From Choanephora cucurbitarum (Eukaryota > Mucoromycota > Mucoromycetes > Mucorales > Choanephoraceae), in assembly GCA_025331435.1 (NCBI GenBank), contig JAIWNI010000034.1, forward strand, positions 215,687-279,686: 64,000 nucleotides of DNA, read 5' to 3'. The notes under the pieces are model-generated. The model made no database searches, had not been told where the DNA came from, and saw only the letters and a list, made by a program, of their open reading frames with translations. The position numbers and the translations under genes are program-made. Position 1 is the stretch's first letter. Each line of letters opens with the position of its first letter. Of this stretch, positions 1-64,000 are shown piece by piece.

Positions 1-1
1 T

Positions 2-953
2 AATGTACCAAATGAGCTCTTGTTGAAGCCAAGCTTAAAGGGAGCTATTGCTCATCAGTACATCATTGACTTCCAAACAGCCATTGATGAACTGATGAAG
101 ACGTCAAGGTATGTTATATTCAAAGAGAAGAAGATGAGTGTATTGATATATTTCTCGAATAGATCAAGCAAACCTACTGATGTATTGATGTCTATGCGAG
201 TGATTGTCATGGCATGTAAAGCCATCACTACTGAGGTAGAGAATCATGAGACAAAGGTCGAATTACCACCAGAGACTCGAGATCAGCTGTATGACATCAA
301 AAAGAGATTCTCAGATGAATTGACTAGCTTGCTAGCTGCTTCAAAGAGCTATGCGAGTGGTATGGGGATTACACCTGTTAGCTTGATTGATGCATCTGCT
401 AGCAATCTTACCAATACCATTGTGGATCTTGTCAGATTGCTTGGTATGAAGCCTATTGAATCATTTCAATCAGAACCATCACACCAACCCTCCTCTCAAC
501 ATAACAACATTATGAAGCCCAAAGAGCTTTCAGTAAGTAGAAATATTGAAAACTATTTATACTATAGTTAACTTGTTACTTTTTTGCTATCAGCAATTTC
601 TCAAGACAGAGACAGATCATATCGTTTCCTCGGTGCAAAGCCTATTAAGTGCTCTTCGATCGAGCGATGATAGTCTGTACAACATTATAACGTCTATTAT
701 TGATATTGTATCAAACATTGTTCATACCTCAAGAATTACATTTTCTAATGGTGAAGGCATTCGATACCAAAATCAAGGTCATGCAATTCTGAGTGATTTG
801 GATAACTGCAACAACAAGATCGTCCATATTAGAGATACTTCATTCGCCCATTCACCTCAAAATGCTAATGCTATTGCTAAACGAAATTTAGCACAAGAGT
901 CTTATGAGATAGCCAAGTATACAAAAGAACTGATTCGCATGCTGGATATGTAA
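2..953 (+). CDS. SPA2-like polarisome scaffold protein, C-terminal part
   Basis: This gene is cut by the window start and is open from base 2. Three exons are inferred: 2-108, 163-532 and 594-953, with introns GTATGT...TAG (54 nt) and GTAAGT...CAG (61 nt). The first intron is a multiple of three with no stop, so only the splice signals reveal it. The segment SPVSLIDASASNL followed by TIVDLVRLLGMK resembles the conserved C-terminal block of fungal Spa2, and the last exon is a helical tail (QSLLSALRSSDD). In that family the protein acts at the growing hyphal tip as a scaffold for formin and MAP-kinase components; that role is family knowledge, not seen here. The N-terminal GIT/SHD repeats lie outside the window. 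It could be another Spa2/GIT1-related paralog. Confidence 0.7.
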
Positions 954-1060
954 AATCTTTAGGTTCAGATTGTATCTTGTGTATATACTTTGCTTTTTAT
1001 TCTTAAAAACAAGCAGGAGGAACAATAAAACCCTTTCGCCATATTGACTGTCTACTATGT

Positions 1061-1431
1061 ATGTCTCTCTTTGTACAGTATGATGCATCTGGAATGGCTT
1101 CACATCCTTTGTTAGAATTTAGAACAGAGATAGATTATTCATCGTCTAGGAGACAGCTTGAAGGCATTGAAGTACAAAATGACTGTAAACATGAGCCAGA
1201 GATACTAAGCATACAGAATAACTTGAAAAAGAGAATGCAGCACACTATCCCACATCACTTTGATATAAAAGAAATGATGCATATCTACCTTATATGTGTT
1301 TTTTGTTGTTCAGTCCTAAGAAAGTGAATGACCTGATTTACTTGGTACGTCTGAAAGAAACCATTGCAGTCTCAACTGAAGCAGCATTGAGTAAAGAAGC
1401 AAGTAAATATATAAGAAAATTCATAGGCTAG
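1061..1431 (+). other. possible small protein-coding locus, unresolved
   Basis: An ATG at 1061 opens 88 codons that look protein-like (MSLFVQYDASGMASHPLLEF). A second open stretch at 1315-1431 in another frame, preceded by a TTGTTGTTCAG acceptor-like run, encodes PKKVNDLIYLVRLKETIAVS and about 18 further residues to a stop. No standard donor joins the two in phase, so the structure cannot be completed. A 45-nt in-frame intron (1172-1216) with a TACTAAG-like branch site is possible. I do not recognise the product. It may be a short gene with an unusual splice site, or chance. Confidence 0.2.
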
Positions 1432-2116
1432 TTAGACTGCTGTTCAGACCATGTGTTATATTAATGAGGTTTGTATATGCGACAAACAGAAGAGAAAGCA
1501 AAGTTCTGTTATACAATCCATCGATTCTGTTGATAGATAGAGCAACTGTTGGTGTGACTTATGCTTCAGTCTCTAATTAGTACCTGTTTCTCAAAAGACA
1601 CACTATAGCTATACAGCCCATTCCAACACTTTTTTCTTCTTAGTCTAAAAGACAGTTTCTATTTAACTTTTTTTCTATATCAGATTTTCGGCTAGACTCA
1701 TCAATTTCAATCCAGTTTTACGCTCAGGATTTAAATCCAAAAAAGAGAGACAACATTTTGCAGATCAGATTCCATGCAGCTCATTTAAGCTTGCTGAGAA
1801 ATCAATGCGTGTGACCTTATTTCGATCAAGCCAAATAAAATAAAAAAAAATCATGCCACAATTCTAATAAGAGTGATGGCCAAACAATAAGCGATTTTGC
1901 TGTGTCGTCTCGATTGTTTCAGGCTGAAATAGCTTAGTCAAGTTGGCTAATAACTTGGAAAAGGTGGGTGATATTAACATATGATTTTTTTTCTTTTACA
2001 AAAAGAGACACCTTTCTCACCTTATGTCCCACCAGCTTTTGTTTATGTGTTTTTATTGAAGCTATCTCTCCTGTATTTTTTTTTTATTTTACTCCATTTC
2101 CTTTCCTTGTTCATAG

Positions 2117-3136
<1,020 letters not shown>

Positions 3137-3140
<4 letters not shown>

Positions 3141-4369
3141 TAAATAGAGTTGGGTCTAAACTTAGTTGCCAGATTGACCGTACAGGGCCCATAGTCATTT
3201 AGATCCACTTGAATCTCTGTCCAAGCAGGCCAGATACCCACCACTTGTTCTTCATGAATGAACCGATCCATAGCGATATTGAGATAGACAGCTGAAAAGG
3301 CAAACAGGAACTTTTCTTCCTGACTGTCCTGTTGATAATCCGGTAAGCGTACAATAGGCTGAGAGGTGAAGTCTGTGATGATATCTTGACTGCTCTCATC
3401 CACTAATGTTGCCTTTGACCTAAGAAGCTCTACTTCTTCTTCCTTTAATAATACACACCATGAGAATACTAAACCACCTTCTGACCATGTCTCTAACATC
3501 CTAAATAAAAATATTTCTGTATCCTGTTGACAATACAGTTCTACTAGGTTTCCATAATGTGTCACTTTGTTTTTGAAGTTTGAATCATAAGCCTTATCCA
3601 TTTTGAATAAAAAGAATTTACTTACACTGTTGATTAAGGCTCGCCTCCCATTGCCGATGTGCCTTTCTCTCTCTATTAGCTGACTCTAAAGCCAAATCGG
3701 CCAATCCACCTTTTTCTAAATCTACTAACTTTCTCTTGTTTCGTTTGTCTGGAAAAGGCGAAGGTATTTTGTGAGCCAGAGGATCAAATTCAACAGGATT
3801 ACTTAATATTGGTGGAGGTTGTGGTGATAAAACAGAAGGCTCTTCAACTGGAGGAGGCACGAAATCAGTTGAGAAATCAGATACAATACTATCAGCATCA
3901 CTAGTTTTCTTTTCTAAAGTGTTGGGCAAGCCTTCTTGAATAGAAGAAAAATCAGAGATGATGGTATCACGTTGCGTATTAGGAAATTCAATAGAAGGTA
4001 CAGAACTAATACTGCCTTGTCTATCACGAGGCTTATCTTGAGGCAAATCAAACAGAAAAGGTGCTGCCAAATCAGTGTCCTCTTCGTATTCCTCATTCGA
4101 TGAAGGTGCCCATTGACTTTCTATCAAAGGTGGATTAAACGAGGGAAGATCAAATTCGTCTTGTGTTGCTGCACTTGCTTGGCTGAATGAACCAATCGGA
4201 TCTTTATCAAGCACACTTTCTTGATCTAGTTGACGCGATGATTTGGTTAAAGTAGGATCAGGACTGAAGTCTGAATCTACACAAGCTCTTTTCTATATAA
4301 AACGTGAATGCCACGAAACAATCACAGATCCACTCTTTTTTTTTTTACTCTGCTTTGAGAATCAGACAT
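3137..4369 (-). CDS. hypothetical protein with acidic disordered N-terminus
   Basis: Three exons on the minus strand: 4369-4349 (MSDSQSR), 4292-3626 and 3564-3137. Introns are GTAAAA...TATAG (56 nt) and GTAAGT...AAAG (61 nt); phases agree and give about 371 aa. Residues 1-220 are low complexity and rich in S, P, D and E, with repeated IISDFS/IVSDFS motifs and a basic stretch DKRNKRK. The last 140 residues look folded ([34 protein letters not shown]). I do not recognise the family. The layout, a disordered acidic region followed by a compact C-terminal domain, fits a nuclear adaptor, but that is a guess. Its stop codon overlaps the stop of CBR1 by four bases in a tail-to-tail arrangement. Confidence 0.6.
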
Positions 4370-4670
4370 AGTCTTTTTGAAAGGCTATTAACATAAAACA
4401 AACAAAGAGAATGTTTACTTAGATCGAGCAAGGGGGGAAGGCTAAACCTGTAGCTTGCCTGCATCTTTATACAACTACGTAGAAAAAGAAAGTAAAAGAG
4501 AGAAGTTATGCAGGTAATTTAAAGCTCAGCCGTAACCATAGTAACAAAAAGTCGAAATGCACTCATGTGATTTTTTTAATCAATTTTTATTTATTTTATT
4601 AATGTGAGTACTTTGTGTGAATTGGATGAGAAAAGTGAATATGTACAATAGTTGAATGAATGGACATAGA

Positions 4671-5216
4671 CTATAGGCCCATTTCTCTTAGTTCTTTGAT
4701 CATTGAAGCTGTTTCTTCTTCTGTCAAATGTTGCTTGAAAGCATGAGTGAGTTCCGTTGCCTTGGCTATATTTCTGATTCGCTGATTAGCTGCCTTGTAC
4801 TGCCAATTCGATTTGTTAGACTCATTAACTAATTGTGCAGAACATGACCTCCGATGTCTGCTTTTGCCGATAGATTTCTTTTCTGTCTTTAGTGTCTTTC
4901 GCAGTAGTTTATCTAAGGCTTCTGCGTGCTCTAATGGGCTCATTTTGCTTTCCCTTTTTCTAGTGGGTGCCACTAGACAACTTTCGAGACTAGGAGAGAA
5001 TAGCATGTCTAGCATAGGCTGTTGTTGAGGCGAAGGTGGAGGTGCTTGTAATATGTCATTATTGTCAGAAGCCATTGAAAGTCTTCGACTGGAAGGTATC
5101 ATGCTTGTGCTAGCAGAAGGAAATAACTCGTCCATCACAAATGAAGAATAATCTTCTGTCTTATTGATAAAAATAAGATCATCATTCAAATCGTTATCCA
5201 TCACTAAAGCGCTCAT
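4671..5216 (-). CDS. hypothetical basic/serine-rich protein
   Basis: A single open frame of 181 codons starts with ATG at 5216. The N-terminal half is acidic then proline/serine-rich (SSRRLSMAS is a possible basophilic kinase site). The middle is strongly basic (SPLEHAEALDKLLRKTLKTE then KSRHRRSCSAQ). The C-terminus is helical (AANQRIRNIAKATELTHAFK) and ends LTEEETASMIKELREMGL. No family recognised. Codon content and composition look like a real fungal gene rather than a shadow frame, and nothing else competes at this locus. Spacing to the next minus-strand gene start at 4369 is about 300 bp. Confidence 0.55.
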   Translation of the reverse strand: MSALVMDNDLNDDLIFINKTEDYSSFVMDELFPSASTSMIPSSRRLSMASDNNDILQAPPPSPQQQPMLDMLFSPSLESCLVAPTRKRESKMSPLEHAEALDKLLRKTLKTEKKSIGKSRHRRSCSAQLVNESNKSNWQYKAANQRIRNIAKATELTHAFKQHLTEEETASMIKELREMGL

Positions 5217-5594
5217 TATAAAACAAAGTTTTTTTTTCTAACAAAAGAAAAGAAAAAGAAAGAGAGATAGAGAAAAAAGGAAAGAATAAATGGTTCCACC
5301 GTCACTAGAATTGGCTGCCACAAAAGGAAGTAGCAGTCCTGTCATTAGCTTGTGCTGTTTCACCTTATGAAGAATTAAGAATATACTAGCATATAATTTG
5401 GGAAGACATATTGAGAAAACTTTTTCAAAGAGTTGAATGTGCTTTTATCTATTAAGGACAGTTAGGATTCGGTTTCAATTCCAAGACAACAAATAAGCTA
5501 GCTATTGAGTACACTACAGGATATAGTTGAGATGAAGATGCAGCTTTTTATTGAGTAATTGAATGCATGTGTAAAGAACAAAGTCTTTTTTCAA

Positions 5595-5683
5595 TGATGA
5601 GTATGAGTATGAGTATGAATGCGAATGAGTATCAGTATGAATATGAATGAGTATCAATATGAATATGAATGAATATCAATGAG
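5595..5683 (+). repeat. degenerate tandem hexamer array (GARTAT / GAATGA)
   Basis: About 90 bp made of short units such as GAGTAT, GAATAT and GAATGA repeated in tandem. It lies just downstream of the stop of the small minus-strand peptide gene, so it probably forms part of that transcript's 3' untranslated region. Confidence 0.7.
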
Positions 5684-5749
5684 ATCTTGAGTTGAGAGGC
5701 GTAAGGCGATGAAAATGCAAGCTTGAGTACGATTTGAATTTGATTAGTT

Positions 5750-5896
5750 TTAATCCGCATAAATGCAGTGATCGTAAGACCAATCATAACCATCTTCACA
5801 ATAACCATCACCATCATTTTCGTTTTCCTTGCGTCCTGGGGCAGCTACGGCAAGACCAATGAGAAAGAATAGAGTAAAAAGAGTCAAACCACGCAT
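5750..5896 (-). CDS. small secreted peptide, 48 aa
   Basis: ATG at 5896 opens 48 codons to a TAA at 5752-5750. The first 19 residues form a clear signal peptide (MRGLTLFTLFFLIGLAVAA) with a likely cut after AVAA. The mature part is about 29 residues, polar and acidic, with two cysteines and three aspartate/tyrosine clusters (GDGYCEDGYDWSYDHCIYAD). The two cysteines could form one disulfide. No family recognised. Such short secreted peptides are common in fungal secretomes, but the role cannot be deduced. A spliced longer form is not excluded, although no donor is needed. The frame is too short for ordinary gene finders and could easily be missed. Confidence 0.6.
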   Translation of the reverse strand: MRGLTLFTLFFLIGLAVAAPGRKENENDGDGYCEDGYDWSYDHCIYAD

Positions 5897-7627
5897 AATT
5901 GATAGTGTTGAAGATACAAAAAAAAGAGAGAAAGTTTGCTTGAAGATCTGCCTTTATATAAGATTTTCTTTTGCTGCAGCTGAGAATTTTTTATGGTTCT
6001 GGTCAAGTCAATTGCTTTCCATACTATTAACAGGAATTGCGAGCACTTGAAAAAGAAGGAGGCTAAAGGGATATGATGTTTAGCTTTAGTTTTGCTTCTA
6101 GGGAAATGCATTGTTTGTTTATATTGGCTTTGGCATGTAGAGAGAGAGGAGAACCAGGCTCTGAAGAAAGAGAATAGGACAGATAAAAGGATTTAAATTA
6201 AAAGCTCTCGTCTTATTTTTGAACCTGATACTATACATCATAATTATAATACGCATTTCTTTATCTGCTTTCTGTCTAAACTTCTTCTTTCTGTTTCAGC
6301 TTCGAATCACACTTAAGCTTTTTCTTTCCTGTGCAATACATTTCATGGATGTTTCAAGATCTCTCTTTATATTTTTGGTGCTCTCTACTAGCATGTCATG
6401 TGCAGTTTTAGTTGATCTTGTTTTTGGAATGCACATTAGGTTTATTTTTGTAGATACATAAAATACACAGGACGATACACGATTATGCATGTACACTTTG
6501 AATTAAGCTGCATAGCTGATTCAAGAGCCCTAGAAACAAAATATACCTGAACTAAAAAGTATATTTTCCGATGTGTTTCTAAAAATGTATTTCTACACGA
6601 TCATCGATGTTACATATAAAGACTATGTAGAATCTAGCAATCTGCTTATTGACAGATAATACAGAAAATTAGGCTCACCGGTTGACTCAGAGGGGAGGAA
6701 ATGACGGGAGAAAATGAGCTCGCACCCCTCTAGGTTAACCGGTGGCTCATTTGTTTCAACGAGTAAAAGTAGCCGACTGTCTCTATCTTATAGATAAAAA
6801 AATACAGCAAACTAACGAAAGTTTAGAACAGAATCAGCTTGTAAACATTTGAAGAGGGTTGCTTCATTATATATTACTCATTTTATTAGTAGGAAAGATC
6901 AAAATTTAAGAAAGTGCACTGTGTCTATAAGTAAACCTTCAAGGGGGAAGGGGATTATGACCGTAAATAGAAAGAAATTTGAATCAAACAAATGCATGAT
7001 GCATGGACTTTGTCAGTTGCAAAATTTTCAGCGATTCAGTTGATTTTGATACTCAAATGTTGTCTTTTAGTTTAACCAGCATTTTATGCGTTAGGTATAC
7101 TTTCTTTTTTTTTCGTTGAGTAAGCTCATATGTCAATAAATTGGATTCTAGGCTGGTGTTGTATTTGTGAATCAATCGAAAGAAGTAAGGCATGAATCTA
7201 AAGAAGATACGTTCTGTTGAGCTCTAAGAAAGGAGTCAGGACAATGAAAATAAGAGGATTTCTATTGGCTATAAAAATATATAATGAAAGGGAAACAGTG
7301 AAACTTATGAAATATAACTTGTCTGCACTATTGTAGGACTAGCTACAATTTTAAAAAAAAAAGGGCACTTGAAGAGCAAATCAGAAACAAAAAAAAAGCG
7401 CTTTCAAAAACGAAGACAACCACTGACAAGTGAAGTATAGCCTATTCCTTTCATTATATTTATCTAAGCACTCAAATTTCATTGTTCATTTTGATTGATT
7501 ATACAACAATCAAACAAGTGATAAATTAAACGGGCATCGAGACATTTATTCTTTTCTTTTACTTAGTCTTACTATTTCCTTCTTCTTCTTCTTTTTGCTT
7601 CATTGAAAGCTTTTGGCCTAAGAAACC
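5897..7627. other. gene-free interval
   Basis: Apart from the inverted repeat at 6676-6744, I see no convincing gene. Short open frames at 6219-6461 and 6849-7043 lack protein-like composition. The last 150 bp before 7628 are pyrimidine-rich (CTTTTACTTAG, TTCCTTCTTCTTCTTC), a common fungal promoter/5' leader composition. Confidence 0.5.
6676..6744. repeat. imperfect inverted repeat / long hairpin
   Basis: Left arm 6676-6695 (CACCGGTTGACTCAGAGGGG) and right arm 6725-6744 pair at 17 of 20 positions with a 29-nt spacer. The arms are much more GC-rich than the surroundings. It lies in a gene-free stretch about 880 bp upstream of the gene at 7628. It could be a regulatory palindrome, a small hairpin RNA source or the remnant of a short inverted-repeat element. 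Confidence 0.6.
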
Positions 7628-9232
7628 ATGGATGCCAACATAAATCAATTTGCGCACAAGCTCTCTGACCCTTTAGGTACATACTTTTTTTTGGTATTCG
7701 TCCGCTCGGTTCTCTCAAGCATCCTATTGACTTGGACTCTATATCTCATTAAACCAATCTTGGTTCGAGTTGTACAGTTCTATGTTCTCTTGTGGAAGGG
7801 ATGGTCACCGAATCACGCATTATTAAGCATTGTGATCGAAATGCTTGATACACAACCTGATTTAACAGACATTGACTTATCACTTCCTCCTCCGAAAAAT
7901 GATAAAGTCAGTCATAATAAATTCATTGCTGATCAGCCTGAGTCCAGTCTTCCAGAGCTTTCTACGGATGAGCTCCATTCAGATCTAACTTTAGAAGATA
8001 CCACTTGGAATGAGACCACAGATGATACATCTTCAGATGCTGCTCAAATAGTAGCCACAGATACCACGGAACAACCTAAGCAATCAAATGAGGAGATATA
8101 TCTTGATAAAACATCATCTAATGAAGCCAAAGATACTCAAAGTAGTCCAGCAGATAAAGAACAAAAGGGATTAAAACTGTCAGATATAAGGAACGAAGAA
8201 GAACCACATTTTGAGCAACTCAGTCAACACTACCTACCTCAGGAGATGTCGCATCAGAATAATGGCGAGAAATCTTATCCTCAGCTAACACAATTGCAAT
8301 CGGATCAAATACAGCACCAACACAAGCAACAAGAAAGACAGGCATTTGAACCTGTTGAAAAAGGACCTCCACAATCAGGACAGCAACAGCATACGAATGA
8401 GCTGAACCAAGAGAGATCATCTACATTGTCACAGTACAGTCAGGCCGAGAAAGCCAGAAAGAACAGAGAGTATCTGGAACAAAAGAAGATATATGAAGAA
8501 CAATACAAACAAGAACGTATCAGGCAAATTCAATCACAACTGCAAAAGGATCGGCTGAAAAAAGGACAACGATATAAAGAATTGACAGAGCAACAAAAAC
8601 AGCAGCTTGAGCAACACAGCCTTACCAATCAAGAAATACGAGCAAAACAGACTCCAGGAATATTAAAGACTCATAAAGAATATAGAGGTACATCTGAGCA
8701 GCCCAAAGACATGAATAATTTCATCATTGATCAAAAGATCACTCAGGATCATCGGCATGTCTCTTTTAATTCAGTATCTACAAAAGATGCAAACCAATCA
8801 TCAGTCGCAAGACAGATATCTTCCTATGCTTTTGAAAACAATTTTTATAACTCTAGTCCTGGAATCGAGGCAGAAGCTTCCAAAAATAGCTCAAACCAAC
8901 AGAGCAGCACATTTTTGGATCAACCGAATAGAGGCTATGGTAAGAGTTTAACCAAAAATGGAGGAAATCAAAACAATTCTTTGGCTAGAGAGCGAAATAA
9001 ACCATCTTCTTCAAAGGCAAGCAGTAAATTAATGCAACTGGACTCTCAAACAGAGATAGAGGAAGCAAAATCAATGGAAGGTACACCATCTTTAGGCTCA
9101 AGTTTGGATGGAAGGCCTGACATTTTTAAACTCAAGCAAGTGTTCAGTCAAGAAATATTCAAAGACGATCATGAAAAAGCAGAGAAGATAAATGCTGCAT
9201 TGACATTTGCTAGTATGAACAGGTCAAGATAA
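7628..9232 (+). CDS. orphan membrane-anchored coiled-coil protein
   Basis: One uninterrupted frame of 534 codons with ATG in a favourable context (AACCATGG). Residues about 18-60 hold hydrophobic helices (TYFFLVFVRSVLSSILLTWT, LVRVVQFYVLLWKGW). Residues 95-270 are acidic and S/T/Q-rich. Residues 270-330 form a strongly charged heptad-like coiled coil (EKARKNREYLEQKKIYEEQY). The rest is N/S/Q-rich and disordered, except a short helical C-terminus (DIFKLKQVFSQEIFK). No known domain recognised. The topology suggests a protein anchored in a membrane by its N-terminus with a long cytosolic tail, perhaps a tether. That is inference from composition. Confidence 0.6.
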   Translation: MDANINQFAHKLSDPLGTYFFLVFVRSVLSSILLTWTLYLIKPILVRVVQFYVLLWKGWSPNHALLSIVIEMLDTQPDLTDIDLSLPPPKNDKVSHNKFIADQPESSLPELSTDELHSDLTLEDTTWNETTDDTSSDAAQIVATDTTEQPKQSNEEIYLDKTSSNEAKDTQSSPADKEQKGLKLSDIRNEEEPHFEQLSQHYLPQEMSHQNNGEKSYPQLTQLQSDQIQHQHKQQERQAFEPVEKGPPQSGQQQHTNELNQERSSTLSQYSQAEKARKNREYLEQKKIYEEQYKQERIRQIQSQLQKDRLKKGQRYKELTEQQKQQLEQHSLTNQEIRAKQTPGILKTHKEYRGTSEQPKDMNNFIIDQKITQDHRHVSFNSVSTKDANQSSVARQISSYAFENNFYNSSPGIEAEASKNSSNQQSSTFLDQPNRGYGKSLTKNGGNQNNSLARERNKPSSSKASSKLMQLDSQTEIEEAKSMEGTPSLGSSLDGRPDIFKLKQVFSQEIFKDDHEKAEKINAALTFASMNRSR

Positions 9233-9384
9233 TGCTACGAAAAATAAAAAGAAAACTACAAGTCTTCATTATCTATTTGATAAGCTTTTTGGTGCTCTCC
9301 TGTCAAACATAGATTTTTATTGGCTGGAAAAAAAGAGCCTTTTATCTGAAGTATATATTTTTCTTCTTTCTTTTACACACAGTA

Positions 9385-10566
9385 ATGCTCGTCAAGGATC
9401 TACCAGAAGAACAGCGTGTTGCCATTAGAGTAATGCAGTTAACTCAACACTTTTTTACACACAAAAAACAAAAGACATTCTCTCTGACGATTATAGCGAT
9501 TAGAAAATACAACAAGAGATCAGTTCTCTTTATGCTACAGTTTCCAAAGATTACTTGAATGACTGGAAAGCTGAATGTCAAAAGCAGACTTACACAGAAT
9601 GTCCCGAGATTGTTCAGCATGTAAGAGCATTATGTTCATTTTTTGTCAAAAAAAGAAAGAAAGGATATCTTATACTGTTGATAGGTCAAAAACGAGTGCA
9701 AAAAGCTCGGTATTTTAGATCAATGTCAAATTATCCCTGTAGAGCCAGATTATTATGACTGGGAACTCCAACAAAGAGCGTAAGTGTTACCAAACAAGGC
9801 TGAGTGCTAGATCGTTGACAGGCTCTAGTTTTCGAGTAAATGCACCTTCAAAGGAGCATATGTGTAAAAGTGTTATTCTAGAAAACACTCGTTGTACGCA
9901 TGAAGAGATTTCAGGTAACCTAAAAATAGTTGCTTGTCTTTTTTTTTTATTTCATTTATCTGATTTTCTTTTTGTTGTGGTAGATCCACTTTATTCAAGA
10001 TATTATTGTGTGATTACTCAGGTAAAGTAAATTAAGACGAGAAGGGCGTAGGTGCTGATCGTATTTGATATATAGTATGTTAAGCCTGTCAATACACAAA
10101 AACTACTAAACTATTGTCGTGCTATGAAAAACAAAGAAATCAGCAAGAAACATTACAACTACCGTCTTGCTGATCCTGAAGTAAGACCAAAAAGAGAGAG
10201 AAAAAGAGAGATTGAATGCCTAATTCGATTTCATTCTGCAGGTTTCTCTTAAGCTGACAGGATTTCAAAAGGGTGGTGTTAGTGCTATCGGTAAGTTTAA
10301 TGCGAAAAAGGCTTAAAGAAGCACACATTGATCCATTGTTTGATAGGAATGAAACAGCCTATTCCCATTATCATTGCGGAATCTATCACTCACTTGGAGG
10401 TAAAGAAGAAGAAGAGAGTAAGAACCACAGGGCAACAGATCTAACTAACTTATATACTAAGCCTGGTGTGATATATCTTGGTGCTGGCCATATTGATTGG
10501 AAATTGGGAATTCCGGTGTCTACATTTATCGAGACAACTGGCTGTTTTGTTGCTGATTTAGATTAA
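9385..10566 (+). CDS. YbaK/prolyl-tRNA deacylase-like domain protein
   Basis: Nine exons: 9385-9429, 9504-9620, 9685-9779, 9829-9914, 9984-10021, 10076-10180, 10242-10290, 10347-10399 and 10462-10566; the phases agree and give about 230 aa. The C-terminal 150 residues have the YbaK/EbsC layout: SKEHMCKSVILENTRC, SRYYCVITQYVKPVNTQKLL, KLTGFQKGGVSAIG, PIPIIIAESITHLE and VIYLGAGHIDWKLGIPVSTF. Bacterial members clear mischarged aminoacyl-tRNA such as Cys-tRNA(Pro); eukaryotic stand-alone members are less well defined. The GFQKGGVSAIG motif corresponds to the family's G-x-V-[ST]-P-[FIL]-G loop. An N-terminal extension of about 55 residues is helical. The exact position of the fourth acceptor (9828) is least certain, since two other AGs lie just upstream. 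Confidence 0.75.
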
Positions 10567-11319
10567 AGTAATAAACGAAGATAGAAAGACGGAAGATTTA
10601 GCGTATCATAAGATTCATTTAAGCTTAGGGTTCAGGAGAGTTAAAGGAGCTTGATCAAACTAAGCTATATCACTTTGACAATCTATCGAACTCGGTCATT
10701 GTGAAAAATATCTTCCGCTTGAAGGATCCTGTGATATAAGCAACTTACACCATTGAGCATGATGCCACTGCATCACTAGGAGAGTCATGATGTCATTCAG
10801 CTCATAGAAGAAGAAAATTCAATCCAGACAAGAGGTGACTTTATATGAAATAAACTACATGTCAAACAAATGTTCTTTTTCCTTTTTGCAAATAATACAC
10901 GTCATAACTAAAATCAAATGAGTTCAAATGGTGTAATAGAACAATCACTTGAATTCGGTTTTTTCCCTCTCGGGCTCATTCTTGCTTAGCAATTCTTTGG
11001 TCTCATTTTGCTATAAACGTATGGTTTTGTCGACAACAAAAGATCCTTATACAAAAAAAAAAAAAAGAGGACGTTTATGAAAATCGGAATTATTGTGTTT
11101 GTTTTGTCTTACCTGCCAAATGAAGGAGAATGTTTATTATTTACTTATGAGCTATTAAATCAATTCTTGGATAGAGTAAGTGAGTGGGTGAGAGAAACAG
11201 TAATTGTATGTGTGCGTGTGTGTGTGTGTGTATATTAAAAAAAATATGCTTTTTTTTTCTTCTTTATTTTTTTTCTCTTCTGTAATTTTTTTTGTTTTTC
11301 GTTATTTGCAATATTCCCG
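10567..11319. other. gene-free interval with a TG microsatellite
   Basis: No gene seen. Contains a (TG)n run at about 11209-11231 and poly-T/CT tracts just before the kinase start at 11320. Confidence 0.5.
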
Positions 11320-14300
11320 ATGTCAAGAAAACACATTATTCGACAATTGATAGACAAAGATGCTTTAATTGATGCATTAATTTCACTTTATCATAATGCA
11401 ACTAAATGTCAGCCAAACGATAACCTAAATAAGTTCATTCAGTTATGTAAGAGAGCAGTCTGAAGAAAACAGGAGAAAGGCAGCTAACTCTACTAAATAG
11501 ATAAGCCAGTATACTATGAAATCATTCAATCTAAACTATCGATAAAAGACTTTCATATTATTCACAAAGACTCATTTGCGGAAGGTGCTTTCGGGAAAGT
11601 AACCATCGTCAAATCTAAAGACAATCAAACATATGCTATGAAAACATCCAATAAAGCGAAACTTATACACCAAATGGATCGTTCATCACCGATGGAAGAG
11701 CGACTGTTGTTGTCAATTGCAACTGACGAAAATGATCCATGGTTTCCGAAATTACATGCATCCTTTCAAGACAGAACCAACCTTTATTTAGTCATGGAAT
11801 ATGCTCCAGGTGGCGATTTACAAGGTCTTATGGAAAGAAGATCCTATGCACCTTTTGCCGAAGAAGAAGCTCGATTCTATTGCGCAGAACTAGTATTGGC
11901 GATTGAGAGAGTACATCAGCTGGGATTCATGCATCGTGATATTAAGCCTGGAAACATATTGATTGATAAGACAGGCCATATCAAATTAGGCGATTTTGGT
12001 TCTTGCATCTCCATTGATACCAACGTAATTATCTTCCTTTGACTATTTTCCTTGACAAGAAAATGATATTGATATTGTTATTTAGGATTACCTGTTTATG
12101 GTAGGCACTATGCCGTACGTTTCACCCGAGATGTGCAACTCCGAAGGTAGTAACCCTCTTGATGGACCTGCTTATGGTCCAGAAGTAGACTGGTGGTCCG
12201 TGGGTATTGTACTTTATGAGCTATTGTATGGTGATACCCCTTTTATTGGAACAGATATCAAGATTCAAATGAGTCTTTTAGATCCGAAGGTAAGGTTATG
12301 CCTTTTTTCTTTTTCCTTAAAAGAGCCTATCAACTCATATAAAGTCTATTTAGATTGAAGTTCAATACAATCCAAACATTGAAGTATCTAATGAAGCTCA
12401 AGATTTAATATCAAGGTAAAAAAGCGATATAGATAAAATGATATAGATAGAAGAATGAATAACCCATTGTGTTTTGTTCCGAAAGGCTATTGGCTAAATC
12501 AAAAGACAAAAGACTTGGCCTAAATGGTGTAGCAGAAATCAAATCACACCCCTTTTTTAGCTCTATCAATTGGGACTCAATACGAACAACAGCCACACCT
12601 CCATTTATACCAACCATCAGTTCACCTGACGATGTTACCTTCTTCTCGACTACAAAAAGTGAGGACGGAGCTACAAAATGGAAAGAAAACGACAGTATGT
12701 ATTCAGACAGTCTAGAAGATGAACTGAATGACCACGAATACCCCTTTATTGGCTATACCCACATTCATCATGGGACTCACCAGCATGAAGACAAAGATAC
12801 CAAATATCAACAAGAAATTGATCAATTACAAGAGCGGCATTTGAAAGAAACGCAAAAGCTAGAAGAGGAAATTCAACAACTCAAATCAAAACTTGAAACA
12901 GATCAGACAAGCAAGGAGCAAATACCTCAGCGCCTGAATCGACTGGCTCACCAGGACAATAAACCACCCCACTTAGATGAGCGCATGATACAGCTGCAAA
13001 AGAAGGAAAAGCAGAAGCTTCAAGATCAGATGATCCGCATGAAACAAGATTATGAACAGCAGATGAAGAAGGCACAACAGGAGCGAGCCAGTCTTCAGGC
13101 TTCATTTAATAGACAATTAATTGAAAAGGAGAAATTGCAGGCGGCCTTGGAATTAAATCATGCATCCCTCGACTTTCAAGAGACGATTGAACATCAGCAA
13201 TCACGACTTGAACAACTGGAGAGAGAGCTTGAAGAAAAATCAGCTCTATATGAACAAACCATTCAAGAAACAACATGGTCGCTTGAGCAAAAGATTCAAC
13301 AGACAACAGAAGCATATGAATTCGAAATGGATCAAAGCCGGCAACGTATCGCTGATCTGGAGAAAGAAGCGCAGTTGAGTGTCAAAGAAAAACATGATCA
13401 AGCCACAGAGACTGATGAGACTGATCTGTCGGCATTAAAACGATTGGAAGAAAAGCTGGAGTATGAAGTTGAAAAGACAAACAAGCTGAGAGAAAGATTC
13501 AAGCAAAAGTTGAAAGATCAATACCAAGACTTTAAGCTCCTCATCCAACAAGCGCGAGACGAAAGTTATCAATTAAGACAGCAGCTAGAAAAACAACAAG
13601 AACAAGAACAGATAAAAACATCCTCTGAAAAGAGAAAGTCGCTGCCTAAAGTGCCTTATTATCCACAGTCACCTGGAGAGAACAAAACGATCGTGAATGC
13701 CATGTGGAAGCGAGATAGAGAATCACTCAAGACAGTTCAACAAGCGCTAGAAGATTCAGAGGACCGACTCTCTTATGCTAAAAAGCAAATCATGCGTCTT
13801 AAAAAGGAAGTTAAATACTATCAAGCACATCCAACCAAAGCCAATGACTATGACTATGATGAAAAGCACTATGACCATGCAGTCAAGAATAAGCTAGACT
13901 ATGCCAACTATTCTAAGCCCACATACCTTCATTCGTCCAAGACCCATACTTCTTCCGAAAAACCAACTGTCTATCATGATTATACTGGCCTTGAATCAAA
14001 ATCGAAATTCTATAAATCTCTACAGTGTCGATCAAAAACACATTCAGACAGGTAAAGAGTATGCACACACACGTTGTAATTCCATGCTGATACATTGAAT
14101 AGAGCACAAGATATCCTTGAACGTATTCAACAAGAAAAAGATTTCATCCAGAGTACACAAAAGACACTGTTGGCTCGAGCACGCTTATCACGTACACGTA
14201 CTGATGTAGACAAAGAACTCAAAGTCTCTTTAGAACGATCTTATTATCAACTATCCATGTTAGAAACTCAACTAAAAGGAATCAGTCATTCCCCTTACCT

Positions 14301-14331
14301 TGCTGAACATACCAAAATAAATCCTCTTTAA
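11320..14331 (+). CDS. AGC kinase of the DMPK/MRCK/citron type with coiled-coil tail
   Basis: Six exons: 11320-11446, 11501-12024, 12086-12289, 12354-12415, 12486-14051 and 14103-14331, giving about 903 aa. The kinase domain spans about residues 60-345: SFAEGAFGKVTIV, YAMKTSNK (ATP lysine), MHRDIKPGN (catalytic loop), LGDFGSC (Mg loop; the SC is typical of DMPK/MRCK), TMPYVSPEM and DWWSVGIVLYELLYG. The first glycine of the GxGxxG loop is alanine. After a short AGC tail come about 500 residues of charged coiled coil. I see no C1, PH or CNH domain, unlike animal citron kinase or MRCK. In animals these kinases act with Rho-family GTPases on actomyosin and cytokinesis; a similar role here is inference. 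Confidence 0.8.
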
Positions 14332-14514
14332 TTAGTTTGAAACAAACTTAGTAAGAGCAAGAGAAAGAATACATTCCATTGGTTCATCCATTAAGCACAC
14401 CCCCATCTCCTCCTTTCTTTCTGATTAACTAGCTCACACTCATTTTTTTCTCTTTTTTTTTCTCCTCCGTCTTCTTCAAAGATAAGAAACACCTTTTCTT
14501 TTATTTTGTAAACT

Positions 14515-15432
14515 ATGGCAGCCAACAGTCTTCCTCCAGACCAAAGATATACGCGTTTAGAGAAATTAGGTGAAGGCACCTATGCAACAGTCTATAAAGG
14601 AAAAAGCAGAGTTACAGGTGAGATTGTTGCCTTGAAAGAAATACATCTGGATCCAGAAGAAGGTGCTCCATCTACAGCCATTCGAGAAATCTCTCTGATG
14701 AAGGAACTAAAGCACCCTAATATCATGCGACTTCAGGATATTATTCACACAGAAAATAAGCTGACACTTGTATTCGAATACATGGACCAAGACCTCAAGA
14801 AATACATGGACTCAGCTGCGCGCTCTACACATGGCGCTTTGGATGCCAATACCATCAAGTCGTTCATGTACCAACTCTTACGAGGTATTGCTTATTGCCA
14901 CGAGAACCGTGTTTTGCACAGAGATTTGAAACCACAGAACTTGCTTATCAACAAGCACCACCAGTTGAAACTAGGTGATTTTGGTCTTGCTCGTGCCTTT
15001 GGTATTCCTGTGAATACCTTTTCAAATGAAGTAGTAACATTATGGTATCGTGCACCAGATGTCTTGTTGGGTTCTCGTATGTATTCTACATCAATTGATA
15101 TCTGGTCCGCAGGTTGTATTATGGCAGAAATGTATACAGGACGACCCTTGTTTCCAGGCACCACCAATGAAGATCAACTTCAAAAGATTTTTCGCTTGAT
15201 GGGTACACCCAATGAGCAAACATGGCCCAATATATCTCAGTTGCCTGAATACAAGCCTGCTCAGGTAGCCTATCCACCTCAGCATATTTCTCAATTTTTG
15301 CCCACGATTGATACATGCGGTCTAGACTTGCTCAGTCGAATGCTTCAATATCAACCTCAGCTGAGAATTAGTGCCAAAGATGCATTAAATCATGCTTACT
15401 TTAATGATATTAGATACTTATTTACAGATTAA
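14515..15432 (+). CDS. PHO85: cyclin-dependent kinase PHO85
   Basis: An intronless gene of 305 codons. The whole length is a CDK fold: glycine loop [12 protein letters not shown], cyclin-binding helix [15 protein letters not shown] (close to the PSTAIRE variant of Pho85/CDK5), catalytic loop [21 protein letters not shown] and activation segment [13 protein letters not shown]. As in Pho85/CDK5, the activation loop carries serine rather than the usual phosphorylated threonine. In yeasts Pho85 works with several cyclins in phosphate signalling, glycogen control and polarity. It starts 183 bp after the upstream kinase gene and is convergent with the HAC1-type gene, with stops 127 bp apart. Conservation is high along its full length. 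Confidence 0.93.
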
Positions 15433-15559
15433 AGAAATCAAGAGTTTTTTTTTATTACTTTGGAAGAAAAAATGCACATGAATTAAATAGTAAGAGAGTA
15501 TATGAAGTATAGACAAAAGAGAGGGGGAGAGATTGATGAAGATGGGAGGGTTAGGATAT

Positions 15560-16397
15560 TCATACCAGTGGAATTGAGAACAAGGAATCCCAGTTAAATA
15601 GATCGTCCAATTGAAAATCTTGGTTGACTATTGTGTTTGGTGAATATACAGTATCTTCATCTGAAGAGAATGAGGGTGATAACATAGGAGAAGGCAATCT
15701 TGTGGTAGAATCCAACACTTGAAGTTTTTGAGTATCATCTGTCGCTTGGTCAACAACCTCCGCTGCAGGGAAAAGGAAAATGGATTAGATCATGAAATTA
15801 TCAAAAAAAAAAATGGGTGGTAAACTTGGCTTTATGAGACGATATGGTATCCAGTTTTTTTTTTTTGAACTTTCTTCAATAACTAAGGCATTCCTTCTTT
15901 ACGATCCGTGCTGAATCGCAAAAGTCATTAAACAAGATAGGATGAACATTGTCAAACTTCATGTGTGGTAATTCAGTGAGTTGTCTTGTGATAGCCTCTA
16001 ATTGTGCAGTGATGAGAGCATTTTGAGCCTGCAATTGTTTCACTTGTTCATTCAATGCTTCATTCTGTTCTGTAAGTTGCTTGTTGTTAGACTCAAGTTC
16101 AGAAACATATCTACGCTTTTTATCGCGAGATTCTTGAGCTGCTGCACGATTACGAAGGATTCTTTCTTTTGTCTTTTGGTCTTTATCATCCAGTGAAAGT
16201 CTTGATTTCTTTGAAGCAACAGAATCATCTCTTTCAATACTCTTTCTCTTTTGATTGCCAGAAGCAACTGGAGGAGGAAGAGGAGAAACGATAGTAGAAG
16301 TAGTGGTTGCTACAAGAGGGTCAACAGCAAAATCCATAGGCAACGATAAGATATCGGCAAGTGAATTGTTGTTGTCGTTGTCGTTGTTGTTGGTCAT
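15560..16397 (-). CDS. HAC1: HAC1/XBP1-type bZIP factor (unfolded protein response)
   Basis: ATG at 16397. Without splicing the frame ends at 15876 (173 aa). Removing 15910-15766 joins 16397-15911 to 15765-15560 and gives 230 aa. The bZIP lies at about residues 75-140: basic region ERILRNRAAAQESRDKKRRY, then a leucine zipper with L/N/Q heptads. RNRAAAQESRDKK matches the HAC1/XBP1 class. The alternative C-terminus from exon 2 is acidic and aromatic (DFQLDDLFNWDSLFSIPLV), as expected of an activation domain. In HAC1/XBP1 biology the sensor IRE1 cuts the mRNA during ER stress and the religated mRNA encodes the active factor. No spliceosomal donor gives the correct phase with a good signal. The gene identity is strong; the IRE1 mechanism is inferred from structure and frame. 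Confidence 0.82.
15757..15773 (-). promoter_or_regulatory. HAC1: 3' IRE1-type hairpin of HAC1 intron
   Basis: Minus strand: a five-pair stem (15773-15769 with 15761-15757, two G-U pairs) closes the 7-nt loop CTGCAGC (15768-15762), a full match to C-N-G-C-N-G-N. The expected cut is between 15766 and 15765. Confidence 0.7.
15766..15910 (-). promoter_or_regulatory. HAC1: predicted IRE1-spliced intron of HAC1
   Basis: 145 nt between two hairpin loops. The length is not a multiple of three, so removal switches the reading frame. Cutting after the third loop base at both ends joins GATTCAG to CAGCGG and reads through into the acidic C-terminus. A polypyrimidine run precedes the 3' site, so a spliceosomal acceptor at CTGCAG is conceivable, but the only good donor (GTAAAG at 15903) gives the wrong phase with it. 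Confidence 0.72.
15814..15831 (-). promoter_or_regulatory. HAC1: HAC1 intron element complementary to the 5' leader
   Basis: Partner of the leader element at 16447-16464. It lies in the central part of the predicted intron, so excision by IRE1 would remove it and release the leader. Confidence 0.8.
15898..15922 (-). promoter_or_regulatory. HAC1: 5' IRE1-type hairpin of HAC1 intron
   Basis: On the minus strand a nine-pair stem (15922-15914 with 15906-15898, two G-U pairs) closes a 7-nt loop CAGCACG (15913-15907). The expected cut is after loop base 3 (15911). The loop fits the known C-N-G-[CA]-N-G-N pattern except at base 6, where C replaces G. Confidence 0.65.
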
Positions 16398-16446
16398 GAT
16401 TTTATAACAATAAAAAGGATTTTTATTTTTTTTTATTATTTGTTGG

Positions 16447-16464
16447 AGCCAAGTTTACCACCCA
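16447..16464 (-). promoter_or_regulatory. HAC1: HAC1 5' leader element complementary to the intron
   Basis: In the mRNA this leader segment, about 50 nt before the start codon, is perfectly complementary over 18 nt to 15814-15831 inside the predicted intron. On the plus strand the two sites form an exact inverted repeat (AGCCAAGTTTACCACCCA at 16447-16464). No such element is expected by chance in so short a transcript. Confidence 0.8.
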
Positions 16465-16469
16465 ATGAA

Positions 16470-19085
16470 GGATACAAATAAGAAAAAAAAGTACGTCTAA
16501 AGAGAGAAAAAAAAAAAGAAAAAAAAAACGCAAAGTTAACTTCATAGTCTGATTATTTAACCAGCACTCTGACCAATCAGATAGAAACACTTGTTACCGA
16601 GTCAAACTATAGACATAAAAAGAGAGAGTTGCTATTCTTGGAAACTGCTATTAAATAAGCGCAGTCGTTTTGGAACACTTGTCCAAATTGTCTTGGAAGT
16701 GCAAGTTTTATCTATAGTGTCATAAGCCCATGTACTTGATTATTGCAGTCAATACATTATCGCCTATCTCCTTTCCCTTTTACTAAATATGCCTTTTGTT
16801 TGTACCACTTTAAAGAATAAACATTTTCTGCAAATAGGCTTTCTTCAGAAATGCTAGTCTGAACAATGAATTGGTTGGCATTGATATCATATCGGATACT
16901 AAGGAAGATTAAGGCAGAAGAATCCAACTTGAGCTGGCTTTTATTCTTGACAAACGCACCTAATTAGTCATTCTTTATGCTATTTTTTTTTACAAGAGAA
17001 TATTAGGCACCATTCTGGTTCTATTACATAATCCAAGATCCTCTCTATTGCCGATATTTATGAGACACAGTGTACTCACATTGACTGTAACATACAGGAG
17101 AACATATATTAAAAAATAAAAAAAAAACTGGTTTGTGTTTCTTGACTCTCTTCATCTTCTTTTAAACAAGTCTATCATACAAACATCAATCGCTCCATGA
17201 CCCTAATCGATGCATTATCCTCTCAAAAGCACCAATTCATTGTTTTATAGAAACAGTGAGTGGAGCAACTTAGTAATTGGTCTCTTTTTAACTTTCTTTT
17301 TTTTTTCAGTCACACCAAGATTCGTTTGTATAGTGCGCATGCATGCTTCTTTTTTGTGAGTACGACAAAGAAAGTTTGAAGGCCCGTTTGCATAAGATGT
17401 TACACCTGACATCTTCTTTTGCTCTTTTATTTACTGTGGCTCTAATCTTGTGTAGCTGTAACGGAAAAAAGAACCGAATAGTAGTTTACATCGAATGTAT
17501 CAAGGCTATAAACTCAAAACCTGTTTGACATTGTGATCATTGTTTGTTGTATCTGTTTTAGCCCAATCACGCCATGAAGTGCCAAATAATTCTAGGCACT
17601 CTCTTGTCTCTTTAAAGGAAATCTCGGGAAGGAGGGAGTATCTATATTGATTGTTCACTGAAAGAAAAACGAATAAGTCTATGCCCTAGATTGATTCACA
17701 ATAAAGGCAGGATACACCGATCATCATCATCAAAAAAAGTTAGTGACGATTTCAACTTGAATAAACAATGAATGACCTGGAATCGCGTTAGAGACTATTT
17801 CTTCTCCTCTCTCCTTAATTGATTGGTAATGTGATATCATCTTAGATGAAATATCGAAATTCGATAAACATTAAGCAATTCTTTATTGAACAAGTAGTCA
17901 TTGTGATCTAAACTACATTTACTTCAAACAGATTATGTTTCAAAATTACTTAATCCGAGAGAAAGAGAGAAAAAGTCAATCAGCGGAAAGAAAAAAAAAA
18001 GATGGTTTGAAGATCAAAGACCCTGTTGAGCAACCCACTGTGTTCCTGGATTTGCTAAAGAAAGGAAACCGAAAGGGCAATTATACAAATAAGTTAACTT
18101 TGCAACACTTGTATTTCTAGGAGAGAGAAAGAGAGATGAAGGTAACTCTAAGCATAAATTTCCTTTCCCACTCTCTCTCTCTTCATCTCTTGTTCTATCA
18201 ACAACATGCGCAAACATTTTCCCGGTCAAAATGAAAGGCAAAAGGAGGTAAAAAAGCGAGAATAAGATGACACACGATTAATCTCCGTTTCAAACTATCG
18301 ATTCAAATCATACTGACCTGCGTATGTGTGTGTGACCCTCAGTGATGATGATTGGACTTTTCTAAATTATTCAAAGACAGGTTGGTCTGGGCAAAAAAAA
18401 AAAAAAAATAAACACAAACTTAATTTCAAGGCTTAATCATTTTAGTTATTCCAAACTTAACTATAATTGATAGTCCAAACCATTTAAAAAAAAGAGAGGG
18501 CAAATTAAACATCATTTAGTAAGAAGAAAAGGAGAAGAGAGCGTTTCTCTATTTCTTATTTGGAGATTGACTGTAAAAGAAACGATTGAGGTAGTACAAG
18601 GTCGTATGAAGATCCCTTTCCCGCTATAAGCTGCTGTTACTTTATGACAATGACATTTATTACTAAGATACACAAATTACTTTTTGCGTCTGGATGTTAC
18701 AGAACAAAAAAAAAAAGGGAAGTAGAGGGTATAAAAGAGAGAGTAAGAAAAAAGAAGTAAAGTAAACGGGCCAAAGAAAAAAAAAGAAAAACGCCTTAAA
18801 GTACTATCTCTCTTGTTGTTGATAAGATGCGGCGTTTGATTTCCGATAGTATTAGCCAATTTACTCTTTTCTTATTTTCTCTGTCTCTCTCTTGCTTTCT
18901 TTTTTTCTTACAGTAAGGTTACACAAATTTCGGAACACTTTTTTGGCTCTTTTTTTCACTTTAAGTTTAAATCAAAGTTTTTTTTTTTCTTTCTTAAAAG
19001 ACCATTCAGCTGTTGTTTTGCATTTCAATCTCTTTCTCTTTCTCTCTTCTTTCTTTCTTGTTTAAAAAAAATCATAAAGAAAAAG
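16470..19085. other. long gene-free interval
   Basis: About 2.6 kb between divergent HAC1 and NDT80-type genes. I see no protein-like frame or tRNA. It contains many A/T and CT tracts; the last 150 bp before 19086 are almost pure pyrimidine. Long upstream regions like this often hold regulatory sites for transcription-factor genes, but none can be named. Confidence 0.5.
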
Positions 19086-20641
19086 ATGAACTCTGTACAC
19101 GAAACCAAAGATTGGCAAGGAAACAGCTGCCAGCAACCACCTTTGCAGACACCACCTATTGCACTTGATTCGGCTGCTTCTCCTAAACTTTCCCATAGTG
19201 CAAACGCATTTCCAACTTCTCCTGCTAGTGCTTATCAACAAAACAATGTGTATCGAGCTCAATCACAGCAAAACATGTAAGTTTAAAGAAAAAATTGAGA
19301 CTTGTTATAATCATGGGCTTATAAAGACCGTGCATTATGCTGTACCTGTCGCTGTTTAAGTGCTACAGGTATCACATAAAAAAAAAAGATAAGAATGGCT
19401 TATTTATTTTATTTTTTCTAGGCAACCTTATACACCAACAGAAACAGACCCAAATGCAAGATTGCCTGGGTAAAGTTGATATCATTTATTTATTTAAACA
19501 GTTAGCTTTCTTTTTGCTGAAATCGGTGCTAACTGTTTTTTTTCTCTCCTTTAAAAATTATTGTTTATAGTATGATGGCGCATTCACAACCTGGAACACC
19601 TTGTCCAGAAAATAACAATGGCAACGTGACAAACCTTACATCCGAACCAGCTTTATACCAACAACCTCCTCCATTTGCTACTCGCAACGTCTGCAGAGGA
19701 AGATCTAACCTGTTTGCTAACGAAACCGGTCCTTACTTTAGTTCATCTAAGCCTTTTGATAACTTATATGCATCTGACAAACAGACACTGTAATGTGATA
19801 CATATCATTAGCATAGTAACATACTCATGGTTTTGATCTCAATAGATTATCAGTGCGTGTTCAATCAAAGATGGATCGAGGTTTCTTTTTAGCAGACAAC
19901 GATTGGACGTGTTACCGTCGTAACTACTTTCAAGTCAGCAGTGTCTTTTCTGTGCATGGCTTTAACCATTACTACTCTATCAATGAACCTCGTGTCTATG
20001 TCAAGTCAGATGAAGATGGTGCTCTTTACCCCGTTCAACGCTTCTTGCTTGGTATCTCAGCTCGAGTAGCCAACAGTGAAAAGGAAATCGATCTGATTCA
20101 ACATACACCTAAGCGTGACAAGGGTCCTCAATTCAAACCTGACCCTAAGCCTATTTCACCTGGTGGCAACCTGACAATGAGCTCAGTCGCTAATAATCAA
20201 AACATTGTCACTTTTGAACGTGTTCAGTTCAAGACAGCCACAGCCAACAATGGAAAGAGAAGAGCTGCTCAACAGTATTATATCTGTATCACTGAACTCT
20301 ATGCCGAGACAGACCGTAACCAGCTTGTGAAGGTCGCTTCTTGTCAATCTGCTCCCCTGGTGGTGCGTGGTAGAAGCCCTGGTCATTACGCCGATAACCA
20401 AGAACGTCATCATCCCTATGCTGCTTCATCTTCTGCACCTATCAACTCTGTTTCGGATGCAATGACATCTCAGCCTATGACGCCTCAGCCTACACCTCCC
20501 ATTCATCAAGAGAACAACAATCGCCAAATGATGTATAACTCTTACCCAAAGACACCTACTCAAGAAACATCACCTATGATGCAACATGGTTATGAACAAC
20601 CTAACCCTCCACCTCCCCCACCTCCTCAAGTTCAACAACAA

Positions 20642-20673
<32 letters not shown>

Positions 20674-21247
20674 ACACCAACAACAACAACAACACCAACA
20701 GCAGCAACAGCAACAACAACAACAACAATCTTCTTATTCGTATTATCCTGCTTACCCTTCTTATTCTCATGTTCAAGGTCAACAACCTCAACAACATCAA
20801 ATGGCACCCAGTGTTTCTTCACCCATGTCTCACCCTCCTATGCCATCTCCTTATGGTCATCATCCACAAGTGAACTATGCTGTTCATGATGGCAATCACT
20901 CTAATCCTTATGGCAATGAAGTCTACCACAACAACTCGACACCTACTACAGAAGAACCTAAGATGCCTCATCACTTCCATATGCAACAAACAGGACCTAT
21001 TGAGTCTCCCCATAGTGGCTATGACTGGCAACGTGCAAGATACAACAGTTCATCTTCTGGATCTTCTTCTGTTCCATCTCCTGGTGGTCAACAAGGTGAA
21101 CCTCAACAAGCCTATTTCCCTCACCATCATCACCCAGAAGGACGACCTTACTCACCTACCACACCTACCTATCCACCTAATATGATGCAATCAAGAAAAT
21201 ACAGCAGTACTGTATCCAATCTGATGAACAAACAACAACTTGCTTAA
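19086..21247 (+). CDS. NDT80/PhoG-type transcription factor
   Basis: Four exons: 19086-19276, 19422-19469, 19571-19789 and 19846-21247, in phase, about 619 aa. The DNA-binding region spans roughly residues 155-335: KMDRGFFLADNDWTCYRRNY, then FSVHGFNHYYSINEPRVYVK, and near its end FERVQFKTATANNGKRRAAQ followed by YYICITELYAE and SAPLVVRGRSPGHY. This is the Ndt80/PhoG fold found in yeast Ndt80, Aspergillus XprG and Neurospora VIB-1, which control meiosis, protease and phosphatase secretion or incompatibility responses. The N-terminus is disordered and the C-terminal half is P/Q/H-rich with a polyglutamine/histidine tract. Which of those roles applies here cannot be told from sequence. Confidence 0.85.
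20633..20728 (+). repeat. CAA/CAG microsatellite coding polyglutamine
   Basis: About 32 codons of CAA/CAG with two CAC (His) interruptions, inside the NDT80-type gene. Likely length-polymorphic. Confidence 0.9.
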
Positions 21248-21513
21248 TTGTGTCTTGTATATATAACTTGTACATGAAACAGTATCTCCTTTTTTTTTTC
21301 TTAAAAAAAGCAGGCAAAAAGAAGTGGAAGACGCTTATACCCTTTCTTTACCCTTCTCTCATTCTATTCGTCTTTTGAAAAGATGATATTACATATTTGT
21401 TTATTCTATTGTTATTAGCCCACCCTATTTTATACACACAAAAAAAAAAGAAATGTTATCCTTATACAATTAAACCTCTTAAATCAGAAAATGAAGCGTG
21501 TCCTTTTCTAAGA

Positions 21514-24142
21514 TCAATCTTTCTCTTTATTGTCTACAAATTTCTCCATAATGACATCTTTGATTGTTGTCAGAAAGTGATCTTCATCTTCTTTACTGAT
21601 AAACAAATGGGCTCTTAGGGAATCTAATAATTTCCCCATACGTGTTTGTGTACCAAAGGAATCCATCATATTCATTTTACTATATCATTACAATAAGCTA
21701 TTGATTCACAAACAAGATAAGCTTCACTTACTGTTCATAATCTTTGTATTCATCTAACAGAACAATCAATTGATTCAGAATACCTTCACCCACCTTTTCT
21801 GACTGAATCACTTGACGCTTACAGGCATAAGGCACACCTAACATAATATCAACAAAAGGTTTCCTTCCAATAACAATAGAGACTTACGGAATGAATGAGA
21901 TTGATCCCATTGTTTACTGATATGTAAATATTGTATTTGTGAATGGTTGCTCAAGATCTCAGGATCGTACGGTGTCACAATCACACCAATAAACGGTTCA
22001 TCCCCAGTTTTCTCCTCTTGAAACAGAGTCTGATAAGATGTTTGATTTTCAATGTCTCTTATGCTTGGATGAGGTTCAAATGTGGGATGAGAGTGATACC
22101 AACCTACCACATTCAAACCTCGTTCAGCAAATTCCTCACGGGCCTTCATTTCAGATGTGGGGTCCATTTCACATTGAATGCCTGTACTTGTGCTCTTACA
22201 AGGAAAGACAGCCTTGACCTGCAATAGTTTGGACTCACCTTGTACAACAAAATTACCACCTAACAATCCAATGATTTCTGTATGAGCTAAATGTGAATGG
22301 AAATCCATAACAAGCTATTGGCATAGTGTTAGACTAAAAAGGCATTTTTCTTTTTTTTAATGCTTACCAATGCATCACTCATGATATTGACTTCAAAAGG
22401 TGCCGGTGTTTCTTCATCATAATGTAAAGTGGGGACCAGTCTAAAGGGATCATATCCTCTACTGAAATCATCGCCACCATAATAATGTTGATGAAAAGGC
22501 CTTTTTGGGACACGCTTTGGTTTTGAATCTAATTGAAGATAATGGATAAGCAACCGAGATCGTTATTTCTCTTTAGAGAAACGAAACACATTACCTACTC
22601 GAGTGATCACCTGACCATGCTCAATGACTCTACCTTCAAGTTCTGTAGGATCCACCCTACAGAATGAGACTGTTGAACAACACAAGATAACGATGCCACT
22701 TCAGATAGCCCACTTACCAATCACCATATTCATTCCTCACCTTTCTCTTTCGGGGGCCATCATAGCCAATCACATAGTCAGACGCATCGACCAATTCCTC
22801 TTCTGTCTCACGCAAGATACGCTTAGGTGGTCGAGGCGCACTTGTGACACAGTTGACATTGATGGCACCCAGAGATTCCAGGTATTCATGCACTCTACCA
22901 ATCGCATTGACATCACCACAATCCTTAAGGCCCTTACGTGCACTTGTCTTTGTCAAGTACCGAGGTTTGCATTGCTGCCAACATGCCAACATATGATTTC
23001 GTATCTTCAGGTAACGATCGGGTGTTTTGCTGTATTTCTGTCGAAACCATTCTGGATTATCTTGTTTTTCAGTTTCGGAAACAGTGTAAGGATCAAACAT
23101 GGTAGTCTCTGTCGTTGACCCAATCGATTCGTGTGCTGTCTGAGGCAAGTTGGTTGTTTGATCCAGTGTCGGTTCTATAGGTGTGGTATTGAATTCGGCG
23201 ATAGGAACACTCTTGTGCTCGGGTTGCTCTTGTGTAGGCTCTGTCTGGGTGTCTTGAGTGGGTATATGTATGACATGCGCTGGCTCTTTCTCTGTTTGTT
23301 TGGCTGTGTCTTCTTGTTCATCGTCAATGGACAGATCATCTTCATCTATGGATACACTGTTGTCTCCCTGTATCTCGTTCTGCTGCACTGTATTTTCGGG
23401 TTGAAAGGAAGGTATAGATGGGGGTTTTGAGTCTACTGGTGTTGTTGAGGAAATCTATAGTACTGTTAATCACTCTTGAAAAACCATAAGTTATGAGTGT
23501 ATTTACTTTATCGGATGATTGAAGATGCCTTGCATGATTCTTACATTGTAAAGGATTTCTAGTCTTTACATGTTCAGCTATCAGTTTCCAATTGCCATAA
23601 GCATATTTGTTCTATCCAACACTACTTTAGTTTGATGGGTGCATGCTATTTTGGCTTTACTTACTAAAGCTTCTTTCAGTCGCTCATCTTCTTCTTCACT
23701 CCACCTTGTCTTATGTGATGGTAATGATGCCGAGGATCTTCCTAGACTCCAGAAGACATCAGTATCACACATATATATGTAAGTGGGCTAGACAAAAACC
23801 TTCTTTTTTTGACTTTTTTGTATCATGATCTGCTGGCTGTTGAGGTGATTTTCTCTTGTGTTTCTTATTCGGCATAGTATGTGCACCATAATAATATTCT
23901 TCCTCAGCAAGCATCTGTTCAATTAATTTTCGAGACTGTTCATCCATCTCACTATCGATCGTCTGTGAGGGTCCATCTGTTGGCCAGGCATACACTTCTT
24001 GTTGTTTCGTCTCTTCAAGTGAACTAGTAGAAAACATTAGCCTAGAGTTGATTGTTCTGTTCTGTTCTGTTGCTTGCCTTGTGTTCTGCTCATATTTTCC
24101 TTGGTCATCGCCAATATCGATAAAGTCTTCGTCCTCACTCAT
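21514..24142 (-). CDS. MYSM1: MYSM1-like SANT-SWIRM-MPN histone H2A deubiquitinase
   Basis: Nine exons on the minus strand: 24142-23800, 23741-23665, 23611-23507, 23454-22718, 22656-22595, 22528-22368, 22314-21888, 21837-21732 and 21679-21514; phases agree, about 727 aa. Domains in order: acidic N-terminus; SANT (about 122-170: TRWSEEEDERLKEAL then NKYAYGNWKLIAEHVKTR); SWIRM (about 305-385: PEWFRQKYSKTPDRYLKIRN to EYLESLGAIN); MPN+ (about 480-620) with the metal-binding set GLLGG, HSHPTFEPHPSIRD (H-x-H-x7-S-x2-D). That domain order matches animal MYSM1, a zinc protease that removes ubiquitin from histone H2A. The active-site residues are present. The first donor (GTTTTT) is weak, so the exon 1-2 junction is least sure. 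Confidence 0.85.
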
Positions 24143-24869
24143 CACTGTCTTTAAAGACAAGAAAAAAAAATTTACAATTAAAAAAAGTTGAAATGCGCGC
24201 CTAAACAGGTAACGTGACTTTTTTATACAGGGAAAGTGATCTGTCACTTTTTTTTTTAGTGTCTATGTGAGCACTCAATCAACACTCTCTTTATCTGTAG
24301 CCTAAAAAGAAAGACAAGACAGAACAAATAGACTGAATGTATAGCTTTCAAAGAGACACAAAATGACTTGTTACCTATAAACTATATGAATTTCGCTAGA
24401 TAATAAACAGGCACAATTGATTTTCATGCCTATAATGACGTGATAATATTCGCTCTTTTAAAAAAAAAATTTGTGCATTGATTACCATGACAATGGTCAT
24501 TGTCTTGGTAAGAACCATAGTAACACTTGACAATGATCAAACGCGATGCTCTTCTATACACAAACACATACACAATTGACGCGCATCAAATACAGTGAAT
24601 AGACTGAGCATCAAGTAACAATAGAGAGAGAAGTAAGATGTTGAATGATTATACTGATGTTAAGACCACATCTCAAATGACATCATTGTTACACTGCTGT
24701 TTGTCTCGCTTACTCGGTTCTTTAAAGAGTCTTTTTCTTTCTCTTTCCTTCTTTTCTTTTTTCTTCTTCATTGTACATATATATATACACACACATACAC
24801 ATAGTAAGTCATTGACAACAAAACGCTATTGAACAAGCCATTGATCTATAATATTAGAAAACCATCTAA
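24143..24869. other. divergent intergenic region
   Basis: Lies between the starts of the MYSM1-like and caleosin-like genes. It has poly-A/T tracts and TA/CA dinucleotide runs (24777-24800). No gene seen. Confidence 0.5.
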
Positions 24870-26642
24870 ATGGATCCAAAAGAATTCCCTACACTACATG
24901 AAGCTGTTGCTGGTGAAGATCAAGGCAAGACAGAGACCAATGTAGACAAATCCACTGGTACACTGAGTTCTTCATGGGCCGAAGTAGCTCAACCTACACA
25001 AGAAAAGAACGCGTCCTCTGAACCACCAAAGCCTGAAATACAACCTAATCAATCGACTACATTTGCAGAGGTAGCTGGTCATGAAAAGAAACAAGAAGAA
25101 GAGTTCCCAACACCTCAACAGAGTCTGGAAAAGACAGACATACCTTCCTTACCTACTTCTGGAGGTGTCAGTGATCTGATCAACACAAGTGAGCCTGTAG
25201 TTGAAGGTAAGGGCGTGTAAAGAAGCAAAAGGCACGGATAGACTGATGTAGTTGTAGATACAACACAACCACCTAATCCTGATAGATCCTTTGCTGATGT
25301 TGCATCCAATAAAGGCTTTCCTCAGCCAGAACCTGATCAATCACAACAAGGGAATGATCAACCTCCATTGTCTGATTTACCTGATGTCAAGGATATGTTA
25401 CAACAGCCCTCTGTTCATGTACCACCTGTGCCTGCCTCTCAAAGTTTCGCTAAAGTGGCTGCTAAAGAGATACCTCCTGAAAAGAAACCTTTGAGTGAAC
25501 GCGCCCAAACCATCCTGAAAGAACAAGACAAGATATCTAAACAACAAGATCCTATGGCATTAAACCATGATAATTTCCCTACCTTGAGTCAATCCAATCT
25601 AATGGCTCAAGAGAATGCAGCTGATGAAGAAAGAGAAGCCTATGCTGAAATTGCTCGATTGAGTGAGGCCGCAAAGGGAACATTAGAGGAAGAAGAGAAG
25701 AAAAAGAAAGGTTAGAATAAGATAGAGTGTGAATACAGAAGTGATTATTGACTTTGATTTATTGTTAGATGCTACTTTGACCAAATCTTTTGCTGATGTG
25801 ACTAGTTCTAACCTTGAAAATGCACCTCCACCTGCTGTTGCTCATGTTGATCAGCTACCTGTGTATGATGAACAAACTGTTCTTTTAGAAAAGGCAAAGA
25901 GAGAAGAAAGAAAGAATGTTCAGGTACCAGTGGGTAATAATGAACAGTTGATTCAAGAAGAAGGTAAGAAGAAATGAAAACACAAAGGGTCTTGGGTTCT
26001 AATCTCTTTCCTACTTTAGAATTGAAACAAGTAGCACCTACACATGAACAAAAGGAACAGGAAGTAAAGAATGAAAAGAAATATCAAAAGAGTAGAGAGA
26101 TAGTGAGTGGTCAGCAGGAAAGAGAAGAAGAAGATGCCCTATTGGCTCGTCTGCATACATTTGACCGTTCTCGTACTGGCAGAATCACTATCTTCAATAC
26201 AATGGCAGCCTTGTATCGCCTAGGCTATCCTTGGTTGACTATCATTCCTGGTGCTATCCTGATGCATCTTCGTTTGTCCCCCATGACCTCACCTTATGGT
26301 TTCCCATTCATTTACCGCTCCTTGTTTGATTTGATTCTGCTTCCTATCTATACACGCAACTTACCTTATGCACTCGGCTATCAGACACCTATGCTTCACC
26401 AAGATCAATCCAAGGTGCATGAGATGGTAGAGACTTATGGTCAACAGAAGAATGGACTTGGTTTTTGGGAAGGCATGAAAGCCATGCGCCATTCCGAACG
26501 AGGTCACATGAGATGGTGGCAATTGGGCTTGTGGGCAGTTCATCGTATCCAATGGACATTGACGTACACTATGTTGCACGAACCAAAGACAAACGTTGTT
26601 TCCGAGTCTGCCCTTGTCTCTTTAGCGTCTTCTCAGCATTAA
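24870..26642 (+). CDS. caleosin-like protein with long repetitive N-terminus
   Basis: Four exons: 24870-25206, about 25258-25710 (acceptor 25251 or 25257), 25769-25963 and 26020-26642; about 535 aa. The C-terminal 180 residues resemble caleosin: an EF-hand-like start FDRSRTGRITIFNTMAALYR, a hydrophobic segment YPWLTIIPGAILMHLRLSP with a proline-rich turn, LFDLILLPIYTRNLPYALG, and GLGFWEGMKAMRH. Caleosins sit on lipid droplets, and some have haem peroxygenase activity; whether the haem histidines remain is not clear to me. The first 340 residues are disordered and contain five copies of S-[FW]-A-[DEK]-V (SSWAEVA, TTFAEVA, RSFADVA, QSFAKVA, KSFADVT) and FPTL-type motifs (EFPTLHE, NFPTLSQ). This extension is far longer than in plant caleosins. 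Confidence 0.65.
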
Positions 26643-28117
26643 ATTACTCTTTTTTTTTTTATAATAAATATTGCCTTGTATCACTTTTAGCTGGGAACTT
26701 GCTAAATAAAGTAATCATCAGACCTCTAAGAGAGGGTGGAGAAATGACGATATGTGTAAAATGACAGGTATTTTATAAATATCATTTTTTGATTTAGTCA
26801 GTGCTCCTCTTTCTCTATCCCACAATAGGAAGAGGCAGGGACAATTGTATTTCCCTCTTTTAAATAGAGAGAAAAAGTATGCCAAAATGACATTTTTTTT
26901 TAGAGTAATTTGTTGTTAGTATGATCAGTAGAACAATAAGGTAACATTTCCCTCCTTTTTTTTTTCAAGTATCTGTTCTATTGCTTTACCTATACTTTTA
27001 AGGGAGAATACATGATTAGGCAGGTTTCTTATGAACACAAAATAAACCTTTTTTTTTTCTTTCTTTTTAAGAAATATGCATGAATAAAGAGAGAGAGAGA
27101 GAGAGATGATCTAGTGCATTGACCAGAAGGCTTACTTACAAAATACTCAAATGCTTTAGGGTATAAAATAAAATATATCTGCAAAAGTGAAACCATAGTT
27201 CATTCTCTCCCTTTTTTTTTTTTCATGAAATCTCCCTACTCCACTGTATCATTGACTGTCTTATGTTCTGGACAAACCAAAGGCTCTAATGATCAACACG
27301 GCTTTAATTCTCAAACAAAATTGACCCTGACATCCAATAGCGTGTGACTCCTTCCGTCTTGTGTCCAACTTTATTTCCTAAAGATAGTTTTTTTACTTTT
27401 AGAGAAAAGAACACGCCATTTGAGAAAGCATAATCATGCTCATTACAGGCAATAAAGTCTGTTGAAAAAAGGAAAAGTAGTGAAAATAAAAAATAGTCGA
27501 AAAAGTCTAGATTTCTCTTTTACAAAAGGAGATAAAAATAAAACGATCAGGTGAAGATCTGGAATCTTTTAATCGAACTTTTTTTTTTTGGTGAAACAAT
27601 ACCAAGTGTAATTCTTTGAATCTTCTTTTTTTATTAGCACTCTTCTTTGAATACAGTTATCCTGGTGTTGCATAGAAGTATTGTTTTTTGAGAAAATAAT
27701 AAAGTAAAAAAAAAAAAATATTAAAGTAAATATCCATAAAAGCCTTTTTTTTTCTTATTTATTTCACTTCATTATACCCGTGCAGGTCCCGTACAACATA
27801 CACACACACCCCCTTTTTTTAGAGAGAGAAAGAGAGAAAAAAGGGAAAATACACTCTCTCTCACTCTCTTTTTTTGATCCCGGGTTGTCTTTGAAATTTA
27901 AACTCCAAAGTAAGTGATATTTCTCTCTTTCTTTCTTTTTCTCTTTTTCTTTTCTTTTCCCTCTCTTTTTTTTTTAAAAAAGCAATATTTTGGCTTGCTT
28001 TCATACTCTCTATTCGTTTTGACATACCAACCTAAATACGTAGCAACAAGCCATCTATCCGAATTGGATAGACGTAAACGCAGAAGATTAGCAAACAATA
28101 GCATAGAAACCTCTGTC
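26643..28117. other. gene-free interval
   Basis: Rich in poly-T, (GA)n at 27080-27106 and CA/CT tracts. No gene supported. The frame upstream of 28118 stays open but is low-complexity Phe/Leu/Ser from a CT tract, so it is not taken as coding. Confidence 0.5.
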
Positions 28118-28811
28118 ATGACAAACACACACCCTTTACCCTCTCCTCCTGATTTTAAAATGTCAGGTTATGCAAAAGAATACATCAATCAACCACTCAA
28201 GAACACAACAGCAGACACAAAAGATGATATTCTATCCATGCCACTCTCGCCACAGACACCACCCTTACAGCCTACAGATCCAAAAGATTCGCTACCGCCT
28301 CTTTCAGCACTATCAAAATTAAACACACATTCACTCTCACTATCCGCATTAAATATCATTCATGACTCTGATCATTATATGTTTAAGATCAAATTAGATT
28401 CAAAAGGCAATACAGGTAATAGCAACCCACTGACCCAAATTACATTCAACTAAACTCATCTTGGCTATTAGCTGCCTTATGTTATTTACCGACACGGTAC
28501 AGAAATATCATTGAATTCTATCATATTGTCAGTAAGAAAACCATATTTAAAATTGTCTTGTAAAAAGAAAATTAATCACATTTCCATATTAGGAAATCCC
28601 AGTTGCATATCGACAGCAAGGTCTAGGTGACCTCTTATTATACAAAGCATTCCAATGGGTGGAAAAGTCAAATTTACTGGTGATACCAACCTGTCCTTTT
28701 GTTCGTAAATACCTGGAAGCACGTTTTCCAGACCAAAAGAGTGGAAACTGGTCATATATAGCACTACATGAACAAGCTTCAACAAAATTATCATCCTCAC
28801 CTTCATCTTAA
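28118..28811 (+). CDS. small GNAT acetyltransferase of the NATD1/YidJ type
   Basis: Three exons: 28118-28415, 28472-28527 and 28593-28811, about 190 aa. The first 90 residues are P/S/T-rich linker. The rest matches the short GNAT family (Gcn5-related, DUF-type NATD1): HYMFKIKLDSKGNT, RNIIEFYHIEIPVAYRQQG, GLGDLLLYKAFQWVEKS and VIPTCPFVRKYLEARFP. RQQGLG corresponds to the acetyl-CoA-binding R-x-x-G-x-G loop. Exon 2 must end at 28527 with a GTCAGT donor to stay in frame; the better-looking GTAAGA four bases later breaks the frame. Substrate unknown. An upstream in-frame stretch with a basic patch (DRRKRRRL) precedes the chosen ATG and might be coding if an unseen exon exists. Confidence 0.7.
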
Positions 28812-30556
28812 TTTATTTAATATTTATATCTTTATTTTGTGCATCTTACCTTCATTTCCCTTTTGTACATGATCATCTTCACACCTTATTAAAAAGCTGC
28901 CTCAATAAACCACTGTGTATGCTAAACATGGGATAAAGGATAGAAACCTGTTGAGATGAAACCTAGGTTTCATATATCGATCAACACGGATGAATCTATC
29001 ATACGCTATTTTACCACGAGAATAAGCTATCGTCTTTCTGCCGATCCTTAGAAAGATAGGTCTTGTTATTTTTAGTTTCGATAACTGGTCTCATTTCTAA
29101 GACAAACACTAGTCTGTTTCGATTGAATTGGTTTTAAATGCTTATTGTTCAAGGTAAATCAAGATCTAAGACATTTCAGAAAAAAGCGCGACTTTTTTTT
29201 CTACTAGGTTATTTTTACAAAAAAAGAATTTTTGTTTCGTGAGTGTAAGAGAATTTCTTTAAAGTGTTTCAAGATACAATGAATTTCAATAGAGTATAGC
29301 CAATAAGAGGTGAATGTTTTTAAGACACAGAACTTGAAATATATGTATCATTTGATATATTTCATGAACACAAAAGAGAGAGAGATAGAATGAGTGATCA
29401 AAATTATCCCATGCTTCATTTGAATGTTGTCAGAGAAATAAGTGCCTTTTTTCCTCCAAAGTAAGAGAAAATTCAGGCACAATTAAGATTTATTGGCGTT
29501 CTAAAATGAGTCCTACACTAAAAATAAATTTGGATAATTCATCACTATAAATACATTTTTCTCTTTCTTTTTTCTGTCTTTTCTTTTTATTAATTCCTCT
29601 TGAAATACCTCGTAAAAGAGAAATGAATCAATGAAAGAACTCTTGTATAGAATGCATTCTTTTCTCTTATTGGCTCATTTGATCTTACTTTTCAATCAAG
29701 TATCAGGGATTGCATTCAGAGATAGAAGACCAATGTTCATCTGAGAGTTACAAATTATACTGCTGTCAATCATGAAAACAATTGGCTCAATAAAAGAAAG
29801 GATGATCGCGTCATACATACTCTTTTTTAGTTCAAAACCATACAAGTGCCTATTATACTTCAAGTCTTTTAAGTTTAGCTCTTCTCCTCCTTTCTTCCTC
29901 TCCTTCCACCTTATGGCTCACAGGAAAGTTATAGCTAGAATGCTATAAATTCATTTTAGCTATTATTTTTTTTTTTCCTGACTGAGTATAAAATCTGATT
30001 TAAAGCAAGTGTCACCTAAGCGCCCTTGAAGGTCCCTGACAGAAAAGAGACGCTTTCTTGACTATATAGTTTCTCAAAGTGTAAGCCTAACAAAGAAAGT
30101 CTAGCTTGCTTTTAAGCCTCCTTAGTTGTTTTAAGAGGAATGTGTAACTCAACTTTTATCTTTGAGGACTAGCTGTGCTTTCTTTTTTTTTTTCGTTATG
30201 CAAGCCTTATTTTGTTTATGGTGATACTTTCACAAAAAAAAAAGTCATTTCATACCCACGTTTCCTATACCATAACAGTAGTGAATTGTCATGCTATAAC
30301 TCATGAAGTGAGATAGGCCTTTGACTGTCAATTCTTTTGCTCACTCCCTCCCACTCTTTTTTTTTTTTTTTTTTCTCTCTTTCTTTCATTCATTCTCCTA
30401 TTTGTTGTTGTTGTTGTTAGGTATTTGCAAGGTAACACGAATATTTTTTTACTTGATAAAGAAATTCAATCTAACTCATGTTGCTCTTTTTTTTCTTTTT
30501 TGCTCTCTCTCTCTCTCTCTCTTTTTCCTTTATTAAGATACATTTTTCTGCTGACA
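28812..30556. other. gene-free interval
   Basis: 1.7 kb with no supported gene; poly-T/CT tract and (CT)n immediately before the KIN1-type start at 30557. Confidence 0.5.
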
Positions 30557-33377
30557 ATGGCAACAGAAGGAACTGCGTCAATGCAGGCAACCACAGATCA
30601 AAAAGTGAAGCGTCAACCTTCCACTAAACAGAGCAAAGAAAATCTGTCTCGAAAGACGTCTGAGCGACACCAAGTCATGAAAATTCAAAACTATGTCATC
30701 TATCGAAAAACCATTGGAGCAGGTTCCATGGGCAAAGTAAAATTGGCTGAATGCCTTACTGACCCTGATAAACAAAAAGTAAATTGTATAGCATCACATC
30801 ATATCCATTCTAACACCCATAGGATTAGTACGCTGTAAAAATCATGCCAAAAGTAGATCTTGAGGCACTTGCAGGCAAGACGAAATCAAAAGATCCAAAG
30901 GATACACCTGAAGAAAGAGAACAGCGAACCATTCGAGAGATGGCCATCATGCGTCTGTTGAGACACCCTAATATCTGTCAACTGAAAGAATATATCACAG
31001 AAGGCGACAAGTATTATATGTTTCTGGAATATGTAGACGGTGGTCAGTTATTAGACTATATTATCAAACATGGAAAACTTCGTGAAAAACAAGCAAGGCG
31101 ATTTGCTCGACAAATTGTTAGTGCACTAGGTAAATCCATCAAATCAAGGGAAGAGAGTGATTTTGGCTCATGTGTGTTTTTTTTAAATGTAGATTATTGT
31201 CATAGAAATTCAATTGTCCATAGAGGTAAGTCTATGACACTGAGATCAGCATCATCTTAACGAGCTTTCGTTGTTCTTTAGATCTCAAAATTGAAAACAT
31301 CTTGATCACCCAGTCTGAACAGTTAAAGATTATTGACTTTGGTCTATCGAACGTGTATTCACCCACACAACAACTGGATACATTCTGTGGATCACTCTAT
31401 TTCGCTGCACCTGAGCTGTTGAGAGCAAAACACTATACAGGTCCAGAAGTTGACATTTGGAGCTTTGGTGTTGTCCTCTATGTTTTAGTCTGTGGTCGAG
31501 TTCCTTTTGATGATACCAATTTACCTGCGTTACACGAGAAAATCAAAGCGGGTGTAGTGGAAGATTACCCAGATCATTTAGGAAAAGGTAATAAAAGAAA
31601 GAAATAGAGACAAAGAAATAGACAACTCATTTATACAAACAGATTGTCTGGATTTACTCTCTAAGATCTTTGTCGTTGATCCTGCGCAACGTATTACTCT
31701 CTCAGCCATTCAAGCTCATCCCTGGATGAACAAGGGCTATGAAGAACCTATTCGCAACTATCTGCCTCGAAGACAGCCTATTGAACATATCGATATGGAC
31801 ATCGTCAAGGGCATGCATGGATTCGGTCTCGGAAGTCCCGAGGAAATCAAAGAGAAATTGGAAAAGATCATTCATTCACCTGATTATCAATCAGCAGCCT
31901 CCAAGATTGACCAAAACTTTCAAAAGAAAGCCAACGACGATCAATCATTAGCCAACAAGCCTCGATGGAGACGGAGTCTGTCGACACGCAAGAAGACAGT
32001 CATTCAAGATGACTTTCAGACCCTGCCAGCCATGTACGATCCACTTGTGTCCATCTATTACCTCGTGAAAGAACGAAAAGAATCGGACGAACGAAAACAA
32101 CAGCTGTTGAATGCAGAGCCCAATGCCCTCACCCTCAGTCGATCCACCAGTACATTAGTGGGCAGTCGATCATCAAGGCCAGACAGCACACAAGAACCAG
32201 CTGTGCCCTTGGCTCGAAGCAAATCAACCGGGACCCGACGAAGAACCTTCGATACCTCCAAGAAGTTACCTGACCTGCCTTCTCTCAAGAAAGAAACAGC
32301 CGATACACTGACGGCACCCAATACCCCCGTGCCTGTCTCCAGCAAGAGCGAGCGTGTCAGTACATCGACCTTGATCCGAAAGAAAAGCATCCAGGCCGTC
32401 AAGAAGTTCGGCCTCAAGATCCCTGGTATTGGAAACCCATCCATGCATACGCCGGACGATGGTGCTTCCGACACATCCGTCGTACCTGCCTCTCGTACCA
32501 GCAGTAAGCGATCGAATGCAAGTGTGCCTGCCTCGTCTCATTCAGCAGATCCAGTAGAACCAAGACAACGCTCGACTGAAAGTATACCGACGTCGAACAC
32601 GTCGAGGAAATCAAGCTGGCTTAAACAGAGTAGTAATGATGCCACTTCACGCGATCAACAAAAGCGTCAGACCCAAGAGTTGTCTCGTCGACCTTCTTGG
32701 CGAAAATTGTCGTTCAGTCAGAAAAGTACGCCTCCATCACTTGACCAGTCTACTCTGGATGATGTGCCTGCACAGACAGATGCTCAAGAAACCAAGACGG
32801 CCTCTGTTTCACCTTCTCAATCGTCTAAAAGTAAACATGAAGGTAAGTCAAATGTTATTTTTTTTTAACTGTCTTCTCATCTCTGTATCTAGAGAGAGAC
32901 GTGGATCAGAAAAAGTTGCCTCCTATCATCTTAAAGAAGAGTACATCTGAGCGTGTACCTAGTTCAAAGAACCGAGCCAAATCTCCTTCACCTCCCAAAA
33001 GCTTTTTCAACTTCAACAGAGGTCATTTGTTCCGTGTGACTTCGATGCAAATGGTGATAGATTTGCAGCAGGTACTGGATCAACTCCATATTCCATTCTC
33101 AAACTCCACAGCTGACCAGTTCACATTCCATTGTGTTTGTCCCCATACTGTCTGGAAACACTATGTCACGCTGTCTTCTGAAGAGACGCACAACATACCT
33201 GATTATGGGGATTTAAAGTTTTCTGTCATGGTCTATGAAGCGCGTTGGGCTGGCCACAAGATGGGCATCAAAGTGAAGGAGCATGATGAACATAATACCC
33301 ATAACTTTTATACCAAACAAATTCTCAGAAACATCAATCATGCTCTTCTTGGTCAATTCGAAAAGATGTACAATTGA
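30557..33377 (+). CDS. KIN1: KIN1/MARK (PAR-1 family) serine/threonine kinase
   Basis: Six exons: 30557-30778, 30829-31129, 31193-31225, 31282-31587, 31643-32842 and 32893-33377, in phase, about 848 aa. Kinase domain at about residues 48-330: [53 protein letters not shown] and [20 protein letters not shown] long S/R/P-rich middle follows, then a C-terminal KA1 domain ([20 protein letters not shown] ... [20 protein letters not shown] ... [15 protein letters not shown]). Kin1 kinases link polarity, exocytosis and septation, and KA1 binds acidic phospholipids. In yeasts Kin1 also regulates HAC1 mRNA during the unfolded protein response, so its presence 14 kb from HAC1 is worth noting, but no link follows from distance alone. 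Confidence 0.9.
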
Positions 33378-33414
33378 AACGATCAATAATAAAGAAAACT
33401 ATATTATTTTATTA

Positions 33415-35568
33415 TCACATCCATCCCAATAGTTTCCACCAGCCCATACCAATCGTGAAATAGACAAATAGATAGAGTAGAGCAATTTGGAAACCAATGA
33501 TAAACCATTTTGATCGCTTGACATAGCCAGGTGCAAAATACATGGCTAAGCTTCCTGTAGAAAAGTTGGTCTATGTCACAGAGGGTAAGCATGAGTTTAG
33601 GCGAATGTTTTGTTTGACTTACCATACAACCACCCAGTGCACCAAAATAGGCCAGTAAACATGTTAGTATCATTGGATTTGCTCCCAAGGCATGACCTGC
33701 ATCCAAAAAGGTGGCAACAAAAGCGACGGTATGTGCACTCAATGAAGAGAACATAAATGTAGTCAAGAAGTAAGCGATACTCAAAGCAGGTACTGGTGGT
33801 AAATGAAGATGAATAATAGCAGATGAGATTTTATGACCTAGGAATTGAGAAGCACCTGACTCTGACAATTGATTTGCCATTGTAACAAAACCACCTAACC
33901 AGAAAAGTGTCTCCCACTTTTTCAAAAGAATAAAGGAGGAGAGAAAGGGTGAATACTTTGCATATATTTTTTCTTAAGAGAGAATGACTTACAGCATTTG
34001 TATTGTTTGAAACATCTTTCCATTGAATGGTACCCATATGTAATAAGGAAGCAATACCCACCAAAGCAACCAAAGTAGAATCAATTGAAGTATAAGCTGA
34101 AGTAACCCATAATACAAGACAACCAAGTAAAACAAAGCATAATTGCTATAGAGTAATAAAGTGATGATAAGTGATCGACAGAGAGAGAGAGAGAGAGAAT
34201 AACATGAAGGGGGGGATAAAGAGACTGTTGATTGTTTACATACCCATTCCTTACAAGTCATTCGTCCCATTTCTTGAAGTTGTTTGATGGCATGTTTCAC
34301 TACATCGTCTATGTCGACCTTCATCTGTTGCCCTTCCTCTTCCTCATTGACCTTTGTCTTCAATAAACCACATGACCATGCAATCACTAAAGGGAGAACA
34401 ACTGCACACACCAAAGCAGGTACACAACTACCAGTGATCCAAGTCATGAAATTAAAGTGTAAATCAGGATAAAGTGTATTTGCTTTAGCCAAAACAATAG
34501 GGTTAGGTGCCATGCCTATCAATCAAAAAAAAAAAAGAAGTGAGTCAAGCCATTCCATTACAAAAAAAAAAAGGGTTTTCTTTACCTGTTAAATACATGG
34601 AGGCAGATAAAAGGTTTGCATGAGCCCCCACCAACATTAAAAAGCTACCTATTTTTGGATTTTGAGAAGGAGTGGAGCCTAAACTGGTAGCAATGGATTG
34701 AACGACAGGCAAGACAATACCACCTCCTCGAGCTGTATTACTAGGTACAAATGGAGCCAAAAACAATTCTAAATCGCTCAAATAAAAATTAGTGGGGTTT
34801 CCTTTGTATGGATCAACGTCTACCTGATATAAGGACAGCATAACCCAATCCAATGATACGGTTACCAAACAAGCGAATCATCACTAAAGAAATACGTTTT
34901 CCGAGTTGAGTCACTTCTACAGCCTTTCCAAGATGAAAAGCTGCAAAAATAAGCCAGACAACCGAACTTGAGAAGCCTTCAAGTGAATGATGAAAGGCCT
35001 CTTGACCTCCATCACATTGATAGATGTTTTCTGTCAAGGGATTCGATTCGCCGCAGAGACGACACTCGACACTGAGTCCAGTGACACTATCTCGACATTG
35101 AAACGAGCGTGTGAGGGACAATAAGGTCAATGAGCTTATGACAAGTACTGATATATCAACTGATGTTGTAATGAGGGCAAAAATACAGCTAAAGAAAATG
35201 ACAAAAAAAAAATCAGTGTCCTCTCTCAGTTTCAGTAGAAAGGCAATACCTGATAAATACAGCAAGCAGTCTGATGGATGTAACTGTAAGTTCTTCAGTG
35301 GGTTTTGTATAGAACCAAATGATAGATCCAAGTATTAGAGATGGTATTAATTGAAATATACTCGATGATTTCAATGCATAATATACTACAGTATCCTATC
35401 AATATCATGTATTCCCAATTAAATATTTTTTTCCCTACATTCATGCCATTTGTCATTTTCCACTTTTACAAGCGGTATGGTCTCATTGTTGATAGGTAAT
35501 AACAGAGAGGTTTGCTCATTAGGTTCTATTTGACTTGCTGTATCAATACTGTTGTAGTTACCACCCAT
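33415..35568 (-). CDS. DASS-family anion (di/tricarboxylate or sulfate) transporter
   Basis: Eight exons on the minus strand: 35568-35439, 35385-35250, 35188-34824, 34768-34586, 34515-34244, 34145-33993, 33916-33623 and 33570-33415; about 562 aa. It shows many hydrophobic segments and the DASS landmarks: FQLIPSLILGSIIWFYTKP near the N-terminus, SSSVVWLIFAAFHLGKAVE, FVPSNTARGGGIVLPVVQSI (first substrate/ion site), NPIVLAKANTLYP, ETLFWLGGFVTMANQLSESG and GGCMTNFSTGSLAMYFAPGY (second SNT-like site). Relatives move dicarboxylates, citrate or sulfate, with sodium or by exchange; the substrate is not set by sequence alone. The overall look is nearer to plastid/bacterial dicarboxylate exchangers. 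It is convergent with the KIN1 gene, stops 37 bp apart. Confidence 0.8.
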
Positions 35569-36606
35569 CTTGTCACTAGATAAATGAAGTGTCAGGGTTT
35601 GTATTTAAAAGAGAAATGGACACTATAGGAAGAAGAAGAAGAGGAAAGAGGTAGTCTGCTCTCAATGCATTTATATCTGAATTATTTTGTTCAGAAAATA
35701 CCATATTTGGTCTTTTTTTTTTCTCTTGGGTATCACAGGGCAAGATTTCGGCTAAAAAAAGAAGATGCCTCTCTCTCTCATTTTCTTTTTTTCTTTTTCT
35801 TTCTCTCTTTTGGCTTAATGCATAATACGTAAGTACCGAGTTTTCTTTTTGAGCAATAAGACATGGATATGCCAAATAACATTTGCATGCTTGGAATATG
35901 TATGTGACTATTGACATGCTGTGTTGATCATGACAGCTAGTGATATCATTATTCATTTGATACAAGTGTGGGGAAAGATTGGTTCCTGATTTATTCAAGC
36001 CATAATTTGTGTGACATAGAGAACTATATGTCTCATGAGTACTTAAGAAAGAGACGTAATAGCTGCTTCTATCCTTTCTATTTTGATCTGCCTATCCCTG
36101 CATAGGATAGTGAAGCTTGTTTAAGGAGAATGATGTATGCCTGGAAAGATAGATTTAAAATGCAGTAGTATAGTAATTTGTCCAGACATTTAAAAAAGAA
36201 AGAAAGATCACAGGACTATGTGCAATTTAAATGCAGGGCGATACTAAACCATTTAGAGGGCATCTGTTTACCCGTTGAGGCATTTATTGTAATACTAGGA
36301 ATTGTTATATGCACTTTGGTCTCAATTGTCTTTAGAGGATAGTTTTTTAATGCATACCAATAAAGCAGTACAATTGAGCATTTCAACAAACTTAAATTAT
36401 GCTTATTTTCAGACAAGAATAATAAGAAGCAGAGAAGAGTGAAGTATGTGTTTGCCTTGACAAATCAACTTAATATGGTGTCAATTATACTTGTCTTTTT
36501 GAAACAAATAAACCTATTTCTCTTCTGTGCAAATAAAAACTTTTTTCATTTAAAAGCAAAAAGACAGTATAGTAAATCTTGTTTCTTTCTCTCTCTCTTT
36601 TTATTA
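35569..36606. other. gene-free interval
   Basis: About 1 kb upstream of the DASS gene; AT-rich, GA/CT tracts at 35625-35660 and 35770-35815. No gene supported. Confidence 0.5.
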
Positions 36607-37616
36607 TTATAATTTGATAGTAGATGACAACAGGCTATCTTGGTGCCAAACAGAATACCACTTCTTGAATTGTTCTAAAAAGATAAAGGTAAAGATAGTC
36701 TGAGGACCAGTTCGCATAAAAGAAGGAGTCCATCCTTTAAAGAAAGCGAGCACTCCTTCTGATCTATACATTTGCAGCATAAAATGGAAGGCAGATAACT
36801 TGCCCTCTGAACCTGTGGCGGACATGATGCGAGTCTTGATTACATCAACAGGAGAGCATACTGTTGTTGCCACCAATCCCTACAGAAAAGTATATTGAGT
36901 CAATTTCATTTTTTTTTAATAGGGTAACTTACTGCAAGTATACTTGAAACCAAATGTAGACCAAAGCCTTCCTTGAGGAGTTGATTGCTAAGGAAACATG
37001 CTTTGAATCGATCATACGATACACATTGAGAAGATGTCATCAAGATAGCCCTGTTTACGTTTGGACCAACACCACGAAACAATGAGGCAAGTCCTTCCTC
37101 TCTTGTCATTCTTGCCAGTCCATCAAAGGCATGCATATAATTTCTTCTTACATGAGCTGGTAGTTGACCGTCATTTTGCATACGCACATTGACTACATCT
37201 CCAGGATTTCCACAAATGCCACCCACAATACCTGCTGCTGTTGAACACATCAATAGTTGCCATGTTGAAGGATCTATAGAAAGAAGAGTGTGTTTTGTTT
37301 AGACCTTGATAAAGAGTGATAAAAATAATTTACTTTTATTCTTTTGAAGAAGCATCTGCTTTAATGCATCATATCCACCAAGTCGAGCAGTTGAATAGGT
37401 TGCCTGCCTTAGAATAGAGGCAGAGAGACCAGCATAGATTTTAAGAAAACCCTCTGTTCGTACTACCTTCAGCAATGTGTGTAGCATGCCAGCATTCTGA
37501 CCTCCCCTTGAGTTCTGTAAGCGAACTTTGGTGAGATCGAGAGGATGAACGATGACAGCAGCACAACAAGAGGCTAATCCGCCAAAGTAAAAAGGTGATT
37601 TTATTATATCTGCCAT
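36607..37616 (-). CDS. DIC1: mitochondrial dicarboxylate carrier
   Basis: Three exons: 37616-37334, 37273-36933 and 36879-36607, about 298 aa, the usual carrier length. Three mitochondrial carrier repeats are visible through their signatures: PLDLTKVRLQN, PGDVVNVRMQND and PVDVIKTRIM, each followed by an acidic/glycine motif (EGFLKIYAGL, EGLASLFRGV, EGVLAFFKGW). The second-repeat signature NVRMQND and the following RRNYMHAFDGLARM are characteristic of the dicarboxylate carrier, which swaps malate or succinate for phosphate across the inner membrane. The second signature has PGD where most carriers have PxD with another residue. It lies beside a DASS anion transporter, also a possible dicarboxylate carrier. 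Confidence 0.9.
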
Positions 37617-37787
37617 ATGCCAAAAGTAGATAAAAAAGAGAAAGAAAGTCAGAAAGTCAGAAAGTAGTGCTTTTATTCTTTAAGGAAAAGCTAAATCAAG
37701 GGAGGATGATCAACAGTGCGTTTTAGGGGTGGAAGGTTTTTTCTCTTTGTTTATTGCAATAAATCAAAAGTATATATAAAATGGGCT

Positions 37788-39019
37788 TTAATTATCATCA
37801 TCATCATAATCATCATCATCTACACCAAAATCACTTTCATCACCAGATTCATACCAGCTTATAAAAGAATAAGTCTCATAACAGAAATTAGAGTAGTGTC
37901 GCTACTTACAAGTTATCATCTTCCTCTATTTCTGGTGGAGCTGTAGGCATGAAATCTTGTTCTGATGTTGGCATCTTAAATCCACTGGGAATATCTTTTT
38001 TTGAAGCGTCTACTTGTTCTATTGAATTACTGTCAACAGTCAAGCTCACACATGTACGTCTTCCTACTCACTTTTCACAACACTCTCAAACATGTCACGG
38101 TTCTTTCTGTAAGCCACCTAAGACAACACATAAATGATCCTGTTCAACTGTTTCCTCTGTCACTTACACCTGCATCTACATTGGCTGGACTTGAGCAGTT
38201 GGGATCAGCCAATAAGGAAATAATGGACACAAGTACACCTAAATTTGATCATCAGCAACTTCATTTCACTACTTTCGACTCCATTGACACCTACTCTCAA
38301 CAGACTAAAATGAAATAGAAAGAAATAAAATAGGGAATTGAATAACCTTGTATAGATACAATAAATAATAAGTCATTTACCTGTGTAGGATTCCATCGTT
38401 CCTAATGATAAAGAAAATAAAAGAAATAAGCAAACCCTATCTCATTCAGTCTGTCTCTTTTTTATACCTCTGCTTTTTCGCCACTGATTGGATCTTCGCC
38501 TGGAGGATGAAGAATAGAGATACAGAGTCTACCATCAGGATACACTAAATATAAGGAGATGAGCATAAACAAGGGGAGGGGGGGACTTAAGAGAGATGTG
38601 CTCAAGTAACGTTACCATTTGGGTGATAAAATTCATTATTAAATTTAAAGGTAGGTGGATTAAAAGGGTAATCATCAGGAAATGTCATTGTAGCCTAAAC
38701 AAGAGGATAAGTAGCTTCATCTAAGCTCTCATTCTGTTCTCTTTTTACCTTGAAATAACCACCTTCATACATTGTTTTGGGTGAACCGATAAGTGCAACA
38801 TCCCTTATATACACATTAGCAAGCCTTTATTTTTTTAGGTTTTTTTTTGTCACTCAACTTACCATTCAAAGATATTGTCGTCTTTGAGATCAACCACAAA
38901 ACCAGGAACGGGATTCCTTGTTAACTCTATCAAACAACATGAGTCTTTCTTTAGCGTAGTTGATCTCATCGTATCTCACCTTTGAACTGTCTTTGAAGAA
39001 TATTTGCAGCAGAAGCCAT
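37788..39019 (-). CDS. CDC34: CDC34-type ubiquitin-conjugating enzyme E2
   Basis: Eleven exons: 39019-38980, 38926-38863, 38803-38749, 38694-38616, 38544-38468, 38401-38381 (21 nt), 38304-38295 (10 nt), 38238-38168, 38117-38072, 38018-37910 and 37857-37788; all phases agree, 213 aa. Core: RQFKELTRNPVPGF, FPDDYPFNPPTFKF, YHPNVYPDGRLCISILHPPG with the active cysteine in RLCISIL. The acidic insertion GEDPISGEKAEERW after the catalytic Cys and the tail DNFWYESGDESDFGVDDDDY are hallmarks of Cdc34/UBE2R, which works with SCF ligases to drive G1/S and other degradation. The tail is shorter than in budding yeast. Confidence 0.92.
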
Positions 39020-40942
39020 TTTTCTTTCTCTTTAAATATGCTCTAAGCGAAAAGAAGAATGAAAAAGAAAATAAAGAAAGAAAGAAAAAAGAAGAAAAAG
39101 AAAAAAAGATAGGCTTACTATTATTACAGAATAATCGTGCCCATAAAAAATTAAAAAAAGAGAGAGAGAATCTGCGGTGTTTCAATGCTAGTATGTACAA
39201 AATAAGCAAGTGTATTAACAAATCAAATCAAGCAGAAATGTAGACAACAATCTGCTTTTCTTGAGTGAATGAAATAGACTAGCTCATCTCATATGTATGC
39301 ATACATACAAGTGTACATTTATGTACTTATATGGATCTATAAATCAACTGAGAGAAACAAGGCAACCACTTAAAGGTGTGGTTACAAAAGAACAAGCTGC
39401 GGACAAGTTCCTCGGTTACGAACCATCAAAAATAAACTCAGTGAATTAGTCTGACAAGAAGAAGAAGTATTGGTAAGCATATATTGGATCTATTAGCAAT
39501 AAGACAAAGACAGACATGCACACAGATAAACGTATTGACTAGCACATACATACAATAGTTACACAGCATAAGTATTTCTTTTTTTATTTAAAGGAAAAAG
39601 ACTTGACTTTTAGTCACTAGAGCCTATAGATCAAAACCTTCTCAAGTGTACTCTAAAAGAAAAGACAAGTATGGTAGCCCTGATATCATGTTTGCTGGAT
39701 TATATAACAACATTCTGTGTATCTCTTTCAGTCAACTACACAATCAATCAGTTAAAGTACTTGCTTCTCTTCTTCCAGAAATAAATCATTTCTTTTGTCA
39801 AAGGTAAGTACCCCCAAGCAGTGACATCCTTATCAAGAGCTCATCTACCTTCTTAAACAAACAGTTTGGGTTGTTCTCTCTTTTCTACAGTCAATGGAGT
39901 TTGTATAGAAAATAGACAAAACAATGCTGGCTTATTGGCACTAAAATAACATAGACAAGCATCGGTGATCTCAAGGATTGATAGTGATCTAAGAAGAAGG
40001 TGCAGGAATTTACAAATTCTTTCTCTCTTTCACTTTCATTGTAACTCCCGATGAGTTTAAATACACATCAGTCAAAGGTCAACTATGCATATCAACACTA
40101 ATGCATCCGATTCTTGCAGCCTGTAATGACCCACCACAGAGATATCTGTCAATAGCTTATGATACTGTATCAGTCTCGATATCTTTTTCTTATGGAGGGA
40201 ATGCTTTTCTTCAATAGGTTCCTGTTACCAATTCCAATTATCTGTTCCTGAGTGCCTGAGATTGCATTGATACTTGCTTTATTTAAAAAGGGCTACTGTG
40301 TGTATGAAATTGAATCAGATACAAATTCACCTATTCCAACTATTTTCCTTTTCCCGTCTACATTCCATGCAAGCAATGTCTTCAATCTATACCAACCCAT
40401 TAAGACATCAGTATGATAAGTCTATAAAAGCTGGGTCATCATAAGCTCAGCAAAGTGCGCTCAGATAAGACGCAAAAATCAATTGTGTAGTATCATTGTA
40501 GTGTCCTTTAAGGAAAACAAAATTATAGATAGAGCAAAATACTTGGTGAGTATAGGCACTCTTGCGCACTGATAACACAAGACCCGCTCTATTGCTCTCT
40601 GTCTAAGTACTTTCAAGAATGCTTATTGAAGCTGTTCTTTAGATGTGTGTATGTGTCTGACAAGTATCTTTACTGTAAATGCGCTTCCTGTGCTGAACTT
40701 CAAATTTAATTTTGGGAAACAGTCTACACAGCCTATTCACGAAACAACGTACACTCCTCACATGATTCCCCTTGACACACTTTTTTATTTTTCCCTTTTC
40801 TTTTCTCTTTTTTTTTTCTTCTCTTCTTACCTTATACCATCTCGGCTCTTTCATTTTTTTTAATAAGGTAACAAGGCAAATTTACCAAGAAAGAAAGAAC
40901 TCAACTAACACTTACTTGCTTATGTTGTTAATAGATATAATC
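39020..40942. other. divergent intergenic region
   Basis: 1.9 kb between CDC34 and VMA1 starts. Contains a palindrome-rich stretch at 39290-39325 (ATGTATGCATACATAC) and poly-pyrimidine at 40780-40835. No gene or known RNA recognised. Confidence 0.45.
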
Positions 40943-43318
40943 ATGGTAACGCCTTATGCCTTCTATATGATAGGCATTCATGTACACTGACTTTATTCTT
41001 TTATACTGTATTGGATAGGCTGGAGCACTTGAAAACGCACAAAAAGAATTACCTAGAATCAGAGACCACGAACGCGAGTCTGACTTTGGCTCTATCTTCT
41101 CTGTCTCTGGTCCAGGTAAAGTTCTTGTAGATGTTTGTCTATTTTGGATATTAATCTATTTTCTCTTACTCTAGTCGTTGTTGCTGAAAACATGCGTGGT
41201 TCTGCCATGTATGAATTGGTAAGAACCAAAATAAAATAAATAAATAAAAACATACTGAATAACACCTTTCTATCTATGTATAGGTTCGTGTTGGTCACAG
41301 TGAACTTGTTGGTGAAGTTATTCGTATTGATGGTGATAAGACAACAATCCAAGTTTATGAAGAAACTGGTAAATTTTCACTGAAATGTTTCAGAAAAAAA
41401 GAGAGAGAGAGAGAGAAAAAAATATTAAATTTTACTTGCCTTTCCCTTTTCTAAATTAGGTGGTCTTACTGTTGGTGATCCTGTATTGAGATCTGGTAAG
41501 CCATTATCTGTTGAACTTGGTCCTGGTAAGTTGCTGCATAAACGACGCGTTTCTTCATGATCATTAAGGTTGGCTCTCTTTCTCTTTGAAAAGGTCTTAT
41601 GTCAAATATCTATGATGGTATTCAACGTCCGCTCAAGGTATACAAAAGAATAATAAAAGATTACATCAGATACTCAACTGTTTATAGACTATTCAAGATA
41701 TCTCTCAAAGTATCTATATTCCTCGTGGTATTTCCACTCCTGCATTGGACAAAGCCTTTGCTTGGGACTTTGAACCTATTAACTTTAAGGTAAGACTACG
41801 CTTGATAAGAAGAGTGAGAGAAACTGACTTTCATAAAAAAAAAAAAAGGTTGGTGATCATATTACTGGTGGTGATATTTACGGTAAGGTATATGAAAACT
41901 CGCTTGTCAATCTCCACAACATCATGTTGCCTCCCAAGAACCGTGGTACTATCACCTACATTGCTCCCAAGGGTCAATACACACTTCAGGATGTTGTACT
42001 TGAAACCGAATTCGAAGGCGAAACCACCAAGTATACCATGAGCCAACTCTGGCCTGTCCGTTCTCCTCGTCCTGTTGCCGAAAAGTTGACTGCCAACAAC
42101 CCTCTATTGACTGGTCAACGTGTCCTTGACTCTCTTTTCCCTTGTGTCCAAGGTGGTACCACTGCCATTCCCGGTGCCTTTGGTTGTGGTAAAACTGTCA
42201 TTTCACAATCTCTTTCCAAGTACTCCAATTCCGATGTGATTATCTACGTTGGTTGTAAGTTATCTGATCAAAGAGAGAACAATTTGTTGATTTTTTTAAA
42301 TTTAGGTGGTGAACGTGGTAATGAAATGGCTGAAGTATTGATGGATTTCCCTGAACTTTCAATTGAGATTGAAGGTCGTAAGGAATCTATCATGAAGCGT
42401 ACTACTTTGATTGCCAATACCTCTAATATGCCTGTCGCTGCTCGTGAAGCCTCTATCTACACTGGTATCACTCTCTCTGAATACTTCCGTGATCAAGGTA
42501 AGAACGTCTCCATGATGGCTGATTCTACCTCTCGTTGGGCCGAAGCTCTTCGTGAAATCTCCGGTCGTCTTGCTGAAATGCCTGCTGATTCCGGTTACCC
42601 TGCTTACCTTGGTGCTCGTCTTGCCTCTTTCTATGAACGTGCTGGTAGAGCCACCTGTCTTGGTAACCCTAGCCGTGAAGGTAGTGTCACTGTTGTCGGT
42701 GCTGTCTCTCCACCTGGTGGTGATTTCTCTGACCCTGTCACTACCTCTACACTCGGTATTGTCCAGGTCTTCTGGGGTCTTGATAAGAAGCTTGCTCAAC
42801 GTAAGCATTTCCCTTCAGTCAACTGGAACTTGTCTTACTCCAAGTACATGAAGGTACTTGAACCTTACTATGAAAAGAATGATCCCGAATACATCCATCT
42901 TCGTGACAAGTGTAAGGAAATCCTTCAGATGGAAGAAAACCTTTCTGAAATTGTCCAGTTGGTTGGTAAGTCTGGTTTGAACGAATCTGATAAGATCACT
43001 CTTGAAATTGCTCAGATCATCAAGGACGATTTCCTTCAACAGAATGGTTACAGTAACTATGATCGTTACTGTCCCTTCTACAAGACAACCTGGATGTTGC
43101 GTAACATGATTGGTTTCTATGACCATGCTACACATGCTGTTGAATCTTCAAACAACCAGATCACTTGGTCCAAGATCCGTGAAGCCATGGGTGATGTTCT
43201 CTACAAGTTGTCTTCTATGAAGTTTGAAGATCCTGCTGAAGGACAAGATGTTCTTTGTGAAAAGTACAATGCTCTTCACAAGGAAATTGAAGCTAGATTC
43301 AACGATCTCGAAGCCTAA
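40943..43318 (+). CDS. VMA1: V-type ATPase catalytic subunit A
   Basis: Nine coding exons: 40943-40945, 41019-41115, 41175-41218, 41284-41368, 41460-41525, 41594-41637, 41688-41789, 41849-42254 and 42306-43318; about 619 aa, the normal length. The first coding exon holds only the ATG, spliced to GCTGGAGCACTT to give [13 protein letters not shown], the usual VMA1 start. Also seen: FSVSGPVVVAENM, SVELGPGL, the P-loop [36 protein letters not shown] and [17 protein letters not shown]. The subunit hydrolyses ATP in the V1 sector to acidify vacuoles. No intein is present between the P-loop and the catalytic motifs, unlike in Saccharomyces. Introns are crowded in the 5' third. Confidence 0.95.
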
Positions 43319-44314
43319 TCTTTCTTCCTCTTTTGTTATTATTCTATTCCTTCATGTATACACACATCTCTCTCTCTTTTTTGTTGTCAAATTACCCGCT
43401 TTTTTTTTTCTTTATTACCTAAAATAAATCATTACCGAAAATGAATAAAAAAAAAAAAGAGAGAGAACTTTAAAGAAATGTTTCTAAAGAGAATGAAGGC
43501 AGTTATTTTTTCTTAAAACATGCAGGGTTCTGCTTTTTTCTTAGCAGACCTATCTGTCTAATCTTTTTTGAACCCTTTTTCTCCCCCCTTAGAAAGGAAC
43601 AACAGACAGTTTTTTTCTCCACAAAAAAAGGGCTATCTTATTCACTAATGTAATTTCATCATTGGGCGTTGTCAATTTAAGCATTAAAATTGCCAAAACA
43701 GGTCATCCAAAATAAGAAGTAATTGTTTGAAGCCAGCCAAATAATGAGATCAAAAAAATAAAATAGAAGATGCTATAAGCATAATCATTGTTTGAAATCT
43801 AGACAATCAATAAAAACGAAAGGGAGGAGGAGGAGAGGGGGGGGACCTTCATGGAATGACAAACAATAGCTTATATTGTCAGTCTGTTTATTTCAATTTT
43901 CTTAAGCTTAACTGGATCAAAAGACATAAGCTTCAGGATATTGAGATCCAAAGAAAAAAGAAAAAAAGACAGCCAAACTAACCCTTACTTTCTCCACACA
44001 CACACACAGTTACCTTAAAGACCAATTTAGAAACTGCATAAATTATGTAACCTATCAAGGCACATTCTACCATCATGGCTATATGGTTAATTTTTCTTTC
44101 TTTCTTATCTATGTTTCTCAAATTAAGAGAGGAGTGGGGGGGGGGGTTTCGAACGACTGTACATCTACCAAAAGAACGCGTTTTTAAGAAACTAAAACGT
44201 GACCTTTATTTTATTTATTATTATTATTATTATTCTCAGGCACTTGAAAAATTCTCTTCTTTTTTTTTTTCTTTCATACATTAACATATCTATATATATG
44301 CTTGAATAGACAAG
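43319..44314. other. gene-free interval
   Basis: 1 kb between VMA1 and the CHD gene; G-tracts at 43836-43844 and 44138-44147, CT and poly-T runs. No gene seen. Confidence 0.5.
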
Positions 44315-50094
<5,780 letters not shown>

Positions 50095-50493
50095 AATAAA
50101 AATTGAAGGCTTTGCCAACTTTGATCTGTTTTAAGAAGGGCTGATTGTGGCGACTCGCTTGATTTTTTTTTAAAAAAGGAATTTCTGTCAATATTTCAAG
50201 GCAAATCAATGCACAAGGTGCTTACTTGTGCTATTGAGATAAAAACAACCCAGTAGCACTGAAATCCAGAAACAAGAAGGACTTTAATATCGATTTCAAT
50301 CACATAAGAGAAGCTTTCCTTTAATTGACAACAAATTCTGTTTTTTTTGAACATTTTATATTTACAAATGATATATCGGATTCCTTTTCTGTATTTTTCT
50401 TTGCTTCAGCCGATCTTTTTTGTTTTTCAAAATCCGATATTTATAGCTTAAAATAGATGAGGAATAATATAAATAGAAAGACAATCATTTCAA

Positions 50494-51568
50494 TTAACCG
50501 GCAATGCCTGTACCGAAGAGTGAGGTCAAATCTGAGCTCTGTATTGAAAAAGACAGTCAGTAAATGAGTCATTTAAAACCTTAAAAGAAATAAAGAAAAT
50601 TACCTGAATAGGACAGGCCATACTCATCGTTTTGGAGATAGTAATTGTGATGGGAATACCAATGATACGAACAGTAGGATGAACATAATAGTCAATATCG
50701 ATATTCTTAGGTGCACTACCGTCGAAGCCACACTTGGTCACTAGATCCATCAAGACGCCCTGTTGGCCTGAGTCTGTTGAATTCACACTGACGTCAAATG
50801 GAAACGTAATATTGGTAACAGCATTTGAGCTGATATGTAAATCAGTGACATTACCACCACCAATGTAAACGTTATAAGGTGCAGGGTAATAAGCCTAAAC
50901 CACCACAAAAAAAAAAAATTTTTTCTTCTTAGTCAATGATCTTACTTCTCTCACTCTCTAAAAGAGTTATAACTTACATCAGCTGTGATCTTCTCGAAAG
51001 TAATACTTTCAAAGTTAGGGTTATCAACTGTAATACCGATCTTGAAATTCATATTAAGCACATTATTGGTAAAAGCAACATTTGGTTCGCCTTGGAGACC
51101 CGTATAGCTGACAGTAGGTACCTTAAATAAGGCAGCCAGAACACCAATGACGATAGCTAGGATGATGATAATCAAAAGAATGATACAGCTACACCAACGA
51201 AGCCACTTTGGGCAACAGGTACAACAGCCACAACAGAGTTTATCAATACATGAACGCTTCTTTCTTTCTCGGGGAATGATTTTCTCTATTTCGTCATCGG
51301 AATCATAATGATCCATAAACTTCATGTCTGACATAGAATCTCTTTGATGCAAACCATTGTAGTTTGTCTGCGGTGGTGAAGGTGCGTAACCGGGCGGACT
51401 GTTGTGATTGTACACTGGGTAAGGGGAAGGGGAATTCACGGGCATTTCATTCATGCCAAGTTGATCGGATGATTGGGCTGTTTCAATATGATGTGGTAGT
51501 GGTGGTGCTGAAGCTTTGCTACTATAATAGTCACCATTACTGTATTGTTTTTGTGGTGGGGCTGGCAT
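50494..51568 (-). CDS. LEA_2-like type II membrane protein
   Basis: Three exons: 51568-50978, 50894-50604 and 50538-50494; 308 aa. Residues 1-100 are a P/Y/S-rich cytosolic tail. A cysteine cluster (KLCCGCCTCCPKWLRWCSC), a likely palmitoylation site, precedes one membrane helix (IILLIIIILAIVIGVLAALF). The outer part resembles the LEA_2/WHy fold: VPTVSYTGLQG, NMNFKIGITVDNPN, FEKITADV, NAVTNITFPFDVS and IIGIPITITISKTMSM. Similar fungal proteins occur at plasma membrane or vacuole and related LEA_2 domains bind lipids. The last coding exon is short (SSDLTSLFGTGIAG). Function unknown. Confidence 0.75.
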
Positions 51569-54500
51569 GTTTAAATAAATATAAATATATGTACAAGAGG
51601 GAAAAAAAAGGAAAGAAAAGAAAGAGGATGAAGAAATAAGAGGCCACTTTATATCCTGGCTGGATTTGAAGTTTCGTTTGGGAAAACTCAGTTAATCATT
51701 TGGTTGCACTTTTTTGGTTACTTTAGACCTGAGTACCATCATATGGCTTAAGTGAAGTCATAGTTATGATTCCAGTTACGCCTTTAGTTTTACTCTCAGT
51801 TTATGGTCATCAGTGAAACTATCTCTCTCTCTTTTTTTTTTTTTACTTTCTTTAGCACATTGCAAAGAAAAAAGTATTGGTTTCGTTCTGACATTTAGAG
51901 CTAACGTTTTCTTTGCCAAGATCTAAGTTCAACTCGTTTGTCGTCAAACAGGAAGTCTGGTTAGATTCAACAAGCTGACCACTGCTTAGCGATCTCTTGA
52001 TAGTGAACTTGACTTTGCAATCACTAATAGTCACTTGGTGTCTGTATATATAAAGGTACATAGTAATATCTATATCGAGGAAACACAAAGGTGCCCTAAT
52101 AGATAACTGCGAGAAAATGGATCTACAAACGAGTGGGCTGATGAAACTAAGCATGATATTCTATATCCATTCATGTACAAACAAACAGTAAGAGTACTCC
52201 CTATCACAATTGAGTTTGTGAGCAAAGTTTCTTACGATTCTATGGGTAAACTTGTCCAACAATCACTCTCTTGTAAAAGAGCTGATGATAATGTTTCTTC
52301 TTTGCATACTAAAGTAGGGACAGTTCTTACTACTGTTGTTGGGATAAACAGCATATTAGACCAAGACAACTAGCATGAACAAAAAGAAAATTAGAGGCAC
52401 ATACGATTGAAAGCACAGGAATATCTCCAGAAATAGTCATCACTTGTCAGCTTGAATACTTTATATTGACATCTCTGAATGTGCATAACAATAGAAGACG
52501 AAAAATTATCGTTTCTTAAGCTGTCAAAGAGAGAGCTTATTGATGCTGAACGAATTTGTATTGAAATAAGGCTTGTTTGTAACATTGCTGTAGACATGTG
52601 CCAAGAAGTTGATATCGTTAGATCATTTCCAACCTGTTTTCAACTATATTATCTGATCCGTGTTATTCAGAGATGTGATATAACTCTTTGAAAACTAATT
52701 CATCTGCATTAAGCTTTTACGCTTTTTTTTTTTTGATAACTATACCATGTTATATGGTTGGTACGGCAACTCCAATTTTGATTGTGCTGCATAAAATCGG
52801 TATTCAACCTCCAAACTGATCAAATGAATTCAAGCAAATGACCAATCGGTTTCTATCTAAAAAAGAGTGCTTAATTAATAATAGACGCATTATGATAAGA
52901 AAATAATATATATTTATAGCAACATAAAATGGTGCTAAATTTAGCAATGACTGAGTTAAACCAGAATACATCGGATCAAAATGAATCAAAAAATTGGCTT
53001 GGCATTTTTGTACCAAAGGGCTTAGACAGCCTTCTTTCGTGAAAGAGTCTATGTAGCTTCTTTTAAGGGCTTAGAGAGAGTCGGACTAGCACTAGATCTG
53101 AAAGCTTCTTCTTCTTTTTGATACATAACCAATGTTTTTTTGTTGGAAAACATGAAGCTAAGAAAAAAGGAGAAGAAAAAGCTAATTGAAAAGCGAAAGA
53201 CAAGAACTTACACCTTCCAAAATGAGGTCTTCGTTTCATCCATCGATACAGCTTAAATAAGACCAGTCTGTATATTATATAATGAACATAAGAAAAGCGC
53301 CTTTGACAGTAACATTTGTAAAGTAATATTAGATCATGCTTTCTTTAAATTGTCAACATTTTTGAGCAATATTGTTCTGTTGATCTGAAGAATGAAAGTA
53401 GTTCAGATATCTTTTGAAACAGCTCAGATGACAGTATCACTCTTATAAGGAAACTGTTTGTATCATCAAACAAAGCAAACATTTACTTTCTTTGTTAACA
53501 AACCTATAATAATACTCGGTATGAGCTTCTTCTATCTGACTCTGTTAAGGGAAGAGGAAAGAAAAAGATGAAGCTCATAAGTTGATTAAAAAACAAAAGC
53601 TAGATGTAGTTATATTTGACGACTCCAGATTTATACAATGCCATAGGGAATTCAAAGGTAAAACTGACGAACTTATCAGAACAAAGCGTAAAGAATACAT
53701 CCATGCTTGATTCTGTAAAGGAAAATGAGCTAGTTATGTAGTGTTCTGCTTATTATTAAGATGAAATTTAGTATGTATGTGGAAGGCAAGTAGCAAAAAG
53801 ACACATTTGAGTGAGTTGCTACCAATCCTAGTTGTATACAGAGACTTTGGTATGACAATAAAGAAATTTGTTAATGTTATTCATATTCTTTATTATCTTT
53901 CTTTTGAATTCAGTAATAGTTATTGTTAGTTTTAAATAGTAGTTATGTCTTTTCATTCACTTTCACTGTTCTATCATGAATTTCTTAATATGAAACAGGC
54001 AGACATTGACCATGATTAGCTCAAACAAGTTTTTGATAAGTTGAGTTTTATTTTAATATCTGGATCATAACTGAACCTGTCAGGAACATGCACTCTCATT
54101 GTCTTGGTTTCAGTACTGTAATGAATTTAGGTTTTGAGTCTTGGTTACAGTCATCATCTAATGCAGTATGCTTCAAATTCAAATTCTTTTTTGAAGACCA
54201 TCTCTCTATATCCTATAGATAAATTTTTGCTTTATTCTATCCAAATAACTAAATAAAAGTACCCTTAAGCTAGCTTCTTTTTTTAAAATCTCAAAGTTTC
54301 CAATCTTTGCTCATCATTCTATTTCTTACTTAACGCTATCGTGAGTTTTCATGTCTATTTAGAGTGCTTACATTGTTACGCACAGGGATCTTCCTTAGTA
54401 CTCGATTATTTTTGACTTTCACTCTCTGCCCTGAATCCAACTCTGGATTTCCTATCTAGTACCTAGCCTAATCATATTATCAAGATCCTTCTTTAGCTTT

Positions 54501-55043
54501 CCATTCATAACGATTACAACTTTTGAACATCTATTCATAATTCATTACATGATGACTGATTAACTTGACTGTTTAAATGATTAGTTTGCAAGTCCAACAT
54601 GACTTCTTTTAGAATAGTGTATAAACTCTTTAACATTTCTTAATCAATAAACTTAACTATCATTTATCTATCTTAACTTATATCTCTCTTATTTACTTTA
54701 CACTTGGTTGTAGTTTGACATATATTCACTACCTAAATCCACTTATTTGATTAGTTTCCTTGATACTTATAACAGATCATTGTATTCTCTTATTACATCT
54801 CTTTGTATTTCTTTACATTACTTTATTCATTCTATCTTACTTTACTTTACGGTTCGTTACCTAAACAACGTGGTGCTCATTACATATAACCTTGCTGCCT
54901 GTTTGCTCTGTTATATCTCTTTGATTCTCTTTTACAAGTTACTGCAAAAACTGTCCTTTGTCCTGTAACATTGTAAAGGAAAAAGGAAAAATAATGCAAA
55001 ATTCAACTAATTGAAATCCCGATTGACAAAAATAGCAAAATAT
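51569..55043. other. long gene-free interval
   Basis: About 3.5 kb. No coding frame above background; composition becomes very AT-rich from 53.8 to 55.0 kb with many ACTTT/ATCTT pyrimidine words. It ends at the tRNA gene. Confidence 0.5.
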
Positions 55044-55115
55044 GGGGTTGACCGGGGTTTGAACCCGGGGCCTCTCGCACCCAAAGCGAGAATGATACCA
55101 CTTCACCATCAACCC
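55044..55115 (-). tRNA. tRNA-Pro (anticodon TGG)
   Basis: 72 nt on the minus strand, intronless. Acceptor arms GGGTTGA and TCAACCC pair perfectly, with C as discriminator. The anticodon stem CTCGC/GCGAG encloses TTTGGGT, giving anticodon TGG. The B box is GGTTCAAACCC and the A box region TGGTGAAGTGG. A TTTT terminator follows 3 nt downstream (55040-55037). The mature 5' end is 11 bp from the LTR of the adjacent retrotransposon. Confidence 0.95.
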
Positions 55116-55126
55116 TCTGATGACGG

Positions 55127-55634
55127 TGTCGTCTTGTTATTCTTTTGTGGATGTTTCCAGTAGGTCACGTGACTATAGAACAAATTAGAGCCAATAAGGT
55201 TGCAGGAATAAGCTTCTAGAAGTAAGTGACGTAGACTGTGTATTATAATGTAAGTCTTTGATTTTATTTAATTTTTCCTTTTCTTTACTTTACCTGTGTA
55301 TTATAATGTAAGTCTTTGATAAAGAGCTTATCATTACGAATATCACAGGTATTTATACTTTTCTAGACTACACTAAATATCTATTCTAAATCTAATAAAG
55401 AAGGAAGCAATTAATATCTACACGTCTGATTGATTATGTCTTGCTGATCCTAGAAGAGTCTTGGCTCCAGTTACGGGCACTTGCCTAAACCGTAATAGAT
55501 TCAATCTCATCTTCTTCTTTCTTTTATTCAGAATCTGAGGCTTGAATCGTCGTTTGTTTGGATTGTACTGTTGAGGTAGATTGTACTCAACTTCGATAGG
55601 CTGTTTATGCTGTAAGTCGCTATTTTCTACGACA
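55127..55634 (-). repeat. 3' LTR of element A
   Basis: 508 bp, ends TGTCGT...ACGACA (6-bp inverted termini). Contains the palindrome GTCACGTGAC (55164-55173) and a 27-bp direct repeat at 55236-55262 and 55294-55320. The last 217 nt of pol coding lie inside it. Confidence 0.95.
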
Positions 55635-58600
55635 TTACCCCCCTCCTGGATTGAAGTCCGTCTCTGGACAACAGAAGAAGTAGGCGAAGAAATAGGAAGG
55701 GTGACGCGAGTCGAGGTAGTAACAGAATCGGTGTGAGCAGGAAGCTGAATTTGTGTGGTCTTGTCGGGTGAAGGTTCAGAATCACTAAAGTCTTCAACAT
55801 CAATATCAAAGTTGAACTCTGAGTCAGGCAAATCCCAAGCAGAAGGAGGGACGTCCTCATGTGCATCAACAAACAGTTCATCTTCATCAATCAAAGAAGG
55901 ATTGTTATCAATGGGTACAGACTCAATAACAGGAACAGGCAAAGAAGGTGGAGAAGGACTGGTAGAAGTAGACAAGTCAACATTCGGACCCAAACGTGAA
56001 TCAGTAAGTATAGGATCAACAACTATGCCAACTTCAACTGGATCTATCGGATCAACATCATCGATGGGATCATCAACTGTCACAGTAGGTAGAGGAACAG
56101 CAGACGCGAGAGGAACAGCAGATGCAACCGGATCGACAGAATCCACTGAATCAAGGTTGATATGGTCAGGCAGAGATAAGTCAGTTTCTTGAACATCAAA
56201 CTGTGCAGGTGAAACTGGGACATCGACGGTTGATTCGTTATTGGCATCAACAGGCAGACTGACAGGGATGATTGCAGCACGGCCAATGTTGGTCATGACC
56301 TTACGCCAGTCTTGGCGGGCTACTACAGGATCATACCAAGGTTCATTGGAAGTATGGCCATTTGCAATACGTAGTCGATCCACATGTACCAATGACTTGA
56401 CAGGCTCACCAGCAAGCGTTTGTAGCTTATAGGTACCATAGTCGGGGAAAGACTGTACAATTATGTAAGGACCTTTATATTGTGGCTCCAAACCATAGCG
56501 ACCTTCATGGGTAAGCATGACTTTATCACCGATCTCAAAAGAGGTTTTCTTGATCTCAGAGTCCCATTTTTCTTTGTCTTTCTGTGCCATCGCTTTCATA
56601 CGGAATTCGGCTGCAGCTCGATGTTGATCTAGTTCGCCTAATTCACGTGAAGTTATATCGGCTACCGTGCGAGGATCATCAAAGGTTTGCTTATCGATAT
56701 AGGGTGTGAGTGAGTCGCCTGGAAGTCGAGGTTCTCGTCCATAAGTAAGGAAGAATGGACTGTACCCAGTAGTAGTATGTACCCTTATGCGAGAAGCCCA
56801 AAGTGCAGCATTAACGAAATCATCCCAACGATGTAGGGTACCATTTACATATTTACGAAGCATGCCCTTAATCACTGCATTGAAACGTTCGACCTTTGAA
56901 TTCGTGCGAGGATGGTATGCCGATGTCAGCTTGTGATGGGTCCCAACACGTTTGAGATACGCATTGACCAACTCACTGTTGAAGTTTGATCCACGATCTG
57001 TCAAAATTTCGGAAGGACAACCGAAACGCATCATTATCTCTTCGTAGATAAAATCGGCAATTGTTTCCTTTGTAGCAGCAGGTACAGCACGGGCAATAGG
57101 CCAATTAGTGGCGTAATCTACAGCCACAAGTAGCCAGCGATTTCCTTTTACCGTTAGTGGTAATTCTCCAATGAAGTCCAAGTGCCACCTATCAAAAGCA
57201 GCAGGTACCTTCAATGGATGCATAACGTCATGGTGAGTATGGCCTGGGCGTCGATTGATTTGGCATGATGGACAGGTTTTGAGCCATTCCTTTAAATCAC
57301 GTTTCATACTAGGCCACCAAAAACGAGGCATAAAGATCTTTACCAAAGTTTCAAAACCAGCATGTCCGTTTGATTCATGGTAACGAGCCACCAAATCAGC
57401 ACGGGAAGCAAAAGGGACAAAGGGAACAGGTTTCATGTTTTGCTTATCATCAACTGGCACTTTGCAATAAACTCGTCTATCTTGTACAACAAACCTGTCT
57501 TTTCGGTCATCCAAGTATTTGCGCAAAGCAGTTGATTTGACTCTTTCGACGTCCAAGTACAACATCGGCCAATCATTCTGTATAGATTCGGGAGCATCCT
57601 TCATGGTCCAGGTTGCATACAGAAATTCGGGTTCAAGGGAAGTAACAGCTGTTTCTGATTCTGGTCCACCAATCCTTGACAACACATCCGCTGCATTGTT
57701 CTCCTTACCAGGTTTGTACTCAATGGTAGGTGAGTAAAGTTCTAGTTCGTTCATCCAGCGGACTAATCTTGGACTCATTTTGTCTTGCGTTCTTAGGTAG
57801 CAGTTTGGCAGGTGATCGGTCAGAATTTTGTAACCGCCACTGCAACCATCCAAGAAACAGCGCCATGTTCGCAGAGCATGCAGAATTCCCATAAGCTCTC
57901 TCTCTTGTGCAGGGTAATTACGCTCTGCAGAGGAGAACTTTTTAGAGTCATATGCTACCGGATGCCAAGAAGGTGGATCATTGTCATCGGGTTGCAAAAG
58001 TACAGCTCCACAACCAAAATCAGATGCGTCAGTTTCAACACGGAACGGCTTACTCATATTAGGAGGCTGGAGTACAGGCGCAGAGATCATCAGTTCTTTA
58101 ATCTTCTCGAAACTATTCTGACACTCCTTTGTCCAAACCACAGGACGTCGCTTGGGACCAGTACCCTTGGTTAGGTCGGTCAAAGGGGAGGCAATGGATG
58201 CAAATCCGGGGATGAACCGACGATAATGTTGTGCGAGGCCAATAAACGAACGAACTTCTTGTACATTGGTGAGCACGGGCCAGGACTTTAAAGTCTCCAC
58301 TTTGGAACGACTAGGTAGAATACCTTTATCAGTAATATCAAAACCAACGAAGGTTAATTCCCGCTTGCCAAACTCGCATTTCTTTCCATTGGCAATCAAC
58401 TCAGCATCTTTCAATTTTTCCAGTACCATGCGGACATGTTGCTTGTGCTCTTCTAGAGACTTACTGAAGATCAATATATCATCTAAATACACTAAAGCAA
58501 ACTTGTCGAGGTAATCGCCTAACACCTTGTTCATCAAACCCTGAAACGTGGGAGGAGCGTTTGTAAGGCCGAAAGGTAGAACTAGGAATTCAAATTGTCC

Positions 58601-59683
58601 ATATCTAGTGTTGAATGCGGTTTTGGGTACATCGTCTGGATCAATCCTTACTTGATGATAGCCAGATTTTAAATCTAAGCTTGTGAAGTAGGTTGCACCT
58701 TGAAGGCGGTCCAAACATTCATCGATTCGTGGTAGAGGATGGTTGTTACGGATGGTCACACTATTCAATGCACGGTAGTCAATACACATCCGCATCTCTC
58801 CAGATTTCTTCTTCACAAATAGTACGGGTGCTCCCCAAGGTGATGCACTGGGTCGGATCAAGCCCAATTGCAATAGTTCCTTAATCTGTTTCTGCAATTC
58901 ATCTAGTTCCGCGGGACTCATCTTAAAAGGAGGGCGATTGACAGGCTTGGCATCACCCGTATTGATGACATGTGTAACACCACGATCAGGTGGTAAGCCA
59001 GGTAATTCACTTTTAAAAACCGTAGAAAATTCTTCTACCAGTTGATTCCAGTACTGATCGTTTTGAACAGAAGGGTGTTTTTCCTTAACTTCTGCGGCAT
59101 TCAGATACAATAGGAAACTTTCAGCACCTCTACGAATACTCTTTTCTGCTTGTTTCTTAGAAATTAAGTAGTTCAACTGAGGGCGATCAGAGCGAGAACG
59201 GTTGAGAGGAGTCAGCTTGACCTTCTGTTTCTTATCTTTGCTTTGAATGTACCAAGTATCAGTAGACCATTCAGGTCGAGGGTCAACCTCTTTCAGCCAT
59301 GTTCGTCCAAGGATAACGTCAAACTTGGTAGGGAACACATAAGCAACTACCTTTGTCTTGAAACCTTTCAAGTCTAACATGACTTCGACCTTTTCTTTTA
59401 TCTCTGTCACTTCTCCACCAGCGGTTTCAACTTGACGGTCATACACAGGAACAGAAGAGAGAGCATATTTTGCGACAATAGGCGAGACATAGTTCTCACT
59501 TGCTCCACTATCGATCAGCACGTCCAAAGAGGTATTACCCACAGAGCCCTGATACAGAGGTAGTTTGGTAGCTACCACATTGAGTTCAGACAGATACTGA
59601 AATTCCTCTTTTAGATCTTCATTAGGGTGGATAATAGGTACTAGTTCAGTAATCACACCAGTTGTCTGTTCTTCTTGTTCCAT
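55418..59683 (-). CDS. pol: pol polyprotein of element A (PR-RT-RH-IN)
   Basis: 1421 codons from the first ATG; the frame is open a further 200 nt upstream, back to the gag stop, so the true protein may be a gag-pol fusion. Protease: LIDSGAS at about 57-62. Reverse transcriptase: LDLKSGYHQVRID, PFGLTNAPPTFQ and YLDDILIFS near residue 398. RNase H: FRVETDASDFGCGAVLLQ. Integrase: zinc-binding HESNGHAGF...CPSCQ, then D-D-35-E (WHLDFIGEL, TDRGSNF, SKVERFN with 35 residues between the last two), and a GPY module (YKGPYIIV). There is a long acidic S/P/D-rich C-terminus and a basic end; no chromodomain seen. All catalytic residues appear intact. Confidence 0.93.
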   Translation of the reverse strand: MEQEEQTTGVITELVPIIHPNEDLKEEFQYLSELNVVATKLPLYQGSVGNTSLDVLIDSGASENYVSPIVAKYALSSVPVYDRQVETAGGEVTEIKEKVEVMLDLKGFKTKVVAYVFPTKFDVILGRTWLKEVDPRPEWSTDTWYIQSKDKKQKVKLTPLNRSRSDRPQLNYLISKKQAEKSIRRGAESFLLYLNAAEVKEKHPSVQNDQYWNQLVEEFSTVFKSELPGLPPDRGVTHVINTGDAKPVNRPPFKMSPAELDELQKQIKELLQLGLIRPSASPWGAPVLFVKKKSGEMRMCIDYRALNSVTIRNNHPLPRIDECLDRLQGATYFTSLDLKSGYHQVRIDPDDVPKTAFNTRYGQFEFLVLPFGLTNAPPTFQGLMNKVLGDYLDKFALVYLDDILIFSKSLEEHKQHVRMVLEKLKDAELIANGKKCEFGKRELTFVGFDITDKGILPSRSKVETLKSWPVLTNVQEVRSFIGLAQHYRRFIPGFASIASPLTDLTKGTGPKRRPVVWTKECQNSFEKIKELMISAPVLQPPNMSKPFRVETDASDFGCGAVLLQPDDNDPPSWHPVAYDSKKFSSAERNYPAQERELMGILHALRTWRCFLDGCSGGYKILTDHLPNCYLRTQDKMSPRLVRWMNELELYSPTIEYKPGKENNAADVLSRIGGPESETAVTSLEPEFLYATWTMKDAPESIQNDWPMLYLDVERVKSTALRKYLDDRKDRFVVQDRRVYCKVPVDDKQNMKPVPFVPFASRADLVARYHESNGHAGFETLVKIFMPRFWWPSMKRDLKEWLKTCPSCQINRRPGHTHHDVMHPLKVPAAFDRWHLDFIGELPLTVKGNRWLLVAVDYATNWPIARAVPAATKETIADFIYEEIMMRFGCPSEILTDRGSNFNSELVNAYLKRVGTHHKLTSAYHPRTNSKVERFNAVIKGMLRKYVNGTLHRWDDFVNAALWASRIRVHTTTGYSPFFLTYGREPRLPGDSLTPYIDKQTFDDPRTVADITSRELGELDQHRAAAEFRMKAMAQKDKEKWDSEIKKTSFEIGDKVMLTHEGRYGLEPQYKGPYIIVQSFPDYGTYKLQTLAGEPVKSLVHVDRLRIANGHTSNEPWYDPVVARQDWRKVMTNIGRAAIIPVSLPVDANNESTVDVPVSPAQFDVQETDLSLPDHINLDSVDSVDPVASAVPLASAVPLPTVTVDDPIDDVDPIDPVEVGIVVDPILTDSRLGPNVDLSTSTSPSPPSLPVPVIESVPIDNNPSLIDEDELFVDAHEDVPPSAWDLPDSEFNFDIDVEDFSDSEPSPDKTTQIQLPAHTDSVTTSTRVTLPISSPTSSVVQRRTSIQEGGNVVENSDLQHKQPIEVEYNLPQQYNPNKRRFKPQILNKRKKKMRLNLLRFRQVPVTGAKTLLGSARHNQSDV
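55635..55647 (-). other. polypurine tract of element A
   Basis: AGGAGGGGGGTAA directly before the 3' LTR in element sense; it also encodes part of the conserved QEGGNV stretch of pol. Confidence 0.8.
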
Positions 59684-59880
59684 TTCAGTATCGACTTCTT
59701 GGAGTACATCTTCGTCAGTCTCATTACTTTTATCATCACCACGTTCATCATTAGAATAGGGAGTACAATTATCAGTTTTATTCGTATAAGAACATGTACA
59801 GCGAGCTATCTGGGGAGTGTTCTGCGTAGGAAGATTTTCATTGTCTTTACCTAGTTGAGCTTCCTGGTCTTCAACTAGGT

Positions 59881-60711
59881 TTAGTGAAAATCCTGACGAG
59901 AGTCCTTGTTCAATTCTTGGTAACGTTTTTGCTCCATTTGTCGAATGTCTTCAGTTCTGGTCTTACAAAAACGACGGACATGTCCCATCTTGCCACAATA
60001 ATGACAACGCACATTAGATCGAGATCTAGATGTCATCGCACTCAGATCCATGGGTTCGCCGGCGTAAGGTCCCCTAGGGGTTGTAGGACGATGATCATTA
60101 TAAGCGCCAGTGTTTCTTCTGTAGAAAGATGGATTCTCATGGATTGCGCTGTCATGAGCAATAGCAACACGAATGGCTTCCCTAAGGGTGATTGCTTGTG
60201 CTTGTCGTACTTGCGAACGGGTATCCTTGTTTGACAATCCACGCATAAATTTATCGCAGGTTTCATCTTCAGTGATTCCAGGTATGGCAGCGATAATATC
60301 CATGAATCCATTGACATAGTCGTTCAATGAACCCATTTGGCGGTAGGCAGCGAGTCTATCCCGAGCAAGACGTACAGCGTCATCAGGTCTGAAGAATTCA
60401 ACGAGTTCTCTCTTCAAAGATACCCAATCCTGGGGTTCATCATCGGCAGTTTCCAATGTTCGATACCATGTATCTGCACGACCACGAAACAAAGTAACAG
60501 CATATCGTTTCTTCTCGACGGACGACCATCCTTGGAAATCAGTGTACCTTTCAAAAGTACGAATCCATGAATCGATTATCATGGCATCACGAGTACCATC
60601 ATACGTAGGAGGTTCGGTTGTGCGGGGAACTCGAGCACCATTATTGTTAGCATTCAATGCTTTTGTAAATTCTTGTATCAACGAGATAATAGCGCTATTT
60701 TCACCAGACAT
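59881..60711 (-). CDS. gag: gag (capsid-nucleocapsid) of element A
   Basis: 276 aa starting MSGENSAIISLIQEF. The capsid-like part has the retrotransposon gag core (DSWIRTFERYTDFQGWS, RADTWYRTL, LKRELVEFFRPDD, GSLNDYVNGFMDIIAAIPG). A C-terminal zinc knuckle CHYCGKMGHVRRFC fits C-x2-C-x4-H-x4-C and would bind the element RNA. It assembles the particle in which reverse transcription occurs. The pol frame is -1 relative to gag and overlaps its last 60-70 nt. I found no standard X-XXY-YYZ slippery site in the overlap. Confidence 0.9.
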   Translation of the reverse strand: MSGENSAIISLIQEFTKALNANNNGARVPRTTEPPTYDGTRDAMIIDSWIRTFERYTDFQGWSSVEKKRYAVTLFRGRADTWYRTLETADDEPQDWVSLKRELVEFFRPDDAVRLARDRLAAYRQMGSLNDYVNGFMDIIAAIPGITEDETCDKFMRGLSNKDTRSQVRQAQAITLREAIRVAIAHDSAIHENPSFYRRNTGAYNDHRPTTPRGPYAGEPMDLSAMTSRSRSNVRCHYCGKMGHVRRFCKTRTEDIRQMEQKRYQELNKDSRQDFH

Positions 60712-60748
60712 AACGATTACTTTCAGTTAACAGTAAAAACCAAATAGA

Positions 60749-60869
60749 CAGCACACAGGCAAACAGTATTTCAGCACACAGGCAGTTAAAATTCAATACA
60801 CAGATAAATAAAAATCAGCACGAAGGCAATTAGATCAGCACACAGGCAAAGTTTATACAGCACGGAGGC
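60749..60869 (-). repeat. five-copy 12-bp repeat in element A leader
   Basis: CAGCACNNAGGC on the plus strand at 60749-60760, 60772-60783, 60816-60827, 60836-60847 and 60858-60869, irregularly spaced between primer site and gag. Confidence 0.8.
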
Positions 60870-60906
60870 ACAGGTAAGCTCCAGTAGGATTTTTCCTAGG
60901 ATACGA

Positions 60907-60921
60907 CAGGAGATGCTACCA
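60907..60921 (-). other. primer binding site of element A
   Basis: TGGTAGCATCTCCTG begins 2 nt after the 5' LTR. TGGTAG pairs with a tRNA ending CTACCA, as in eukaryotic initiator tRNA-Met with its A1-U72 pair. The exact tRNA was not available to compare. Confidence 0.7.
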
Positions 60922-60923
60922 AT

Positions 60924-61431
60924 TGTCGTCTTGTTATTCTTTTGTGGATGTTTCCAGTAGGTCACGTGACTATAGAACAAATTAGAGCCAATAAGGTTGC
61001 AGGAATAAGCTTCTAGAAGTAAGTGACGTAGACTGTGTATTATAATGTAAGTCTTTGATTTTATTTAATTTTTCCTTTTCTTTACTTTACCTGTGTATTA
61101 TAATGTAAGTCTTTGATAAAGAGCTTATCATTACGAATATCACAGGTATTTATACTTTTCTAGACTACACTAAATATCTATTCTAAATCTAATAAAGAAG
61201 GAAGCAATTAATATCTACACGTCTGATTGATTATGTCTTGCTGATCCTAGAAGAGTCTTGGCTCCAGTTACGGGCACTTGCCTAAACCGTAATAGATTCA
61301 ATCTCATCTTCTTCTTTCTTTTATTCAGAATCTGAGGCTTGAATCGTCGTTTGTTTGGATTGTACTGTTGAGGTAGATTGTACTCAACTTCGATAGGCTG
61401 TTTATGCTGTAAGTCGCTATTTTCTACGACA
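60924..61431 (-). repeat. 5' LTR of element A
   Basis: 508 bp and base-for-base identical to 55127-55634 in my reading, with a constant offset of 5797 along its whole length. Confidence 0.95.
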
Positions 61432-61435
61432 ACGG

Positions 61436-61819
61436 TGTCAGCTTCACGTATGTATGAGGGCTTAATGATTCAACTATTGCGCCTGTGAAACTGATATATA
61501 ATTTGATCACTGTAATATAGAGATATTAAAAGATGCTCTTTATTTATATGAATAAATATGAATTATGTTACCTGTAATATAGAGATATTAAAAGATAAAG
61601 ATCTTTCAATATCTATATTACAGCCTTTTTATATTATTCTAAAACGAGTCCGGACCGGACCGACGCTGTCGCTTTGCCGGGCTGTTACTGCAAGGCTTGG
61701 GCTTGAACTTACGTTTCTTGTTCGCATTCCAGTTGCGTAGAAACGCAGGGATCTCTTCAGTATTGGCGAAGTCCAAATTTACTTGGTTGCTAAGGCCACC
61801 TTCATTTGTCGCCATGACA
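61436..61819 (-). repeat. 3' LTR of element B (predicted bounds)
   Basis: 384 bp bounded by TGTCA...TGACA and by a polypurine tract. Contains a 25-bp direct repeat (61510-61534 and 61572-61596) and a hairpin at 61572-61623 whose arms start CTGTAATATAG and end CTATATTACAG. Bounds await the partner LTR outside the window. Confidence 0.7.
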
Positions 61820-63999
61820 TTATCCCCCTCTTGACCGCTTGTTCGTCTCTGAACAACTTCATGTTCTGCAAAAGGTTTTGAGGATGGTGGCTGGGGTGGC
61901 GGTGGACTAACATCGCTTGGTAAGATGGTTGATGGGGCAGTCAACAACAAGGGGCTGGTATGTGTGATGGTAGGCAGTGTTGCAGATGATGCAGCCGGTG
62001 ATGAAGTGACATCGATCACTTCAACTTGAACATCTGAAGTCGGCAAACTAGCAGGCAGAGGTGATGGATGAGAATCAATGTCCTCATGGGATGATGATGG
62101 CTCGTTCAATGACACAGATGTCGTAGAGGTCATGTTGACTTCCACTTGATTGTTGGTAGACATCAAAGTTACAGCTTGATCATGGCCTTGAACGAGGACA
62201 ACTTGATTGTTAGAGCCTACAATGTTGATGATGGGCTGGCTATAGAGACAAGAAGATCTGTTTGCTTGTTCATCGGACATGTCTTGTACATCTTGATCTG
62301 AATCGCTTGTTGATGAGACTTCTTGAATTTCAGTATCACGTACAAAGTCAGAAATATCGATGCGTTCATCCACCGTATCCGATGGGTCTTGATTATTTAC
62401 CTCAGATGCTGAAGACAACAACATAGGTGAGGCAGTGTCTGATTTTTCAGAGGCTGATGATGATGAGCTCGGTGGTAGTACACTTTCATCGCTTGTATCC
62501 GATCTGCTGTCACTTGACACACCAATCACTTCCATGGATGGAAGTCGATGTACTTCAAGACTTATAGACGCAGGTATTTGGGGTGTAAGACTGGAAGCAG
62601 AGACTTCAGATATACGCGCAGAGCTAATGGTGAGATTACTAGCTACTGTCTGAAGGCTATCATCGTCTTTAGCTTCATCTTCTTGATTTGTGATGTCTGG
62701 TTTGATTTCTTCATTCCCATCTGAGTTATCGTTCATGTTGATATCTTGATCATTTGCTCGGCTATCCTCGTTTACGATACTATGACACAAGGAGATAATG
62801 TCTTCATCGGTTAGCGAGAGGATGTCATTGTTACTGCCATTGTCTGATCGCCTGTCATCAACTTGAGGGAGTGTTGGTATCTTGATTGTCTCAGGACCTA
62901 TCAATGGTGGTGGTATATGCATAGGTGGTTGTATGTCAATAGGTGGTGGTGACAGACTTGCTTGGCGTGGCATGGGCATGAAAGCGGAGGAACCATCACC
63001 CGAAACAGAGGAACTAACAGGGGCAATGGGGTCAACATAGTCTTGTTGAAGACTTGTATCCTTTAGTGTCTCCCTTACGATCCTGCGAGAAGCAGTGGGG
63101 TCATACCAGGGTGTAATAGGCTTTTCGCCTTCAGCTGCCTTCAGCCTATCGACATGTACCAATGAGTTTAGAGGCTCACCAGACATTGTCTCCAGTCGGT
63201 AGGTACCGTATTCAGGGTACGCAGCAACAACCATGTAAGGTCCCTTAAACCTAGGTTCAAGACCGTACCGTCCTTCATGTGATAACATCACCAGGTCACC
63301 GGGTTCAAACGAGACTTTCTTAATGTGAGCATCCCACCTTTCTTTATCCTTGTTCGCTATTGCCTTTAACCTGAACTCTGCCGCCGCTCTGTGTTGGCCT
63401 AATTCCTCAAGCTCACGCGAGGTGATATCGGCAATGGTGCGGGGATCTGCTTTGGCTGCACGATCAAGATACGGCTGTATCTCATCTCCAGGTAGGCGTG
63501 GTTCACGACCGTAGACTAAATAGAATGGTGAGTACCCTGTGGTACTATGCTTGCGAACTCGTGTGGCCCACAAAGCAGCTTGAACGAAGTCATCCCATCT
63601 ATGAATGGCACCATTCGCATACTTTCTTAGCATTTGTTTGATTATTCCGTTATAACGTTCGACCTTGCTATTCGTGCGAGGGTGAAAGGCTGATGTCAAC
63701 TTATGATTGACACCTACGCGCCTCAGATAGGCTTCTACCATACCACTGGTGAAGTTTGCTCCACGGTCAGTAACTATTTCGGCAGGACAACCAAATCTCA
63801 TCACAATCTCTTCATAGATGAAGTCGGCTACGACCTCCTGCGACGCTACAGGTACAGCTTTGGCAATAGGCCAGTTAGTGAGCGAGTCTACAGCGGTAAG
63901 TAACCACTTATTTCCATTGATGGTAGTGGGCAGTTCCCCCACAAAGTCAAGATGCCAACGCTCAAAAGCCTTAGGGACAGGGAGTGGATGCATCATCGT
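61639..63999 (-). CDS. pol: pol of element B, integrase and C-terminal part
   Basis: Open from the window end; about 786 codons to the stop at 61639. The integrase core is visible: WHLDFVGELP, TDRGANF and SKVERYN with D35E spacing, then a GPY-type module (FKGPYMVV) and LVHVDRLK. The C-terminal 450 residues are S/D/P/T-rich and very variable versus element A, but both retain VVQRRTS-x-QEG-[GD]-NV where the polypurine tract is encoded, and both run into the LTR. The protein ends in a basic stretch (NANKKRKFKPKP, AKRQRRSG). No break seen in the visible part, so B may also be intact. Confidence 0.88.
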   Translation of the reverse strand, partial: TMMHPLPVPKAFERWHLDFVGELPTTINGNKWLLTAVDSLTNWPIAKAVPVASQEVVADFIYEEIVMRFGCPAEIVTDRGANFTSGMVEAYLRRVGVNHKLTSAFHPRTNSKVERYNGIIKQMLRKYANGAIHRWDDFVQAALWATRVRKHSTTGYSPFYLVYGREPRLPGDEIQPYLDRAAKADPRTIADITSRELEELGQHRAAAEFRLKAIANKDKERWDAHIKKVSFEPGDLVMLSHEGRYGLEPRFKGPYMVVAAYPEYGTYRLETMSGEPLNSLVHVDRLKAAEGEKPITPWYDPTASRRIVRETLKDTSLQQDYVDPIAPVSSSVSGDGSSAFMPMPRQASLSPPPIDIQPPMHIPPPLIGPETIKIPTLPQVDDRRSDNGSNNDILSLTDEDIISLCHSIVNEDSRANDQDINMNDNSDGNEEIKPDITNQEDEAKDDDSLQTVASNLTISSARISEVSASSLTPQIPASISLEVHRLPSMEVIGVSSDSRSDTSDESVLPPSSSSSASEKSDTASPMLLSSASEVNNQDPSDTVDERIDISDFVRDTEIQEVSSTSDSDQDVQDMSDEQANRSSCLYSQPIINIVGSNNQVVLVQGHDQAVTLMSTNNQVEVNMTSTTSVSLNEPSSSHEDIDSHPSPLPASLPTSDVQVEVIDVTSSPAASSATLPTITHTSPLLLTAPSTILPSDVSPPPPQPPSSKPFAEHEVVQRRTSGQEGDNVMATNEGGLSNQVNLDFANTEEIPAFLRNWNANKKRKFKPKPCSNSPAKRQRRSGPDSF
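61820..61832 (-). other. polypurine tract of element B
   Basis: AAGAGGGGGATAA just before TGTCATGG in element sense, in the same position as in element A and within the coding stretch QEGDNV. Confidence 0.75.
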
Positions 64000-64000
64000 G

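Follow-up and report, generated by a model that had tools for sequence, protein, structure and literature searches.

The HAC1-type bZIP gene in the window (the whole 64-kb stretch of Choanephora cucurbitarum DNA analysed here) carries in its 5' leader an 18-nt sequence perfectly complementary to part of the intron that IRE1 is predicted to excise from the same mRNA. The leader arm TGGGTGGTAAACTTGGCT (16464 to 16447 on the minus strand; -67 to -50 from the ATG) is the exact reverse complement of the intron arm AGCCAAGTTTACCACCCA (15831 to 15814, minus strand; nucleotides 80-97 of the 145-nt intron); the arms are separated by 615 nt, and the bases flanking the 18-nt repeat match no further. We propose, with a probability of roughly 0.7, that the duplex silences translation of the unspliced HAC1 mRNA, as in Saccharomyces, and that excision of the intron by IRE1 lifts the block; this reading builds on the anatomy of the locus and on analogy. 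Directly observed here are the complementarity and its improbability, the splice-site anatomy, the restored reading frame, and the IRE1 and ligase domains encoded in the genome. An inverted-repeat scan confirmed the first-pass annotation, which had taken 16447-16464 and 15814-15831 to be exact inverted copies able to form 18 bp in the minus-strand mRNA, and returned this pair as the sole perfect inverted repeat of at least 16 nt within 1 kb in the window.

Judged by its sequence, the gene is a Mucorales HAC1-type bZIP. Its unspliced ORF of 173 aa (15876..16397, minus strand) matched the Pfam domains bZIP_2 (PF07716, 1e-11) and bZIP_1 (PF00170, 5.5e-10), and a protein homologue search with this ORF returned 66 matches including itself; the species-named ones belong to genera that we take to be Mucorales, with the single exception of Lobosporangium. 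These domain matches and Mucorales-type homologues bear out the original assignment to the HAC1/XBP1 class. No second HAC1-type gene was found in the 33.4-Mb assembly (357 contigs), where the next best match reached 42% over about the bZIP region. The closest homologue, with 67% identity, was P0002 (CU098_010026), labelled Rhizopus stolonifer. This protein is 93% identical to P0010 of Gilbertella persicaria (Mucorales, Choanephoraceae) and unlike another Rhizopus stolonifer protein (compare P0030), and the assembly it comes from may be mislabelled.

The unspliced ORF stops at 15876-15878, inside a 145-nt interval (15766..15910, minus strand) that we predict to be the IRE1-excised intron from cut sites read in two hairpin loops. 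The 5' splice-site hairpin (15898..15922, minus strand; cut marked by a slash in the loop CAG/CACG) has a 10-bp stem in the local fold, and the 3' splice-site hairpin (15757..15773, minus strand) reads TTTCC-CTG/CAGC-GGAGG. Both loops, CAG/CACG near 15911 and CTG/CAGC near 15766, fit CNG/C, which we take to be the IRE1-type consensus. In folds of the whole mRNA, four of five inspected stem pairs of the 5' hairpin had a probability of 0.86 and the outermost 0.38; pairing in the 3' hairpin was weak, with a probability of at most 0.21. Excision of the 145 nt (15910-15766) gives a 230-aa ORF ending LPSPMLSPSFSSDED...DDLFNWDSLFSIPLV. The coding part of the second exon with its stop (15560..15765, minus strand) encodes a conserved, activation-domain-like C-terminus, LPSPMLSPSFSSDED...DDLFNWDS, and the C-termini of P0005, P0008, P0014 and P0052 are similar to that of the spliced product. 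The intron arm at 15814..15831 lies within this predicted intron, so the complement does sit inside the interval expected to be cut out, as the first-pass annotation had stated. Two further components are encoded in the genome: an IRE1 KEN domain (PF06479, 6.5e-23), which follows an ORF that by eye resembles a kinase, and a Trl1-type ligase domain (PF09511, 7.6e-30). RtcB was not found in the genome search, and the profile PF08302 had no match in the genome, a result that is uninformative, as its control was silent too.

Alternatively, the spliceosome could remove the same interval in the nucleus as an ordinary intron, in which case the duplex would never regulate cytoplasmic translation. Nine GT/GC-AG combinations keep the conserved downstream frame, for example the donor GTAAAG at 15902 with the acceptor ending GGAG at 15758, and the protein models of five relatives place the junction elsewhere (P0005, P0008, P0021, P0044 and P0067). 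However, the best donor, GTAAAG, preserves the frame only if splicing passes over a CAG and uses an acceptor five bases beyond it, and the homologues themselves argue for IRE1. Among 86 of them, 61, with P0005, P0008 and P0021 included, carry a read-through tail of the form C[DGN]SAR[IV], 3 have an AEV-type junction, and 22 have neither. Two of these 3, the models of P0014 (Mucor lusitanicus) and P0052 (Hesseltinella, Mucorales), show the junction FCDSA-AEV, which is that expected of IRE1 cutting and which, if their codons resemble those in the window, no GT-AG or GC-AG intron would give. We therefore regard spliceosomal removal as rather improbable and retain excision by IRE1. The intron-encoded tail ARI(A/V)KK(E) (15876-15910) is widely kept among the Mucorales-type homologues P0001-P0061, perhaps beyond what the splice hairpin needs, and by analogy with the yeast Hac1u tail it could be a degron.

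The 18-nt match is very unlikely to be due to chance, as three controls show. Base composition predicts 2.7e-6 complements of 18 nt for a 100-nt leader set against the 145-nt intron; when leader and intron were dinucleotide-shuffled 2000 times, the longest complement obtained was 15 nt; and when the 100 nt before the start codon were compared with the next 700 nt, the longest complement was 7 to 12 nt in 68 of 69 sampled ORFs and 18 nt in HAC1. For the ORF control, the window and twenty 10-kb stretches supplied 74 ORFs with a minimum length of 150 aa; 5 of these had too little upstream sequence and were dropped. Across the assembly the 18-mer has two perfect matches, both at the HAC1 locus, and four matches with 2 mismatches. 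Total duplex energy sets the leader-intron pair apart less sharply than the 18-nt match does: its -37.1 kcal/mol is only moderately unusual (z -3.4), as shuffles averaged -23.6 and went as low as -40.0, presumably through the good pairing of A and T runs. A 200-kb sample contained four perfect inverted repeats of at least 18 nt within 1 kb, so it is the location and the gene that make the HAC1 repeat notable, not the repeat itself. Three other origins were weighed and rejected: only two perfect copies of the 18-mer exist in the genome, which speaks against a dispersed repeat or a transcription-factor site; the flanks of the two arms do not match, which speaks against a larger inverted duplication; and 18 bp looks too short for a Dicer substrate.

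The frequency of such repeats leaves some room for the view that the repeat arose by chance or by a recent short inverted duplication without function, or that the leader arm lies upstream of the transcript start. The average base profile upstream of the 69 ORFs gave no useful transcript-start signal and supports neither side. Against this view stand the controls on leader and intron just described and the lack of homology in the flanks, which a larger inverted duplication would leave. In addition, a pyrimidine-rich tract visible in the sequence and base profile (16481..16528, minus strand) ends just 5' of the leader arm; it may be a promoter T-block or the 3' end of a 5'UTR intron, and either would leave the leader arm in the mRNA. 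Overall, a repeat that is functionless or never transcribed seems improbable to us.

The 18-bp duplex alone was assigned -32.6 kcal/mol, and opening both arms in the folded mRNA is estimated to cost 12.7, which leaves a net value of about -19.9 kcal/mol for site opening plus duplex, pseudoknot penalty not included; no other site in the mRNA pairs with the leader arm at better than -15.3. RNAfold, which is pseudoknot-free, gave the duplex a probability of at most 0.004 with five assumed 5' ends. The duplex is absent from its output because the intron folds into its own hairpin, a long structure whose stem joins an A-rich side (15855..15868, minus strand; UC plus A12 in the RNA) to a U-rich side (15801..15813, minus strand; U11 plus GA in the RNA). 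The apical loop of this hairpin holds 15 of the 18 intron-arm bases in the minimum-energy local fold. The hairpin was marginal when compared with shuffles (z -1.78; 10 of 200 as good). In the same pseudoknot-free model the leader arm is locally paired at 0.68 in both spliced and unspliced mRNA, and RNAfold alone thus predicts no switch. The picture most consistent with these folding results would be an interaction between the loop and the leader. An Rfam scan of 15300-16700 gave 5 matches at E values up to 5, none at gathering score.

The source study for the duplex between the 5'UTR and the intron of S. cerevisiae HAC1 is reportedly that of Ruegsegger in 2001. Excerpts of later work describe this duplex as 15 bp, with -25.15 kcal/mol by IntaRNA and a leader arm at -38 to -20, of which an 11-bp core is enough; its distance to the cap is about 30 nt, and the block is relieved when 24 nt are added there (54 nt) (PMC8881652). 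The locus described here is like S. cerevisiae HAC1 in that a bZIP mRNA carries one arm in the leader upstream of the AUG and its partner in an IRE1-excised intron, and in that the unspliced ORF stops within the intron. At the level of layout, the parallel with budding-yeast HAC1 drawn in the first-pass annotation is thus borne out. Unlike in S. cerevisiae, there are 18 contiguous bp rather than 15, the leader arm is at -67 to -50 rather than -38 to -20, the intron is 145 rather than 252 nt long, and the organism belongs to another phylum and the system is known from sequence alone. The two energies (-19.9 here, -25.15 in yeast) come from different methods and are not to be ranked. For yeast, the duplex is said to be of marginal stability, perhaps since the intron has to detach once splicing is done (PMC5114014, in part); by analogy, 18 contiguous bp might release a spliced-out intron less easily.

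On the preferred reading, the 18 bp would let the 5' leader of the HAC1 mRNA pair over a long range with the intron that IRE1 excises. In the unstressed cell, a duplex across the leader near the cap would stop loading or scanning of the pre-initiation complex, and unspliced HAC1 mRNA would be stored without translation. Under ER stress, IRE1 would cut at both hairpin loops and the Trl1-type ligase would join the exons; with the intron arm lost, the leader would open, and the spliced mRNA would yield the 230-aa factor with its activation domain. We infer four parts of this scheme: the presence of the leader arm in the transcript, its pairing with the intron arm, the resulting block to translation, and stress as the trigger. 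Much of the first-pass interpretation stands, namely a HAC1-type bZIP, an IRE1-type intron that holds the complement, and a layout like that of the S. cerevisiae duplex; the translational block that it also named is a proposal by analogy.

A real duplex could also serve splicing more than translation, either as a tether that keeps the 5' exon, once cut, attached to the intron and the 3' exon pending ligation, or as a means of presenting the mRNA to IRE1. In the predicted fold, the two splice sites are drawn close by the intron hairpin, whose apical loop contains the greater part of the intron arm, and a yeast 3'UTR element is said, in a portion of PMC6116095, to cooperate with the intron structure in targeting the mRNA to Ire1. 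In yeast, however, the pairing region affects ribosome loading: as an excerpt of PMC5114014 has it, ribosomes load when either arm is broken and unload when compensatory mutants re-match the arms, and a second silencing mechanism acts via the protein tail. Moreover, N. crassa hac-1 is spliced with an intron of just 23 nt (PMC4488935, in part). A principal role in splicing is accordingly an unlikely reading of the duplex, and a translational role is preferred.

In the portions of the literature available to us, the leader-intron block is treated as confined to the long introns of Saccharomyces and related budding yeasts (PMC6116095, PMC8002603), long HAC1 introns as such being common in Saccharomycotina (PMC6222058). 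For K. lactis HAC1, a leader segment at -52 to -28 is predicted to pair with the intron (PMC6116095, in part); that pairing is, as here, only predicted, and K. lactis is a budding yeast related to S. cerevisiae. Introns elsewhere are shorter: the 20-nt intron of A. fumigatus hacA (PMC10781871) and the 23-nt intron of N. crassa hac-1 (PMC4488935) are held, in passages of these papers, to be too short for leader pairing, and the 56-nt intron of C. neoformans HXL1 was examined and, according to an excerpt, has no leader complement (PMC3154848). In these short-intron genes IRE1-type excision switches the C-terminal frame, as is predicted here, but they are described as having no leader complement or too little length for one. 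A leader-intron lock is a known kind of system, and its proposed instance in Mucorales is without a report among the full-text literature matches listed: none of these describes HAC1 leader-intron pairing in Mucorales in its title or the opening of its abstract, the 2011 intron survey of Hooks and Griffiths-Jones lying outside that coverage. Among the same matches, one paper joins HAC1, an intron and Mucorales, and its subject is an antifungal compound (PMC7341893).

The first-pass annotation left open whether such a block is ancient or arose twice, and the homologues lean to the second. Of the 61 models with a C[DGN]SAR[IV] tail, 58 do not continue into exon 2 and reach a stop 7 to 41 residues beyond SAR[IV]. 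Eleven non-Mucorales models (P0068-P0076, P0080 and P0081) instead continue for at least 154 residues past the equivalent splice site with no early stop, and that of Basidiobolus for 101. The eleven comprise Jimgerdemannia and Endogone (Endogonales), Calcarisporiella, and Mortierella-type fungi and their kin; two outgroup lineages were checked against records. The eleven look like they read through the second exon in another frame. Read-through past the splice site is also the pattern of the short intron in Aspergillus, as part of PMC10781871 describes it. Some of the eleven models may have been spliced by annotators, and the pattern is suggestive rather than proof. The remaining 10 of the 22 models with neither the tail nor the AEV-type junction do not bear on the question or depart from the pattern. 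Six of them (P0062-P0066 and P0077) run for 53 residues at most and may have entered an ordinary intron; P0079 stops a little beyond the site, two are incomplete (P0078 and P0084), and P0067 (Apophysomyces) is a differently spliced model.

Read-through in the outgroups against an early stop in the 58 Mucorales-type ORFs, together with the short introns of other fungi, favours a separate origin of the lock in Mucorales, as far as protein models can indicate. As a tentative proposal, to which we give somewhat less than an even chance, the Mucorales lock would be independent of that of budding yeast, with a long stop-bearing intron dating from the Mucorales stem and a pseudoknot between the apical loop of its hairpin and the leader that is opened by IRE1 excision. 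If this is a second, probably independent case in another phylum, an intron removable by IRE1 has been recruited as a translational lock more than once. Fungi that silence unspliced HAC1 by base pairing could then, if this holds, be compared with those that use other means, to ask why the two groups differ. Related loci were also sought in viral and genome contig collections with a 17-sequence alignment (17 of the 66 homologue proteins); the 92 and 159 pattern matches included no confirmed locus.

Several minor features of the homologues and of the locus were noted. The Mortierella-type models P0071-P0075, P0080 and P0081 keep a hydrophobic stretch, for example LPQLMLNFSTLFLISTGA, apparently the activation domain read in another frame; it is reminiscent of the hydrophobic region of XBP1u. 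Tripeptides that the leader or intron arm could encode occurred in many of the 86 proteins, but only as isolated matches of three residues that fell for the most part in exon sequence, the LSLP motif for example, and were uninformative. P0057, an N-terminally extended HAC1 model, has LLHWVGTMSSTD directly before its likely start Met; its HWV needs CAY TGG GTN, a sequence similar to the first bases of the leader arm here, CATTGGGTGG, though at another distance from the ATG; the resemblance is weak and possibly due to chance. At the 3' side of the gene, a second inverted repeat of 17 nt with 94% complementarity (15431-15447 and 16196-16212) joins the HAC1 3' region to the coding region. Convergent with HAC1 is a 305-aa ORF (14515-15432, plus strand) that by eye resembles a cyclin-dependent kinase; about 130 nt separate the stop codons of the two genes.
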